In this document: positions 1-62,005 of the stretch, piece after piece
Numbering within the stretch: the first letter of the stretch is position 1
How the letters are laid out: the number at the start of each line of letters is the position of its first letter
From: Akkermansia muciniphila
GTDB taxonomy: Bacteria > Verrucomicrobiota > Verrucomicrobiia > Verrucomicrobiales > Akkermansiaceae
Length of the DNA: 62,005 nucleotides
Direction of reading: 5' to 3'
Assembly: GCA_945888515.1 (NCBI GenBank)
Contig: CAMDAD010000017.1
Location: 1-62,005 of the forward strand
Program-made: the position numbers and the translations under genes
The notes under the pieces: model-generated
What the model was told of the DNA's origin: nothing
The model's input: the letters and a program-made list of their open reading frames with translations, nothing else
The model's database searches: none

Positions 1-786
1 GATAACTCGGGGGCAGCCATCACCGCGGGCAACGTCAAGCTCAATGGATCAGAAATGAACTTGAATCAAGGAAGCGGGGACACCAATCTAGGGACGGTCA
101 TCGCCGATTCCGCTAGCCCTGTGAATGTGTTGAAGACCGGTGCCGGCACCACCAACCTCAACGGCGCGAACACATACACAGGCAGCACCACCGTTTCCGA
201 GGGTCGGCTGAACGTGAACGGTTCGACGTCAGCAGAGAGCACTGTGACAGTGGAGGTCGGCACCACCTTGGGCGGCGATGGTGTGATCCAAGGCAATGTG
301 ATACTGGATGGCATCCTGCGCGCGGGGCAGGGGGGGACGACGGATCGCACCCTCGAGATCCAGGGCACGCTGACGGTCAGTGCCGGTTCATCGCTGGTGT
401 TCAACATCAGCAACGAGTCCTCTTACGATCAACTGATCGTGGGCTCGGTGAATTTGACGAACACGAATCTCGTGATCCAGAGCTTGGGCAACGCAAGTTT
501 CAATAGCCTTACCTATGGCGATGGAGCGAATTTCCTGACAAACGGAGCCTCGTATTACAAGCTGATCGAGGGCACAACGACGGGCATGTTTGCGAACGTA
601 ACCGAAACGATGAGTGCGGGTGAGCTGGCCTACTACGGTCTAACAGGAACGCAATACACTGTGACATTGTTTGATCAGAAATTTTGGGTAGCAGAAGGAT
701 CGACGTATCTTGTGGCCATCCCAGAACCTTCACTTACCATGCTGGGCAGTCTGGGCGCGTTGTTGCTCTTGCGTCGTCGTCGCTGA
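1..786 (+). CDS. Autotransporter-associated strand-repeat protein with PEP-CTERM anchor (5' truncated)
   Basis: This is the 3' part of a secreted surface protein. The frame is open back to base 1, so the true start lies outside the window. Around residues 40-62 it has the pattern L-x-G-A-N-T-Y-T-G-S-T-T-V, typical of the passenger-associated strand repeat (PF12951-like). The C-terminus is a textbook PEP-CTERM sorting signal: IPEPS, a hydrophobic stretch and a final RRRR. In known systems an exosortase cleaves this signal at the inner membrane; no exosortase is in this window. The protein is rich in Gly, Thr, Asn and Ser, as expected for a beta-helical repeat. Its specific role cannot be told from the visible part. 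Confidence 0.85.
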   Translation, partial: DNSGAAITAGNVKLNGSEMNLNQGSGDTNLGTVIADSASPVNVLKTGAGTTNLNGANTYTGSTTVSEGRLNVNGSTSAESTVTVEVGTTLGGDGVIQGNVILDGILRAGQGGTTDRTLEIQGTLTVSAGSSLVFNISNESSYDQLIVGSVNLTNTNLVIQSLGNASFNSLTYGDGANFLTNGASYYKLIEGTTTGMFANVTETMSAGELAYYGLTGTQYTVTLFDQKFWVAEGSTYLVAIPEPSLTMLGSLGALLLLRRRR

Positions 787-860
787 GGCGCTTGAGTCTA
801 TGTGGCTCGTGTCCAGACTCGACGGGGCGTCGGTCTGAATACACGGAACTAATGCCAAAC

Positions 861-906
861 TAAAAACCCCGGGCTCCCGCTCCATGAGGAGAGGCTCCGG
901 TGGTTT
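861..906 (-). terminator. Probable terminator of the oxidoreductase gene, between convergent genes
   Basis: Read on the minus strand, an imperfect hairpin with internal bulges (arms beginning AACCACCGG and ending CCCGGGGTT, loop TCAT) is followed by TTTTT. It lies just beyond the stop codon of the minus-strand oxidoreductase and may also serve the convergent PEP-CTERM gene. Imperfect stem, so moderate confidence. Confidence 0.45.
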
Positions 907-933
907 CGGTTCAGCGGTGTGGCTGGTCTTGCT

Positions 934-2226
934 TCAGATGACCGCTTCTTTGCTTGGTTTGGGGCAAAGGTATAAGCCGTCGGCTTGCGCTTTCGGGCCG
1001 GGTTGAGCGTCCCAGGTCAGATCCTTCGGCATGGTGTCCACTTGCGAATTCAGCGCCATGTCCCAGGTGACTTCCTTACCGGTGTAGCACGCCATACGAC
1101 CCATGATGCCGGTGAGCGTGGCCTCGGCGGTGTAGTAGGCGTCATTGTGAGCGGTGTTTTCGCGGATGTATTGATAGAGCATGTCGTGCTCGGTTTGGTA
1201 AGGATTGTTGTCCGGGCCGCGAAAACGCCAGATGATTTTGCCGCTGCGGTCCTTAATCACTCCGGGTTCCGCCGTGCCTTTGGTGCCGACGATTGACTCG
1301 GAAACTTTTGACCAAACACCGTTCCACTGTCGGCACTGACTGTTCATGATGCTGCCGTCGGCATAATGGTATTCCACGAAAAAGTGGTCGAAAATTTCCC
1401 CCCAATCCTTACCGACGCGGCTGGTGCGACCGCCCATGCCCACGGCTTTCACGGGATGCGCGTCTTTGAACCAGTTACTGACATCGATATTGTGCACATG
1501 TTGCTCGACAATGTGATCGCCGCAGAGCCAGTTGAAGTAATACCAGTTCCGAACTTGGTATTGCATTTCGGTTTGTCCTTCGCTGCGGGGGCGTGTCCAC
1601 ACGCCGCCACTGACCCAATAGACTTGCGAGGAAGTGATGTCACCGATCATGCCCTCCTTGACCTTGGCTAAGGTTTCGAGATAGCTCTTTTGGTAGCGGC
1701 GTTGCAGGCCGCATACGACTTTGAGATTTTTTTTGTCGGCCATTTTTGCGGCCTCGATCACCTTGCGAATGCCGGGGCCATCGACCGCTACGGGTTTTTC
1801 CATGAACACGTGCTTACCCTGCTGCACGGCATATTCGAAGTGCTGCGGGCGGAATCCCGGAGTGGAGCAGAGTAGCACGACATCGGCGGCATCGATGGCG
1901 GCTTTGTAGGCATCCAGTCCGACAAAACGGCGCGCCTCTGGGACATCCACGCGATCGCCGAACTTGCTACTGAGTTCCTTGTGCGCGAATGCGAGGTTGT
2001 CGGCAAAAGCATCGGCCATCGCGACGAGGACGGTGCCAGCCACATTAAGTGATTGGGCAGCGGCGCCGGTGCCGCGTCCGCCGCAGCCGACGAGGGCGAC
2101 TTTGATGGGCTTGCTTTCATCGGCGGCAGATCCGATAGAAGGAAGGAGGGAGGCCGCGCTGAGCAGGGCACCAGTTTTGAGGAAATGACGACGATCTGCG
2201 GGTAGTTGTGGAGGCATGAGAAGCAT
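934..2226 (-). CDS. Tat-exported Gfo/Idh/MocA family oxidoreductase
   Basis: A 430-residue NAD(P)-dependent oxidoreductase of the Gfo/Idh/MocA family, which acts on sugars, inositols and related polyols. The N-terminus has a twin-arginine signal (DRRHFLKTGALLSAAS), so the folded protein is probably exported to the periplasm. Next comes a Rossmann dinucleotide fold with VALVGCGGRGTG near residue 45, then the family motif MEKPV near residue 142. The C-terminal half matches the alpha/beta substrate domain. Exported members of this family are very common in Verrucomicrobia and Planctomycetes, and their substrates are mostly unknown. It is monocistronic in this window and divergent from the RNA-binding protein gene. 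Confidence 0.85.
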   Translation of the reverse strand: MLLMPPQLPADRRHFLKTGALLSAASLLPSIGSAADESKPIKVALVGCGGRGTGAAAQSLNVAGTVLVAMADAFADNLAFAHKELSSKFGDRVDVPEARRFVGLDAYKAAIDAADVVLLCSTPGFRPQHFEYAVQQGKHVFMEKPVAVDGPGIRKVIEAAKMADKKNLKVVCGLQRRYQKSYLETLAKVKEGMIGDITSSQVYWVSGGVWTRPRSEGQTEMQYQVRNWYYFNWLCGDHIVEQHVHNIDVSNWFKDAHPVKAVGMGGRTSRVGKDWGEIFDHFFVEYHYADGSIMNSQCRQWNGVWSKVSESIVGTKGTAEPGVIKDRSGKIIWRFRGPDNNPYQTEHDMLYQYIRENTAHNDAYYTAEATLTGIMGRMACYTGKEVTWDMALNSQVDTMPKDLTWDAQPGPKAQADGLYLCPKPSKEAVI

Positions 2227-2505
2227 ACAATACTACAGAAGAATATTTTTCAACTCATTTTCTGATTCGGTCTAGCGTATGGATGGTTCTTCGCGGGGAG
2301 CGGGTCATTGTCGCGGTATGATGCGACAGATGAGGCGATTTTGCGGTTATTTGGCAGATTTTTCGTTTTTTTCTTGTGTGAACCGGAAAATCCTTCTAAG
2401 AGTATGTTGTCCCACGGCAGTTATGCAGTGGTTGCTGCTTGGGTCTATTCGCTGTTGGCCTGGGAAGTGTTAATCCAAACAGCGTTTTTTATTACAGTTA
2501 CTATT

Positions 2506-2934
2506 ATGGATATCTATGTGGGCAATCTGCCCTTCTCCGCTACTGAAGAAGAAATTACCGAGCTCTTCAGCCCTTACGGTACAGTGGAACGTGTTAAAAT
2601 CGTCACCGATCGTGAAACAGGCCGTCCTCGTGGCTTTGCGTTTGTTTCCATGGGCGAAGTGGCGGGAGCGAATGCAGCGATTGCCGCATTGAATGACCAA
2701 GACTACCAGGGTCGTGCCCTGCGTATCAATGCAGCGGAAGCGCGCGAACCCCGCACTGGCGGTGGTGGCGGCGGCGGTGGCTACAAAGGTGGCGGCGGTG
2801 GCGGTGGCTACAAAGGTGGCGGCGGCGGCGGTGGCTACAAAGGTGGCGGCGGCGGTGGTGGCTACAAAGGCGGCGGCGGTGATCGTCGTGGCGGTGGTGG
2901 CTACAAAGGCGGCGGTGGCGGCGACTGGGGTTGA
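2506..2934 (+). CDS. Single-RRM RNA-binding protein with glycine-rich YKGGGG tail
   Basis: A 142-residue RNA-binding protein of the bacterial/cyanobacterial Rbp type. Residues 1-80 form one RRM domain: RNP2 is IYVGNL at residues 3-8 and RNP1 is RGFAFVSM near residue 45. The rest is a disordered tail of YK followed by runs of seven glycines, ending in GDWG. I chose ATG 2506 because the RRM begins right there; an in-frame start at 2308 would add a non-conserved extension. Such proteins bind single-stranded RNA and are often cold-induced chaperones. A long upstream AT-containing leader (2290-2505) could carry regulation, but I see no defined element. A strong terminator follows at 2963. Confidence 0.9.
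2761..2926 (+). repeat. 27-nt tandem repeat coding for YKGGGGGGG
   Basis: TAC codons recur at 2782, 2809, 2836 and 2863, exactly 27 nt apart. Each unit encodes Tyr-Lys followed by seven Gly. Synonymous GGT/GGC differences between units show that the copies are not recent exact duplications. A GDRRGG interruption follows the fourth unit. Confidence 0.9.
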
Positions 2935-2962
2935 TCCTCACTCGATCATTCGCATTTTTTTT

Positions 2963-2992
2963 ACCACACTCCTTCGGGGGTGTGGTTTTTTT
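2963..2992 (+). terminator. Intrinsic terminator with TTCG tetraloop
   Basis: Stem ACCACACTCC, loop TTCG, and the complementary arm GGGGTGTGGT (one G-T pair) run directly into six Ts. It lies 28 nt after the stop of the RRM protein gene. This is the clearest Rho-independent terminator in the window. Confidence 0.92.
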
Positions 2993-3167
2993 GTGACCTT
3001 GAATCAGCGGCGAAGATGCTCGCAAAAGAATTTTTGGTTTTTGAGTAAAATGCCAGTTCTTGGCATGACTTTTGCAGAGAAATATACGCTCTGAGGTTTC
3101 TGAAGAAAATGTCACACGATGATCCGTGATTCGCGATATTTTGATTTTCATCTTCCGTATTTCTGTT

Positions 3168-3189
3168 AGATTACATTTCGATGTAATCT
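3168..3189. promoter_or_regulatory. Perfect 9-bp inverted repeat ahead of the 3212 gene
   Basis: AGATTACAT, TTCG, ATGTAATCT: two perfect 9-nt arms around a 4-nt centre, ending 22 nt before the ATG at 3212. It may be a dimeric repressor operator or a TTCG-capped hairpin in the leader. No regulator gene is adjacent, so the role is open. Confidence 0.45.
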
Positions 3190-3211
3190 GATCGATGAGA
3201 CAGCGTTACCT

Positions 3212-4015
3212 ATGAAAACATTCCCCACTCATAAAACACAAACCGGGTTGCGGCCGTTGCCGAGCGAACGAGTATCGCTCTTGCTGGCCTGTTGTTTCCT
3301 TCCATCATTTTCGCTAGCGGACTCTTTTGTTCCGACAAGCGAAAGGGCGGCAGGAAATTCGCATTGGGTATTGCCAAGCAGTGATCGGCAGGCCACTGAG
3401 GTGCTGCAGGCCAGTGCTGATTTACGGATGCACCATGCTCTCAACCTCACGAACAAAGTCACTCCTGCAGCGGGGTCGTCTGGCCATGGCCAGATCTCTA
3501 CCTGCGCTGTATCACTCGAGCTCTTTCCTTACGGAGGGAGCTTATCTAACGATGTTGATCTCTTGAGCGCGCCGGAAGCCGACTCCGTAGGCCATGCGAA
3601 ACGAACGATCGAGTATGCCATCGATCTCGTTTCGAACACAGAGACTGTTACGATCCGTTCCCGTGTTTTTTGGGATGTTGATCTGAGTGGACAGAGAGAC
3701 CGATCTCTCGCCATCCGTGGCTCGGTGACTACGATTCGGCTCTACGAGGTCGCTGAACCAGCAACGGATCGAGATGAATTCACCGTGGGCGCCGTGAACT
3801 TGAACCACAATACATGGGAAATGATCTTGATGGACGAGTATGTCACCGACACGACCGATGCATCGCAAGGCAGCGAGTGGTCGGCTAACTCATCTTACGC
3901 TATGACGTCCTCGGCCTATCAGATCATCAGCGGCGCTCTTTCAGATGCATGCGACGGCTTTCACACCATGGACGCGTTTGGTCTTCCACTGCTGGGCCTT
4001 GCGGCTCCGCAGTGA
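3212..4015 (+). CDS. Secreted hypothetical protein
   Basis: A 267-residue protein I do not recognise. The N-terminus is basic and then hydrophobic (LLLACCFLPSFSLADS around residues 23-38), consistent with a Sec signal peptide cleaved after a LAD-type site, so it is probably periplasmic or released. The mature part is rich in Ser, Thr and Asp with alternating polar and hydrophobic stretches (for example residues 130-185), suggesting beta structure. No repeat, catalytic motif or PEP-CTERM signal is visible. It is transcribed alone; a 9-bp inverted repeat stands just upstream, and about 215 bases without a gene follow, containing only a weak hairpin before TTTTTT near 4060. Confidence 0.6.
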   Translation: MKTFPTHKTQTGLRPLPSERVSLLLACCFLPSFSLADSFVPTSERAAGNSHWVLPSSDRQATEVLQASADLRMHHALNLTNKVTPAAGSSGHGQISTCAVSLELFPYGGSLSNDVDLLSAPEADSVGHAKRTIEYAIDLVSNTETVTIRSRVFWDVDLSGQRDRSLAIRGSVTTIRLYEVAEPATDRDEFTVGAVNLNHNTWEMILMDEYVTDTTDASQGSEWSANSSYAMTSSAYQIISGALSDACDGFHTMDAFGLPLLGLAAPQ

Positions 4016-4230
4016 ATCCGCCTGATGACTGACATCGGTTGCAGCGCGCCATGAGCTGTGTTTTTTGGATAGGATATAAATGGCTCATCAGAGCATCGAT
4101 TTCCTTGCAATCTCATTCCTATCAAATGATGGTAAAAAAACGATTGCGACTCATCATACGATGTATGTGAAATTCATACGAGCTCTACTATATCGCTCTC
4201 TGTTGCGCTGAGCAGTAGAGGGGTGCCGTG

Positions 4231-6060
4231 CTACTGGGCAGGAAGTGCTTTTTCCAACTCCTTGAGCGATCCAAAGCGCTGCTTGCCCGGAAGTTTCCAG
4301 AGGTGCTTCGCTTGATCGAGGTGCTTGGAGTAGATGTCGCGTGGCAGGCAGGAGTGCACACGGCAGAGCGCGGCGCTTCGGCCGACGCAGACACCCATCA
4401 TACCGATCGTGTTCATCACGCGGATGGTGCCCAAAGCATCGCGATCCACGCTGATGTTGCGACCGGCCATGAATAGATTCGGCACGTTGCGCGAGTAGAA
4501 GCAGCGGTAGGGAATCGGGTAGCCGATGCGTTTGTCGATGGCGTGGCGGTGGATGGCTTTCGAAATGTAGGGATGTTCCGGATTGCCTTGGATGTATTTT
4601 TTCTCGGGAATATGGAGATCGATGGACCATGTGGTCAGGACACAGCCATCGGGGAAAATGGTTTTGTCCTTTTCGATATTTTTTCCGTCAAGGATGACAT
4701 CGCCGAGCAATTGTTGCGTTTCCCTGGTGCCGCCGACATAAGCGAGCCACGACATTTCGGCATTCGCGTGTTGTTGTGGATCGCGCGCGCTGTGGGCACC
4801 GTAGTTTTTCATGGCACTGAAGGCGCTGTAGGCGGAGATGAGGTTCCAATCGCGTGTGATTTCCAGTTCTTCGATGGGGTGACGGTCATATCCGCTCTCC
4901 CAGAACCATTCTGCATGGCCGCGGCGGGGATGGGGAAAATCTTTTTCTGTGAGAGAAAGCATCCATTTTTGAGGAGGAAAAGCGACGGGTTTTTCGCGGT
5001 TTTCCCACATCCACATGTTGCTCATGCCCATGCGACCCTTATCCTCCATGGTGGAATCTGCCTTGGACCACTGGCCGATGAATCCGTGCCCGGTGCAATC
5101 CGCAAACAGGACGCCGGAGATTTTTTTGTTCTTTCCTTTTTCCACCTCAAGCACATTGACCGCGCTGATGGCGCCATTTTTCATATCGAGTCCGTAGGCG
5201 TGGTGCCCGAGAAACAAGGTGATGTTCTTCTCTGCGCGGACGATGGTCTCTTTTTTCTCGTCTTCAAATTGTTCGGCAGGCGCGGGCGAGGCCTTGGCGT
5301 CATCTTGGAACTCGTTGACGATATCGGAGAGGGCATACTCGCTGGGTGGCGTATCGCCCTTGGCCCAGACGCGAACTTCTGACGAGCCATTGCCGCCTAG
5401 CACCATGCGGTTTTGAATCAATGCCACCTTCGCCCCGAGCCGAGCCGCAGAAATGGCAGCTCCCATGCCGCCGTAGCCACCACCCACCACTACGAGGTCA
5501 TACGTTCCTGCATCTTCGATGGGAGCAGGCGCACCTAACATTTTCCAAGAAGAACGATCTTGTAACAGGCATTTTTCGGGTGGGATGAAAGCATCTTCAT
5601 TGCTGAAAAGAATGGCGTCCACACGACCATCGAAACCAGTCAAGTCCGTGAGTTTCAGCTCTGCTGGGCCTTTTTTCAAATCTACCTTGCCGGCCCTCAC
5701 CCAGGACCAAGCTGTGTTTCCTTGGCCTAAGACAGTGCCGAGATCCTTGCCGTCGACCGAAACCGAAAAAGTGCCCGCGCTATCGTTGCGCTCGAGGCGC
5801 TTGGTCCAGTCGATCGTGCGGACCCAGACCTGATAGTTCCCATCGCTGGGCACGCTGACGGACGTGGTGGCATCGGCCACTGGCTTGCCCATGCCGTGTG
5901 CGATCAAATAAGGTGAGCCCATCGTTTCGATGAACTGCGTGTCTACCATCCAGCCGCCTTTTTGGGAAAATTGTTCTGCTTCCACCAAAAACGAGTCAGC
6001 GTGGGCGATGGAAAATACGGCACATGCCAGAGAGGAAAAAAGAATGGGCTTCATGATCAT
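4231..6060 (-). CDS. Secreted FAD-dependent oxidoreductase (FAD_oxidored family) with N-terminal accessory domain
   Basis: A 609-residue exported flavoprotein. Residues 1-21 are a Sec signal peptide ending in AHA. Residues 22-165 form a beta-rich domain starting FLVEAEQF, like carbohydrate-binding or accessory domains in related PVC proteins. The FAD-binding Rossmann motif VVVGGGYGGMGAAISAARLG begins near residue 191, and the downstream sequence (GGNGSSEVRVW, ADCTGHGFIG, FMAGRNISVDRDALG) fits the PF12831 family. Substrates of this family are largely unknown; complex polysaccharide breakdown is a common suggestion. The start may be Met1 or Met3. A second, shorter member lies at 11100-12362. 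Confidence 0.8.
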   Translation of the reverse strand: MIMKPILFSSLACAVFSIAHADSFLVEAEQFSQKGGWMVDTQFIETMGSPYLIAHGMGKPVADATTSVSVPSDGNYQVWVRTIDWTKRLERNDSAGTFSVSVDGKDLGTVLGQGNTAWSWVRAGKVDLKKGPAELKLTDLTGFDGRVDAILFSNEDAFIPPEKCLLQDRSSWKMLGAPAPIEDAGTYDLVVVGGGYGGMGAAISAARLGAKVALIQNRMVLGGNGSSEVRVWAKGDTPPSEYALSDIVNEFQDDAKASPAPAEQFEDEKKETIVRAEKNITLFLGHHAYGLDMKNGAISAVNVLEVEKGKNKKISGVLFADCTGHGFIGQWSKADSTMEDKGRMGMSNMWMWENREKPVAFPPQKWMLSLTEKDFPHPRRGHAEWFWESGYDRHPIEELEITRDWNLISAYSAFSAMKNYGAHSARDPQQHANAEMSWLAYVGGTRETQQLLGDVILDGKNIEKDKTIFPDGCVLTTWSIDLHIPEKKYIQGNPEHPYISKAIHRHAIDKRIGYPIPYRCFYSRNVPNLFMAGRNISVDRDALGTIRVMNTIGMMGVCVGRSAALCRVHSCLPRDIYSKHLDQAKHLWKLPGKQRFGSLKELEKALPAQ

Positions 6061-6151
6061 TCACTAACGACCAAAGCCTTGTAGATCTTACGGTAAAAGA
6101 CGTCATGATTGGCAAAAAGAGCCGATGACGATCGCCGAGCAGGCTCAGCCT

Positions 6152-6763
6152 TTACGCCAAACACAGGGCGATCTGCTCGCCAGGGCCGTGCACGCCTTCG
6201 ATCAGGATGCCTTCCACGTCCGCCGTTTTCGAGGGCCCCGTCGCCCAGATGATGTTGGGAGCGTCTCCCAACGCGACAATCGCTTCAGGTATGGTCCGGT
6301 GAATCGATGTTTCGATCAAAACCGCAATGTGTGTCCATGGCGACAGAGCGGCGAGGCGATCCGAGGTGTGATCGTCATCGAGAATCAGAGAGCCGGACTC
6401 AGCGATCGCCCCTGTGGCACGAGTGATGCCGAACTGATAGCGGTCGTATTGGTCGCGATCGTATACCGTTTCCACCGTCAATCCCGCTTCGGTTAATCCC
6501 TTGCCCACCGCATCCCAGAGAACTGGATCGCAGTAGCCGCAGATCTGTTCTGTGCTTTGCAGAAAAGTTACGAGTTCAGCCAAGGAGCGCATGGTTTTGC
6601 CATTAACGGCACGAAAATTCCGCGAAAAAATTTCCCACAAGTCCGTTCCCTCTAGGCGCCGTGCCGAGTGAAGATCACTGACATCATACGAGGGGTATTC
6701 CGCTTTATCGGCTATCCCTTGGGTTGCTTGTTTCACTTTGGCCAAAATGGTCTCGCGCGACAT
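6152..6763 (-). CDS. LUD-domain protein, LutC/YkgG-like
   Basis: A 203-residue protein of the LUD family, to which LutC of the lactate-utilisation complex belongs. The C-terminus carries the typical TGPSKTADVEGILIEGVHGP segment and GSLILDDD in the middle. LutC usually works with the iron-sulphur proteins LutA and LutB, but neither is present here, so this is an orphan copy. I start at the ATG at 6763 (MSRETILAKV), which fits the family N-terminus; an upstream in-frame ATG at 6808 would add 15 residues. The role in lactate or L-amino-acid-derived electron transfer is inferred from family membership only. Confidence 0.8.
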   Translation of the reverse strand: MSRETILAKVKQATQGIADKAEYPSYDVSDLHSARRLEGTDLWEIFSRNFRAVNGKTMRSLAELVTFLQSTEQICGYCDPVLWDAVGKGLTEAGLTVETVYDRDQYDRYQFGITRATGAIAESGSLILDDDHTSDRLAALSPWTHIAVLIETSIHRTIPEAIVALGDAPNIIWATGPSKTADVEGILIEGVHGPGEQIALCLA

Positions 6764-6861
6764 GGTTGGTATGTAGCACAGCGAGGGACCGATGACAAGA
6801 GCGCGCATCTCGATATGTCAGAATGCGACCACAGGGATCGCTCACTGGGAGATCGTCTCGC

Positions 6862-8310
6862 CTATGCCAAGATGGGCTTCACGATGTGTCCGGCGATGTC
6901 GGTCAGGCGGAAATAGCGACCTTGGAATTTATAGACGAGCTTTTCGTGATCCACTCCCATCAGGTGCAGCATAGTGGCGTGAAGATCGTGCACATGCACC
7001 GCTCCATCGAGGATGTTGTAGCCATACTCATCGGTGAGGCCATGGGAGATGCCTCCCTTGATGCCAGCTCCGGCGAGCCAAATGCTAAAGCAGCGCGGGT
7101 GGTGATCCCTACCGTAGTGATTTCCACTCATTTTCCCTTGGCAATATGCGGTTCGACCGAACTCACCACCCCATACGACTAGTGTGTCATCGAGAAGCCC
7201 GCGACGTTTCAGATCCATCACCAATGCGGCAGAGGCCTGGTCCGTTTGTTTGCATTGTCGCGAAATGCCCCCCACCACATCGCCATGCTGATCCCATCCT
7301 TGATGAAACAACTGCACAAAACGGACATCGCGCTCAATCAGACGACGAGCTAACAAACAATTCGCGGCATAGGTTCCAGGCGTTTTCGAGTCAGGTCCGT
7401 ATAGAGCGAACGTTTCCTCACTCTCATCGGAAAGATCGGTGGCATCCGGCACGCTGGTCTGCATGCGAAACGCCATCTCTGCCTGAGCGATGCGTGCATT
7501 GATTTCCGGATCCAGCTCCTGCGCGGCTTGGTCCATGTTGAGTTTGCCCAAGGCATCGAGCATGCTGCGGCGCACATGCGGCGAGACACCCTCTGGGTTG
7601 GTTAGATAAAGCACCGGCTCTTTGCCAGAACGGAACTGCACTCCCTGATGCTCGCTGGGTAGAAAGCCCGATCCCCACAAACGGGTGTAGAGCGGCTGAT
7701 CGCGACTGGCATTTTTCGATACCAGCACGATGAAGCCTGGGAGATTCTGATTTAAGCTACCGAGACCATACGAAGCCCAGGCTCCCATCGACGGGCGTCC
7801 TGGAATTTGACTGCCAGAGCAGAAAAAGGTGATCGCTGGATCGTGATTGATCGCTTCCGTATGCATGCTGCGGATCACGCAAATCTCATCGGCGATCTTT
7901 TGAGTGTGCGGCAGAATGTCGCTGATAGAGGTGCCGCATTTTCCGCTTCGCGTAAACTTTGCAAACGAGCCGGCCATGGGTAGGAGGCTCTGATTGCCGC
8001 TCATAGTGGAGAGGCGTTGATTGCCGATGACCGACTTCGGCAACGCCTTGCCATGCCCCTCTCGCAGCACGGTTTTGTCATCGAAGGTCTCTAGGTGTGA
8101 TGGCCCGCCCGCCTGAAACAGATAGATCACTCGCTTCACCTTCGCGAAATGATGCGGCGCGCCGAGAATGCCAGCGGTGGATGCGGAGGCTTGTCCCGTT
8201 CCAAACAGTTGAGCCATCGCCATCGCTCCCAGCCCCAGTCCTGTGCTGCCAAGGAAATGTCGCCGCGTCTGCAGCATCAGTTGATCATAGGTGGGGAGTG
8301 GTTGTTTCAT
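6862..8310 (-). CDS. DUF1501 family Tat-exported protein
   Basis: A 482-residue DUF1501 protein, related in fold to sulfatases and phosphatases but of unknown activity. A twin-arginine signal (TRRHFLGSTGLGLGAMAMA) spans about residues 15-35. Family hallmarks follow: FQAGGPSHLETFDDK near residue 66, VIRSMHTEAINHDPA near residue 145, and GEFGRTAYCQG and GNHYGRDHHPRCFS near residues 385-410, whose His and Asp residues resemble metal ligands. In PVC bacteria DUF1501 genes usually sit directly beside a DUF1549/DUF1553 partner; here the only such partner is about 6 kb away (14527-17760), with unrelated genes between. Confidence 0.88.
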   Translation of the reverse strand: MKQPLPTYDQLMLQTRRHFLGSTGLGLGAMAMAQLFGTGQASASTAGILGAPHHFAKVKRVIYLFQAGGPSHLETFDDKTVLREGHGKALPKSVIGNQRLSTMSGNQSLLPMAGSFAKFTRSGKCGTSISDILPHTQKIADEICVIRSMHTEAINHDPAITFFCSGSQIPGRPSMGAWASYGLGSLNQNLPGFIVLVSKNASRDQPLYTRLWGSGFLPSEHQGVQFRSGKEPVLYLTNPEGVSPHVRRSMLDALGKLNMDQAAQELDPEINARIAQAEMAFRMQTSVPDATDLSDESEETFALYGPDSKTPGTYAANCLLARRLIERDVRFVQLFHQGWDQHGDVVGGISRQCKQTDQASAALVMDLKRRGLLDDTLVVWGGEFGRTAYCQGKMSGNHYGRDHHPRCFSIWLAGAGIKGGISHGLTDEYGYNILDGAVHVHDLHATMLHLMGVDHEKLVYKFQGRYFRLTDIAGHIVKPILA

Positions 8311-8578
8311 AAGGGAAGAGAGTGTTGCCGCATGATTCTCTGGGGGCAGTCTATCATGGTTCCTCGCAAATGCATCGTAAGCAGGGAAAATACGGTGTCA
8401 TCAGGCTCGGCATTTCATCAAAAATGATCATGCTACGAATGCACGATTCGCATTTTTCATGGTGGAGATGTTTGTGCGAGAAGACAAAACATGCTTGATG
8501 AAAGAACTTTCAGATGTTACTAATCGTTTTCGTTAGCCAGAGCGCCACATTCACCAATGTTGCAATCGTCACCATCCG

Positions 8579-9154
8579 ATGAATATGAAATCACTCGTGT
8601 TACCCACCATTTTGTTCGTCGCCGCGCTGTTGCTGCCTTCGTGCAGTTATCACTATGACAGGGTGACATTCGATCGAGTCGGCAGAATGCCAGCTGGTAA
8701 AAAAACGATTCCGTACATCGCGATTGATACCAACGATACTCTGGGATCATGGGGAGGCGAAGTGAAGAGTATCAAGCCTTACAACGTGTTGGCACTCTAC
8801 GTTGATTACACCTTCCGTATCGCTTCTGCCGAGTTCACGAAGGTAACAGTGACCTATGCTGATGGCTCGGTGGACCCCGGAATCGCAGCGCTCAAGCTGC
8901 CCATGCGCGTTGGCCTCAGTGTCTATGAAGTGCGCAAGCCCACATCCAGCGGCACTGAGGTGGTTGCGGATTCACGAAGATTGGAAGCCCTTTTCCCCGG
9001 TGTCATCACGCGCGACGAACCCTTTTCTTTGTTGATTGAGGGGAAATTCATCAAAGACAATGGCGCGGTGATTCCCTTCAAGATCAAAGAAAAATACCAT
9101 ATTTCACGGGATAAAAGAAAAGAAGGCTGGGTAGAATACCTGAACCACTGCTAA
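8579..9154 (+). CDS. Lipoprotein of unknown function, tandem paralogue 1
   Basis: A 191-residue predicted lipoprotein. A hydrophobic signal ends in the lipobox LLPSC at residues 18-22. The mature protein shares long identical stretches with the next gene: FTKVTVTYADGSVDPG, AALKLPMRV, and VIPFKIKEKYHISRDKR near the C-terminus. It ends in Cys, as does its paralogue. Two copies of exactly equal length separated by 45 nt point to a tandem duplication followed by divergence. I do not recognise the family. The C-terminal half (residues 85-185) looks beta-rich. The 268 bases before it hold no gene, only a short palindrome (TGAAAG, AA, CTTTCA) at 8499-8512. Confidence 0.7.
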   Translation: MNMKSLVLPTILFVAALLLPSCSYHYDRVTFDRVGRMPAGKKTIPYIAIDTNDTLGSWGGEVKSIKPYNVLALYVDYTFRIASAEFTKVTVTYADGSVDPGIAALKLPMRVGLSVYEVRKPTSSGTEVVADSRRLEALFPGVITRDEPFSLLIEGKFIKDNGAVIPFKIKEKYHISRDKRKEGWVEYLNHC

Positions 9155-9199
9155 TGCCGCCCTTGTTCTCGTTATTCTCGTTCCGACACACAACCATTT

Positions 9200-9775
9200 A
9201 TGAAAACGAAGTTCCCCTTTTCCGCATCGGTTTTTTTGTTAACCGCCACCGTCTTGTTGCTGCCTTCGTGCCAGGTGAAATATGACACCGTGACGTTCCA
9301 ATCAGCCGGCTCTATGCCCGCTGTTGCGACACCCATCCCCGATATCGACATCGATACTAACGTGACCGCAGGAATGTTCGGAGGCGCGGTCAAGAGTCAC
9401 AAGCCCTACGATATTCAATCAGGCACCTTTCATGATGCTCTCGATTTCGCTGAGTTCACGAAAGTGATTGTGACGTATGCCGATGGCACCGTGGATCCCG
9501 GATCCGCCGCGCTGAAACTGCCCATGCGCGTGGCACATCGAATTTATGAATCCCCTAACAGCATGGCGGGCGGAGCCGTTGTGGTGACCAAGTCGAGACT
9601 CATCCAAGCGGAATTTCCCCGCGCTGTCAGCCGCGATGAATCCTTCACACTCGAAATGGAGGGCAGCTTCACCAAAGACGACGGCACGGTAATCCCTTTC
9701 AAAATTAAAGAGAAATACAACATATCGCGTGATAAAAGATCGGAATCGTGGGCGGATTTCGTCAGTGGGTGCTAA
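9200..9775 (+). CDS. Lipoprotein of unknown function, tandem paralogue 2
   Basis: A 191-residue predicted lipoprotein and tandem paralogue of the upstream gene. The lipobox is LLPSC at residues 20-24. Conserved blocks shared with its neighbour are the DTN near residue 52, FTKVIVTYADGTVDPG, AALKLPMRV, and VIPFKIKEKYNISRDKR, plus a terminal Cys. The central region (residues 60-85 and 115-135) has diverged most, which may define different binding surfaces. The 45-nt gap suggests co-transcription. No Shine-Dalgarno sequence is apparent before the ATG. Function unknown. Confidence 0.7.
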   Translation: MKTKFPFSASVFLLTATVLLLPSCQVKYDTVTFQSAGSMPAVATPIPDIDIDTNVTAGMFGGAVKSHKPYDIQSGTFHDALDFAEFTKVIVTYADGTVDPGSAALKLPMRVAHRIYESPNSMAGGAVVVTKSRLIQAEFPRAVSRDESFTLEMEGSFTKDDGTVIPFKIKEKYNISRDKRSESWADFVSGC

Positions 9776-9806
9776 GAAGATAGCGAAGACCGCGCTGCAG
9801 CAATCA

Positions 9807-10151
9807 TCAAAAGAACATCATAGCAAAAAAAGCATAGGCCAGTCCGCCGCAGAATCCGAGTAGAGAGCATACCGCGCCAATCTGATACACGCGGAAATGC
9901 TGTTTCGAGCCCCAGAACCAGCGGAAATGAAAAAACATACCAATGCTCATGTAGGCAACAGCAGAGGCTTGCGCCGCTTCGCCACGGACGGTCATGCCGC
10001 CTCCTCGGCGACCAGGCCAATACGCCACTTGATCCATCCAAGCATGGACCGAAAAATATCCGATCACACAGGGAACCAGGATGCCGAGTAACACCATAGT
10101 GAATCGGCTTCCCGGTGGGGGATAGTCAAAGTTGAACAGATCGAAGGACAT
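9807..10151 (-). CDS. Small multi-pass membrane protein, last gene of the ApbE operon
   Basis: A 114-residue membrane protein I do not recognise. Three hydrophobic segments are visible at about residues 18-36, 62-78 and 90-113, with aromatic clusters (FFHFRWFW) between the last two. The segment between the first two is Gly/Arg-rich (PGRRGGGMTVRG). It starts 26 nt after the DUF2271-like membrane protein on the same strand, so it is probably the fourth gene of the flavin-transferase operon. That context suggests a membrane partner in an exported redox chain, but the sequence itself shows no cofactor motif. Confidence 0.65.
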   Translation of the reverse strand: MSFDLFNFDYPPPGSRFTMVLLGILVPCVIGYFSVHAWMDQVAYWPGRRGGGMTVRGEAAQASAVAYMSIGMFFHFRWFWGSKQHFRVYQIGAVCSLLGFCGGLAYAFFAMMFF

Positions 10152-10177
10152 GGTGAGTTCTTATTCTTTGGAGCGGA

Positions 10178-11107
10178 CTAAAGTCGGCGCTGCAAGGTCA
10201 GTAGGGCGCTATCGATGAGGTCGAGGGCGGTGGTAAAAGTACTATCAACATAGTAGAGGCCCCAGGTTTCTTTGCCGTTTTCATCGTCGGGCTCGCGTTT
10301 GGGGTAGCCGCGTTGGTCTAACAACTGATAGGTGCGCGGCAGGGTGTTGTCGATCTCCACGGAATAGACCAAGGATGCTTGGTTGTCGCCGGGTTGATTG
10401 ATCTCTAAGAACAAACTGTAAGGCGTGGCATCTTCTTTGGATGCGGTGGGGAGGATGTAGTCGGCCGGATCGAAGGAGCCATTGGGCGTGGGCGAGGTGA
10501 CGGCGTCGATGGGATTTTTTTCCGCCTCGGCTTTGGCTTTTTCCCAGCCTGCGTGTTTAAAGTTCCAGTAAGGTGTTTCGTTCGGGTCGGCGGGGGCGAG
10601 CAGGGTCTTGATGTGATAGCCGCCTTGGTTTTCCAGCCAGATGCTGACGATGGGCGGCGGGGTGGCATCATAGGCGGGGCCGGTTTTGACATCGAGCCGC
10701 ATTTTGTAGTCGGGCGAGGGGCTGTAGTGAAAGACCATCTGATCCTGGCGCATGTCGAAGCGTTCCATTGCCGGGCCGAGATTGCCGCTGAGCGAGAGGA
10801 TTTGTTTGATGGGCGCGGGCTGCCACCAGAAAAGAGCGGTGAGTAGGGTCGTGAAGGCGAGCGTGGACCACAAGGTTTTGCTACGCAAATAGCTCGACAG
10901 CGGGCGGCTGTTATTGGTGATGTGGAGGATGATCAGGGCGATGAACACAAAGCCCATCAGGGAGTGCAGGCCGATGATGCCTAACGAAAAAGGCTGGACA
11001 AACGCAAGCACGCCGGTGAGAGCGAGCACGAGAAAGCTCAGGGCGGTGAGCAAAGAAACGCTACGCCTTTTGAGTGTATCGAGCTGGGGATTTTTTTTGT
11101 TAGACAT
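10178..11107 (-). CDS. Membrane protein with exported DUF2271-like domain, ApbE-linked
   Basis: A 309-residue protein with three transmembrane segments at about residues 17-37, 41-63 and 80-96, then an exported C-terminal domain. His48 and His62 in the second helix resemble haem-ligand histidines of DUF4405/PepSY-type membrane proteins. The C-terminal part resembles DUF2271: PPPIVSIWLEN (150-160), an NPIDAVTSPTP segment (198-208) where flavinylated relatives usually have DAVTGAT, and YSLFLEINQPG (230-240). It overlaps the upstream oxidoreductase gene by 8 nt, so the two are translationally coupled. Likely role: membrane electron transfer toward the exported flavoprotein. The domain calls are by eye and need an HMM search. 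Confidence 0.6.
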   Translation of the reverse strand: MSNKKNPQLDTLKRRSVSLLTALSFLVLALTGVLAFVQPFSLGIIGLHSLMGFVFIALIILHITNNSRPLSSYLRSKTLWSTLAFTTLLTALFWWQPAPIKQILSLSGNLGPAMERFDMRQDQMVFHYSPSPDYKMRLDVKTGPAYDATPPPIVSIWLENQGGYHIKTLLAPADPNETPYWNFKHAGWEKAKAEAEKNPIDAVTSPTPNGSFDPADYILPTASKEDATPYSLFLEINQPGDNQASLVYSVEIDNTLPRTYQLLDQRGYPKREPDDENGKETWGLYYVDSTFTTALDLIDSALLTLQRRL

Positions 11108-12362
11108 CGCCTGGGATGATGGCGCCGTGGGTACGGAGGAGATCGTGAATTTCCTTAAGCGGTACTTCGAGTGGGGTGGTGTTTGATTTTACGGCGAGCG
11201 CGGCGGCGGCTCCGGCGGCCTGGCCCATGCCCATGCAGGAGGATTGTACCCGCAGTCCGGAGTTCGCGAGGCGATCACTGCTGACGCTGCGCCCGGCGAC
11301 GATGATATTACGGCTGCCTTTAGGGATGAGGGCGCGCAGGGGCACGGTGGGGATGATGCCAGGCTTGAGCGGCTCGGGCTTGATGCCGTTTTTGGTGTGG
11401 AGGTCGATGGGGTAAAACGCGTAGCAGATGGCGTCGTCGAATTTTTTTCCAGTGCGGTAGTCATTCACGGTGATGAGTGTCTCGCCCTGGATACGATAGG
11501 ATTCGCGGAAGCCGGTTTCGGGTTGCAGGTGCATGAGGCGCTGGCCTTTTTTGCGCAGTTCGGCGAGGATGGATTTGCGGCCTGTAAGGTTGGCGGCGGT
11601 GACGGTACGGGAGTTGGTGGAGTCCGCACCGTGGACGTAGAGTCGATGGATTTGATTGCGCCCAGGCTCGTGCGCCTTGCCCATCATGTAGAGGAAGGAG
11701 CCAGGCTGGCGCTCGTCCTCGCGCAGGCGCGGTAGGCCTAACAGACCGACGACTTCCGCGCCGCCGGTGCAGTCGATGAGTTGCTTGCACAGCACGCGTC
11801 GCTTGGTGCCGAAGCCGATGCAATCGACTTGCCAGCCATGCTCGGTTTTCGTGACTGCTTGAGGAAACTCGTAGTAGGCGATCTGGACACCGGCTTTTTC
11901 GCATTTTTCCTCGGCTAGGATCGCGTAGAGAAACTGATTGATGAAAACCTGGTTATGGAAGTGGCGCTGCGGGACTTTGGAAAAGTCGGGCAAGGAGCCG
12001 CTATCGAGCTCGACACTTTCTTTCACCAACTCCCAACCGATGCCGGCGATGACTTGTTTGCCCCAGGCATCGAAGAGTCCGGGATACGCGACGCCGCCTG
12101 TGGTCATCGTGCCGCCGAGTTGCGCACCGCGCTCGATGAGCAATGTTTTCGCGCCTGCGCGCGCGGCTTGGATCGCGGCGATGTGCCCCGCGGTGCCGCC
12201 ACCGACGACGAGCACGTCGATCTCTTGCGTGATCTCGGGATCAGCGCTCTGGGCAGCGGGCTGCGCGGTGACTTCCGCAGTGGAGGCAATACTCAGCCCC
12301 AGCGTGCCTAAGAGCGAGTGCTGGAGGAAATTTCTGCGGCTGTGTTTTTCCGGCGTGTTCAT
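11100..12362 (-). CDS. Tat-exported FAD-dependent oxidoreductase
   Basis: A 420-residue flavoprotein of the FAD_oxidored type. The N-terminus carries a twin-arginine signal (HSRRNFLQHSLLGTLGLS), so it is probably folded with FAD in the cytoplasm and exported. The FAD motif VLVVGGGTAGHIAAIQAARA lies at about residues 49-68, followed by IERGAQLGGTMTTGGV. The C-terminal IIVAGRSVSSDRLANSGLRV is the second FAD contact. It overlaps the upstream apbE-like gene by 4 nt (ATGA) and the downstream membrane protein by 8 nt. This puts an exported FAD enzyme between a flavin transferase and a candidate flavin- or haem-carrying membrane protein. Its substrate is unknown. Confidence 0.82.
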   Translation of the reverse strand: MNTPEKHSRRNFLQHSLLGTLGLSIASTAEVTAQPAAQSADPEITQEIDVLVVGGGTAGHIAAIQAARAGAKTLLIERGAQLGGTMTTGGVAYPGLFDAWGKQVIAGIGWELVKESVELDSGSLPDFSKVPQRHFHNQVFINQFLYAILAEEKCEKAGVQIAYYEFPQAVTKTEHGWQVDCIGFGTKRRVLCKQLIDCTGGAEVVGLLGLPRLREDERQPGSFLYMMGKAHEPGRNQIHRLYVHGADSTNSRTVTAANLTGRKSILAELRKKGQRLMHLQPETGFRESYRIQGETLITVNDYRTGKKFDDAICYAFYPIDLHTKNGIKPEPLKPGIIPTVPLRALIPKGSRNIIVAGRSVSSDRLANSGLRVQSSCMGMGQAAGAAAALAVKSNTTPLEVPLKEIHDLLRTHGAIIPGDV

Positions 12363-13336
12363 GGTTTGGATGGATGGGAACGTTTTTCCGGTGGCCTATC
12401 TTGCAACACACGAGGTTTTACATCGCGCACACCCGGAAGTTTTTTCAGGGAAGAAATGCCATCGGTGCCGACCACGCAGGCGGCGGTGGCGAGAGGGTCG
12501 CTGCGTTTGCCGTGATCCGCGATGACGGTGACGGCGATGCGGTGCGTCAGGCCGAGGCCAGTGGCGGGATCGAGAATGTGCGAGTAGGTGACGCCTTCGA
12601 TTTTCACTGATTGATGGAGATCGCCGGAGGTAGAAACGGCACAGTTCGCCAGCGTGAGGATTTCATCCGGTTTGGCGGGATCGAAGGTTTGCACGGCGAC
12701 ATTCCAGCCCGCACGGTCGGTCGGTCCATCACCGAGGCGGATATCGCCTCCTGCGGTGATCATCGTGCGGGGAAATCCGGCGGTGATCATGGAGTCGAGC
12801 ATGAGATCGGCGGCGTAGCCTTTTGCGATGCCACCGAGATCGAAGGCCATGTTTTTTTTGAGGAGAGTGATGCTGCGCGTTTGTGGATCGAGCGTGTAAT
12901 GCTGCCAACCGACGGACTCCTGCGCGCGCCGCAGCGTTTCGGCATCGGGCAAACGCATGCTGTCGCGCGTAGTGCGCCACAGTTTGGTTAGCGGGCCGAG
13001 GGTGGGATCGAAGGCGCCGTTTGTCGCTTCCGCCAATGTGCGCGAGTGATCTAACAAGTCGTAGAGCAAGGGTGACAGCGTAATCGGCGAGTGAGGCGTT
13101 TTTTGGCCGAGCTGGGAAAGTTCGCTATCGGGCAGGTAATCCGAGGCGACTTGGTTGACCTCCTCGCCGCGCGCAAAGGCGGCCTTGGCGGCCTTGGCGG
13201 CGGCGGAGCGATCCTCGGCGTAGCACACCACCGAAAAACGAGTGCCCATGAGCGGGCGTTCAAACGTGAACTTTTCCGCTGCTACAACCGCGGTGGACAA
13301 GAGCAGAGAAAGAAATGAAACGCGAATCGGCATCAT
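12359..13336 (-). CDS. apbE: FAD:protein FMN transferase (ApbE family)
   Basis: A 325-residue ApbE protein, which covalently attaches FMN to Ser/Thr of exported redox proteins. Residues 1-20 are a signal peptide. Family motifs in order: RPLMGTRF after the signal, GAFDPTLGPLTKLW in the middle, FDLGGIAKGYAAD, MITAGGDIRLG, and the metal-binding SHILDPATG near the C-terminus. I start at Met-Met at 13336 because it is followed at once by the signal peptide; an upstream start at 13384 would bury it. The gene leads a four-gene operon and overlaps the next gene by 4 nt. The neighbouring membrane protein with a DUF2271-like domain is the likely flavinylation target. Confidence 0.92.
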   Translation of the reverse strand: MMPIRVSFLSLLLSTAVVAAEKFTFERPLMGTRFSVVCYAEDRSAAAKAAKAAFARGEEVNQVASDYLPDSELSQLGQKTPHSPITLSPLLYDLLDHSRTLAEATNGAFDPTLGPLTKLWRTTRDSMRLPDAETLRRAQESVGWQHYTLDPQTRSITLLKKNMAFDLGGIAKGYAADLMLDSMITAGFPRTMITAGGDIRLGDGPTDRAGWNVAVQTFDPAKPDEILTLANCAVSTSGDLHQSVKIEGVTYSHILDPATGLGLTHRIAVTVIADHGKRSDPLATAACVVGTDGISSLKKLPGVRDVKPRVLQDRPPEKRSHPSKP

Positions 13337-13482
13337 GGAATAGCAAAGCGGGAAACCTTGTTCCTTCGCGAGGCTTCCTGTCAAGAACGTTGCAGCGTGG
13401 CATCAGTGGATCAGTGCAAGTCTGAGAAGTCCTTATGGCGGCAGAGGATGAGCGAGTGGTTCACGAATTCGGAGTTTTCGAC

Positions 13483-13514
13483 TTGACAAAATAGTTAAAA
13501 TAACTATTTTAACT
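13483..13514 (+). promoter_or_regulatory. Promoter with nested palindromic operator of the Phd-zeta module
   Basis: TTGACA at 13483-13488 and TATTTT at 13505-13510, 16 nt apart, form a promoter ending 7 nt before the ATG at 13518. Two nested inverted repeats overlay it: AAAATAGTTA/TAACTATTTT (13488-13510, 3-nt centre) and AGTTAAAAT/ATTTTAACT (13493-13514, 4-nt centre). They share AGTTA/TAACT half-sites. This is the expected arrangement for autorepression by the Phd antitoxin. Confidence 0.75.
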
Positions 13515-13517
13515 CAA

Positions 13518-13886
13518 ATGAGCATTACATACATCACATCCCACAGTCCCTGTCCCCGTCTGCAAGAACTCCCCACGGTCACAGCCACGCAGTTGAAGCA
13601 ATCGACCGCCGATGTGCTCGATCAAGTCAGTGCCGGTAACCCCGTCGCCATCACCCGCCACGACAAAGCCCGCGCCGTCCTCCTTTCCGTGGAGCAATAC
13701 AACGACTTGATCGCTGGGGAAAGCAGCTTGCTTGCCGAACTGAAAACGGAATACCGCACGATGCTGGATGAAATGCAGTCGCCGGAGCAGAAGGAGGCGG
13801 CGATTCGTGCGTTCAACGCCACCTCCGAAGAGCTGGGTGCTGCCGCCGTGAAAGGAGCACAACAACACGATGCGCAAATGCCATGA
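13518..13886 (+). CDS. Phd/YefM-family antitoxin
   Basis: A 122-residue antitoxin. Residues 17-70 match the Phd/YefM DNA-binding fold (LPTVTATQLKQSTADVLDQV, then PVAITRHDKARAVLLSVEQY). The C-terminal 50 residues are charged and helical and should wrap the toxin. It is longer than a typical Phd (about 75-90 residues), leaving a bigger toxin-binding tail. It overlaps the zeta toxin gene by 4 nt (ATGA), and its promoter carries nested palindromes. Phd-type antitoxins usually pair with Doc, PIN or RelE-type toxins, so a zeta partner is unusual. Confidence 0.88.
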   Translation: MSITYITSHSPCPRLQELPTVTATQLKQSTADVLDQVSAGNPVAITRHDKARAVLLSVEQYNDLIAGESSLLAELKTEYRTMLDEMQSPEQKEAAIRAFNATSEELGAAAVKGAQQHDAQMP

Positions 13887-14524
13887 ACCATCCTCCTCAT
13901 CTATATGTGCTGGCCGGAGTCAATGGAGCGGGTAAATCCAGCATCGGCGAAACGATTTTTAGCGCTAAAGGATCCGCAGTTTTCAACCCCGATACCATCG
14001 CACACAAGATCCGCGCTCTGCACCCTGACATCTCCGCTGCGCAAGCCAACGGCCATGCCTGGCAAATGGGCAAGGAATTGTTAGAAGAAGCCAGCGCGCA
14101 GAAACGCGACTACCGTTTCGAGACCACGCTGGGCGGACGAAGCATTGCGCGGTTGTTACAAACAGCCGCGCGCGAGGGTCATCTGCTATACATGTGGTTC
14201 TGCGGATTGGAAAGTCCCGAGCTGCACCTGCGTCGCGTGCGTTCCCGCGTCAGCCGCGGAGGTCACGACATCCCCGAGGAAAAAATCCGCGAGCGCTGGA
14301 ACAGCAGTCGCGAGAATCTCATCCGCCTGCTGCCCTACCTCCACCACCTGCGTCTCTATGACAACTCGATCGAGGCCGATCCCGCCAACGGCGAAGCCCC
14401 CCGTCCGCGACTTCTGTTAGAGTTAAAATCACGCAAAATCACCGCCCCCGCCGATCTCTCGAACGCGCCCGAATGGGCCCAGCCCATCATCGCAGCCGCC
14501 ATTCATCTGCACCGCGCGAGCTGA
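13883..14524 (+). CDS. Zeta-toxin family protein
   Basis: A 213-residue P-loop kinase-like toxin. Walker A is AGVNGAGKSS at about residues 10-19, followed by NPDTIAHKIR (zeta-type substrate and catalytic Asp region) and FETTLGGRS near residue 75. Characterised zeta toxins phosphorylate UDP-N-acetylglucosamine and poison cell-wall synthesis; chromosomal relatives (PezT-like or short AAA forms) may use other substrates. The start overlaps the antitoxin stop by 4 nt. The stop is 2 nt from the end of the convergent DUF1549/DUF1553 gene, so the module is tightly packed. Confidence 0.88.
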   Translation: MNHPPHLYVLAGVNGAGKSSIGETIFSAKGSAVFNPDTIAHKIRALHPDISAAQANGHAWQMGKELLEEASAQKRDYRFETTLGGRSIARLLQTAAREGHLLYMWFCGLESPELHLRRVRSRVSRGGHDIPEEKIRERWNSSRENLIRLLPYLHHLRLYDNSIEADPANGEAPRPRLLLELKSRKITAPADLSNAPEWAQPIIAAAIHLHRAS

Positions 14525-14526
14525 GT

Positions 14527-17500
14527 CTAACGATTCGTGATCACCGCGTCCGAGGTGAGCAGAGTCGAGCAAAGGATGGTGAGTGCCGCGCGATGGGCGT
14601 CCTCGGCCCCGCACACGGACTTGGCGGCGGCAGGGTCTTTTTGATAGATGTCTTTTTGCGCCGCATACAGTTCCTCCATCGCCTGCCGCTCAGCGGGGCG
14701 GGGTGCGCGACTGGTAAGAATCAGAAAGGCGTGCTTCGCTTGAGCGGCGGGGCTTTCCGTTTGCTCTTTGATGCAGCGATCCGCCAGCTTGCGCGCGCAT
14801 TCGAAAAAACTCAAATCGTTGAGGAAAATCAGCGGCTGCAAGGGCGTGTTCGTGCTGAGTCGGCGTGGTTGACAAATTTCCCGACTGCCGGCATCGAGCG
14901 TGACCATCATCGGCGGTGGTGCCGTGCGTTTGATGAAACTGTAGAGACTGCGGCGATAGAGTCCTTCGCCCTTGTCGGGAGTGTAGTCGCCGCCCGAGGC
15001 ACCCGCCTCCGACCACACGCCGGCGGGTTGCCATGGCTTCACGCTGGGGCCGCCGATTTTTTCCACCAGCAACCCGGCAGCATAGAGCGCCTGATCGCGG
15101 ATGGCCTCGCCAGAAAGCCGGTAACTCGGACCGCGGGCAAGCAGGAGATTTTTCGGATCGCGCTCGAGTTTTTCTTTGGTCAGGGCGGAGGATTGCCGGA
15201 AGGTCTGGCTCATGACGATGCGCTTGAGCAGTTTTTTCACATCCCAGCCGGATTCGATGAAATCGCGCGACAGCGTGTCTAACAATTCTTGGTGCGTGGG
15301 CGCATCGCCTTGCAGGCCGAAGTTCTCCTGCGTGGGCACAATGCCATTGCCAAAGCACATCATCCAGAAGCGATTAACGGTGACACGTGAGACTAACGGA
15401 TTTTGCGGATGTGTGGTCCATTTCGCCAGTCCGAGACGGTTTTTCGGCAATGAGGGATCGAAGGCCATGACAGCCGAGGGCGGAGCGGGCTGCACTGGTT
15501 TCGTTAGATCGGGAGAGGCGTAGTCGCCGCGGGTCAGCACATGATACGGGATGGGTGTCTTGGTTTCTTCCATGCACATGATCAGCGGGATGTGCTCAAG
15601 GTATTGATCGTGCAATTGTTGCGTGGCATTCGTCATCGCCAGACGGGCGGCGGCGAGATCGGGATCAACATGGGCGAGGTAGTATTCCCTGACGCGCGCC
15701 TTGGCGCTGACGTCACCTTGTTTGGCTTGTTGGAAAACGGCATCCGCTGGGTGTCCCGCAAGCTCTGCCACTTCCACAGGTGTAAGTGCACGACGGAAGA
15801 TCGAGAGGTCGTCGATTTTTCCTTGGGCAAAGCCGCGGTCATCGCGCGGACGCGCGGCGAGGCGGAAGGTTTGCGCGACGATGTTTTTATCGAGATGATC
15901 ACGCAACACGACGGTTTTTGCCAATTGGCCATCATAGTAGAGCTTGAGGCCGTCGGCGCGCGAGGTGCCATCGTAGGTAACAGTGACCTGCACCCATTTG
16001 CCGACAGGAAATGGTTCGGTCGTTTCGATCGAAACCGCACAGCCTGGCCAGATATGGATGCAGCTCCAGCGCAGCTTACCTTTTTCTAACAGAAGTTCAT
16101 AACCAGATGCATCGGCCGATTGCGAATACATGGCGGGACCGCTGTGCAAAATCACGGCACGTTCTTTGGGCTCGGGGCAATAGAGACGCAGGGAGATGCT
16201 GAGGGCATGGTGTCGCGTGATGCCTTGCAAGCGATCCAACTGCAAGGTCGTGTCACCATCGAACTCTAGCGCCTGTGCGACGGCGCCAGGCACAGCTTGA
16301 TACCCCGCTCCGATCAAGCTAGCCGCGCTCGTGCCCGGAATGCTATTTGCCGTTTTGTTTCCCTCCACGGAGTCGAGAGGATAGTGAGCTGTAGCAGGTG
16401 GAAGTACGAGGCTAGCCGTGGCGGTCAGCCACGAATCGAAGTTAGCATCGCGCGTGCCAAGAAGATCCTGATAGGTTTTGCGCGCGGCATCGAGTGCGGC
16501 CTGGCGCTTGGCTACCTCGGCAGGATGATGTGGCTCCATCAGACGCATCGAAGGCGGCGGCGCGGAGGTGCCGATGGAGTAGGGATAGAGACCTGTTTCA
16601 TCGATTTGCCCGAACATCGATGCCATACTGTAATAATCCGTTTGCGGAATCGGATCGTATTTGTGATCGTGGCACTTTGAGCACTCCATCGTCAGTCCGA
16701 GAAACGCGGTGCCATAGGTGTGCACGCGATCAGAAACATTTTCCATACGGAACTCCTCAGCGATGGAGCCGCCTTCTTCGGTCTGGCGGTGGAGGCGATT
16801 GAACATCGTGGCCAGGCGCTGTTCTTGCGTGGGATTTGGCAATAAATCTCCGGCGATCTGCCAAGTAGCGAATTGATCGAAGGGAAGATTTTCTTGGAAG
16901 GCCTTGATCACCCAGTCGCGCCACGGCCAGACAAAGCAGGCTTTGTCGCTTTGGTAGCCATAGGTGTCGGCAAAGCGTGCCACATCGAGCCAGTCCTGCG
17001 CAAGGCGCTCGCCATAACGCGGCGATGCCAGTAGTGCATCGATGCGTTTTTCGTAAGCATCTGCCGAGGTATCGGCGAGAAAGGCCTGCACTTCAGCGGG
17101 CGATGGCGGTAAGCCGGTGAGTGTGAGGGAAGCGCGACGGAGAAGCGTCGCGGGATCTGCTGGTGGGTTCGGAGCCAGTCCCTTTTCTTCCATTTTGGCA
17201 AGGGTGAAACGATCAATGTCGTCCTTGCTCCATGCTTCGTTTTTCACGAGGGGAGCTTGATGCTTTTGCGGTGCGACGAAGGCCCAGTGCGGCTGGTATT
17301 CTGCACCCTGCTCGATCCAGCGTTCGAGAATCGCACGCTCTTCTTCAGTGAGTGGGCGATTCAGTTTGTGCGGCGGCATGATGTCATCAGGATCGTGACT
17401 ACGCATCCGTGCTACCATTTCGCTACTCTTCCCATCTCCGGGCACGATGGCGCGTTTGCCGCTTTCCAGTTCCATTGTCGCGCCCTCGAAAGTATCGAGA

Positions 17501-17760
17501 CGCAACCCCGCCTCACGCCCTTTGTTTCCGTCGGGTCCGTGACAGCCGAAGCAGCGATCCGATAGAATCGGTCGCACATGGCGGTTGAAGTCGATGGTGT
17601 CAGGCAAGTGATTCACGAGAGCCGTCGATGATGAGGAATGGGTTTCCTTTTCCGCAGTCGCTGTTGCCGCGGGGCGTGAATCGCAGCTAACAAGGCAAAA
17701 CGCAGCGAGAAGCGGAGCGCGCCAATACGTGGAAACGATCAGGGTATTCAGTCGTATCAT
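14527..17760 (-). CDS. DUF1549/DUF1553 cytochrome-type lipoprotein with LamG-like domain
   Basis: A 1,077-residue exported protein of the Planctomycete-cytochrome (PSCyt) family. A lipobox-like LVSC puts the lipid Cys at 26. A c-type haem motif CFGCH is at 70-74 in the PSCyt1 domain. DUF1549 follows (about 175-390) with a second CSKCH at 360-364. About 470-665 is a LamG/concanavalin-like beta domain (HYPLDS start, GKIDDLSIFRRALTPVEV end), inserted before DUF1553 (about 745-1040). The family is thought to work with DUF1501 proteins, probably in polysaccharide breakdown, but its biochemistry is unsettled. The closest DUF1501 gene is at 6862-8310, not adjacent. Confidence 0.88.
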   Translation of the reverse strand: MIRLNTLIVSTYWRAPLLAAFCLVSCDSRPAATATAEKETHSSSSTALVNHLPDTIDFNRHVRPILSDRCFGCHGPDGNKGREAGLRLDTFEGATMELESGKRAIVPGDGKSSEMVARMRSHDPDDIMPPHKLNRPLTEEERAILERWIEQGAEYQPHWAFVAPQKHQAPLVKNEAWSKDDIDRFTLAKMEEKGLAPNPPADPATLLRRASLTLTGLPPSPAEVQAFLADTSADAYEKRIDALLASPRYGERLAQDWLDVARFADTYGYQSDKACFVWPWRDWVIKAFQENLPFDQFATWQIAGDLLPNPTQEQRLATMFNRLHRQTEEGGSIAEEFRMENVSDRVHTYGTAFLGLTMECSKCHDHKYDPIPQTDYYSMASMFGQIDETGLYPYSIGTSAPPPSMRLMEPHHPAEVAKRQAALDAARKTYQDLLGTRDANFDSWLTATASLVLPPATAHYPLDSVEGNKTANSIPGTSAASLIGAGYQAVPGAVAQALEFDGDTTLQLDRLQGITRHHALSISLRLYCPEPKERAVILHSGPAMYSQSADASGYELLLEKGKLRWSCIHIWPGCAVSIETTEPFPVGKWVQVTVTYDGTSRADGLKLYYDGQLAKTVVLRDHLDKNIVAQTFRLAARPRDDRGFAQGKIDDLSIFRRALTPVEVAELAGHPADAVFQQAKQGDVSAKARVREYYLAHVDPDLAAARLAMTNATQQLHDQYLEHIPLIMCMEETKTPIPYHVLTRGDYASPDLTKPVQPAPPSAVMAFDPSLPKNRLGLAKWTTHPQNPLVSRVTVNRFWMMCFGNGIVPTQENFGLQGDAPTHQELLDTLSRDFIESGWDVKKLLKRIVMSQTFRQSSALTKEKLERDPKNLLLARGPSYRLSGEAIRDQALYAAGLLVEKIGGPSVKPWQPAGVWSEAGASGGDYTPDKGEGLYRRSLYSFIKRTAPPPMMVTLDAGSREICQPRRLSTNTPLQPLIFLNDLSFFECARKLADRCIKEQTESPAAQAKHAFLILTSRAPRPAERQAMEELYAAQKDIYQKDPAAAKSVCGAEDAHRAALTILCSTLLTSDAVITNR

Positions 17761-17863
17761 AGGGATTCAATAGGTGACTTGCATACGTCGCATCAGCCTA
17801 GGAATTATCAAGAAATCGGCGCTAGAAAACAGCATGCGGTTGTGTCATCTTACTTGTCCACAC

Positions 17864-20302
17864 ATGAGTCACACGGATCACACACCCGAACTTCTATCGC
17901 CGGCCGGCAACTGGGATTGCGCGCGCGCGGCCGTGGCTCACGGGGCGGATGCGATTTTTTTCGGTTTGTCGCGTTTCAATGCTCGACTGCGCGCGGACAA
18001 CTTCACCGAGAAGGATCTGCCGGAGTTGATGAAATTTCTCCACCGCCACGGCGTGAAGGGCTTCGTGACGATGAATACGCTGATTTTCCCTTCGGAAATC
18101 GCAGATGCCGCACGGCAACTGCTGTGGCTGGAGGCCTCCAAGGTGGATGCCATCATCGTGCAGGATCTCGGACTGGCAAAACTCGCCCACACGATCGCAC
18201 CGAAGCTCGCCTTGCATGCTTCGACACAAATGACGATCACCTCGCCTGAGGGACTCGCTTTTATCGAGTCGTTGTTTCCTCTCGAACGCGCAGTTCTGGC
18301 ACGAGAACTCTCGGTAAAAGAGCTGCATCGTTTTTCACGAGCCACCATCGAGGCGCATGCGCCGTTGGAGGTATTTGTGCATGGGGCCCTGTGCGTGGCT
18401 TACTCAGGTCAATGTCTCACCAGCGAAAGCTTGGGGCAGCGCTCAGCGAATCGCGGCGAATGCGCGCAGGCCTGCCGCATGCCGTATGATCTCATCGTCG
18501 ATGGCGTGCAGCAGACGATGGGTGAAGTGCGCTATCTACTCTCGCCGCAAGACCTCGCCGCTGTAGATTTGATTCCCGAATTGGTCCGCGCGGGAGTCAA
18601 GTCCTTCAAGATTGAGGGTCGACTGAAATCGCCGGAATACGTCGCCGCAGTGACGCGTGTTTACCGCAAAGCACTCGATGCCGCGATGGCGGAAAAATCG
18701 GCGGCGATCAGTGATCACGACCGTTATGCGTTAGAGATGACCTTTTCGCGCGGACTCTCCACTGGTTGGCTTGCGGGAACGAATCACCCGTATCTCACCC
18801 ATGGCAAGTTTGGCAAAAAACGTGGTGCCTTGCTCGGTGAAATCGTTGCGCTCGGCAGTGGCTGGATCGAACTCGCACAAACGCATCCGCTGCCCTTGCA
18901 AGCGGGCGATGGCGTGGTGTTCGATGCCGGAGAAGATCGCAACCACGAACAGGGTGGACGGATTTGGAAGATCGAAAACAAACGCATCTATTTTCACAAA
19001 ACCTTTTCCCCGCTCGATTGGGAACGCATTTGCATCGGCCATCAAGTCTGGAAAACATCCGACCCGAAACTCGAAACCGAATTGCGCAAGTCGTGGCAAC
19101 AAGCAAAATTACAGCCGATCCTAACACCGCTGCATTTTACCGTCCGTGGTGCGCCGGGCGAGTCACTCACGATTTCTTGCAACGGTCACAGCGCAACATC
19201 CACGCAGGTGATGGGAGTGGCGGAAAAACATCCACTCAGCACCGAGACCCTGGAAGCACAGCTTTCGCGGCTCGGCGATACCGATTATCAACTGGCTTCG
19301 CTCGACAATCAATTAACGGGAAATTGCCACATCGCTGTTTCTGAACTGAATCGCTTGCGTCGGCAACTGGTGCACGCGCTCGATGAAGCGCGCGAAGAGC
19401 CCGTGCCCGTTCTCGGCACCACGCCCGATTTCACCATCTTGCTGCCACGGGATAGTCGTGAGCCAGCGAGTGCCTTGCCGCAGCTGTCTTGTCTTTGTCG
19501 CACGATGGATCAACTCGATGCCGCGATGGAGGCCGGTGTGGAAACCATCTGCTGCGACTTCGAAGACCCCCGACGCTACAAAGAAGCTGTCGCAGTTTGT
19601 CCGAAAGTTTTCGTCGCCACCCCGCGCATCCTTAAGCCTGGCGAGGATGGATACCTGAAACTCATCGAACGCAGTGGCACCCAGGGCGTGCTCATCCGCA
19701 ACCTCGCTGCGCTTCAATACTATAAACATAGTAGTTTGAGGCAGCTCGGTGATTTTTCCCTCAATGTCGCGAACCCACTCACCGCACAATTACTCAGCGA
19801 GCACAGTTCGCTCGAGCGCATGACGATTTCCTATGATCTCAACATTAGCCAGGTTCTGGATCTGCTAGCCAGCACACCACCAGCTTGGTTAGAGCTGACG
19901 CTGCACCAGCATATGCCGATGTTTCACATGGAGCATTGTGTCTTTTGCACTTTCCTGTCCTCCGGTACCGACTACAAAAACTGCGGTCGCCCCTGCGAAA
20001 CGCATGTGGTGCATTTGCGTGATCGCATCGGCCAGCTCCATCGTCTCAGTGCTGATGTCGGTTGTCGTAATACCTTGTTCAACGGCCGCGCGCAGACGGG
20101 CGCGCGTTTCCTGCCTTCATTGCTTGGTGCCGGGCTGCGGCATTTCCGTGTCGAGTTATTAGCCGAGACTCGTGCCGAATCGCTGCATACCCTTTCTCTG
20201 TATCGCGATCTCCTCACGGGCCACTGCAGCCCTGCCGCTCTGCAGCAGGAGCTGGAAGTTACGGAAAAACTTGGCGTGACCGAAGGCACTCTGCGCGAGT
20301 GA
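17864..20302 (+). CDS. U32 family protein, RlhA-like (23S rRNA hydroxylation type)
   Basis: An 812-residue U32 'peptidase' family protein. The N-terminal half has the TIM-barrel start ELLSPAGNWDCARAAVAHGA and the signature EVFVHGALCVAYSGQC, then RGECAQACRMPY, giving the four cysteines that hold an iron-sulphur cluster in RlhA/TrhP. The long C-terminal extension, with another Cys cluster (EHCVFCTF, NCGRPCE), fits the DUF3656-containing subgroup. In E. coli RlhA makes 5-hydroxycytidine in 23S rRNA using prephenate; that role is inferred here. I start at ATG 17864 (MSHTDHTPELL), since the in-frame extension from 17774 is not conserved-looking. Confidence 0.82.
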   Translation: MSHTDHTPELLSPAGNWDCARAAVAHGADAIFFGLSRFNARLRADNFTEKDLPELMKFLHRHGVKGFVTMNTLIFPSEIADAARQLLWLEASKVDAIIVQDLGLAKLAHTIAPKLALHASTQMTITSPEGLAFIESLFPLERAVLARELSVKELHRFSRATIEAHAPLEVFVHGALCVAYSGQCLTSESLGQRSANRGECAQACRMPYDLIVDGVQQTMGEVRYLLSPQDLAAVDLIPELVRAGVKSFKIEGRLKSPEYVAAVTRVYRKALDAAMAEKSAAISDHDRYALEMTFSRGLSTGWLAGTNHPYLTHGKFGKKRGALLGEIVALGSGWIELAQTHPLPLQAGDGVVFDAGEDRNHEQGGRIWKIENKRIYFHKTFSPLDWERICIGHQVWKTSDPKLETELRKSWQQAKLQPILTPLHFTVRGAPGESLTISCNGHSATSTQVMGVAEKHPLSTETLEAQLSRLGDTDYQLASLDNQLTGNCHIAVSELNRLRRQLVHALDEAREEPVPVLGTTPDFTILLPRDSREPASALPQLSCLCRTMDQLDAAMEAGVETICCDFEDPRRYKEAVAVCPKVFVATPRILKPGEDGYLKLIERSGTQGVLIRNLAALQYYKHSSLRQLGDFSLNVANPLTAQLLSEHSSLERMTISYDLNISQVLDLLASTPPAWLELTLHQHMPMFHMEHCVFCTFLSSGTDYKNCGRPCETHVVHLRDRIGQLHRLSADVGCRNTLFNGRAQTGARFLPSLLGAGLRHFRVELLAETRAESLHTLSLYRDLLTGHCSPAALQQELEVTEKLGVTEGTLRE

Positions 20303-20363
20303 TCCATGCGGAAAACCCAAGGCATCCCCATAGGCGAGGCCTTAGAGAAAAGGGTGCCTCGTT

Positions 20364-23300
20364 TTACGCTAGACCGTGGTATTCTTGAATCGATCGGACG
20401 CCGAGTTCGTTTTTCTGTAAGGACCGGATGCCACGCACGCTGGCCTCGGCAGCGGCTAGGTTGGTCGCGTAGGAAATCTTGTTGGCGATAGCACCAGCGC
20501 GGATTTGGATTTCATCGGCGCGGGATTCGTGACTGCTGGGGGTGTTGATGACGAAATGAATCTCGTTATTTTTCATCATGTCCACGCAGTGTGGGCGCGC
20601 GCCTTCGAGAATTTTGTAAACGCGCACGCTGGGGATGCCTTCTTTTTGTAGCAGCTGATGTGTGCCGCCGGTCGAGAAAATGGTGAAGCCCATGGCGGCG
20701 AGGTCACGGGCGATGGGAACGGTGCGTGGTTTGTCGCGATCGCTGACGGAGATGAAGACGTTGCCTTTGGTCGGCAGTGGATTGAAGGCGCTCATCTGCG
20801 CTTTGGCGTAGGCCATGCCGGAGTCGGCATCAATGCCCATCACTTCTCCTGTCGATTTCATTTCGGGACCTAACACAATATCGATGCCGGGGAAGCGGTT
20901 CCAGGGGAACACGGCTTCTTTGACGTTGAAGTGCGTGGGGATGATGCGCTTGGTGAAACCCAGTTCTTGCAAGGTCTTGCCGACCATGATTTTCGCGGCG
21001 AGTTTCGCCAGCGGTACGCCGATGGCTTTGGAAACGAAGGGCACGGTGCGCGAGGCGCGCGGGTTGACCTCGATGACGTAAAGCTCGTTGTCCTTCACCG
21101 CGAATTGGATGTTCATCAGTCCTTTGACATTGAGTTCTTTGGCGAGGTTGACTGCGGCCGTTTCGATTTTTTCTTGAATCTCCGCATTCAGCGAAAAAGC
21201 GGGGATCATACAGGCGGAGTCCCCAGAGTGAATGCCTGCCTGTTCAATGTGCTCCATAATCGCACCTACTATGGCAGTCGTACCATCGGCGATGCAATCG
21301 ACGTCCACTTCGGTCGCATTGTCGAGGAAGCGATCGACCAGCACGGGGCGCTCGGGCGATGCGGTGACAGCTTCGCGCATGTAGCGGTCTAGCTCGGCAT
21401 CATTGTAAACGATCATCATTGCACGACCGCCCAGCACGAAGGAAGGACGAACCAGCACCGGATAACCGATGCGGTTGGCGATGACGATGGCTTGCTCGGC
21501 AGATACAGCAGTCCCGGCTTCTGCTTGTTTAAGCCCGATTTTATCAAGTAGTGCGGAGAAGTGCTTGCGGTCCTCGGCGAGCTCGATGGACTCCGGCGAT
21601 GTTCCAATGATAGGCACGCCGTGGCGTTTCAAATCGGCGGCGAGGTTGAGTGGGGTCTGACCACCGAACTGGACGATGACGCCATCGGGTTTTTCCTGAT
21701 CGCAGATGTTGAGCACATCTTCTAAGGTGAGAGGCTCGAAGAAAAGCTTGTCCGAGGTATCGTAGTCGGTCGAAACCGTTTCAGGGTTCGAGTTGACCAT
21801 GATGGTTTCATAGCCCAGCTCTTTCAGCGCGAAAGAAGCGTGAACACAGCAGTAGTCGAATTCGATGCCTTGGCCGATTCTGTTAGGGCCACCGCCGAGG
21901 ATGATGATTTTCTTTTTGTCCGACTGACGAGCTTCGTTTTCCTCGCCATACGAGGAGTAGAAATACGGGGTATAGGCCTCAAATTCGGCGGCGCAGGTAT
22001 CGACGAGTCGATAGGTTGGCACGATACCGGCAGCCTTGCGTTCGGCGCGGACGACATCCTCTTTCACGCCGCGAGCTTTGGCGATTTGGCGATCCGAGAA
22101 ACCGAGTTTTTTGGCGCGTTTCAGTGGTAGATCCTTGAGTGCCATGCCTTCCTTGGCGATTTCTTCGAGGTGGCGCAGGAACCAAGGATCGATCGCGGTG
22201 AGGTCGAAAATTTCTTCGACGCTATAACCGGCGACGAATGCGGTTTGCAGCCAGAAAATGCGCTCTGCATTGGGCACGCGGAGTTTGCGTTCGATTTCCT
22301 CGCGTGTCGGTGCCTGTGGTTCCTTTGTGTCGAAGCCGAAACCCCAGCGCCCTGTCTCTAACGAACGAAGGCATTTCTGCATCGACTCCTTGAAAGTCCG
22401 GCCAATGGCCATGGCCTCGCCGACCGACTTCATCGAAGTCGTCAATACGGGATTCGCGGTAGGGAATTTTTCGAAGGTGAAACGTGGGATTTTAGTGACG
22501 ACGTAGTCTATGGTGGGCTCGAAGGAGGCGGGAGTTTCGCGGGTGATATCGTTGCGGATTTCATCGAGCGAGTAGCCGACTGCCAGTTTCGCCGCGATTT
22601 TTGCAATGGGGAATCCAGTGGCTTTGGAAGCGAGTGCCGAGGAGCGGGAAACGCGGGGGTTCATCTCGATGACGATCATGCGTCCGGTGGTGGGATCGGT
22701 GGCAAACTGGATGTTGGAACCACCCGTCTCCACGCCGATCTCGCGGATCACGGCGAAGGAGGCATCGCGCATGATTTGATACTCGCGATCGCTGAGCGTT
22801 TGAATGGGTGCTACGGTGATCGAGTCACCGGTGTGGACACCCATCGGATCGAGGTTCTCGATCGAACAAATGACCACGCAGTTATCGGCATGGTCGCGCA
22901 TGACTTCCATTTCAAATTCTTTCCAACCGAGGAGCGATTCCTCGACGAGCACCTCGCTGACGGGAGAGAGATCGAGACCGCGGGTGATGATTTCCTCAAA
23001 CTCATCGCGGTTGTAGGCGATGCCACCACCCTGGCCGCCGAGCGTGAAAGCGGGGCGGATGATGAGCGGAAAACGTCCGATCATTTCGGCGATCGTGCGC
23101 GCTTCTTCCATCGTGTGGGCGGTGCCGGATTGCGGCACATCGAGGCCGATTTTAAGCATCGCATCCTTGAAACGTTGGCGGTCCTCGCCTTTGTCGATGG
23201 CATCGGCATTCGCCCCGATCATACGCACGCCGTGTTTGTCGAGAGCGCCTGATTTGAAGAGCGACATCGAAGTATTGAGTGCCGTTTGACCGCCGAGTGT

Positions 23301-23564
23301 GGGCAAGAGTGCGTCTGGTTTTTCGCGTATGATGATTTTTTCGACGACTTCTGGGGTGATTGGCTCGATATAGGTGCGGAAGGCGAATTCCGGGTCCGTC
23401 ATGATGGTGGCCGGATTCGAGTTCACCAATACGACTTGGTATCCCTCCTCGCGCAATGCTTTACAGGCTTGCACTCCCGAGTAGTCAAATTCGCAACCTT
23501 GACCGATAACAATCGGACCGGAGCCGATAACGAGAATTTTCTTGATGGAAGTGTCTTTGGGCAT
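20364..23564 (-). CDS. carB: Carbamoyl-phosphate synthase large subunit
   Basis: A 1,066-residue CarB. It makes carbamoyl phosphate from bicarbonate, two ATP and ammonia supplied by CarA, feeding pyrimidine and arginine synthesis. Both ATP-grasp halves are visible: [19 protein letters not shown] near residue 13 and [19 protein letters not shown] in the second half. Each is followed by the NPETVSTD-type and EVNPRASR-type segments. The C-terminal allosteric MGS-like domain ([18 protein letters not shown]) is present. The length is close to E. coli CarB (1,073). I start at ATG 23564 (MPKDTSIKK); a longer in-frame start at 23645 is less likely. carA is not in the window. Confidence 0.97.
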
Positions 23565-23745
23565 AAGCGGGCGTGTCGGGTGTAAACTCGCAGGGATTTG
23601 GCAGTTACCAGCGGATTTGTAAAGGATTGGATGCAGAAATCGCAAATTTTCTTGGTCACGCCTTATCTCAGTGCGTTAGGTAGGAAAAACAGTCATTTCG
23701 TGCTCGGCGACCCGGAAATTCCTTGAGAAGCCAGTGAAAAAGCCA

Positions 23746-26220
23746 TCACTCCGCATCGATCCTGAAGGGCAATGAGGCATCGGGGAAGTCTTTGAGAGTG
23801 AAATTGACCAGAAAGCCGTATTCATCTCGCGTTCGGTTGTTTCGATGAGTGAGGCCGGCGCTGACAATCCAGTTTTCGTAGTTGCGATGCAGGGTGTATT
23901 GCTCGAGCTCGAGAGTGGAGTCATCAAATTCCCACTGGTGCAGCATGCCGACACCCCAATTTTCATTAAATCGATTATAGGCCCTGAAATTGAGTCGATT
24001 GGAATCGAGGAGGTAAGGATGCCCGCTCAGAGTTCGTTGTTGGATGGTAAACTCCGTGTCAGGCGATGGCATAAAGCGTAAGCCAGTGGTAAACTCGCTG
24101 TATCCGGAACCACTGCTGATGATGGGAAACTGGGTTTGCACATCCACCGCAAGCCAGGGCAGGGGGAGCCAGGTAATGTCGTTGTAAAGATTGGAAAAAT
24201 CGCGTTGCAGTTCGGGATCCTCCACGTAGCTATCGAGATAGGTGTCCATGAAAAGCCATTGATAACTCGCGCCGTTCCGCTGAGTGACCAAGCGGTTGCG
24301 GACACCGAGCCGCACAAGATTCCAGTCATCGAGGTCATCGATGGCCGGAAAGCGACCCACGTTAATGGGCGCCGGGCGCGTCAAGAATGTGATGCGGTCG
24401 ATGGAAGGATAATCCTGGCCCAACTCACCAGCCGACAGGTAGGACCAATTGGCGTATGGTTGCATGGTGTGTCGCAGGCCATCCACTCCTAGGCTACGGA
24501 CGCGGATCTCTGGGTAGTCTTTGTAAAATTTTACGGAGGCTTCCATTCCCATGGAGAAAAGGGCGCGGTCGGCGTCTTCTGCCGGTCCCGCAACATGGAA
24601 ATAACGGCTATAACCGGCACCCATGTGCGGGGTGAGATGCAGCCAATTGCCGAGGGTGAATTGCGTCGATAACTCCTGATACGAGTGAAAGCGCATAAAT
24701 TGCGGATTGGTGAGTTGCTGATAGAGAGCATCGTAACGTGGGTCTCCCGCTGGGAGGGCGCGAATTTGCTCGATCAGCAGTTGTTCATAGCGTCCGACTT
24801 GCGAATACAGGCTGGCGAGTTCCGGGTCATCATCGGGCAGGGTCAGCAAGGGTTCCAGCAAGGTATCGACCGTGGGATCGGCCATGTTTTCTTCTAGCAC
24901 GCCGAAAGAGGTTTGACCTTCGTGCAGAATGCGTGAGCCGAAGAGAGGGCGACGGATCTGATCGAAGGAAATTTCCGGAGATCTGCTGTCAGCGCGATAA
25001 AAATCATTCAACCGCAATCGCGCCATGCCGGTCAGCAGAGAGTCGTCCGTGCGACGTGTCAGGAAGATCGTGTTGTCTGGTTGCTCATTATTCCGATAAA
25101 AGCGTGGGTCAAAGTCCTCGAGGAAATGATTGTCACTGAGGAGATGCAGATCATAGTTCAGCGCATAGTCCGCATCAGGATGGAGCGGGTCCTGCCATGA
25201 GAGAGGAATCCGATATTGGTATTCTGCGCGATATCGTTCGGGATCGACCGGACCGCGGGGTATGCCTGAGCGGCCGATGCTTGGATCGCTGTCATCCATG
25301 AAATACAGCTTAAGCCATCCCAAGTTTGGGTTGTCCTGCACACGAGTGTCAAACAGATCCACACCGGCGCCCACGCCGCGCCGTCCGCGCATGTCGAAGT
25401 GCCATCGCGATAGCAACCATGGCTTGTCCGAGCCAAGGAGGCTGTCCTCGTCTCCACCGAGCATGATGCCATAGCTTTGCAGTAAGTAGAGGCCCCAGTT
25501 CGTGCGACCACCAGGAAGCATGCGATAGCCGAGTTGCGCGTTGAGCGGTTGACTCAGGTAGGGCAGCCAAAAGACGGGTGTTTCGCCGATGTAGAGTTTC
25601 AGATCGTTAAAAACCATCTTATCTCCTGGATACAAGGTAGTGCGATCCGCACGCAGCCAATACGCTGGAGTCTCTACGTCATGCGTGGTGATTCCAGCAT
25701 CGGTGCCAATGAATACGCGCTCGCCATTCTTGTCTTCCGTCATCTCGAATTGGCCTGATTCGAGGATGATGGGGTCATAGCTCACGCTCAGTCCGGAGGT
25801 ATTGAGTTTTTTCGATTTGAGATCATAGACGACGCTGTCGCCGCGCTGGATCATCGGACCATGGAAGACACTCACATTGCCGAATAAGGTGTAGGTGCCT
25901 GTCTCCAAGTTCAGTTCGGCACGATCCGCAAACACTTCCTGCCCGCTGTTTGTTTTGAGTTCGATAGGACCTGAGACGAGAAATTGTTTCAGATTGCCAG
26001 CGACTGGAGTGATTTTCCCCTTGATGGCGATGTCCGCACCCGTGGGCATTTGGGTATTGAGCTCGTGCGCTGACGGCGCAACGAGCTCAGGAATCGTGGG
26101 AACGGGAGGAATGTCTACAGGTGCCGGCGGAGTGACCTCATCAGGCGGCAACACAGTGCCATCCTGGGCCGAAACAGTAAGCAAAAGCGACGAAGACCAA
26201 ATGCACAAAAATCGTAGCAT
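23746..26220 (-). CDS. lptD: LPS-assembly outer-membrane protein LptD
   Basis: An 824-residue LptD, which inserts lipopolysaccharide into the outer leaflet of the outer membrane. Residues 1-18 are a signal peptide, followed by a Pro-rich linker (PPDEVTPPAPVDIPPVPTIP, about 26-45). An OstA/LptA-like beta-jellyroll (about 60-200; ADRAELNLETGTYTLFGNV, VYDLKSKKLNTSG) precedes the C-terminal beta-barrel, which begins near VFWLPYLSQPLNAQLGYRML. No paired cysteines like those of E. coli LptD stand out. The Pro-rich linker is a local peculiarity. It probably shares a transcript with the EF-hand gene just upstream. Its presence shows an LPS-bearing outer membrane. Confidence 0.85.
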   Translation of the reverse strand: MLRFLCIWSSSLLLTVSAQDGTVLPPDEVTPPAPVDIPPVPTIPELVAPSAHELNTQMPTGADIAIKGKITPVAGNLKQFLVSGPIELKTNSGQEVFADRAELNLETGTYTLFGNVSVFHGPMIQRGDSVVYDLKSKKLNTSGLSVSYDPIILESGQFEMTEDKNGERVFIGTDAGITTHDVETPAYWLRADRTTLYPGDKMVFNDLKLYIGETPVFWLPYLSQPLNAQLGYRMLPGGRTNWGLYLLQSYGIMLGGDEDSLLGSDKPWLLSRWHFDMRGRRGVGAGVDLFDTRVQDNPNLGWLKLYFMDDSDPSIGRSGIPRGPVDPERYRAEYQYRIPLSWQDPLHPDADYALNYDLHLLSDNHFLEDFDPRFYRNNEQPDNTIFLTRRTDDSLLTGMARLRLNDFYRADSRSPEISFDQIRRPLFGSRILHEGQTSFGVLEENMADPTVDTLLEPLLTLPDDDPELASLYSQVGRYEQLLIEQIRALPAGDPRYDALYQQLTNPQFMRFHSYQELSTQFTLGNWLHLTPHMGAGYSRYFHVAGPAEDADRALFSMGMEASVKFYKDYPEIRVRSLGVDGLRHTMQPYANWSYLSAGELGQDYPSIDRITFLTRPAPINVGRFPAIDDLDDWNLVRLGVRNRLVTQRNGASYQWLFMDTYLDSYVEDPELQRDFSNLYNDITWLPLPWLAVDVQTQFPIISSGSGYSEFTTGLRFMPSPDTEFTIQQRTLSGHPYLLDSNRLNFRAYNRFNENWGVGMLHQWEFDDSTLELEQYTLHRNYENWIVSAGLTHRNNRTRDEYGFLVNFTLKDFPDASLPFRIDAE

Positions 26221-26317
26221 GATTCTCCGCGCATGTTGGCTTTTTCTGCCTCAGATGTAAAGGAAGATTTGCGTTGGGATGATTTCCGATCGACGGTCTC
26301 GATCAAGCAGATGGGAT

Positions 26318-27178
26318 TCAGATGCCGTCTTGCATCATCATTTCGTTATCGTCGCGCGGTGCCTTTGGTGCAGGTCGTGGGGACGGCTCACGCGGTGCAC
26401 CGGGCTCAGGCTTCTGATTTTCCCAATGCTGCCGCCACTCTTGTGGATCGATTTTCAGGTCCTTGCTGACGTCGAGCTTTTCGAACAAATCTTCTTGAGC
26501 ATCCTCGTTTTGGCTACGCACCATGGGAAATTGCTGAAATTCGGAGAAATCAATTGCATTGTCGGAGTTAGTATCCACCGCTCCGAAACTCCGTGCTGGA
26601 TTGGGTGTTGTGGGATTACCGGGCGGACGGTCAGGACGTCCCTCTGGCCTGCGTATTCCTTGCCCCGGAGCGGGTCCATCCTCAGGGCTGAGCACGCCAT
26701 CCTTGTTGCGATCCATGTTGTCGAAAATTTTTCGGCGGCGATCCTCGGGCAACTTGATCACCATCGGCTCCTTTACGAATTCTTCGAACGTGATTTTTTG
26801 ATCGGAGTTACGATCCATTTCGGCAATACGCGGCAGAGGCCGCCGCTTCATATCGTTGGGCGGGGTGGCACCTGGGTTCGCCGATCCACTCATCGGGATC
26901 AGTTCCGTCGCCTCGAGACTTTGGCTGTCGTTTTTGTCGAGGTGAGCAAATAATTTTTCCTGCTTCTCGGCAGGCAGTTGGGAAATGCGAGGCAATTGCA
27001 CATATTCTTCTTTGGAAAGTTTTTGGTCGCGATTGGTATCAGCTTTTTGCCAAAACTCCAGCGCGCGCATTTTTTCGCGACCTAGTTCCAGCGGGCGAAC
27101 CTTCCCATTACCGGGTTTTTCCTCAGCATAGGCAGTGATGGTAAGCAGCAGAAACAGGCGGGAGAGTAGGCATTTCAT
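26318..27178 (-). CDS. Exported six-EF-hand protein
   Basis: A 286-residue exported calcium-binding-type protein. A signal peptide covers residues 1-18 (ends AYAEEK). Six EF-hand-like loops follow: DTNRDQKLSKEE, DKNDSQSLEATE, DRNSDQKITFEE, DRNKDGVLSPED, DTNSDNAIDFSE and DVSKDLKIDPQE. The loops keep acidic residues at positions 1, 5 and 12, although the usual Gly at position 6 is present in only one loop. A Pro/Arg-rich linker lies between loops 4 and 5, and the C-terminus is Pro-rich. EF-hand proteins of this kind are common in PVC periplasm, with unknown partners. It is 97 nt upstream of lptD on the same strand and may be co-transcribed. Confidence 0.8.
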   Translation of the reverse strand: MKCLLSRLFLLLTITAYAEEKPGNGKVRPLELGREKMRALEFWQKADTNRDQKLSKEEYVQLPRISQLPAEKQEKLFAHLDKNDSQSLEATELIPMSGSANPGATPPNDMKRRPLPRIAEMDRNSDQKITFEEFVKEPMVIKLPEDRRRKIFDNMDRNKDGVLSPEDGPAPGQGIRRPEGRPDRPPGNPTTPNPARSFGAVDTNSDNAIDFSEFQQFPMVRSQNEDAQEDLFEKLDVSKDLKIDPQEWRQHWENQKPEPGAPREPSPRPAPKAPRDDNEMMMQDGI

Positions 27179-27289
27179 AAGCGGTAGGAAGGTTGCTTAA
27201 TGTAACGACCGCATTCCGGGAAAGTTGTGTATTTTTCTGAAAATTGTGGCTTTATGATTCGCCGTGCTTGTGCCAGAGTAAGGGCACAG

Positions 27290-28204
27290 ATGCACATACG
27301 CGACATTATCCGGCAAAATAAGCCGACCTTTTCTTTCGAGTTTTTCCCTGCTCGCACGGAGGCCAGCGCGGAGGAGCTATACCAAACCATTCGCGATTTG
27401 GAGCCGCTGCATCCGTCGTTCGTTTCCATCACTTATGGAGCCGGTGGCGGCACCCGAGAATTGACGCATCAATTGGTTGCGCGAATCAAGGCCACCACGG
27501 GGATCCCTCCCATTCCCCACCTTACCTGCGTGGGCCATACCCGTGCTGAAGTGGAACAAATCCTGCAGCGCTATGCCGCCCTGGGCGTTTGTAATATTCT
27601 CGCCCTGCGCGGCGATCCACCACGCCAGCAAAACGATTATGACTGGTCTCAGGGCGATTTCCGACAAGCCAGCGACCTTGTCCGATTCATTCGCGAGTTC
27701 AATGAATCCGGCCAGCACCCGCTCGGCGGATTCGGTATCGGCGTCGCGGGCTTTCCGGAAGGCCACCCTGCCACGCCGAACCGACTGCTGGAAATGGATC
27801 ATCTCAAAGCAAAATGCGATGCCGGTGCCGACTATATCTGCACGCAGTTGTTTTTCGATAATCACGACTTTTTTGATTTCCGCGATCGCTGCGCGCTGGC
27901 CGGTGTCAATCTCCCTATCATCGCCGGCATCATGCCCGTGACCTCGCTTTCCTCTATGAAACGCATGGCGGAACTGGCGGCTGGTGCGCGATACCCCGCG
28001 AAGCTCCTGCGGGCCCTATCACGCGCTCAGGACGATGCCGCCGCCGTGGAAAAAGTGGGCATCCACTATGCGGCGCAGCAGTGCAGCGAATTGCTCGACG
28101 GCCACGTGGACGGCCTACATTTCTATACCCTGAACAAAAGCAACGCCACCAAACAGATCTATCAGAGCCTCGGCATCTCCGTGCCCGCTACCACGACGGA
28201 ATGA
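27290..28204 (+). CDS. metF: Methylenetetrahydrofolate reductase
   Basis: A 304-residue MetF. It reduces 5,10-methylene-THF to 5-methyl-THF with FAD, for methionine synthesis. The TIM-barrel start FSFEFFPARTEAS and SITYGAGGGTRE, LALRGDPP near residue 100, and CTQLFFDNHDFFDF near the middle match the family, as does IIAGIMPVTSLSSMKRM. I start at ATG 27290 (MHIRDIIRQ), which has a purine-rich TAAGGG 6-8 nt upstream; earlier in-frame starts at 27227 or 27254 would add a non-conserved tail. E. coli MetF is 296 residues. The gene is divergent from the EF-hand gene. Confidence 0.93.
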   Translation: MHIRDIIRQNKPTFSFEFFPARTEASAEELYQTIRDLEPLHPSFVSITYGAGGGTRELTHQLVARIKATTGIPPIPHLTCVGHTRAEVEQILQRYAALGVCNILALRGDPPRQQNDYDWSQGDFRQASDLVRFIREFNESGQHPLGGFGIGVAGFPEGHPATPNRLLEMDHLKAKCDAGADYICTQLFFDNHDFFDFRDRCALAGVNLPIIAGIMPVTSLSSMKRMAELAAGARYPAKLLRALSRAQDDAAAVEKVGIHYAAQQCSELLDGHVDGLHFYTLNKSNATKQIYQSLGISVPATTTE

Positions 28205-28220
28205 GTCGCGCCGCGCGCGC

Positions 28221-29267
28221 TCAGGGCGCGGACCAGAACAGCGTGAACTCATGCCGATTGTAGGTCAGATGCGTTTGCGCTAGCCATGCTAATCCACCCC
28301 GTCGCGCTTGCTCCAGCACCCGATGATGCAAGGCCAGAATTTCCTCCACGCCCGCCGCCTTGTGCGTTTTCAGCGTGAAAATCACCAAGGCCCCCGGGCG
28401 CAGCGAGCTGCGTTTGCTCAGGACCATAGCCAGTGCTTCCTCGGCACTGCCATTCATGTCGCAAAGCAAGGCATCGTAGAGCATCCCACGAGGCGGCTGA
28501 TATGTGAGTGCATTCTCCGCGGCGAATGTCAGCCGCGGGTGCGACGCAATGCGCGCATCGAGCGGTGCACGATCCACCGCCGTTACGGAAAATCCCCGCT
28601 CTAACAACTCCGCCGTCATACCTCCAGGACTGGCGCCCAGTTCCAGCCAATGGGTTGTTTCGGGTAGTGCCGGGCCGTGCAGGCGAAGGAAATGCAAGGC
28701 CTCCGCCACCTTCGCCCCCGCGCGGCTGATACTGTGCGGTGCTTTGTGGCTGATGTATTTGCTGCCCCCTGCGTAAAATCCCCGACACGACCGCGGCGAG
28801 GCGACAGCGCCAAACAAGCCCTCTTTCCCTAACAAAACAAATAGCGTCAGCCCCTCTGGATCCTGCTCCTCTGGGTCCATCCTCGCGCGCGGCGGACAAA
28901 ATTCCTGCCTCAATCGTTGCTGCAGCTGCGATGCCATTTTTTTATACACTGGGTGCGGCGAACCGGCGAGCAAGGGGCTCACCATCACCTGCTGTAAGGG
29001 AACGGTGGCAAACTTGCGCACGAGGGCCGTCACTGCCTTTTCGATGAAATCGATCGTTTTTTCCGGCACACAGGGCCAAGCGTGATCAATCCTCATCTGC
29101 CACCGCACAAACAATCCAGCTTCCGCCTGCGCCAGATCGAGCGGGGTGTCGCGGGAAAACAACCAGTATTCCAGCCCGAGACGCTTGGCTGCCGTGATCC
29201 CCGGCCGCGCCAGAATCTCTTCATGAAGAGGCGCGAATCCCTCGGATATGCGGATGATTTGCTGCAT
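28221..29267 (-). CDS. RlmM-like 23S rRNA 2'-O-methyltransferase (FtsJ domain)
   Basis: A 348-residue protein of the RlmM/YgdE type. A THUMP-like N-terminal region is followed by an FtsJ/RrmJ methyltransferase fold. SAM-binding motif I is LELGASPGGMTAELLERG near residue 207, then VDRAP, CDMNG, FTLK and RHEFTLFW, giving the Lys-Asp-Lys-Glu-type catalytic set of 2'-O-methyltransferases. RlmM of E. coli methylates C2498 of 23S rRNA; the exact target here is an inference. It is convergent with metF, with only 16 nt between stops. Another likely rRNA-modification gene (U32/RlhA-like) is about 8 kb away. Confidence 0.82.
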   Translation of the reverse strand: MQQIIRISEGFAPLHEEILARPGITAAKRLGLEYWLFSRDTPLDLAQAEAGLFVRWQMRIDHAWPCVPEKTIDFIEKAVTALVRKFATVPLQQVMVSPLLAGSPHPVYKKMASQLQQRLRQEFCPPRARMDPEEQDPEGLTLFVLLGKEGLFGAVASPRSCRGFYAGGSKYISHKAPHSISRAGAKVAEALHFLRLHGPALPETTHWLELGASPGGMTAELLERGFSVTAVDRAPLDARIASHPRLTFAAENALTYQPPRGMLYDALLCDMNGSAEEALAMVLSKRSSLRPGALVIFTLKTHKAAGVEEILALHHRVLEQARRGGLAWLAQTHLTYNRHEFTLFWSAP

Positions 29268-29516
29268 GCCGCCGCAGAATGCCGTCGATCCCTCACGAAT
29301 CCAAGCGCGAAAGCAGATCCCTCGCAGACATGAAGCTTTGCTCTCCAGCGATCGATGGATTCGTGGCTCAGGGATTTTCTATCAAACATGAATCAATCTT
29401 TTCGATGATCGTGCACGGATCTAAGCCGTGGGGTTGATTTAATCTGTAATATTTTTCAGATCAAATGCGCATTTCGTGATTGCCATGCTCTCCTGGACTC
29501 CTTAGTCTCTTCACCC

Positions 29517-31418
29517 ATGCACTTGATCGCACCTGCCTTTGCTCAGATCCAGCTGGCTCTCATCGACTGGATTATCGTGGTTGCATCCATTCTTATATGT
29601 TTCGTGCCTGCACTTTTTGTGGGCAAAAAATCATCGGAGAGCACCTCGGAGTTTTTCGCTTCGGGGCAAAGTGTGCCTTGGTGGCTGGCGGGCTTGTCGA
29701 TGGTGGCGACGACGTTTTCCTCCGACACGCCGAACTGGGTAACCGAGCAGGTGCGCAAGTTCGGTGTCGCCGGAAACTGGCAGTGGTGGGCCTTTGTCCT
29801 GACGGGAGTGTCCACCGTGTTTTTCTTTGCGCGTTTGTGGCGTCGGTCTGGTGTGATGACCGACCTAGAATTTTACGAGGCCCGTTATTCCGGTAAGGCG
29901 GCCTCACTGGTCCGTGGTTTCCGGGCGGTATACCTCGGATTGTTTTTTAACTGCTTCATAATGGGTATGGTGACGCTGGCCGCTTGCAAGATCGCCAACA
30001 TCATGTTCGGTATGCCGGCTTGGCAAACCATTTGCATCTGCGGTGTTCTCAACGTTGTATTCGCAGCCCACTCGGGGCTGTGGGGCGTCCTGATTATCGA
30101 CATGATCCAGTTTTTCATCAAAATGACCGCCGTATTTGCAGCCGCGTATTTCTCGCTAAAAGCTGTGGCGGTAAAAACCGGAGTTGGCGAATCGGCGTTC
30201 GCAGGTCTTCACAAGATGGTCGAAGTTCTGGGCTCCCAACAGGTGATCACGGATGGCAAGGGAGTGCCGACAATGAGTGACAAAGCCGATGGTTTAGGCC
30301 AACCCATACTCGACATCATGCCGAATTTTGGCATGTCGGAACTGGCACTCATGATCTTCATCGTTCCCATAGCCATCGGTTGGTGGGCGAACTGGTATCC
30401 TGGCGCGGAGCCTGGTGGAGGCTCTTACATCGCCCAGCGCATGCTGGCCTCGAAGTCGGAAAAAGACTCCCTCGGCGGCACCTTGTTTTTCAACGTAGCC
30501 CACTACGTGCTGCGCCCCTGGCCATGGATCATAACGGGCCTGTGCTCCATCATCATTTTCCCGAATCTCGACTCCATCCGTGCCGCTTTCCCGAATGCTA
30601 ATCCGGAAATGATCGGCCACGATAGCGCCTTTCCCGCGATGCTACAGTTTCTGCCCGTCGGCTTCATGGGATTGATGGTCGGTGGCCTGATCGCTGCGAA
30701 CTCCTCCACCATCCTCACTCACCTGAACTGGGGTGCCTCCTACCTCGTTCACGATTTTTATCGTCGCTTTGTGAAACCTGATGCGACCGAGCGCCATTGC
30801 GTGCAAGTAGGTCGCATCTGCACCTTGCTGCTCTACGTAGTGGCCGCTATCATCAGCTATTTCATTAATTCCGCACAGGAGGCGTTCCAGATTCTCATCG
30901 GCATCGGAGCGGGCACGGGCTTGATCTACATCCTGCGCTGGTTTTGGTGGCGAGTGAATGCTTGGTGCGAGGTGGTTGCCATGATTTCATCATTCATTGC
31001 TACCATCGTGTTTTTTATTCTATCGAAAAATGATGTCACCCTAAGCTTCGCGAACACCACCCTGATGACCGTGGGTTTCACGAGCGTCTGCTGGCTTGCC
31101 GCTGCCTTTGTTGCACCACAGACGGACCGTTCTGTATTGATCAGCTTTTACAAAAAAGTGCGCCCCTCCGGTCCCGGATGGGGCAGCATTCGCGCGGAAG
31201 TGGAATCCGTTGACCCGCAGCCCGAAAACGAAAAGGATAACATGCCTCTTGCCTTTGCCGGATGGATCTCCGGCTGTGTGGTCATTTGGGCATCTTTGTT
31301 CTGCATCGGTAAATTCCTCTACGGCCAGATGACGGAAGCATACATTCTCCTCGCCGCCACCATCGTCAGCGGTGTGGCATTGCTGCGCGTGATCAACCGT
31401 CTGTGGGTAAAGCCGTAG
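29517..31418 (+). CDS. Sodium:solute symporter (SSS family)
   Basis: A 633-residue transporter with about 13-15 hydrophobic segments. Family signatures include SEFFASGQSVPWWLAGLSMVA near residue 45, FSSDTPNWVTEQ (sodium-site region of helix 1) and a later VGGLIAANSSTILTHLNWG near residue 390. A large loop between helices around residues 215-270 is unusual in length. It imports an unknown organic solute with Na+. The neighbours (ThuA protein and hydroxypyruvate-isomerase-like protein) suggest a sugar or sugar acid, but that is context only. A small ORF, 31450-31623, follows 31 nt downstream. Confidence 0.85.
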   Translation: MHLIAPAFAQIQLALIDWIIVVASILICFVPALFVGKKSSESTSEFFASGQSVPWWLAGLSMVATTFSSDTPNWVTEQVRKFGVAGNWQWWAFVLTGVSTVFFFARLWRRSGVMTDLEFYEARYSGKAASLVRGFRAVYLGLFFNCFIMGMVTLAACKIANIMFGMPAWQTICICGVLNVVFAAHSGLWGVLIIDMIQFFIKMTAVFAAAYFSLKAVAVKTGVGESAFAGLHKMVEVLGSQQVITDGKGVPTMSDKADGLGQPILDIMPNFGMSELALMIFIVPIAIGWWANWYPGAEPGGGSYIAQRMLASKSEKDSLGGTLFFNVAHYVLRPWPWIITGLCSIIIFPNLDSIRAAFPNANPEMIGHDSAFPAMLQFLPVGFMGLMVGGLIAANSSTILTHLNWGASYLVHDFYRRFVKPDATERHCVQVGRICTLLLYVVAAIISYFINSAQEAFQILIGIGAGTGLIYILRWFWWRVNAWCEVVAMISSFIATIVFFILSKNDVTLSFANTTLMTVGFTSVCWLAAAFVAPQTDRSVLISFYKKVRPSGPGWGSIRAEVESVDPQPENEKDNMPLAFAGWISGCVVIWASLFCIGKFLYGQMTEAYILLAATIVSGVALLRVINRLWVKP

Positions 31419-31449
31419 ATTTTTTTAATCAGCCAGAGAGCGGAAATAC

Positions 31450-31623
31450 TTGCAAAGTACCATTTCTCTAGCACTTGCAAAAGTGTTGCGCATCCTGTGC
31501 GATTTCCCCGGTGGTTTCACCGTGTGGCGCGCGCTCTTCTGCATCAGCGGTCTTCTTTACGGCAAATTCATCCAGGCCCTCAGCTTCGGCATCCTCGCGG
31601 CCATCAGCGGCGAAGACTCGTAA
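31450..31623 (+). CDS. Predicted small membrane-associated protein, 57 residues, TTG start
   Basis: This short ORF follows the SSS symporter gene by 31 nt. It reads from TTG 31450 to TAA 31621-31623 and encodes a hydrophobic protein with KVLRILCDFPGGFTVWRALF and then ISGLLYGKFIQALSFGILAA, ending SGEDS. Its third codon positions are strongly C/G-biased, like the long genes around it and unlike the flanking non-coding DNA, which is good evidence for translation. The start is uncertain (TTG, or GTG 31483). It may be a small accessory subunit of the symporter, but no known family was recognised. Confidence 0.5.
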   Translation: MQSTISLALAKVLRILCDFPGGFTVWRALFCISGLLYGKFIQALSFGILAAISGEDS

Positions 31624-31732
31624 TCATAGGCAACCTGCGCCATCAGCGTCGACTGAGCGGTATTCCCGCTCCTCAGCTTTCTTTGCGAAAATTCTTGAAT
31701 GAAGCGTTGTTTTCATCGCGTAGCATGGGGCG

Positions 31733-32698
31733 ATGAAATCGATTGTTTCTTTGCTTGCCGTCTCCCTGCTGTGTTCTCTGTCCGCCGATGCGGCGGAAAA
31801 ACTCAAAGCGCTCATTGTGGATGGCCAGAACAACCATGCAGTGTGGCCGAAATCCACAGTGATGATGAAACAATATCTCGAAAAGAGCGGACTTTTCGAC
31901 GTGGAAGTCGCGCGCACTCGTTTCATTTCCAATTTCCAACGCGAAAAAGACTGGTTGCCCTTGGCCGGTGCGCCCGAGGCGGAGGGCAAAGACAAGCCCG
32001 TGCCGGATCCAAGTTTTTCGCCCGACTTCACAAAATACCACATCGTAGTGAGCAATTTCGGCTACGGCGCGGCAGATTGGCCGGAGCAGACGCGGAAAAA
32101 TCTGGAGGATTATATGAAAAAGGGTGGCGGCTTGGTAGCCGTACACGCGGCGAACAATAGCTGGGCCAATTGGCCTGAGTTCAACAAGATGATCGGTCTG
32201 GGCGGCTGGGGCGGACGCAACCAAAAATCAGGACCCTACGTATATTTTGATGCCAATGGTAAGGTCGTCCGTGATGACGGTCCTGGTGGTTGTGGTTCGC
32301 ACGGCCCACAGCAGGAATTTGTGATTACGATGCGTGACAAAACCCACCCGATCACGAAAGGCTTGCCCGATTTCTGGATGCACAGCAAGGATGAGTGCTA
32401 CTCCAAGCTGCGCGGTCCCGCCGAAAACATGACCATACTCGCCACGGCGGCCGATACCCCCGAACTGAAAAACGCCGGACGCAACGAGCCCATGCTGATG
32501 GTTCTCAGTTATGGTAAGGGTCGTGTTTTCCACACCACTCTAGGGCACGACACGGAGGCGTTTCAGGGCGTCGGTTTCATTGTGACATTCCTTCGCGGCT
32601 CCGAGTGGGCAGCGACGGGTAAGGTCACGCAGGAAATCCCGAAAGATTTCCCTGCTGCTGACAAAGCTTCCGCTCGTCATTTCGAGCACAAGAAGTAA
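31733..32698 (+). CDS. Exported ThuA-domain protein
   Basis: A 321-residue protein with a signal peptide (residues 1-20, ending DAAEK). The ThuA-like, glutamine-amidotransferase-like fold follows: LKALIVDGQNNHAVW, then YHIVVSNFGYGAADWPEQT, LEDYMKKGGGLVAVHAANN, KGLPDFWMHSKDEC and GRVFHTTLGHD. ThuA was first linked to trehalose utilisation, but PVC genomes hold many exported copies of unknown substrate. A second ThuA domain is at the N-terminus of the 1,364-residue protein at 37416-41510. The gene is 34 nt before the stop-to-start gap of the next short ORF. Confidence 0.85.
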   Translation: MKSIVSLLAVSLLCSLSADAAEKLKALIVDGQNNHAVWPKSTVMMKQYLEKSGLFDVEVARTRFISNFQREKDWLPLAGAPEAEGKDKPVPDPSFSPDFTKYHIVVSNFGYGAADWPEQTRKNLEDYMKKGGGLVAVHAANNSWANWPEFNKMIGLGGWGGRNQKSGPYVYFDANGKVVRDDGPGGCGSHGPQQEFVITMRDKTHPITKGLPDFWMHSKDECYSKLRGPAENMTILATAADTPELKNAGRNEPMLMVLSYGKGRVFHTTLGHDTEAFQGVGFIVTFLRGSEWAATGKVTQEIPKDFPAADKASARHFEHKK

Positions 32699-32749
32699 TG
32701 CCACTGCCGCTGGGGTATCACTAACTCCTGACGACACGGGAGGCGTTGT

Positions 32750-32854
32750 ATGGCACGTGAAACGCGTTCATTTTCCAAACTGGTTCGCTCTGCATCCAAT
32801 CGAGTGATTTGTGCCTTGTCAGTTGCGGAAGGCACCATTACATGTAGGCAATGA
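32750..32854 (+). CDS. Possible 34-codon upstream ORF coupled to the beta-CASP nuclease gene
   Basis: ATG 32750 is preceded by a strong Shine-Dalgarno GGGAGG at 32738-32743. The frame runs 34 codons and its TGA (32852-32854) overlaps the next gene's ATG (32851) as ATGA. The nuclease gene itself lacks a clear Shine-Dalgarno, so coupling through this ORF is plausible. Codon third positions are not GC-rich, so the peptide may matter less than the act of translation. It could also be chance. Confidence 0.3.
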   Translation: MARETRSFSKLVRSASNRVICALSVAEGTITCRQ

Positions 32855-34251
32855 ATATAACCTTTTGTGGAGCAGCGGGCACAACCACGGGATCGCAGCA
32901 TTTGTTAGAAGTCAACGGCTCACGCATTCTGCTCGATTGCGGGCTTTACCAAGGACATCGGGAAAAAAGCTATGACATCAATTGCAATTTCCCCTACTTC
33001 GAGCCCACAGGCATCGATACCGTAGTTCTCTCGCATGCTCACATCGATCACGCGGGAAACCTGCCGAATCTTTGCCGCAAGGGATTCCGCGGAAACATCT
33101 TCGCCACGTTCGCGACGCGGGATCTTTGTCAAATCATGCTCGCCGACTCCGCACGCATTCAGGAAAGCGATGTCGAATGGCTCAACAAGCACAACAAACG
33201 CAAGGGCTTGCCTGCGGTGGAGCCGTTGTATTCCGAGCAGGATGCGGAGCGCTGCCTGCGCCAGTTTGTTACCATCAACTATGAGCGCCCCATGCTCATC
33301 GCTCCCGGAGTGACCTTGACCTTTCTCGATGCCGGCCACATTCTCGGCAGTGCACAGGTATTGTTAGAGATCGATGATCAAGAAGACGGCAAGCACAAGC
33401 GCCTGCTCTTCTCTGGCGATGTAGGCCGTGGCAACAATGACTTGCTCAACGATCCAGCGATCGCGGAAAACATCGATATTCTCATCATGGAAAGTACTTA
33501 CGGCGGCAGGGAGCATGAAGTTCCCGCCGGTGTTGATGCCCACATCGGCAAGGTCATCAATGAAGCCATCAATCGCAAAGGGAAAATTTTCATCCCCGCC
33601 TTCGCCGTGGAACGCACGCAACAGATCCTGTATGTGCTGCATAAATTGTTTGAGCAAAACATCATTCCTGACGTGCCGGTATTCGTGGATAGTCCCCTCG
33701 CGGTGAGCGCTACGGAAATTTTCCGCCTCCATCCCGAGGGCTTCAACCACCAAGTCTATGAGGATCTGTTCGAGCGCGAGAATCCCTTCGGTTTCGAAAA
33801 TCTTACGCTGATCCGTGCGGTGAAGGCGTCGAAGGAACTAAACGAACGGAATGGCACGGCCATCATCATCGCCGCTTCCGGCATGTGTGAGGCAGGACGC
33901 ATCCTGCACCACTTGAAAAATGGCATTGGCGATCCGAAAAATACCATTCTTTTCGTTGGCTACTGTGCAGAAAATACATTAGGTCGTAAAATACGTGAGG
34001 GTGAAAAAGATGTACCCATCCTCGGCGATCGTTATCAGGTGCGGGCTCATATTGAAAAAATTGATAGTTTTTCCGGTCACGCCGATCACTCGGAGTTGTT
34101 GGAATACTTTTCCCGCATCACTGGCACCAAGGAACGCGTCTTCCTCGTGCATGGCGAACCCAACGCTGCCCAAGCGCTCAAGGAAGCACTGGATCAAACA
34201 CACGATGGCAGGACCGAAGTGGCAGTTCAGGGTCGAGAAGTTACCGTCTAA
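32851..34251 (+). CDS. MBL-fold beta-CASP RNA nuclease
   Basis: A 466-residue metallo-beta-lactamase-fold protein of the beta-CASP group (CPSF/YSH1-like). Zinc ligands include SHAHIDH at 61-67, AGHILGSAQ near 165 and FSGDVGRGN near 185. The beta-CASP motifs appear as IIIAASGMCEAGRILHHL and the C-terminal FSGHADHSEL. Bacterial members are endo- or 5'-exo-ribonucleases with roles in RNA decay or processing. The N-terminus MNITFCGAAGTTTGSQHLL is the normal family start. The start overlaps the stop of a 34-codon ORF, and the hydroxypyruvate-isomerase-like gene follows 14 nt later. Confidence 0.9.
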   Translation: MNITFCGAAGTTTGSQHLLEVNGSRILLDCGLYQGHREKSYDINCNFPYFEPTGIDTVVLSHAHIDHAGNLPNLCRKGFRGNIFATFATRDLCQIMLADSARIQESDVEWLNKHNKRKGLPAVEPLYSEQDAERCLRQFVTINYERPMLIAPGVTLTFLDAGHILGSAQVLLEIDDQEDGKHKRLLFSGDVGRGNNDLLNDPAIAENIDILIMESTYGGREHEVPAGVDAHIGKVINEAINRKGKIFIPAFAVERTQQILYVLHKLFEQNIIPDVPVFVDSPLAVSATEIFRLHPEGFNHQVYEDLFERENPFGFENLTLIRAVKASKELNERNGTAIIIAASGMCEAGRILHHLKNGIGDPKNTILFVGYCAENTLGRKIREGEKDVPILGDRYQVRAHIEKIDSFSGHADHSELLEYFSRITGTKERVFLVHGEPNAAQALKEALDQTHDGRTEVAVQGREVTV

Positions 34252-34265
34252 CTAGAATTCATCAC

Positions 34266-35039
34266 ATGTCAGGATACCGTCATTCCGTTTGTCGTTGGTG
34301 CTTCGGTGAAGTGCCGTTAGAGGAGTTGTGCCATGAGGTGAAAAAACTCGGTTATGAATCCATCGAGCTCACCGGTCCCTCGGAGTGGCCGGTGCTGCAG
34401 CGCCATGGCCTCACCTGCGCCATCGCCACGTTTCCGCAAAGTCCCGAGGGCATCGGCACCATCGAAAAAGCCTTCAACCGACTGGAACATCACGATATGT
34501 TAGAGTCGCTCTATCACGACATGATCCCCCAGGTCTCGGCTGCGGGCATCAAGCAGTTGATCCTTTTTTCCGGAAACCGCGATGGCATGGATGACGCTAC
34601 CGGCTTGAGAAACTGCGCGCTGGGCATCCGCCGCATTCTGCCTTTCGCCATCGAACACGGAATCACCCTAGTAATGGAACTGCTAAATTCCAAAGTCGAT
34701 CACCCCGATTACATGTGCGATCACACCGAGTGGGGTGCTGCCTTGGTCGATGAGATCGACTCTCCGCACTTTCGCTTGCTCTACGACATCTATCACATGC
34801 AGATCATGGAGGGCGATGTCATTGCCACGATTCGCAAGCATCACAGCCGCATCTCGCACTTCCACACCGCGGGGGTCCCGGGGCGTCATGAACTAGATGA
34901 TCAGCAAGAGCTCAACTACAAAGCGATCTGCGCCTGCCTCCATGAGGTCGGCTATACTGGCTGGCTTGGTCAGGAGTTTACGCCCCGTCAAAAACCCGGC
35001 TTCTCGGCATTACAGTCCGCCATCGAACTGTGCCGCTGA
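34266..35039 (+). CDS. Hydroxypyruvate isomerase-like TIM-barrel protein
   Basis: A 257-residue protein of the xylose-isomerase-like/AP-endonuclease-2 TIM-barrel superfamily, most like hydroxypyruvate isomerase (Hyi). HSVCRWCFGEVPLEELC at the start, KKLGYESIELTGP, ITLVMELLNSKVDHPDYMC (metal-ligand Glu), LLYDIYHMQIMEGDV (metal-ligand Asp/His) and GWLGQEFTP (C-terminal Glu) are typical. Hyi interconverts hydroxypyruvate and tartronate semialdehyde; related proteins act on other keto-sugars, so the substrate is uncertain. It follows the beta-CASP gene at 14 nt and precedes thrB. Confidence 0.8.
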   Translation: MSGYRHSVCRWCFGEVPLEELCHEVKKLGYESIELTGPSEWPVLQRHGLTCAIATFPQSPEGIGTIEKAFNRLEHHDMLESLYHDMIPQVSAAGIKQLILFSGNRDGMDDATGLRNCALGIRRILPFAIEHGITLVMELLNSKVDHPDYMCDHTEWGAALVDEIDSPHFRLLYDIYHMQIMEGDVIATIRKHHSRISHFHTAGVPGRHELDDQQELNYKAICACLHEVGYTGWLGQEFTPRQKPGFSALQSAIELCR

Positions 35040-35107
35040 TCCCATCGCTTGCGAAGTCAAAATCTTGACACACTCGGCGCTGGGCAGCGGGAGGAGAATT
35101 CGCTAGC

Positions 35108-36082
35108 ATGCGCCCCGTCATGATTCCCGAGCCCATTTTAGAAACACGTGTCTTTGCTCCTGCCACCGTGGCCAATGTGGCCTGCGGCTATGATGTGCTG
35201 GGCTTTGCCATCGATTCACCCGGCGATGAAGTCGTCGTCCGCCATTCCAATAAACCAGGCCTGCGCATCACGACCATCACCGGCGATCACGGGAAGCTGC
35301 CGAAAGATCCGGAAAAAAATACCGCGGGTGTGGCAGCGCTGGATTTTCTCCGACATCTTGGGATGCTCGATCGCGGCATTGAGATGGAAATTCACAAAAA
35401 AATGCCTTTTGGCTCGGGTCTTGGCTCATCGGCAGCCTCGTCCGTGGCAGGGGTGTATGCGGTCAATCGCCTGATCGGCGAGCCACTCACGAAAAAACAA
35501 TTGTTGCCGTTCGCGATGGCGGGTGAGGCTAGCGCTGACGGTGCATGGCACGCCGATAATGTGGCACCTTGTTTGCTCGGCGGCATCGTTTTTATCCGCT
35601 CGAATGAAGAACTGGACATCGCTCAAATTCCCGTGCCGAAAAATCTCTGGGCCGCTGTCGTGCATCCAGACATTGAAATTCTCACGAAAGTCGCGCGCGA
35701 AATTCTCCCCCAGGACATCCCCCTCGCTAATGCCACGCAGCAAATCGGAAACCTCGGTGGGTTGTTGTGCGGTCTAATCCAGGAAGACTACGGCCTCATC
35801 TCGCGCTCGATCCACGATGTCATCGCTGAGCCGCGTCGCCAGAAACTCATCCCAGAATTTTACAAAGCCAAACGTGCGGCTCTCTCAGCCGGCGCCCTCG
35901 GATTCTCGATCTCCGGCGCAGGCCCCTCCGTCTTCGCGCTGTGTGAGGGCGAACAAAGCGCGCGCAAGGTTGGCGACGCCATAGCCAAGGTCTTCGCCGA
36001 CGTGCCACTCTCCCATCAAATCCACGTCTCGCAAATCAACCCCCGCGGCGTGCATGTCATCGACGAAAAAATCAACGCGTAA
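35108..36082 (+). CDS. thrB: Homoserine kinase
   Basis: A 324-residue GHMP kinase. It phosphorylates homoserine in threonine synthesis. VFAPATVANVACGYDVLGFA lies at about 14-33. The ATP-binding glycine-rich loop PFGSGLGSSAASSVA is near residue 100, and the C-terminal GFSISGAGPSVFALC is the third GHMP motif. A GGGAGGAG Shine-Dalgarno about 11 nt upstream supports ATG 35108. thrC follows after 6 nt, so the two catalyse consecutive steps from one transcript. Confidence 0.95.
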   Translation: MRPVMIPEPILETRVFAPATVANVACGYDVLGFAIDSPGDEVVVRHSNKPGLRITTITGDHGKLPKDPEKNTAGVAALDFLRHLGMLDRGIEMEIHKKMPFGSGLGSSAASSVAGVYAVNRLIGEPLTKKQLLPFAMAGEASADGAWHADNVAPCLLGGIVFIRSNEELDIAQIPVPKNLWAAVVHPDIEILTKVAREILPQDIPLANATQQIGNLGGLLCGLIQEDYGLISRSIHDVIAEPRRQKLIPEFYKAKRAALSAGALGFSISGAGPSVFALCEGEQSARKVGDAIAKVFADVPLSHQIHVSQINPRGVHVIDEKINA

Positions 36083-36088
36083 TCCGCC

Positions 36089-37384
36089 GTGTGGTATCAC
36101 TCGACTCAACAATCTGATCAGAAAGTCCCGCTCAAGGAAGCCATCCTGCGCTCCTTACCAGCCGACAACGGCCTCTACATGCCGCAGGAAATCCGCCCAC
36201 TACCGGACGATTTCTGGCAGCGGTGGCGCGAGATGAGCTTTGCAGAAATCGGCACTCACGTCGCTGAGGCGTTTTTCGGCGATGACGTTCCCGCCGACGA
36301 GTTGCGCAGAATGGTTGAAGAGACCCTGTGCTTTGACACCCCACTCGTCCAGCTCGCCCAGGATGATTTTGTGTTAGAGTTGTTTCATGGTCCGACGCTG
36401 GCGTTCAAAGACTTCGGCGCGCGCTTTATGGCTCGGCTCATGGCCTACTTGACGCGCGAGGACGGTCGCGAACTGACAGTGTTGGTGGCGACTTCTGGCG
36501 ATACCGGCGGCGCCGTGGCCTCCGCCTTCTATCAGGTGCCCGGCACGCGCGTGATCATCCTTTTTCCCAAGGGCAAGGTCTCGCCACTTCAGGAAAAACA
36601 ACTGACGACACTTGGTCACAACATCACGGCGATCGAGATCGATGGCACCTTCGATGACTGCCAGCGCTTGGTGAAATCCGCCTTTCTCGATGCCCGCCTC
36701 TCTCACGATCTCAATCTCACCTCCGCCAACTCGATCAATCTCGCACGTCTCGTCCCACAGAGTTTCTACTATTTCCATAGTAGCCGCATGTTGCCTGAGG
36801 GCGTTGATCCGACCTTTGTCGTACCCTCGGGAAATTTCGGCAATCTCACCGCCGGCTTGCTCGCCCAACGTCTTGGTTTGCGGGTGAAGAAATGGATTGC
36901 TGCGACCAATTGCAACGACGTGGTGCCCGCTTACCTGCACAGCGGTCTATACCAAACGCGGCCGAGCGTCGCTACTCTATCGAACGCAATGGACGTGGGC
37001 GCGCCATCGAACTTTGTGCGTATGCAGTATCTTTTCGGCGATGACTGGCAGCACATGGCTTGGCAGATCGAGGGCTTTTCCTTCAATGACGAGCAAACCC
37101 GCGCCGCGATCCGCGAGGTGAAAGCGCTCTTTCAATACGAGATTGATCCGCACGGTGCGGTAGGCTGGCTGGCGGCGAAAAAATGGCGCTCTCACAATCC
37201 CGGTCATCCGACGATTGTGTTAGAGACTGCGCATCCAGCAAAATTCCTGGAAGTGATGGAAGCGGAACTGGGCAAGGGTAGCATTTTGATTCCCGAGCGC
37301 CTCGCCTGCCTCGCGGACCGCTGCAGCCAAGCGCATGAGCTCGGCAAGGATGAGTCCTCTTTTCACGCATGGCTGCGGAGCTAA
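36089..37384 (+). CDS. thrC: Threonine synthase (GTG start)
   Basis: A 431-residue PLP enzyme that converts O-phosphohomoserine to threonine. It opens with the family-typical W-Y-H-S-T and ADNGLYMPQEI. The PLP lysine is in HGPTLAFKDFGARF near residue 105, and VATSGDTGGAVASAFY and PSGNFGNLTAGLLA bind the phosphate and cofactor. The start is GTG 36089, 6 nt after the thrB stop, and is set by the conserved N-terminus. The gene is convergent with the large CxxCH protein gene, with 31 nt between stops. Confidence 0.96.
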   Translation: MWYHSTQQSDQKVPLKEAILRSLPADNGLYMPQEIRPLPDDFWQRWREMSFAEIGTHVAEAFFGDDVPADELRRMVEETLCFDTPLVQLAQDDFVLELFHGPTLAFKDFGARFMARLMAYLTREDGRELTVLVATSGDTGGAVASAFYQVPGTRVIILFPKGKVSPLQEKQLTTLGHNITAIEIDGTFDDCQRLVKSAFLDARLSHDLNLTSANSINLARLVPQSFYYFHSSRMLPEGVDPTFVVPSGNFGNLTAGLLAQRLGLRVKKWIAATNCNDVVPAYLHSGLYQTRPSVATLSNAMDVGAPSNFVRMQYLFGDDWQHMAWQIEGFSFNDEQTRAAIREVKALFQYEIDPHGAVGWLAAKKWRSHNPGHPTIVLETAHPAKFLEVMEAELGKGSILIPERLACLADRCSQAHELGKDESSFHAWLRS

Positions 37385-37415
37385 GCCGCAGCCCATGGCT
37401 GTGCCAATCTGAGAA

Positions 37416-40400
37416 TCACAGGCTCTTCAGATAAGCCGTGATGTCGGCGATGGCCTGCGGTGTGAGTCCCAGGTTTGCGGGATCATACATCAGGGATTTT
37501 TCCATCAGCTTCATCGAGGCAATGCGCGATTTCGCGATCGACTGCGTCTGACCGCCCACGCATTTGACGAGAACAGGGTCGGCATCGCTGAGCACCATGC
37601 CGACGATAGTGATGCCGTCTTTCGTTTTGATCTCCGTGCCCTCGTAGCCGTGGGAAACTTCCGCGCTCGGGTTTGCGATTGCATGGATGATGACATCTGC
37701 GGGTTGCTGACGGCCGAAGGTGGTGAGGTCGGGGCCGTAATCGATCCCTTGTTCGCCGACTTTGTGGCACATGTAGCAGGAGGCGATGGCCGCTTTGCCA
37801 CGCTCTTTATCTCCGGCGAGTTTCGCTATTTCTGCTGTGCTGGGGAGCTTCGGTGCATTAGCGGGAACGGCGGGCATTTCCACAGAAACCAACTTCACGT
37901 TCGCGGGGTCCTGTCCCATCGACTTCAGGATGGCATCGAGATTGTGCGATTTCCACAGATTGCCTTTGCGGTTGTTGATCCACCATTTAGCGAGATCCTT
38001 GTGCACAAAGCCCTCGGTGTTGGCGATCTGGATCATCGCGCCGGAAGCGGTAGGACTGGCATTGAAGCCGAGGGCGGTGAGCATGAGTTTCGACTGCTCG
38101 GGACTGGTGCTGGCGGCGAGCGCGCGGAGTTTGAGATCGGCCACGGCTTGGTTCGGATGCAAACGCCAGGCGATCCAGGCAAAGGCATCACTCCACTGAT
38201 CACCCGCGCCTTGTTTCATCATGTTGCGAGCAGCTTCGTAGACGGCAGCTTCTTTGTTTGTCGAGCCGAGACCCAGGGCTTCGAGGTAGGCGCGGTCTTT
38301 GCCATCGAACTGCGCAGCGATTTGTGCCAGTAAGGACACGCTTGCTGCGGATGGAACATCGCGCAGCATCAGTGCGACTTCGCGGCGCACCATCGGAGCA
38401 GGGTCCTTGACCATTTTTTCGGCGAGCTTCATGGTATTGAAACCAGCGGCGCGCAAGGCGCGGAGTGCGACGAGGCGCTGGCGAGGGTCTTTGGCGGAGA
38501 GAATCTGACTGACGATCTCCTGCCCTTGGTCGCCCATCTGTGCGAGCAACCAGACGGCGCGCGCGGCGATGTAAGGATTGCTGTCCTTGAGCAAAGCTGC
38601 GACGGCGGGAATGGCTTTGGCTCCTTGCGCCTTGAGGCGGGTGAAGCCGCTATTGCGCACATTCACGGTCGGGCTTCTCAGCGCGGCGATCTGGCCTGCG
38701 GTGGTGGTGAGGTCGATCTGAGGGATGACGGACTTGAACCCTTTCGGCGCAATACGGTAGATCGTTCCGTAGAGACCTTTGTCACCTGTGCCGTGGCCGC
38801 CTACGCGGGGATCAAACCAGTCGGCGACATAAAGCGCGCCATCGGGGCCGACGGTCACATCACTGGGACGGAAGCGGGTTTTCAGTTCGTTATTGTTGCG
38901 ACCGATAAAATCAGAACCCGCAAATTCCCCTTCTTTGTTAGATGTGAGAAAGTCGATACGCTTCAACTGGAAACCCGCGCCATCGGGCACCGGCAGGTAG
39001 CCGAAGACGACATTTTTTCCAGCCTCGCAAGCGAGCAGGAGTCCCTGCCATTTGTCACCGAGTGCGCCGTTTTCATAAAACGCCACACCCGTCGGTGAGC
39101 CGCCGCCATACACATCGCCGGAGGGCATGGTGCCGGGGTCTTCTTGTCGCCATTCCGCGGTAGGAGTGTCCTGCCCTGGGCGCTTGTCCGCACCCCAGCT
39201 GCGCTGACCATCGGCCGAGGAAAATCCGGCATTACCACCCTCGATGATCTCCGCCACACGGCAGGCGGGTGGATCGTCGTTGTCGCTCTGGAACATGTCG
39301 CCGAAAGAAGTGAGCGCCTGTTCGTAAGAATTGCGGTAATTGTGGCCGACGATGCGAGCATTCGTGCCGTCGGGATTCATACGCACGGAAAAGCCACCGA
39401 CCCAGACATTCCCATCATCGCTGCGTTGCCCAGCGATGCTACGAGTATCAGAATACCAAGTGCCGCCGCCGCTTTGGTAGTAGCTGCTCCCGATGCGGAA
39501 AGTCTTGCCGGTTTTGTCGGTGAAAATACCGCCGCAGTTACCATTGTTAAAGTTCCACTGACCGTCCGGGCCTGCTGTCACGCTGTGCAGGCTGTGGTCA
39601 TGTTGGCGCGCGTTGAAGCCGGTGAGCAGCACTTCTTTTTTATCCACGGCGGAGTCGAATTTGCGGTCGCCATTCACATCTGTGTAAACGATCAAATCGG
39701 GCGGCTGGGAGACAATCACTTTGTTGTCTAGCACAGCCACACCGAGGGGAGATTCTAGATTTTTGTCCTGAGTAAAAACATGGTTTGCGTCCGCGACACC
39801 ATCAGCATCCGTGTCTTCCAAGATGACGATACGATCTCCTTCCGCGCGGGGGATTGAGCGGCGGTAGTTGGCGCCCTCGGCAACGTAGAGTCGACCATCC
39901 TTATCGAAGTCGATATTGGTTGGATTATACAACTGTGGCGTCGTGGCCCAGATGGTGATTTCCAACTCTTGGTCCGCGAGGGTGAAACGATCCTCCGGCA
40001 CCAAAGCGGCCTGCACTTCTTCGCTGGGGGATGGTTTTTGCGAATAAACGGCAAATTTTACACTGGAATCTCGTCTGCTTCCTTGCTGAAAGGCGCCGCC
40101 GTCATCGATGCCTACCTTGGCAGTGAACGCGACCACACCCGCGGGGAGATCGAACGCAATCGTCGATGCCGCATGTGTGCCGATACCCTTGAGGAAGGTT
40201 TTTTTATCGATGACCAAGGCCGTGCCGTTGACGTTTTTGCCGATCTTGGATTGCCCCCAACCGGACTCCGCGGAGCGCCATTTCAGCTCGGTAAGGTCTT
40301 TTTTCGAACCATCAGACATGATCAGGGTTGGTTCAATCCAATCGGCCCAATCGCTATTGTTATCACCGGCATCTTCGACGACCAAATAGAGTTCCTTCGC

Positions 40401-41510
40401 GCCTTTGAGCGATGCCTTGATTTCCTCCAAGCGCTTGCCTTTAGGAGTCATCACAGCCGTGGTAACGAGCGCAGATCCTGATGCAGCGGAAGTTTTTTTT
40501 GCTGTCTCGCGCGCGGCATCGATCACCGCCTTGCCGCTCTGGCTGGTTTTCGGAAACTTCGCCTCGCGCTCGGTCTGGATGGGGGCGGGAGTAAACTCTT
40601 TGAATTCTCCGGGCTGGACCAGCTTGAGTCGCACTTCCTTGCCTTTGGCATCAAGGTTGGCATTGAGCTCGTCTTCCGTGAGAGGCTGGGAGGGCACGCC
40701 ATCCTTCGGCACCTCGAGACCAGCGGTCCAGACAATCGCGTTGAGCACAATCTTGCGGAAATTGTCGATGGACCAATTGCGATGGTAATGTCCGCCGGTG
40801 AAGCCCACGCCGCGGCCGCCGTCCTTGCGTTCGATGCCCCACATCAGCGTCTGGGGTTTGCCGATGCCATCGACGCCGTATTGGTTCCACAAATTGATGT
40901 AGGCTTTCATCCGCGCGCGTTCCGGCGTAGCGGTGACGAGATCCATTACCTTGGCACGATCGGGAATGAATCGCATGTTATAGTAAAACTCATCCAGCGC
41001 CTCGGTCAAAGAGCCGACGCCATGGGACACAGGATGATTAGGCAAGACCTTAAGATCCGCGACCCAATGCGGGTTCACCGAATAGTCCGTCTCAAACGCC
41101 CCGCCGATCCACGGACGATAGTATTTTTCTCCCTGAGCGGCATCTGGATGCACGGCGTAGTGCATGAACATCAGACCGACACCGCTTTTGGCGAGTTGAT
41201 CGACTTTATCCCATCCCTTTCCTACCACGCTGGTGCCATCGGCGTAAATGACCAAGCCCTTGATGCCAGTAAGCACGCTTTCATCCTTTGGCCAGCCTTG
41301 GACTACGGTGGCTTCGATATCGAGTTTGCTTTCGTTCAGTGCTTTGGCTAGCAATTGGCATCCGGCATGGAACTCGTGCTCACCCGGACCGTGGCTGCGG
41401 CCACCAGCGAGAAACACGATTTTCCGCGCCGCCCACGTGGGACCTGTCAACAAGACAGCAATACCTAAAACTGAAACGCGGAGGAAAGTGGAAGGTTTAA
41501 AACGGAACAT
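37416..41510 (-). CDS. Giant exported ThuA / NPCBM / PVC-type haem-binding CxxCH protein
   Basis: A 1,364-residue exported protein. A signal peptide (1-27) precedes a ThuA domain (about 28-250; IVFLAGGRSHGPGEHEFHAG). An NPCBM-like carbohydrate-binding domain follows (about 370-490; GIGTHAASTIAFDLPAGV). The large beta-propeller of the PVC-type dehydrogenase family (about 510-960; GPDGALYVADWFDPRVGGHG) is next, then HEAT-like repeats (about 975-1150). The C-terminal PVC-type haem domain has CYMCH at 1245-1249. This domain order is known in Verrucomicrobia and Planctomycetes, where it is linked to sugar oxidation; substrate and electron acceptor are unknown. Confidence 0.85.
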   Translation of the reverse strand: MFRFKPSTFLRVSVLGIAVLLTGPTWAARKIVFLAGGRSHGPGEHEFHAGCQLLAKALNESKLDIEATVVQGWPKDESVLTGIKGLVIYADGTSVVGKGWDKVDQLAKSGVGLMFMHYAVHPDAAQGEKYYRPWIGGAFETDYSVNPHWVADLKVLPNHPVSHGVGSLTEALDEFYYNMRFIPDRAKVMDLVTATPERARMKAYINLWNQYGVDGIGKPQTLMWGIERKDGGRGVGFTGGHYHRNWSIDNFRKIVLNAIVWTAGLEVPKDGVPSQPLTEDELNANLDAKGKEVRLKLVQPGEFKEFTPAPIQTEREAKFPKTSQSGKAVIDAARETAKKTSAASGSALVTTAVMTPKGKRLEEIKASLKGAKELYLVVEDAGDNNSDWADWIEPTLIMSDGSKKDLTELKWRSAESGWGQSKIGKNVNGTALVIDKKTFLKGIGTHAASTIAFDLPAGVVAFTAKVGIDDGGAFQQGSRRDSSVKFAVYSQKPSPSEEVQAALVPEDRFTLADQELEITIWATTPQLYNPTNIDFDKDGRLYVAEGANYRRSIPRAEGDRIVILEDTDADGVADANHVFTQDKNLESPLGVAVLDNKVIVSQPPDLIVYTDVNGDRKFDSAVDKKEVLLTGFNARQHDHSLHSVTAGPDGQWNFNNGNCGGIFTDKTGKTFRIGSSYYQSGGGTWYSDTRSIAGQRSDDGNVWVGGFSVRMNPDGTNARIVGHNYRNSYEQALTSFGDMFQSDNDDPPACRVAEIIEGGNAGFSSADGQRSWGADKRPGQDTPTAEWRQEDPGTMPSGDVYGGGSPTGVAFYENGALGDKWQGLLLACEAGKNVVFGYLPVPDGAGFQLKRIDFLTSNKEGEFAGSDFIGRNNNELKTRFRPSDVTVGPDGALYVADWFDPRVGGHGTGDKGLYGTIYRIAPKGFKSVIPQIDLTTTAGQIAALRSPTVNVRNSGFTRLKAQGAKAIPAVAALLKDSNPYIAARAVWLLAQMGDQGQEIVSQILSAKDPRQRLVALRALRAAGFNTMKLAEKMVKDPAPMVRREVALMLRDVPSAASVSLLAQIAAQFDGKDRAYLEALGLGSTNKEAAVYEAARNMMKQGAGDQWSDAFAWIAWRLHPNQAVADLKLRALAASTSPEQSKLMLTALGFNASPTASGAMIQIANTEGFVHKDLAKWWINNRKGNLWKSHNLDAILKSMGQDPANVKLVSVEMPAVPANAPKLPSTAEIAKLAGDKERGKAAIASCYMCHKVGEQGIDYGPDLTTFGRQQPADVIIHAIANPSAEVSHGYEGTEIKTKDGITIVGMVLSDADPVLVKCVGGQTQSIAKSRIASMKLMEKSLMYDPANLGLTPQAIADITAYLKSL

Positions 41511-41758
41511 AACTTGATTCGATACGTGAGGTGGGCAAGATTCTTATCAGCCAAAACTCCAGCGCGCAAGCCACCAGTCCGAGGTCGGGTGATGCGGGAA
41601 ACGGTGGGTCGGTAGCTGGCATCGCAGCTGGGGAGCAAGCGCGCGAATGGAGGCAGAGAGAGGAGTTTGTATTCATGGCAATATCCGCCTTTCTCTTGCC
41701 AGACTACGTCATGGGGAAATGACTTGTGTGATGCCATTGTTTTACGCAAGGTCGCGCC

Positions 41759-43078
41759 ATGGCGAACACTGTCAGAACGAGATTCGCCCCATCACCGACG
41801 GGGTATTTGCATGTGGGTGGCGCGCGCACAGCGCTATTTTGTTGGCTTTATGCTCGTAAGCATGGCGGACAATTCATTTTGCGAATTGAGGACACCGATG
41901 AAGCACGAAATACGGATGCGGCGAAGCAAGCGATTTTTGATGGCATGCATTGGCTGGGGCTAGACTGGGACGAAGGACCGAATGTGGGTGGTCCTTTTGG
42001 TCCCTACTATCAAAGCGAGCGAAATGGCATTTATGATCGCTACTTTGAAAAGCTCGTCGCGACGAACCGTGTCTACGAAAGCGAGGGAGCGTGGCGTTTC
42101 CGTTTCGACCGCAAGCCCGTGACCATGCATGATCTGGTCTGCGGCGAGGTCACGATTGATTATCGCGATGAATCGAACACGCCGGACATGGTGGTGAAGA
42201 GATCCGACGGCTCCTATGTATTTCATTTCGTGAATGTCGTGGATGATCTGGAAATGGGGATCACACACGTGATTCGCGGCGAGGACCATTTGATGAATAC
42301 ACCGAAGCACTTGCAACTCATCGAGGCACTGGGCGGGGTGGCACCAGCTTACGCGCACATCCCTCTGATCCAGAATCCCAATGGATCGAAAATGTCGAAA
42401 CGCGACCAAGGCGCGGCGGTGGGTGATTATCCCGAAAAAGGTTTCATCGCCCCAGCACTCGTGAATTTTCTCGCGTTATTAGGATGGTCATCGAAGACGG
42501 AAGAGGAAATTTTTGCGTTAGATGAGCTAACCCAGCGGTTCAGTCTCGAGGCGGTGAATCGTTCGCCAGCGCGATTCGATGCGGAGAAATGCGCGTGGGT
42601 CAACCAGCAGCACCTAGCGCGTATGAGTGCGGAAGATTTTGCTGCCGCGGCGCGACCCTATGTGGAGAAACAATCGTTAGATCCAGGGCCGCAGTTTGTC
42701 GCGGTGGCACTTGCGGTTCAGGAAAAGGTGCGTTTGCTCACCGAGGTGCCGGAAGCCGTGCGTTTTTTGTTAGATGAGGACTGTGAACTGGATGCGGCAG
42801 CACTGGATAAAATCAAGGCGAACGGCAATGGAGCATCGGTCCTCGCCGCCCTGCATGAAGCGCTTTCGCAGGTGGGGGAATGGACGGCCGAGACTACCAA
42901 ATCGGCGATTGCCGCTGCGGCGACATCGCTGGGAATCAAGGCCGGCCAGCTGATGTTTCCCCTACGTGTGGCTCTCTCGGGCAAGGCAGGCGGCCCGGAT
43001 CTCGGAGTGATTCTTACGCTTCTCGGGCGGGATCGCAGTTTGCGACGGATCGAACAGTTGCGTCGGAGTTTGTTATGA
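41759..43078 (+). CDS. gltX: Glutamyl-tRNA synthetase
   Basis: A 439-residue class I aminoacyl-tRNA synthetase charging tRNA-Glu. The HIGH-type motif is in RFAPSPTGYLHVGGARTAL near residue 8. LRIEDTDEAR follows, and the KMSKS-type loop is KMSKRDQGA near residue 210. It is shorter than E. coli GltX (471). Whether it is discriminating or also charges tRNA-Gln cannot be said here; no gatCAB genes are in the window. The stop overlaps the aroE start by 4 nt (ATGA), so the two are translationally coupled. Confidence 0.96.
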   Translation: MANTVRTRFAPSPTGYLHVGGARTALFCWLYARKHGGQFILRIEDTDEARNTDAAKQAIFDGMHWLGLDWDEGPNVGGPFGPYYQSERNGIYDRYFEKLVATNRVYESEGAWRFRFDRKPVTMHDLVCGEVTIDYRDESNTPDMVVKRSDGSYVFHFVNVVDDLEMGITHVIRGEDHLMNTPKHLQLIEALGGVAPAYAHIPLIQNPNGSKMSKRDQGAAVGDYPEKGFIAPALVNFLALLGWSSKTEEEIFALDELTQRFSLEAVNRSPARFDAEKCAWVNQQHLARMSAEDFAAAARPYVEKQSLDPGPQFVAVALAVQEKVRLLTEVPEAVRFLLDEDCELDAAALDKIKANGNGASVLAALHEALSQVGEWTAETTKSAIAAAATSLGIKAGQLMFPLRVALSGKAGGPDLGVILTLLGRDRSLRRIEQLRRSLL

Positions 43079-43983
43079 ATACGGACGTCTATCAACTGAA
43101 AGACTTGGCGTCACGCGATGGATTGGACGCCTTTCACGACAAGCCCGCGATCCTTGCCGTGATCGGCTGCCCTGTTGCGCACTCGGCCTCGCCAGCGATG
43201 CATCAGCCGGCGCTGGATGCGTGCGGGATTGACGGACGTTACATCAAATTGGAAGTGCCCGTGGGGCGGGTGATGGAAGCCCTACAGCACTTAAACGAGC
43301 TTGGATTCGTGGGAGCAAACGTGACAGTTCCGCACAAATTCGCTGCGCTGGATGCTTGTCACAAAGTGGACGAAGCGGCACGTCAGATTGGCGCGGTGAA
43401 TACGATTCGTTTTGTCGAGGGCGAGATCCACGGCTGGAATACCGATGGTCCGGGATTTGCACGCGCGATCGAAGAAGAATTTGCCTCCCGTCTTCCGGGG
43501 ATGCGCGTGATGATTGTGGGAGCCGGAGGAGGAGCCGGGCAGGCCATCGCCACGCAATGTGCGATCGATGGCGCGCAGCGCGTGATTTTGGTTAACCGCA
43601 CGTTGGAAAAAATTAGGTCCTTAGCGACGGTGTTGGAGCGGCGTTTCAGCTCGACACAATTTCATTGCATCGGACTGGACGATCCGCAGCTTTGTGGAGT
43701 CGCACGGCAATGCCAGTTGCTCATCAATACCAGCTCCGTGGGATTGCGACCAGATGACTCCTCACCTGTAAATGCATCGTGTTTTTCACCTCATCATTGG
43801 GTATACGACACCATCTACAAGCCGCCGTTGACGCAATTTTTGCGCGATGCCGTCAAGCAGGGGGCGACCGTGGCGAATGGATTCTCGATGTTGCTGCACC
43901 AGGGTGTGCTAGCCTATGACATATGGTATCCGGGACGTGCGCCCTTGGACATCATGCGAGCGGGGTTACGGAGTGTCAGTTAG
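43075..43983 (+). CDS. aroE: Shikimate dehydrogenase
   Basis: A 302-residue NADP-dependent shikimate dehydrogenase for aromatic amino acid synthesis. The N-terminal half has VIGCPVAHSASPAMH (substrate Ser/His region near 30-45), then GANVTVPHKFAA with the catalytic Lys near 84. The C-terminal half binds NADP through VGAGGGAGQAIA near 146, and NTSSVGL follows. I start at ATG 43075, which overlaps the gltX TGA, because the conserved fold begins soon after; a longer in-frame start at 42880 lies inside gltX. The last 18 nt overlap the convergent gene's end. Confidence 0.95.
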   Translation: MNTDVYQLKDLASRDGLDAFHDKPAILAVIGCPVAHSASPAMHQPALDACGIDGRYIKLEVPVGRVMEALQHLNELGFVGANVTVPHKFAALDACHKVDEAARQIGAVNTIRFVEGEIHGWNTDGPGFARAIEEEFASRLPGMRVMIVGAGGGAGQAIATQCAIDGAQRVILVNRTLEKIRSLATVLERRFSSTQFHCIGLDDPQLCGVARQCQLLINTSSVGLRPDDSSPVNASCFSPHHWVYDTIYKPPLTQFLRDAVKQGATVANGFSMLLHQGVLAYDIWYPGRAPLDIMRAGLRSVS

Positions 43984-45150
43984 TATCACGCCGGGGTCAT
44001 CCACACCCAGCCAATGGCAAGCAACTACTTCCACGAGTGAGAAAACTTTTTGATCGTTTTTGATGGATCGGCGGATTTTCACCCGAACCCGCGCGGTATT
44101 GGGAGGATCGGTCTGGGGGAAAATCGATCCCATGAGTGGCTGATTGTTTTTCCGTGCCTCCAATGCCGCTGTAAGAAAACGACCCTCTCGACTTTTACGA
44201 TCGACCCAAAAATCCGTGGTTTGTACCCCCAGTGGACCACCACGCAACATAGAAGGCTCGTAAAAAACGACGCTCATTTGCAAATTCGAGTATGTTTGAT
44301 CCGCGAGTCGCTCGCGCACCAGCATGCGGAAGATTCCCTCATCTTCGCCATCCGCGCTCTGAAACACGGACCAAGGAAGCGTCGAGCTTTTGGCGTAGCT
44401 TTCCCAATCCACAACCCAGCGATCCTCTTCCTTCGCGAAGGCGACTTCCAGCATACGCCCGCGGTCATCTTTCCAGATGCTCTCGATCATGGTTAGTCCA
44501 GCTGGCCGGATGATATGGTAATCGGCGAACTGGACGGATTCCGGCTTGAACAAGGAAGCCTTGGGGCCATCGTTGAAAATGATCGAGGCCAACCGAGGGC
44601 GCTGCCGGCAATACTGGGCGAGCGTTTCTGGGGCATTTGTCTCAAGCAAAAGTGTCATCGTCTCTCGCATGGAGGGGAAAGCTTGTTGGAAAAGATCTAT
44701 ATTTTCACTTGTCAATGAAGCCTGCTCCGTAATGGCTGGGTCGGAAGTGTTGGTAGCAGTGTCGTTGACAGCTGGCGATGGACTGAATTTCCACTTGATC
44801 AGGCCCGCGACAAGGATGAGTGCGATAAACCAGCCGATCATGAATTTCAGCAAAGGGTAGGACTTTTTCCGTTTGCGTTCGCTGCTCTTGCGCGACGTAG
44901 CAGAGCCTTCTTTGCCCACACTTTTTGTGCCGATGCGCACAAGATTTCCTTGAGCGGGAGCATCCGCAGTGAGGTTCGGGCTGAACTCCTTGCGCACTGA
45001 GGCGGACGACGCCTCCACGGTGTGAACGTTGATTTTTTTCCGGGACGGGATGGGCGTGCGCTCACAAGAGGGACACAGCGCACCCTTTGCGGCCTTGAAC
45101 ACCTCTCCGCATTTGCCGCAATGATGCCAGCTTGTGTTTTCTTGACTCAC
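43966..45150 (-). CDS. Zinc-ribbon, single-TM hypothetical protein
   Basis: A 394-residue protein I do not recognise. Residues 11-30 form a CxxC...CxxC zinc ribbon (CGKC, CPSC). A basic stretch (SERKRKKS) comes before one transmembrane helix at about 103-125 (FMIGWFIALILVAGLI), so the ribbon is cytoplasmic and residues 130-394 are exported. The exported part carries VVDWESYAK and ends with VEVVACHWLGVDDPG. The same layout (cytoplasmic N-terminus, one TM, exported domain with a DWE motif) is seen in the upstream gene, 10 nt away. The two look like distant paralogues in one transcript. The 3' end overlaps aroE by 18 nt. Confidence 0.6.
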   Translation of the reverse strand: MSQENTSWHHCGKCGEVFKAAKGALCPSCERTPIPSRKKINVHTVEASSASVRKEFSPNLTADAPAQGNLVRIGTKSVGKEGSATSRKSSERKRKKSYPLLKFMIGWFIALILVAGLIKWKFSPSPAVNDTATNTSDPAITEQASLTSENIDLFQQAFPSMRETMTLLLETNAPETLAQYCRQRPRLASIIFNDGPKASLFKPESVQFADYHIIRPAGLTMIESIWKDDRGRMLEVAFAKEEDRWVVDWESYAKSSTLPWSVFQSADGEDEGIFRMLVRERLADQTYSNLQMSVVFYEPSMLRGGPLGVQTTDFWVDRKSREGRFLTAALEARKNNQPLMGSIFPQTDPPNTARVRVKIRRSIKNDQKVFSLVEVVACHWLGVDDPGVILTDTP

Positions 45151-45160
45151 CGCGCGCAGC

Positions 45161-46231
45161 TTAGGGCATAACCCAGTCCTTGTGAAGCATCTCTGTGATG
45201 AAAAAGCGATTTTGTGAGTTCACGTCATGGGTTCGGCGCATTTTTATGGTGGCGCGCACAGAGAAAATGGCATCGAGCAGCAAGGAATCTCTCTGGAGCA
45301 AGTCGTTGATGCTTTGGTGTTCGGGAGAATCGCGCCGGACGTAGCCCCAGACGATCGTATCCTCGCTCAGGGTGGTGATTTTATAGGATTCATAGTCGCT
45401 CTCGGGCAGCGTCGGCAAGTAGTAGGGAGAAGGCGAAAGAATGATCCGCATGGCGAGCGGGTGAGTGGTGGGCAGCTTGGCCAGCGTGCTCAAGCGCGCT
45501 TCACCCAGTTCCATCGTCGCCTCCCAATCGAGCCGTAGCTTGTCCCCTTGTTTCACAAAAAAAGCGAGCAGGGATCTGCCCTCCGGATGCATGCCCTGCA
45601 TCCACAGAAAGGCGGTGCCAGATGTTTCATCGATGCCGCTCTGCCATTGGTCGGGATCATCCAGCAATGGCCCCAAATCCCACGGTTTCCAGTGCTTCGC
45701 CACGAGCGCCTCGGTGTTGGGTGCCTGACGAATCAGCGGCAGGATTTGCTCCGATTTCGTGGCACTGGCGACTTGTTGCAAAATCTTGATGGCATCCAGC
45801 CGCATCTGGTAGGGATTTTGTTGGAATACGGATAGCGATGATTCTTCCTGAAGCGCATCGGGTGAGATGACAATGCCTAGCGGTGCCGCGGTTGTGTCTG
45901 TGCGTGTGCGGCGATTCGCTATGGTGATGGCGGTGAACATCAAGGCGATGACAGAGGCCGCAATCAGCCAGACCCAGCGGGATTCACTCCGCGATTGCTG
46001 GCGACCCCAAGCGAACTCGCCATGCTTCGCTAGACGATCATCTGGCGCGGCATCGGGATTGACTTCGATGCGTGCAATTTCTTTCTCGATGCCTATGGAA
46101 ACGGGGTTCAGCTTGACAGGCGCATACGGCGGCAGCGGAGGGAGATCGAACTCCTCCTCATCGCGCGCGCCCGCGGCAGCGATGGCCTGGCGGCGTCGCA
46201 TTCCTTTGCGAGATGATCCTTTTTTGATCAT
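45161..46231 (-). CDS. Single-TM hypothetical protein, partner of the zinc-ribbon protein
   Basis: A 356-residue protein of unknown family. The N-terminal 80 residues are basic and proline-rich, and a transmembrane helix lies at about 88-107 (WLIAASVIALMFTAITIA). The exported domain carries LRLDWEATMELG near residue 234 and ends with IKMRRTHDVNSQNRFFITEM, similar in position to the DWES and VRVKIRRS segments of the next gene. It begins an apparent two-gene operon with that protein (10-nt spacing). It lacks the zinc ribbon of its neighbour. Function unknown. Confidence 0.55.
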   Translation of the reverse strand: MIKKGSSRKGMRRRQAIAAAGARDEEEFDLPPLPPYAPVKLNPVSIGIEKEIARIEVNPDAAPDDRLAKHGEFAWGRQQSRSESRWVWLIAASVIALMFTAITIANRRTRTDTTAAPLGIVISPDALQEESSLSVFQQNPYQMRLDAIKILQQVASATKSEQILPLIRQAPNTEALVAKHWKPWDLGPLLDDPDQWQSGIDETSGTAFLWMQGMHPEGRSLLAFFVKQGDKLRLDWEATMELGEARLSTLAKLPTTHPLAMRIILSPSPYYLPTLPESDYESYKITTLSEDTIVWGYVRRDSPEHQSINDLLQRDSLLLDAIFSVRATIKMRRTHDVNSQNRFFITEMLHKDWVMP

Positions 46232-46318
46232 GTGACTTCAGGCGAAACAGGCGCGGAGAGCCCAAACGCCACTGCATACGGGCTAACTCTCACTCCGAGA
46301 GGCAATGGCCACGGATGG

Positions 46319-46894
46319 TTACTCACGAGTCTCCGCAGGCTCAGGCAAGGGCGAAGATTCTGGTTTTTTGGAATCCAGGGACGAGGGCGGCAGTTCATTC
46401 ACAGCAGGTGGTGCGATGGGAGGAAGCGGGGCGCCCGTGCCAAGATCGGTGGGAGGGACATCTGTTTGCATGCCCGCAGGCAAGGGACTTGCCGCACCCC
46501 CATTCAACGATGGGTCCAACGGCGCAACTACTTGTTGCGACTCCAGCAGGAGAGCGGCGGCAACGTAACCTACTTTGCCATTGTCGAGCTCTACTTTGAC
46601 AAATGATCCTTCGGATTTGATCACACGCATGGAAGTGCCTGCCGCCAACAGTTCATCCGCATCGGCATTGCCCGTGGGTTTGGTATGGAACAAGGCGGTG
46701 GAGTTCGAGGCCGCAGTGACATACTGACCGGCAGTGAAGTTGTAATTTCCCGCCACGGCTGCTGCCGCACGCTGCCGCGCGCCTGGGGTCATCAGGGGAT
46801 TAAAATCGTCGCTACTAAGCGGTCCGCTGAAGTCTTGACAGCTGATCACGAGCAGGCAACTGCCCCATGCGGAAGCAAACAAAGTGAGTTTCAT
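46319..46894 (-). CDS. Lipoprotein with SH3-like domain
   Basis: A 191-residue predicted lipoprotein. The signal ends at VISC, giving a lipid Cys at 19. Residues 55-120 look like a bacterial SH3 domain (LFHTKPTGNADADELLAAGT, VIKSEGSFVKVELDNGKVGY), the kind that binds cell-wall peptides. The C-terminal 60 residues are Pro/Ser-rich and probably disordered. I start at ATG 46894 because the signal peptide begins there; an upstream in-frame start at 47122 would run into the divergent gene. The 5' end faces coaE-rho with about 118 nt between starts. Confidence 0.7.
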   Translation of the reverse strand: MKLTLFASAWGSCLLVISCQDFSGPLSSDDFNPLMTPGARQRAAAAVAGNYNFTAGQYVTAASNSTALFHTKPTGNADADELLAAGTSMRVIKSEGSFVKVELDNGKVGYVAAALLLESQQVVAPLDPSLNGGAASPLPAGMQTDVPPTDLGTGAPLPPIAPPAVNELPPSSLDSKKPESSPLPEPAETRE

Positions 46895-47012
46895 AGCAGC
46901 GGAGACTACACCGCCTCGCTGGCACGCGTCAAGTTTTCCCGCGGAGAAAAATTTCTGGTTTTCTGTGATGTTACGGCTTGCCAGCGAGAGCGGAAGTCGG
47001 CAAGATCGCGAC

Positions 47013-48914
47013 ATGCGAATTTTCGCCCTTACCGGCGGCATCGCCAGCGGCAAATCCACCGTATGCCGCTTGCTGCGCGAATTGTGCCCTGCCGTTACCA
47101 TCTTTGACTGCGATGCAGCCACCAGAAGACTTCACAGCAATCCCGCTGTGGTGGAGCAGTGTCGTGCCGTTTTCGGTGATGAAGCCATTTTTGCTCCGAA
47201 AAATTGCCTTGATCGTGATTTTTTGCGGAAAAAAGTGTTTGCTGATGACGCCGCGCGCACCCAACTGGAAGCCATCATTCACCCGCTGATCCGGCAGGAG
47301 TGCCAGGAAGCTTTGACCCACGCGCAGCAGTCGACCTCTTCTCCTGTCTTCATCGCCGACGTGCCGCTGCTATTTGAAAACGGCTTCGATTTCGGTCAGG
47401 AAAAGTCGCTGCTCGTGGCCTCGAGTTTTGACACGCAAGTGCGGCGACTGCGCAATCGCACGCGGCTCGATGATGAAATGATCCACTCGATCATCGCCGC
47501 ACAAATGCCCGTGGCGCAAAAAATGTTGCTAGCGGATGTGGTGTTCTGGAACGAAGGCCCACTATCGAGTTTGCGCACGCAAATTGCCCGGTTTTTAGAA
47601 TCACAGGAAATCACCACGGCGGATCACGCTGCGATCCACTCGATGCCCATCGTGCTCCCAGTTTCCATCAATATCAATCAGTTCCGCCAAAAGCCCCTCG
47701 CTGAGCTGCACGACATGGCCGATGCCGTTCCCAGCCTCCAGGTAGCTCACGCGACAAAAAGCCAGTTGGTTTACGAATTGTTGCAATTTTATGTGATGGA
47801 GGGCGTGGAACTCACTTGCGAAGGAGTTCTGGAGATTGGCAAAGAAAATTATGCCATCCTTCGCGATCCAGCACGAAGCTTCCGCAGTTGCCAGGATGAC
47901 ATCCACGTGCCCATCAATTTCATTCGGGAATACGGCCTGCAATCCGGGCAAATGGTAAAACTCCGCGTGCGTGCGCCGAAGGAAAAGGACAAGTTCCTCA
48001 CGACCGCTGCCATCTTGGAAATCGAGGGGAAGGATGTGCGCGACTGGCAGCAACCGATCGATTTCGACAAATTGACGCCACTGTTTCCGGATCGCCGCGT
48101 TTACCTCGAGGGCCCCGGTGCCGAGTTCTTGAGCGTTCGCTTGGTCGATCTCATCGCCCCGCTCGGTCTCGGTCAGCGTGCCCTGATTGTCGCGCCGCCT
48201 CGCGGAGGCAAAACGATCCTGTTAAAGCAACTGGCTAAGGCGATCAAAAACAACCATCCCAGTGCGGAACTGATCGTTCTCCTGCTGGATGAGAGACCGG
48301 AAGAGGTCACCGATTTCGAGGAAACGGTGGGCTGCACGGTGTATGCGTCGACCTTTGATGAATCGCCCAAACGACACGCGCAAGTGGCAGACATCGTGCT
48401 GGACCGCGCCAAGCGACTGGTGGAACAGGGCAAAGATGTCATCCTGTTGCTCGATTCATTGACTCGCCTCGCCCGCGGTCACAACGCAGCGAACCAGTCG
48501 GGCCCGATCGGTTCCGGTGGCGTATCTCCCATCGCACTGCAGAAATCGCGTAAGTTCTTTGGCGCCGCGCGCAATGTCGAGGAAGGTGGCTCGCTGACCA
48601 TTCTCGCCACGGCTCTGATCGAAACAGAATCCCGCATGGACGATGTGATTTTCGAGGAATTCAAGGGCACCGGTAACATGGAAATCCGCCTGGACCGCGA
48701 GCTGGCAGAACGTCGCATTTATCCTGCGATCCATATTCCCCAATCCGGCACGCGAAATGATGATCGATTGTATCATCCAGATGAATTCGCCAAAGTGCTA
48801 GACATCCGCCGCCAGCTCGCACAGTTGCCCTACGGGGAAGCCATCGAAACGCTGATGAAAAACCTGAAAGCGACGCAAAACAATGCGGAATTACTGCTGC
48901 GCGGGATTCGCTGA
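47013..48914 (+). CDS. coaE-rho: Fused dephospho-CoA kinase - transcription termination factor Rho
   Basis: One 633-residue frame joins two full enzymes. Residues 1-205 are dephospho-CoA kinase: P-loop GGIASGKST at 8-16, [11 protein letters not shown] at 31-41, and [16 protein letters not shown] near 113. Residues 211-633 are Rho: the N-terminal helical part, a cold-shock-like RNA-binding domain (near 264-325, [16 protein letters not shown]), Walker A APPRGGKT at 394-401, Walker B VILLLD at 476-481, and the R-loop GTGNME at 552-557. The Rho part is about 423 residues, close to E. coli (419). The linker holds an in-frame ATG (47643, Met211) that could also start free Rho, although no good Shine-Dalgarno precedes it. 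No stop or frameshift lies between the halves. Confidence 0.9.
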
Positions 48915-49195
48915 TTTTGTCAAAAAATAGGTTGCATCCCGCCATGCATCGTATTGACTCATGGCAACCATAGATAGCCCTGTTGCGATGAAAAAACTCT
49001 CTCACTTACCGTTATGCTAACCGGCACGTTTCCCGCTATCGCTATCGACTCGGACGAGCAACGCGCCTGCGATTCGTCACCCCAGTGCCCGACCATCGTT
49101 CCCATGATCCGATGGGGCTGACTGATTGACCACACAGCGCCGTTGAGCCCAGCCCGGGCGCAGTGGTTTTTTGATTACCGTTACCGCCTCATTTC

Positions 49196-50260
49196 ATGCC
49201 GATACTCATTCAAGACTCTCCCAGCCTTCACGATCTCGTCAGCCGCATCGCGCCCACCGCACCTGTCTGCGCAATCGATACCGAGGCCGATAGCTTGCAC
49301 CGCTACAAGGAATCACTTTGTCTCATTCAACTCTCCGCTGGCGGGGAAAACGTGCTCATTGATCCGCTCGCGATCGGGGACATGAATCCCTTGGCTGAAT
49401 ATCTTTGCTCCTGTGAAGTTTGGATGCACGGCGCGGACTATGACATGACCATGATCCGACGGGAATACGGCAAGCTGCCGCCCGTGGTATGGGACACTCA
49501 GATCGGTGCGAGATTGTTAGGCTTGCGTAAATTTGGCCTCTCCGATCTGGTGGAGCACTGGTTTGGCGTAACCTTGCTCAAAACATCTCAAAAAGCCGAC
49601 TGGGGCAAACGTCCGATGACACCCACGATGCTGGATTATGCCATCAATGACGTTGTGTATCTTTTGCCTATGGGCGAATGCATCGTCGAGGAACTCATCG
49701 ATAAGGGTCGCTACGAATGGTTTGTGCAAAGCTGTGAGGCCGCGCGGAAAAAAATTCTCGAACGCGATGAAAACCGTGAAGAACTGTGGCGCATCAATGG
49801 TAGTGGGCGACTGAGCCCACGGGGCTTGGCCTACCTGCGCGCCCTCTGGCAATGGCGCGATGCCGAAGCCGCTTCTTGGGACAAACCATCCTTCATGGTG
49901 GTCAATAACAAGCAGATGATCGAATGGTCGGATCAGTTGTCTCAGGATCAACCCATCGCTTTGCCGCGCCATTTGCAACGCCCGGAGCGCCTCCGCCGTT
50001 ACGATAAAGCCGTCGCGTCTGCCGCAGCTCTTGCCGAGGAGGAACTGCCGGAAAAAATCCGCGCGCCCCGCCGGAAAAAAGATTCTGCCTTCGAACGCGC
50101 CGTGGAGGCTATCATCCAGAAACGCGATGCTGCCGCTTCCTCGCTCGATATCGACCCTTCGCTCCTGATCGCTCGCAGCGTGGCGGAATCGATCGCGGCA
50201 GGTGAGGTCGAGGTTCCTGATTGCCTGCTTCCCTGGCAAATCGAACAATTGCGTCTCTGA
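49196..50260 (+). CDS. rnd: Ribonuclease D
   Basis: A 354-residue DEDD-type 3'-5' exoribonuclease, which matures tRNA 3' ends. Asp28 and Glu30 (AIDTEAD) start the metal site. GADYDM and DTQIGARLLG follow, and YAINDVVYLLPM carries the final Tyr and Asp. An HRDC-like helical domain begins near 208 (RLSPRGLAYLRALWQWRDAE). No Shine-Dalgarno is obvious. The 281 bases before it hold no gene; at 49130-49165 a GC-rich weak hairpin precedes TTTTTT and may end coaE-rho transcripts. Confidence 0.88.
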   Translation: MPILIQDSPSLHDLVSRIAPTAPVCAIDTEADSLHRYKESLCLIQLSAGGENVLIDPLAIGDMNPLAEYLCSCEVWMHGADYDMTMIRREYGKLPPVVWDTQIGARLLGLRKFGLSDLVEHWFGVTLLKTSQKADWGKRPMTPTMLDYAINDVVYLLPMGECIVEELIDKGRYEWFVQSCEAARKKILERDENREELWRINGSGRLSPRGLAYLRALWQWRDAEAASWDKPSFMVVNNKQMIEWSDQLSQDQPIALPRHLQRPERLRRYDKAVASAAALAEEELPEKIRAPRRKKDSAFERAVEAIIQKRDAAASSLDIDPSLLIARSVAESIAAGEVEVPDCLLPWQIEQLRL

Positions 50261-50321
50261 TCGGTGGTCGCGCGCACGCCATGACAGCATCGCGCGATGC
50301 TACTCTCTAGCGCGCTTGTGA

Positions 50322-52997
<2,676 letters not shown>

Positions 52998-53133
52998 TCC
53001 ATTTGATTCATGATAAAATCATAAATCCCTGGTAGTTGCAGATACAAATTATGGTGACACATTGGAGCATATTGGACGCTTGACATCAACTATTTGGTAA
53101 GCCCGCGGAATTGGTTGCGGCCATTGTACCATT

Positions 53134-53526
53134 TCACCACAACACTCGCACTGCATAGTCAGAAGCAGACCAATGGGTGTCGCTCGTCACAGCTGTGAGT
53201 TTTTCTATACGGCATTGGCTGATGAGCAGTCGGTCGAATGGATCAGTGTGGACTTTTGGCAGGGAACAAACACCTGCCGCGTGCCGATAGCAAACATCCA
53301 GCAAGGAGAAGCCTGCTTCCGTAAGTTTCTCCTCGAGTCCGTTCGTTAAGCCTTTGGGTGCCTTGATTTTGCCGAGGCTAGCCTTGATCGCGATTTCCCA
53401 GATGCTCACGGCACTCACGAAAACCTCGTTCTCGGGATTCTCTATCGCCGCCGCCGCAGTTTCTGAGAGTTCATCATCATTGCGCAAAAACCAGAGCAGC
53501 GCGCATGTATCCAATAATAGTCTCAT
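53134..53526 (-). CDS. PIN-domain toxin (VapC-like)
   Basis: A 130-residue PIN-domain ribonuclease. The acidic set is visible: LLDTCALLWFL (Asp6), VSAVSIWEIAIKASLGKI (Glu near 44) and DPFDRLLISQC (Asp near 95), with a further Asp in TSDTHW. Such toxins cut tRNA or rRNA. Its start overlaps the antitoxin stop by 4 nt. The module lies between gyrB and gyrA on the opposite strand. Confidence 0.88.
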   Translation of the reverse strand: MRLLLDTCALLWFLRNDDELSETAAAAIENPENEVFVSAVSIWEIAIKASLGKIKAPKGLTNGLEEKLTEAGFSLLDVCYRHAAGVCSLPKVHTDPFDRLLISQCRIEKLTAVTSDTHWSASDYAVRVLW

Positions 53527-53750
53527 TGATACTCGTGAAATTCTGGTAAAGGTTCATTAAAATCAGTGGGCACTGGCCCGAATACTTTCTTCATCATGCC
53601 ACGTTTCCGCTGTTTCACCACAGGGGAGATAGGACGGAGTTCCGCCATCCGCTGTCCATTGCGAGTGATCACGAATACCTCACCCGCAGCCGCTTCGCGC
53701 AAGATTTCGGAAAACCGCGACTTCGCATCATACGATGCAATTGTTTTCAT
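53523..53750 (-). CDS. Phd/YefM-family antitoxin
   Basis: A 75-residue antitoxin. MKTIASYDAKSRFSEILREA and GEVFVITRNGQRMAELRPI form the Phd fold. The C-terminal PVPTDFNEPLPEFHEYQ is the toxin-binding tail. I start at ATG 53750; a TTG in frame at 53759 overlaps the promoter -10 and is unlikely. It pairs with the PIN toxin and overlaps it by 4 nt. It is the second Phd-type antitoxin in this window, with no close sequence match to the one at 13518. Confidence 0.88.
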   Translation of the reverse strand: MKTIASYDAKSRFSEILREAAAGEVFVITRNGQRMAELRPISPVVKQRKRGMMKKVFGPVPTDFNEPLPEFHEYQ

Positions 53751-53758
53751 GAGAGACA

Positions 53759-53787
53759 AAAATACTTTAACTGGTCTGACTGGTCAA
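53759..53787 (-). promoter_or_regulatory. Promoter of the Phd-PIN module with direct repeats
   Basis: On the minus strand TTGACC (53787-53782) and TATTTT (53764-53759) are 17 nt apart, a near-consensus promoter. Between and across them is a direct repeat, GACCAGT-CA-GACCAGT, which could bind the antitoxin. The -10 ends 8 nt before the ATG, so the leader would be a few bases at most. Confidence 0.65.
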
Positions 53788-53944
53788 TGTTTATTTCTCA
53801 ATCGTGAGTTTTACGGCCTATTATTTCGGCAAAATTCTTTCTCTTTCCAAGCCTTTTTCGGTTCTTATTACTTGCCAATTGTGGCGCATTTCGGAACAAT
53901 GGAGCTGCGTCTGGCACAACCTTCCAGACTCAATCGGAAAGTCC

Positions 53945-56563
53945 ATGTCCAACGACCATATTAAGCCAATCAGCGTAGCGGAAGAACTCTCGACTTCCTT
54001 CCTCGACTATTCGATGTCCGTCATCATCTCCCGCGCGCTGCCCGATGTACGCGATGGGTTGAAGCCCTCGCAGCGCCGCATTCTGTTTGCGATGCGCGAG
54101 CTGAATTTGGCCCCTGGCAAACAACACATCAAGTGCGCGAAGATTTGCGGTGACACCTCGGGGAACTACCACCCGCACGGCGAAGCGGTCATTTATCCCA
54201 CACTGGTCAATATGGGTCAGCATTGGACCATGCGCGAGACGCTGATCGATGGGCAAGGCAACTTCGGATCGGTAGAAGGCGACCCACCGGCTGCGATGCG
54301 ATACACGGAAGCGCGTCTCACCCATCTGGGTATGGCGATGATGGAAGACCTGGAAAAGGAAACCGTCGACTTCGTGCCGAACTATGACGAGCGACTCACC
54401 GAGCCAACGGTTCTGCCTGCTGCTTTCCCGAATCTTTTAGTCAATGGCGGCACGGGTATCGCCGTAGGCATGGCGACCAATCTCGCACCGCACAACCTCC
54501 GCGAAATCGTCAGTGCCATTTGCGCGCAGATCGACAATCCCGCGATCACTTTGCCGGAATTGATGCAACACGTCAAAGGCCCCGACTTTGCCGGCAAATG
54601 CGAAATCCGTGGCCTCAAGGGCATCGAAGAATATTTCCGCACGGGACGCGGCTCTGTACGGTTGCGCGGTCGCATCGAGATCGATGAACAGGAAAGCGGC
54701 AAAAGCATTCTGACGATTCGCGAAGTGCCCCATGGCGTGAACCGTGCGACCTTGCAAGAGCGCATCGCCGAACTGGTGAATGAAAAAATCCTCACCGGGA
54801 TTTCCGGCATGCGCGATCTATCGGATGAGGAAACGCGCATCGAGATCGAGCTGAAACGCGATGCCCGCCCGCAAGTTGTGGCCAATCAGATTTTCAAACT
54901 CACCAGCATGGATACTTCCTACAGTATCAACATGCTGGCGATTCACGAGAAGCGTCCGAAGATGCTCACGCTGAAAGATGCCATCGACTGCTACATCGAG
55001 CATCGCCGCGAAGTCATCGTGCGTCGCACAAAATACTTGTTGCGCAAGGCCGAAGATCGCGCGGAAAACCTCGAGGCCTACCTACTCGCGCTCGGTCATC
55101 TCGATGACTTCATTCACATCATTCGTTCGTCGAAAAACCGTGATGAAGCGCGCGAACGTCTCGCTGCCTATACTTTCCCCGTGGCCACCGCCGAAAGCCT
55201 CGGCATCCTCATCCGCTCGCAGCCATCGGTGCAGGGCGATACCTACGTTTTCTCCGAGCGCCAGGTCAATGCGATTCTCGAACTCCGCCTCTATCAACTC
55301 ACCGGTATGGAGCGCGACAAGATCAAGGGAGAATACGACAACGTGCTCGCCGAGATCATCGACTTCATGGACATTATCGCCCGTGAGATCCGCGTGCTCA
55401 CCATCATCAAGGACGAGCTGCGCGCCATCGGCGAAAAATACGGCACACCCCGCCGCTGCCCCATCCTTCCCGATGAAGGAGAGATCGCGATCGAGGACCT
55501 CATCGCCAACGACTCGATGATCGTCACGCTCACCCATCGCGGCTACATCAAGCGCACTCCTGCTAGCGAGTTCCGGGTGCAAGCGCGCGGCGGCAAAGGT
55601 CTGCGCGGTATGGAAACCCGCAACTCTGGCGACCAGGAAGACGATTTCATCGAGCATCTGTTCTCTACGCAGGCGCACGATTACCTGATGTTCTTCACTA
55701 ACACTGGCCGCGTTTATGTGGAGCGCGTCTATGACATCCCCGAAGGTTCGCGCGCCGCGAAAGGCCGTGGCATTCGCAACGTGCTCAATCTCCAGCCCGA
55801 AGAAAAAATCGCTGCGCTGCTGCGCCTCGAACGCGTGACCGATGAGAGCAATAACGATATCACATTCCGCGATGAGGCAGGATTCATCTTGTTTGCGACA
55901 AAAGTTGGGTTGGTGAAAAAAACACCGCTCAACGATTACCGCAACTATCGCAAGGCTGGACTCAACGCCATCAATCTCGAAGAAGGCGATGAACTCATCG
56001 GCGTGCGCCTCACCACTGGCAATGACGAAGTCATTCTCGTCACCCGCCACGGCATCAGCATCCGTTTCCACGAAGAGCAAGCGCGCAGCATGGGACGCAC
56101 GGCCACCGGTGTCTGGGGCATTCGTCCCGAAGACGGCGACCACGTTGTCAGCCTTGCGCTCGTCACGCCAGGCAGCACTTTGTTAGTCGCTGCCGAAAAT
56201 GGTCTAGGCAAACGCACTGCCTTCGAAGAATACCGTCTGCAATCGCGCGGAGGCAAAGGGATCATCACGATGAAAGTCACTGAAAAAACTGGCAACGTCG
56301 TCGGCGCCGTGACAGTCGAAGAACAAGATGAACTCATGCTTATGACTAACACCGGTCTGAGCATCCGCATCAAAGTCAACACCATTCGGGAAACCGGGCG
56401 CAATGCCCAAGGCGTGAAACTTCTTTCCATGAAAGACGGCGAAACCCTTCAGGACATCGCCAAAGTCATCCCCGATGGCGAGGACAGCGGATCGGATGTC
56501 GCAGAGACATTGTCCACGGACGACGTTCTTCCCGGCGAAGAAATCACAGCGGAGGATGCATAA
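53945..56563 (+). CDS. gyrA: DNA gyrase subunit A
   Basis: An 872-residue GyrA. The active-site Tyr120 is in AAMRYTEARL, and the DNA gate starts ALPDVRDGLKPSQRRILFAM near 31. A GyrA-box-like QSRGGKG in the C-terminal propeller distinguishes it from ParC. In the quinolone region the E. coli Ser83 and Asp87 positions are Ala81 and Pro85 here (HGEAVIYPT at 78-86). I start at ATG 53945, with GGAAAG just upstream; a longer in-frame start at 53804 overlaps the antitoxin promoter region. A perfect 12-bp hairpin follows the stop. Confidence 0.96.
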   Translation: MSNDHIKPISVAEELSTSFLDYSMSVIISRALPDVRDGLKPSQRRILFAMRELNLAPGKQHIKCAKICGDTSGNYHPHGEAVIYPTLVNMGQHWTMRETLIDGQGNFGSVEGDPPAAMRYTEARLTHLGMAMMEDLEKETVDFVPNYDERLTEPTVLPAAFPNLLVNGGTGIAVGMATNLAPHNLREIVSAICAQIDNPAITLPELMQHVKGPDFAGKCEIRGLKGIEEYFRTGRGSVRLRGRIEIDEQESGKSILTIREVPHGVNRATLQERIAELVNEKILTGISGMRDLSDEETRIEIELKRDARPQVVANQIFKLTSMDTSYSINMLAIHEKRPKMLTLKDAIDCYIEHRREVIVRRTKYLLRKAEDRAENLEAYLLALGHLDDFIHIIRSSKNRDEARERLAAYTFPVATAESLGILIRSQPSVQGDTYVFSERQVNAILELRLYQLTGMERDKIKGEYDNVLAEIIDFMDIIAREIRVLTIIKDELRAIGEKYGTPRRCPILPDEGEIAIEDLIANDSMIVTLTHRGYIKRTPASEFRVQARGGKGLRGMETRNSGDQEDDFIEHLFSTQAHDYLMFFTNTGRVYVERVYDIPEGSRAAKGRGIRNVLNLQPEEKIAALLRLERVTDESNNDITFRDEAGFILFATKVGLVKKTPLNDYRNYRKAGLNAINLEEGDELIGVRLTTGNDEVILVTRHGISIRFHEEQARSMGRTATGVWGIRPEDGDHVVSLALVTPGSTLLVAAENGLGKRTAFEEYRLQSRGGKGIITMKVTEKTGNVVGAVTVEEQDELMLMTNTGLSIRIKVNTIRETGRNAQGVKLLSMKDGETLQDIAKVIPDGEDSGSDVAETLSTDDVLPGEEITAEDA

Positions 56564-56568
56564 ATTTT

Positions 56569-56601
56569 ACGGGCCGATCCATGGTTCAGGGATCGGCCCG
56601 T
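56569..56601 (+). terminator. Strong hairpin after gyrA
   Basis: Arms ACGGGCCGATCC and GGATCGGCCCGT pair perfectly (12 bp) around a 9-nt loop, starting 6 nt after the gyrA stop. There is no run of T after the stem, so it may act as an RNA 3'-end stabiliser or a Rho-linked end rather than a classic terminator. Confidence 0.6.
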
Positions 56602-56742
56602 TAGAATATTCCGTAACGAGTGAAGCTGAGATCACGACGACCTGCCTCAGGATTCTGGCTCCTGCTGTAACATTTCAGAGAGCGAAAAATTCATCGTATT
56701 ATGTGTGTCGTTTTTTTATGATCATGTGGCGAGGTGTCGATT

Positions 56743-57129
56743 CTAATCAAGCCCACGCGCGGCGATGTCATCTTCATCCCAGCCGAGAAAATGGCCTAGC
56801 TCGTGGAGGTAGGTGGTCGCCACTTCGGCGCGATAATCCTGCTCATCGTTTTCCACCCATTCCCATAGATTTTCCAGAAACAATCGGATGCGTGGAAGCT
56901 CGTCGGGGGCGGGTTCATCGAGCAAGCAAGTCCCCTCGAACAATCCCAGCTCATCACCATCCCGATCGGCATCGGAGGAATCACCTGCGGGCCGTGCCTC
57001 CAGCGAGACTACGCAGCGCAGCGCTGTTTTTTTGATTTCTGGTGGCAGGGCCTCCATGAGCAAAGCTAGTTCCTCCTCGGCCCACTTCTGTAAGTTGGCA
57101 TCGTTCACCCGAGCAACGTAGGCCGACAT
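56743..57129 (-). CDS. Zincin-like metallopeptidase family protein
   Basis: A 128-residue protein ending in YLHELGHFLGWDEDDIAARG. HExxHxxGxxxxD is the metal-binding signature of the PF06262-type acidic metallopeptidases, which carry it at the very C-terminus as here. The rest is acidic (DSSDADRDGDE). The start is uncertain: ATG 57129 (MSAYVARVN) or an in-frame start at 57159. Function in bacteria is unknown. It is divergent from the GAF gene with about 75 nt between. Confidence 0.75.
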   Translation of the reverse strand: MSAYVARVNDANLQKWAEEELALLMEALPPEIKKTALRCVVSLEARPAGDSSDADRDGDELGLFEGTCLLDEPAPDELPRIRLFLENLWEWVENDEQDYRAEVATTYLHELGHFLGWDEDDIAARGLD

Positions 57130-57204
57130 CCCTCTCGCCGCAATGCCGGAATCTGCCACAAAAAAAGTTGCGCAAATGGCGATGCCGAATACGTATCACT
57201 CCGT

Positions 57205-57633
57205 ATGATTTCCGACCATCAAGCCTGGCTGCAAGACGTCTTGCGCGAATTTTCCTGCCAAACTGGCACCGTTCACCGTAGCACTCCCGATGGCACCCAC
57301 CTCACACTCGTGACGCAGATTGGCGTGCCCGAAGCGTTGCTCGACAAAATTGCGCTCATTCCCTTCGGCAAAGGCATCGCTGGTGCGGCAGCGGAGCGCC
57401 GCGAGCCGGTGGAGCTGTGCAATCTGCAACAAGACCTAGGCGGGGTGGCGCGGCCAGATGCGCGCCAAACCAGCGTCTCCGGTTCGCTTGCCGTGCCGAT
57501 TTTTTCCAGCGATGGCAAGACGGTGCTGGGGGTGCTAGGAATCGGCATGATGGCACCGCATGACTTCACGTGTGAAGAGCAGGCCGCGCTGGTGGCCAAG
57601 ACTTTGCCCTGGCGCGAAGAATTCGAGCGCTGA
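57205..57633 (+). CDS. Stand-alone GAF-domain protein
   Basis: A 142-residue protein that is essentially one GAF domain. HRSTPDGTHLTLVTQIGVP opens it, IPFGKGIAGAAAERREPVEL is the typical core, and SGSLAVPIFSSDGKTVLGVL ends it. GAF domains bind small molecules or sense redox state (free-Met sulfoxide reductase is one relative, but its cysteine pattern is not clearly present). The next gene, jag-like, starts 39 nt later. Confidence 0.75.
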   Translation: MISDHQAWLQDVLREFSCQTGTVHRSTPDGTHLTLVTQIGVPEALLDKIALIPFGKGIAGAAAERREPVELCNLQQDLGGVARPDARQTSVSGSLAVPIFSSDGKTVLGVLGIGMMAPHDFTCEEQAALVAKTLPWREEFER

Positions 57634-57672
57634 GTGTTGACCCCCCGCGAGAAGGCTGCTAGTCTCGCAGTC

Positions 57673-58137
57673 ATGAAAGCTGAAGATGCCGCGAAAAAAG
57701 TCCTAGATACCATGCTGGGTCACCTCGGTTTTACCGCTACCATCGATCTAGAGCAGGACGAGGAGGGACCATGTTTGCAAATTACCACCACGCAGTCCGA
57801 GTGGCTGATCGGTGATGAAGGCGATAGGTTGGATGATCTTCAATACCTAGTGAATCGCTTGCTGCGGAAGCACTACGAGGACGCGCCGCGCATCAAGGTC
57901 GATTGCGCCCATTTCCGCCGCATGCAGGAAGAAAAACTGCGCACGGAGGTCAGACAGCTCGCCGAAAAAGTCAAAGGCAGTGGCAAGCCGTTTCAAATGC
58001 GCCCGCTCAATGCCTACTACCGCCGCCTCGTCTATCAAGCCCTGCTCGATAACCAGCAGATCGAAGCGCATTCGCCCGAGGGCGCGAGCCGCCTGAAGCG
58101 TATCACGCTCAAACTCAAATCCACCGATACCCCCTAA
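57673..58137 (+). CDS. KhpB/Jag-like KH-R3H RNA-binding protein
   Basis: A 154-residue protein like Jag/KhpB, an RNA-binding protein linked to cell division and sRNA binding in other bacteria. It has a KH-like GDEGDRLDDLQYLVNRLL near 45-62, with the KH GxxG loop as GDEG. An R3H-like region follows, but the usual ERR-x-x-H is AYYRRLVYQAL, with Tyr in place of His. The N-terminal Jag domain is missing. I start at ATG 57673, since that fits the family; a GTG at 57634 is possible. It lies between a GAF gene and DoxX. Confidence 0.78.
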   Translation: MKAEDAAKKVLDTMLGHLGFTATIDLEQDEEGPCLQITTTQSEWLIGDEGDRLDDLQYLVNRLLRKHYEDAPRIKVDCAHFRRMQEEKLRTEVRQLAEKVKGSGKPFQMRPLNAYYRRLVYQALLDNQQIEAHSPEGASRLKRITLKLKSTDTP

Positions 58138-58138
58138 C

Positions 58139-58594
58139 ATGATGAAAAAATGGTTTTTCAGCAATAGCACTTTCGATCCCATGGCATCGGCTGGTCTGCT
58201 TGCCCTGCGCATCGGCATTGGCTCGATGATGCTCGGACTGCACGGCTGGGAGAAATACCAAAATTTCGCTCAAGCCAAGGATTCGTTCCCAGTGCCGAAA
58301 ATTGTATTGCTCAGCAGCTGGATGAACTCCACCACCAGCCTCGTGTGCACGATTTTCGCGGAGGTGGTGTGCAGCGCTTTGATTATCGTCGGCATGGCAA
58401 CTCGTCCGGCGGCGGTTCTTCTCGCTTTCACAATGACCATGGCGGCCTTTGTGGTGCTGGCTGACAAGCCACTGGCGGGCAAGGAAATGGCATTGCTCTA
58501 CCTCACCGCCGCCGTGGCCTTGTTCTTCACGGGTGGGGGCATCTATTCGTTCGATGCGCGGTTTTCCATCGTCAAAAAGCGCATGTTCAGTTAG
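58139..58594 (+). CDS. DoxX family membrane protein
   Basis: A 151-residue protein with four hydrophobic segments (about 17-35, 70-88, 92-108, 118-136), matching DoxX. LLALRIGIGSMMLGLHGWEK near 20-40 is the family start, and AEVVCSALIIVGMATRPAA is the next helix. DoxX proteins are linked to quinone or thiol redox at the membrane, with few firm functions. The start is ATG 58139 or 58142. It starts 1 nt after the jag-like stop, so the two are coupled. Confidence 0.85.
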   Translation: MMKKWFFSNSTFDPMASAGLLALRIGIGSMMLGLHGWEKYQNFAQAKDSFPVPKIVLLSSWMNSTTSLVCTIFAEVVCSALIIVGMATRPAAVLLAFTMTMAAFVVLADKPLAGKEMALLYLTAAVALFFTGGGIYSFDARFSIVKKRMFS

Positions 58595-58618
58595 AGCATC
58601 GCGCTATTCCCTCGCCCC

Positions 58619-58993
58619 ATGCAAACGCAACGCCTCGTGCTGCCCGCGGATCTGAATCAATATGGATTTCTGTTCGGCGGTCGCTTGCTGGCATGGATCG
58701 ACGAAGCGACGTGGATCGCGGCAAGTTTGGAATTTCCTCGATGCCGCTTTGTTACCGTGGCTATGCATGAAGTGCGATTCCATCACAGCGTGCGGGAAGG
58801 AACGATTCTCACGATCGACTCACGGCTGCGAAACCAAGGCAATACATCCGTGACCTACTCTGTGCAGGTGGTGGATACCCGCCGTCCTGAGCCACAAGTG
58901 CTGTTCGCCACTACGGTGACTTTTGTCAACGTCGATGAAAACGGCAACAAGCAACCCGTGGCGGCGATCTCTGGGAGACCGGCTACTTCTTAG
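58619..58993 (+). CDS. Acyl-CoA thioesterase, hotdog fold (YciA-like)
   Basis: A 124-residue single hotdog-domain protein. DLNQYGFLFGGRLLAWIDEA at 11-30 is the YciA/ACOT signature with the catalytic Asp in WIDEA. VRFHHSVREGTILTIDSRL follows. YciA-type enzymes hydrolyse acyl-CoAs. It is 24 nt after doxX on the same strand. The 154 bases downstream hold no gene but include a GCTGC/GCAGC hairpin near 59060-59080. Confidence 0.82.
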   Translation: MQTQRLVLPADLNQYGFLFGGRLLAWIDEATWIAASLEFPRCRFVTVAMHEVRFHHSVREGTILTIDSRLRNQGNTSVTYSVQVVDTRRPEPQVLFATTVTFVNVDENGNKQPVAAISGRPATS

Positions 58994-59147
58994 TTTCCAT
59001 TGACCCTCAGAGGTTGATCATTATTTGTGTTTGCTCTCTTCGATCGCTTAAATCCATTGCTGCGTCAAATGCAGCGGATGATGATCGTATCGCCGGATTA
59101 TTCTTGCTCATGGGCGTGGATTCGGCTGGTTGGGGGCGTGATCTCAC

Positions 59148-59768
59148 TTGCGAAAAATCTTTGTAAAGTCGGACCGTTTTTTTGAGTTGTTGGATGCCAG
59201 TGCCAAGGCGTCTTATCAGAGCATCGAGGCTCTGGAACGGGTTCTTGTTCAAGCGGACGGGCAGGTTTCTCTGGCGGAGTTGTCGGTGACGCGGCGCAAC
59301 GAGAAAAAAATAGCCGAATCCATCAGCGAGGAGCTGGTGAACACCTTCGTCACCACCCTGGATCGCGAGGACATCGAATCCCTCTTGCGCGCGCTCTATC
59401 GCATTCCCAAAACCGTGGGAAAATTCGGTGAACGATTCGACATCATGCACCAGCACGCGTGTGCGGCCGATTTCGCTCCGCAGATGAGCATCGCCAAAGA
59501 AGCGGCGACGGTGGTGTGCCGGATGGTGGCGATGATTTCCAAGAGTCCCAAGCTGGAGGACATCAAGTTTCAGAACGACCAACTGCAGGAACTGGAAGGT
59601 CGTGCCGATCAATTGGTGCTCGGCTACTTGAAAGAAATCTACAGCGGTCGTGTGGAGCCCATCAAGGCGATGGCCATGCGCGATCTCTACGATTTGTTAG
59701 AAAAAGTAATCGACCGCTGCCGCGATGCGGGCAATGTCGTGACCCAGATCGTGCTGAAAAACTCCTAA
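59148..59768 (+). CDS. DUF47 phosphate-transport accessory protein (TTG start)
   Basis: A 206-residue helical DUF47/PhoU-like protein that partners PiT phosphate transporters. TLDREDIESLLRALYRIPK near 66 is the family core, and the DLYDLLEKVIDRCRDAGNVV end is typical. The start is TTG 59148, with GGGGG 11 nt upstream; no ATG fits. It directly precedes the PiT gene (9-nt gap to ATG 59778), a common DUF47-PiT pair. Confidence 0.9.
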   Translation: MRKIFVKSDRFFELLDASAKASYQSIEALERVLVQADGQVSLAELSVTRRNEKKIAESISEELVNTFVTTLDREDIESLLRALYRIPKTVGKFGERFDIMHQHACAADFAPQMSIAKEAATVVCRMVAMISKSPKLEDIKFQNDQLQELEGRADQLVLGYLKEIYSGRVEPIKAMAMRDLYDLLEKVIDRCRDAGNVVTQIVLKNS

Positions 59769-59777
59769 TTGTTTCAC

Positions 59778-60350
59778 ATGGGTCTCTGGATCATTTTTTT
59801 CGTCATTTTCGTGGCGTTGGCGTTTGAATACATCAACGGCTTTCACGATACCGCCAACTCGATTGCCACGGTGGTGGGCACCAAGGTGCTGACGCCGCGG
59901 CAGGCGATCGCCCTTGCGGCGGTGACCAATCTCATCGGAGCCCTGGCCGGACACGCGGTGCCAAAGACCGTCTCCTCGGGTTTGGTGGATTCCAGTTTTG
60001 TTTCCCCTTTGGTGATTGCGTGCGCATTGCTGGGGGGAATCGCATGGAATCTCATCACCTGGTGGTTTGGCCTGCCGTCCAGCTCGACGCATGCCTTGGT
60101 CGGCGGGATTTGTGGTGCTACGTTTGCCAGTGCCCATCACAATCCCAAGGCGATCATCTGGTCGGTGGAGAAAATGAAAGACGGCAAAGTGGTGATGGAA
60201 GGCGTGCTGCACAAGGTGGTGATGCCGATGATCAGTTCGCCGGTGATTGGATTTGTGGGCGGCTTTGTTGTGATGGGATTGTTCTACCTGCTGCTGCGCA
60301 ATGCCCGCCCGCGCTTTGTAAACCGTTTTTTGGCAAGGCGCAGATTGTGA
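59778..60350 (+). CDS. PiT phosphate transporter, N-terminal half, 0-frame to TGA
   Basis: The first 190 residues of an inorganic phosphate (Na+ or H+) PiT-family transporter. FEYINGFHDTANSIATVV near 15 is the PiT signature, and WWFGLPSSSTHALVGG is the internal one. The frame ends at TGA 60348-60350 in the short tail LARRRL. The true family sequence (VNRFFGKAQIVSAAYMGFAHG) continues in the -1 frame from 60332, so the gene is split in the middle. ATG 59778 is chosen over TTG 59769. Confidence 0.88.
   Translation: MGLWIIFFVIFVALAFEYINGFHDTANSIATVVGTKVLTPRQAIALAAVTNLIGALAGHAVPKTVSSGLVDSSFVSPLVIACALLGGIAWNLITWWFGLPSSSTHALVGGICGATFASAHHNPKAIIWSVEKMKDGKVVMEGVLHKVVMPMISSPVIGFVGGFVVMGLFYLLLRNARPRFVNRFLARRRL
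60326..60332 (+). other. Putative -1 frameshift heptamer T TTT TTG
   Basis: The sequence CGT TTT TTG reads as X-XXY-YYZ (T TTT TTG) exactly in the 0 frame at the point where the PiT reading frame must shift. A six-T run also permits polymerase slippage. GGCAAGGC right after it can pair with GCTTTGCC about 30 nt downstream. A sequencing or assembly error in the T run is an alternative. Confidence 0.5.
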
Positions 60351-61255
60351 GTGCCGCGTACATGGGCTTTGCCCACGGTCTGGCGGATGCGCAAAAAACC
60401 ATGGGCGTGATCACGCTCGCCCTCGTCACGGCGACGGCGGCGGGAAGTTTCCAGGAATTGCCCGACTGGTGTTCGTTTCTGAAAATGGACAAAACCCAGC
60501 AAGCGGAAAAAGCTCTCAAGTCCTTGCAGACGAAGGATCTGTCGGAAGAAACCCTCGCTGGTGCCGCTGCTGTGCTGGAATCTGAGGCACTGCGTTTGAA
60601 GAATGGCGAGTTCCGCGAAGCTTTCCTCACCTTGTCCGCCTACGCCTATGAAGAGGCGGTGCAGAGCGAGGACTCGCAGCGGACCATGACTGCGGCGCGC
60701 CAAACCCATGCCGATTTGTTAGAGAAAGAAGCCCGGCTGCTGCTGCCGAAAACCCCGGTGGTCGGCAAGATGGTGGCGGCGAAATTAACCGATTGGAAAA
60801 AGACGCTCGATGCCGAAATGGCGGGTGCGACCGCCGCGAAAAAAGTGCCGATCTCGGTGGCCGCGGCCAAGGTCAAGGACCTCTCGCCCGATGTGCCGTC
60901 CTGGATCAAGGTCATCTGTGCCCTGACGATGGCCGCTGGCACCGCAGCCGGCGGATGGAAAATCATCAAAACGCTGGGGCACAAGATGGTCAAGCTGCAT
61001 CCCGTGCATGGTTTCGCTGCCGAGACCACGGCAGCCACCTTGCTGGCGGTCACGGGCAGCATGGGCATGACGGTATCCACCACCCACAGCATCACCACCG
61101 CCATCATGGGCGTGGGCTGCGCCAAGCGCTTCAATGCCCTGAAGCTGTCCCTCGTGGAACGAATCATCTGGGCCTGGGTGTTGACCCTGCTAGCCGCTGG
61201 ATTGGTGGGCTACCTGATGGTGAAATTGTTCCAACTCTGCGGCTGGTTGCCTTGA
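60347..61255 (+). CDS. PiT phosphate transporter, C-terminal half (-1 frame)
   Basis: The rest of the PiT transporter, in the frame that is -1 relative to the first half. It contains AAYMGFAHGLADAQKTMGVI, the second PiT signature (FAHGLADAQK), a long hydrophilic middle (about 40-175, many Lys/Glu), and the final transmembrane part with HPVHGFAAETTAATLLAVTG. GTG 60347 overlaps the TGA of the first half as GTGA, so re-initiation is possible; a -1 shift from 60332 would give one fused protein of about 490 residues, the usual PiT length. Without a shift, two half-transporters would be made. Confidence 0.8.
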   Translation: MSAAYMGFAHGLADAQKTMGVITLALVTATAAGSFQELPDWCSFLKMDKTQQAEKALKSLQTKDLSEETLAGAAAVLESEALRLKNGEFREAFLTLSAYAYEEAVQSEDSQRTMTAARQTHADLLEKEARLLLPKTPVVGKMVAAKLTDWKKTLDAEMAGATAAKKVPISVAAAKVKDLSPDVPSWIKVICALTMAAGTAAGGWKIIKTLGHKMVKLHPVHGFAAETTAATLLAVTGSMGMTVSTTHSITTAIMGVGCAKRFNALKLSLVERIIWAWVLTLLAAGLVGYLMVKLFQLCGWLP

Positions 61256-61265
61256 GCAAAGGGAA

Positions 61266-61364
61266 GTCAGGCATCTTGCCTGACCCGACAGACAGGCGCT
61301 TGTCCTGCCATAGCTTTCTTGTCCGCCGTAGCTTCCTTGGCCTTCGTAGCTAAAGCGGAGTAGG
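61266..61364. repeat. Composite intergenic repeat with 18-nt degenerate units
   Basis: A perfect hairpin GTCAGGCA-TCT-TGCCTGAC (61266-61284) follows the PiT stop by 10 nt. It is followed by 18-nt units at 61311-61328, 61329-61346 and 61347-61364, each starting TAGCT and the first two sharing TAGCTT-CTTG-CC. The makeup resembles dispersed intergenic repeats. No T run follows the hairpin, so terminator function is unsure. Confidence 0.5.
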
Positions 61365-61801
61365 CAGCAAAGGCGGGAGCGTAGGAGGGTCCAGCCTGTC
61401 GCTGCAATCCTCCTCACGATCATCACCCAATTCCGGTGAGCCCGCTATTTCTTCCCTCACTTCTTTTCACCCATGGGAGAAATCAAAACGATCCCGCCAC
61501 ACACGTCATGGTGAATTCTATGGCAAATGCGCCACCAAAACTCCGCAGAACATTCTGAATTTCAATGATATTTTTATCTAACAAAATACAAAATGTCACC
61601 GCGCGAGCAACAACCGACGCGCCCGGCCGATCATAGGTGAGAGGTAGCAAATGCGTCATTTATCAACGTTTATTGACTACTAAATTATCCTTCATAAATG
61701 TCAAAAATGCTTATACCTACGACTGTTACCTCAAAAGGACCCCAGAGACGTTTGGAAGGTCTCTTTGGATTTTCAAAGGTGCTGGGGAAGTGCTTTTATG
61801 G

Positions 61802-61856
61802 AGTCGCAGCATTCTGCTGCTCGGCGAATCCTGCAAAGCGGCAGAATGCCGCGACT
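61802..61856. repeat. Long REP-like inverted repeat
   Basis: Arms 61802-61820 and 61838-61856 (19 nt each) pair except for one A-C mismatch and one G-T, around a 17-nt loop. The outer ends are AGTCGC/GCGACT. It looks like a REP-type palindrome mobilised in many copies in some genomes; only one copy was found here, so the family is an inference. Confidence 0.6.
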
Positions 61857-62005
61857 GATAACGTCCCGAAAGTTTCGCAAATTGGTGAGAGGAGTCTCTA
61901 AAAAAAGAGTGTCCTTGGCGGTCGAGAAGGTCAAGATGGCTTGGTCAAAAGAAACAAATGAACAACCAGACCAACCAAGAACAGAAGAAGAATAAAGGAA
62001 CAGAA

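Follow-up and report, generated by a model that had tools for sequence, protein, structure and literature searches.

A putative exported flavin redox module with a variant flavinylation motif in Akkermansia muciniphila

Gene content of the locus

The window analysed here, a stretch of 62,005 nucleotides from Akkermansia muciniphila, contains three overlapping genes on the minus strand. An ApbE FAD:protein FMN transferase of 325 aa (12359..13336; Pfam PF02424, 1.4e-65, 221.9 vs 25.6 bits) is followed, with a 4-nt overlap, by a Tat-type FAD_oxidored flavoenzyme of 420 aa (11100..12362), which passes the PF12831 cut-off (3.6e-74, 251 vs 27 bits) and carries SRRNFL near its N-terminus. The third gene, overlapping the second by 8 nt, encodes a membrane protein of 309 aa (10178..11107) with N-terminal half-DUF4405-like helices and a C-terminal DUF2271-like domain, predicted to be exported; a 26-nt gap separates it from a small ORF (9807-10151). 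This order, both overlaps and the gap are as given in the original prediction. Promoter and terminator scans gave signals no higher than those of shuffled sequences.

The closest solved structure to the ApbE is 6nxi (1.7e-34), with which its TSGD, YSHILDPATG and SDPLATA segments align; an active-site His/Ser/Asp triad is named for ApbE in PMC12052999. By eye, the N-terminus of the window ApbE is of the Sec type. For the FAD enzyme, an RR motif was found in 29 of the 30 complete FAD_oxidored N-termini examined. Its PDB matches (best 60 of 66) are confined to the N-terminal stretch, shared with many FAD enzymes, and therefore do not name a substrate. The AlphaFold2 model, built from six sequences, reached a pLDDT of 38.0.

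The survey covered 116 genomes of the same order, of which 26, including that of the window, carry the membrane protein. Alignment and linkage counts refer to 43 membrane-protein rows or loci, leaving out L033 and L034 (the same loci as L038 and L039), L060 (part of a second copy, interrupted by in-frame stops), L152 (a partial sequence whose frame is broken), and L147 and L153 (neither of which gave a usable open frame).

The membrane protein and its flavinylation motif

The 309-residue protein matches both families named in the original prediction, each below the Pfam gathering score: DUF2271 (PF10029) at 1.6e-4 and 21.9 bits against 27.3, over profile positions 19-73 of 136, and DUF4405 (PF14358) at 2.1e-4 and 22.2 bits against 26.7. 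An hhalign comparison with the DUF2271 proteins of its own order gave 94.5% (E 7.8e-8) with the motif columns aligned, and among four homologues scanned for DUF4405, L149 scored above the cut-off (28.6) and L140, L148 and L057 below it. Judged from these profiles, both similarities appear real, though sub-threshold in the window protein. A PDB sequence search with the membrane protein returned no match at E<=1.

Three transmembrane helices had been proposed. Two appear as strong hydropathy peaks, and the third (77-94) is present only in a low-confidence AlphaFold2 model (six sequences, pLDDT 36.5). At such low confidence neither this model nor that of the FAD enzyme reveals a heme site or a flavin pocket, and the models were used for helix positions only. 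Two histidines, His48 (codon 10964..10966, minus strand) and His62 (10922..10924), 14 residues further on the same helix, are invariant in 43/43 rows, and in 29/29 once rows more than 80% identical are removed; both are predicted heme ligands. In the published description, a DUF4405 chain has six helices and carries four histidines (PMC11334425), an arrangement that the window protein lacks. With two conserved histidines and two strong helices plus a weak one, it would have to dimerise like FezC, which has been modelled to form heme sites by homodimerisation and has cytochrome-like properties (mSystems 2024, PMC11334425). The invariant pair on helix 2 suggests a FezC-like dimeric b-type cytochrome.

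Residues 201-207 read DAVTSPT, as originally reported (10487..10507, minus strand; Thr207 codon 10487-10489), so that the window has TSPT where the canonical motif would be [S/T]GA[S/T]. The acceptor Thr207 is invariant (43/43 rows; 29/29 without rows more than 80% identical) and Asp201 is retained in 38/43, while the residues between them vary: position 205 is S in 17 rows, G in 15, A in 5, Q in 3 and T in 3, and position 206 is P in 23, A in 17, and D, S or T in one each. SGAT occupies the same columns in L055 and throughout the eight-row family f44 (L139-L143, L149-L151); in five of these rows (L139-L143) Asp201 is replaced by Leu.

The change of the GA pair is not peculiar to this operon. 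Across the 116 genomes, 11 standard DUF2271 proteins scored above threshold, and nine of them read SGPT, SSPT or SGPS; five of these nine have an ApbE match within the fetched 3.4 kb. Among the membrane-protein rows, the non-GA motif occurs in 12/12 with a linked ApbE and also in 22/31 without one, and is therefore not linked to a transferase of its own.

The motif reportedly tolerates some substitutions: Gly to Ala and Ala to Val each left about 50% flavinylation and Thr to Ala left none (PMC12052999). The motif Asp to Ala change had a minor effect in the same report, contrary to PMC10722498, where this Asp is essential. Within the part of the flavinylation literature covered, no test of Pro before the acceptor, or of Ser at the Gly position, was met. 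The original prediction had left open a changed motif or a lost site; the invariant threonine favours a relaxed motif with its acceptor kept, and disfavours loss.

Conservation of the gene pair and linkage to ApbE

The FAD_oxidored gene adjoins the membrane-protein gene in 38/43 loci, more often than expected by chance; it was not found in the fetched stretch of four loci (L050, L144-L146). At E<=1e-60, with up to 15 candidates scored per genome, FAD_oxidored was detected in 22 of the 116 genomes. All 22 belong to the 26 that encode the membrane protein, and the count among the 90 genomes lacking it is zero. The conserved unit is therefore the FAD_oxidored/membrane-protein pair.

ApbE is linked in 12/43 loci (8 upstream, 4 downstream) and unlinked in 31/43, although L036, L037, L046 and L055 end too close upstream to exclude a linked copy. 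Consequently, "ApbE-led" describes the operon in the window and fails as a general rule. In most relatives the pair occurs without ApbE, which formally tells against the original prediction but holds for gene linkage only: ApbE was found somewhere in the genome of every carrier searched (26/26 plus 9/9, together 35/35, with G124, G251 and the genomes of L035-L037 outside this search). The idea that genomes without linkage are devoid of ApbE was accordingly rejected. Since the enzyme is present in all searched carriers, it might act in trans where unlinked, but its presence lends little support to this because ApbE is nearly universal in the order (105/116 genomes). Pairwise identity to the window ApbE is 22-31% for the downstream-linked copies and, for the part of the copies compared, 24 to 55% for unlinked ApbEs of carriers without linkage.

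The small ORF had been counted as a fourth operon member. Homologues exist in 25/116 genomes, the window's own included; among the other 25 carriers only G028, G042 and G088 own one, sited elsewhere in the genome, and none of the 25 has it beside the module. A tblastn search against L033-L065 found none at E<=1e-3. The ORF was therefore rejected as a module member and is regarded as a passenger.

A sulfatase gene adjoins the module in 7/43 loci. Its neighbour is the membrane-protein gene, with both on one strand, in L046, L047, L139, L140 and L141, and FAD_oxidored in L049 and L053. The sulfatase identity was checked with Pfam for L047, L139 and L140 and by similarity for the remaining loci. 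The other 36 loci, which include the window clade, have no adjoining sulfatase.

A proposed electron relay and its alternatives

These results support an exported flavin redox module, as originally predicted, in which a Tat FAD enzyme is combined with a membrane protein of the DUF4405/DUF2271 type. Flavinylation of DUF2271 and heme in DUF4405/FezC have both been reported (PMC8238504, PMC11334425). In the two-gene core, the Tat-exported FAD enzyme would have the membrane protein as its electron partner. The latter probably has three helices with the N-terminus inside, the second helix bearing the histidine pair and the DUF2271 domain lying in the periplasm, and by analogy with FezC its homodimer would hold b-type hemes. 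ApbE, encoded alongside here and in trans elsewhere, would attach FMN to Thr207 within a relaxed acceptor motif, whose usual form is D-x-[VIL]-[ST]-x-[PA]-T. Electrons would then pass from FADH2 of the FAD enzyme to FMN-Thr207, heme b and the quinone pool, and the enzyme would be a periplasmic dehydrogenase wired to respiration; its substrate is perhaps a sugar, as suggested by the sulfatases adjoining in some lineages. We consider this reading as a whole slightly more probable than not.

The same relay is compatible with flow in the reverse direction, from quinol through the hemes and FMN-Thr207 to an FAD enzyme acting as a periplasmic reductase. Characterised flavinylation systems run outward from a cytosolic donor, with reversal possible (PMC8238504), and the weak matches of the FAD enzyme to solved chains include flavocytochrome c fumarate reductases. 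However, those matches cover only the protein start, the dinucleotide-binding part common to many FAD enzymes, and the sulfatase neighbours at some loci hint at catabolism, so that we regard a reductase as rather unlikely. We give less credence still to a dead site, in which Thr207 is kept for folding, DUF2271 is not covalently flavinylated and the linked ApbE acts on some other protein. The replaced GA pair and the 31/43 loci with unlinked ApbE would fit it, but the final Thr and mostly the Asp are kept while the middle of the motif drifts, the same drift is seen in DUF2271 proteins that are linked to ApbE in the published PepSY-type clusters, and ApbE is linked upstream or downstream depending on lineage. 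The adjoining sulfatases could also mean that the FAD enzyme and the relay provide partner or maturation chemistry for them instead of substrate catabolism. Sulfatase genes are known to abound in genomes of this kind, so their position at the seven loci can be due to chance, and the other 36 loci have no such neighbour; we consider this explanation highly improbable.

The module looks like a variant within the known flavinylation machinery, with an unusual motif spelling and the key amino acid kept. PepSY-like clusters (PepSY-like, DUF2271, DUF4198 and ApbE; eLife 2021, PMC8238504) share with it ApbE, a DUF2271 carrier and a small membrane protein, and in the same order their DUF2271 likewise reads SGPT/SSPT. 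In those clusters, the membrane protein is encoded apart from DUF2271, whereas the window protein joins DUF2271 to a DUF4405-like membrane part in one chain and has a FAD_oxidored enzyme as its partner. PepSY-like domains (PF03929/PF16357) gave no match at E<=1 in the module; L096, of a standard DUF2271 cluster, matched PF16357 at 3.4e-76. The likeness to DUF4405/FezC cytochromes lies in the half-domain similarity and the two invariant histidines, and the portion of the FezC/DUF4405 description covered mentions neither a DUF2271 domain nor a FAD_oxidored partner (PMC11334425). Among the papers listed, titles and abstract openings gave no description of the gene pair, which supplementary tables may list; "FAD_oxidored" and "PF12831" are absent from the main text of PMC8238504, and "Verrucomicrob" from the main texts of PMC8238504 and PMC11334425.

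More tentatively, Tat FAD_oxidored dehydrogenases feeding a one-chain flavin-heme relay may represent a new entry to the respiratory chain, with an ApbE lineage adapted to [ST]SPT beside a canonical ApbE/SGAS pair. If so, a group of Tat-exported FAD_oxidored enzymes in Verrucomicrobiota would gain a function, the list of flavinylation systems would gain a one-chain cytochrome-flavin relay, and searches for [S/T]GA[S/T] would be overlooking real ApbE substrates throughout an order. The canonical pair, as read from its sequence, consists of a second ApbE in the same genome (L066) and the double FMN_bind/Fer4_5 protein next to it, which contains VSGAS twice and which we take to be NosR/NapH-like. 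This second system resembles the operon in the window in that ApbE adjoins a membrane protein whose domains carry flavin, and differs from it in the canonical sites, the FMN_bind fold and the Fer4_5 iron-sulfur domain.

Genes of the flavin module and their conservation

Three minus-strand genes follow one another with overlaps of 4 nt and then 8 nt: they encode ApbE (12359-13336; Pfam, 1.4e-65), a FAD_oxidored flavoenzyme (11100-12362; Pfam, 3.6e-74) and a membrane protein of 309 residues (10178-11107). At its start the FAD enzyme carries SRRNFL, a twin-arginine motif. Such a motif was present in 29 of 30 complete N-termini surveyed among adjacent FAD_oxidored homologues, the window's counted (the exception was locus L143; L045, L048, L056 and L065 were left out of this survey). 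For the membrane protein, DUF2271 and DUF4405 similarity had been predicted; profile search matched both families, at residues 152-209 (DUF2271, 1.6e-4) and 17-64 (DUF4405, 2.1e-4), although both matches fell under the Pfam gathering scores.

The host genome (G000) is 3.36 Mb and 97.5% complete. Among named genomes, those closest to it by membrane protein identity were all assembled from metagenomes; their titles are Verrucomicrobiae bacterium (93%), Akkermansia muciniphila (86%) and Prosthecobacter debontii (78%). Genomes titled Thioalkalivibrio and Planctomycetaceae carry proteins 67-68% identical to the window's and near-identical to each other, and may be misbinned.

The alignment comprised 43 membrane-protein homologues: the window's, 30 from loci L035-L065 (L060 excluded) and 12 from the 15 stretches L139-L153. 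The membrane protein gene is adjoined by a same-strand FAD_oxidored gene in 38 of these loci, in 32 of them at most 400 bp upstream by match ends. The apparent gap in L139-L142 is filled by a longer FAD_oxidored C-terminus, a sulfatase sits in between in L047, and L143 is the single paired locus with FAD_oxidored downstream. FAD_oxidored was absent from the fetched stretch in L050 and L144-L146, and L046 is truncated by a contig end. Genome-wide, the membrane protein was found in 26 of 116 genomes and the FAD enzyme (E<=1e-60, best 15 candidates per genome scored) in 22, all among those 26, own genome counted in both; in G088 the two are on different contigs. The core of the module is the FAD_oxidored/membrane protein pair. 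In an even phylum sample, 15 of 387 genomes carried the membrane protein (four already known), and the module is therefore patchy.

The original prediction of an ApbE-led operon held for the window clade, where ApbE lies upstream (8 loci), but linkage extends to 12 of the 43 loci; the other four ApbEs lie downstream and share only 22-31% identity with the window's. Since we estimate chance linkage at about 1% or less per locus, given a handful of ApbE genes per several-megabase genome, the association is a real one without being a general rule. ApbE was present somewhere in every carrier genome searched (26/26 and 9/9), which is weak evidence because 105 of the 116 relatives also have it. The 114-residue ORF (9807-10151, minus), proposed as the fourth operon member, turned out to be a neighbour of the module and not a component: homologues occur in 25 of 116 genomes, own genome counted, and among the other 25 module carriers only G028, G042 and G088 have one, each far from the module. 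A family assignment was sought for this ORF and none was obtained.

Other copies were also seen. In L060 (G103:C12), close to a contig end, lies a fragment of a second membrane protein gene copy, interrupted by two in-frame stops, and in L142:7564-10880 the FAD_oxidored gene is tandemly duplicated upstream of the membrane protein. A further FAD_oxidored protein (window 4231-6060, minus) has no DUF2271 protein beside it, and its N-terminal Golvesin_C match is slightly under cut-off.

The flavinylation motif

The motif DAVTSPT (residues 201-207), read instead of DAVTGAT, had been taken as either a changed attachment site or a lost one. The alteration is real, but the acceptor is not lost: Thr207 was found in 43/43 rows and Asp201 in 38/43 (Leu in L139-L143), and after removal of rows more than 80% identical these were 29/29 and 27/29. 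Variation was found at positions 204 (Ser 37, Thr 6), 205 (S17, G15, A5, Q3, T3) and 206 (P23, A17, D1, S1, T1). All 12 rows with a linked ApbE are non-GA (TSPT 4, SSPT 4, SSAT 3, TGST 1), as are 22 of the 31 without. SGAT occurs in nine rows, L055 and all eight of family f44 (L139-L143, L149-L151); L139-L143 retain SGAT yet have Leu at the position where the motif, as published, has a strictly conserved Asp.

Other DUF2271 proteins of the order are altered too. The 11 standard ones over the Pfam cut-off in the 116 genomes read SGPT (6), SSPT (2), SGPS, TGAT and TSAT (1 each), and profile comparison aligned the motif columns of the two sets (94.5%, E 7.8e-8). The spelling is therefore a drift of DUF2271 across the whole order, with the acceptor retained. 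As summarised in part of a review (PMC12052999), Gly to Ala or Ala to Val each leaves about 50% flavinylation, Thr to Ala none, and Asp to Ala has little effect; a passage of PMC10722498 calls the Asp essential. In the literature excerpts on motif tolerance, no report was found for Pro and Ser at the drifted positions.

Five standard DUF2271 loci (L096, L097, L100, L103, L106) have an ApbE match inside the fetched stretch, and the L096 protein neighbours a PepSY_TM_like_2 protein (3.4e-76). L104:328-1950 and L105 encode ApbE and DUF2271 in one chain, transferase and substrate together, with motifs TGAT and TSAT.

Topology and overall reading

His48 and His62 are invariant (43/43) and lie on the second helix, 14 residues apart, as in the helices of two-heme cytochromes b. 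An inside location of the N-terminus and of the loop that follows helix 2 is suggested by the positive charges at residues 13-15 and 68-77. With three helices, the third being weakly hydrophobic, this topology would place the DUF2271 domain outside, sharing that side with an exported ApbE and a Tat substrate. In the model adopted here, the membrane protein would homodimerise to form heme sites, as modelled for the DUF4405-like FezC (PMC11334425).

Measured against DUF2271, the membrane protein falls short of the strict motif and of the profile threshold, and against DUF4405 it falls short of six helices; it therefore works like both while being a plain member of neither. The module is real and conserved, and is best filed under flavinylation-linked extracytosolic electron transfer, as a new variant, for which we infer the direction of electron flow. 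In 7 of 43 loci a sulfatase adjoins the membrane protein (L046, L047, L139-L141) or the FAD enzyme (L049, L053), which is at most a hint that polysaccharides are used.

A predicted second flavinylation system, and neighbours of the module

A second ApbE in G000 (L066:7789-8595, 2.2e-50) adjoins a 549-residue membrane protein that has FMN_bind and Fer4_5 stretches, two of each, as well as a pair of canonical VSGAS sites (together L066:7789-10263, G000:C36), a predicted further flavinylation system in the genome of the window module. One cell would thus have two pairs of ApbE and substrate whose motifs are spelled differently, making a cross-flavinylation comparison attractive.

Divergent from the window ApbE gene, two plus-strand ORFs (13518-14524) overlap by 4 nt; the first is antitoxin-like by eye only and the second matches Zeta_toxin (6.3e-9), resembling a toxin-antitoxin pair. 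Two plus-strand genes (8579-9154 and 9200-9775) are lipoprotein-like tandem duplicates, grouped by similarity; the first copy was scanned and gave no Pfam match. Minus-strand DUF1501 (6862-8310) and PSCyt1-PSCyt2-PSD1 (14527-17760) genes are separated by 6 kb, a stretch in which the flavin module sits, and their homologues are adjacent to each other in L053, L057, L058, L062 and L151.
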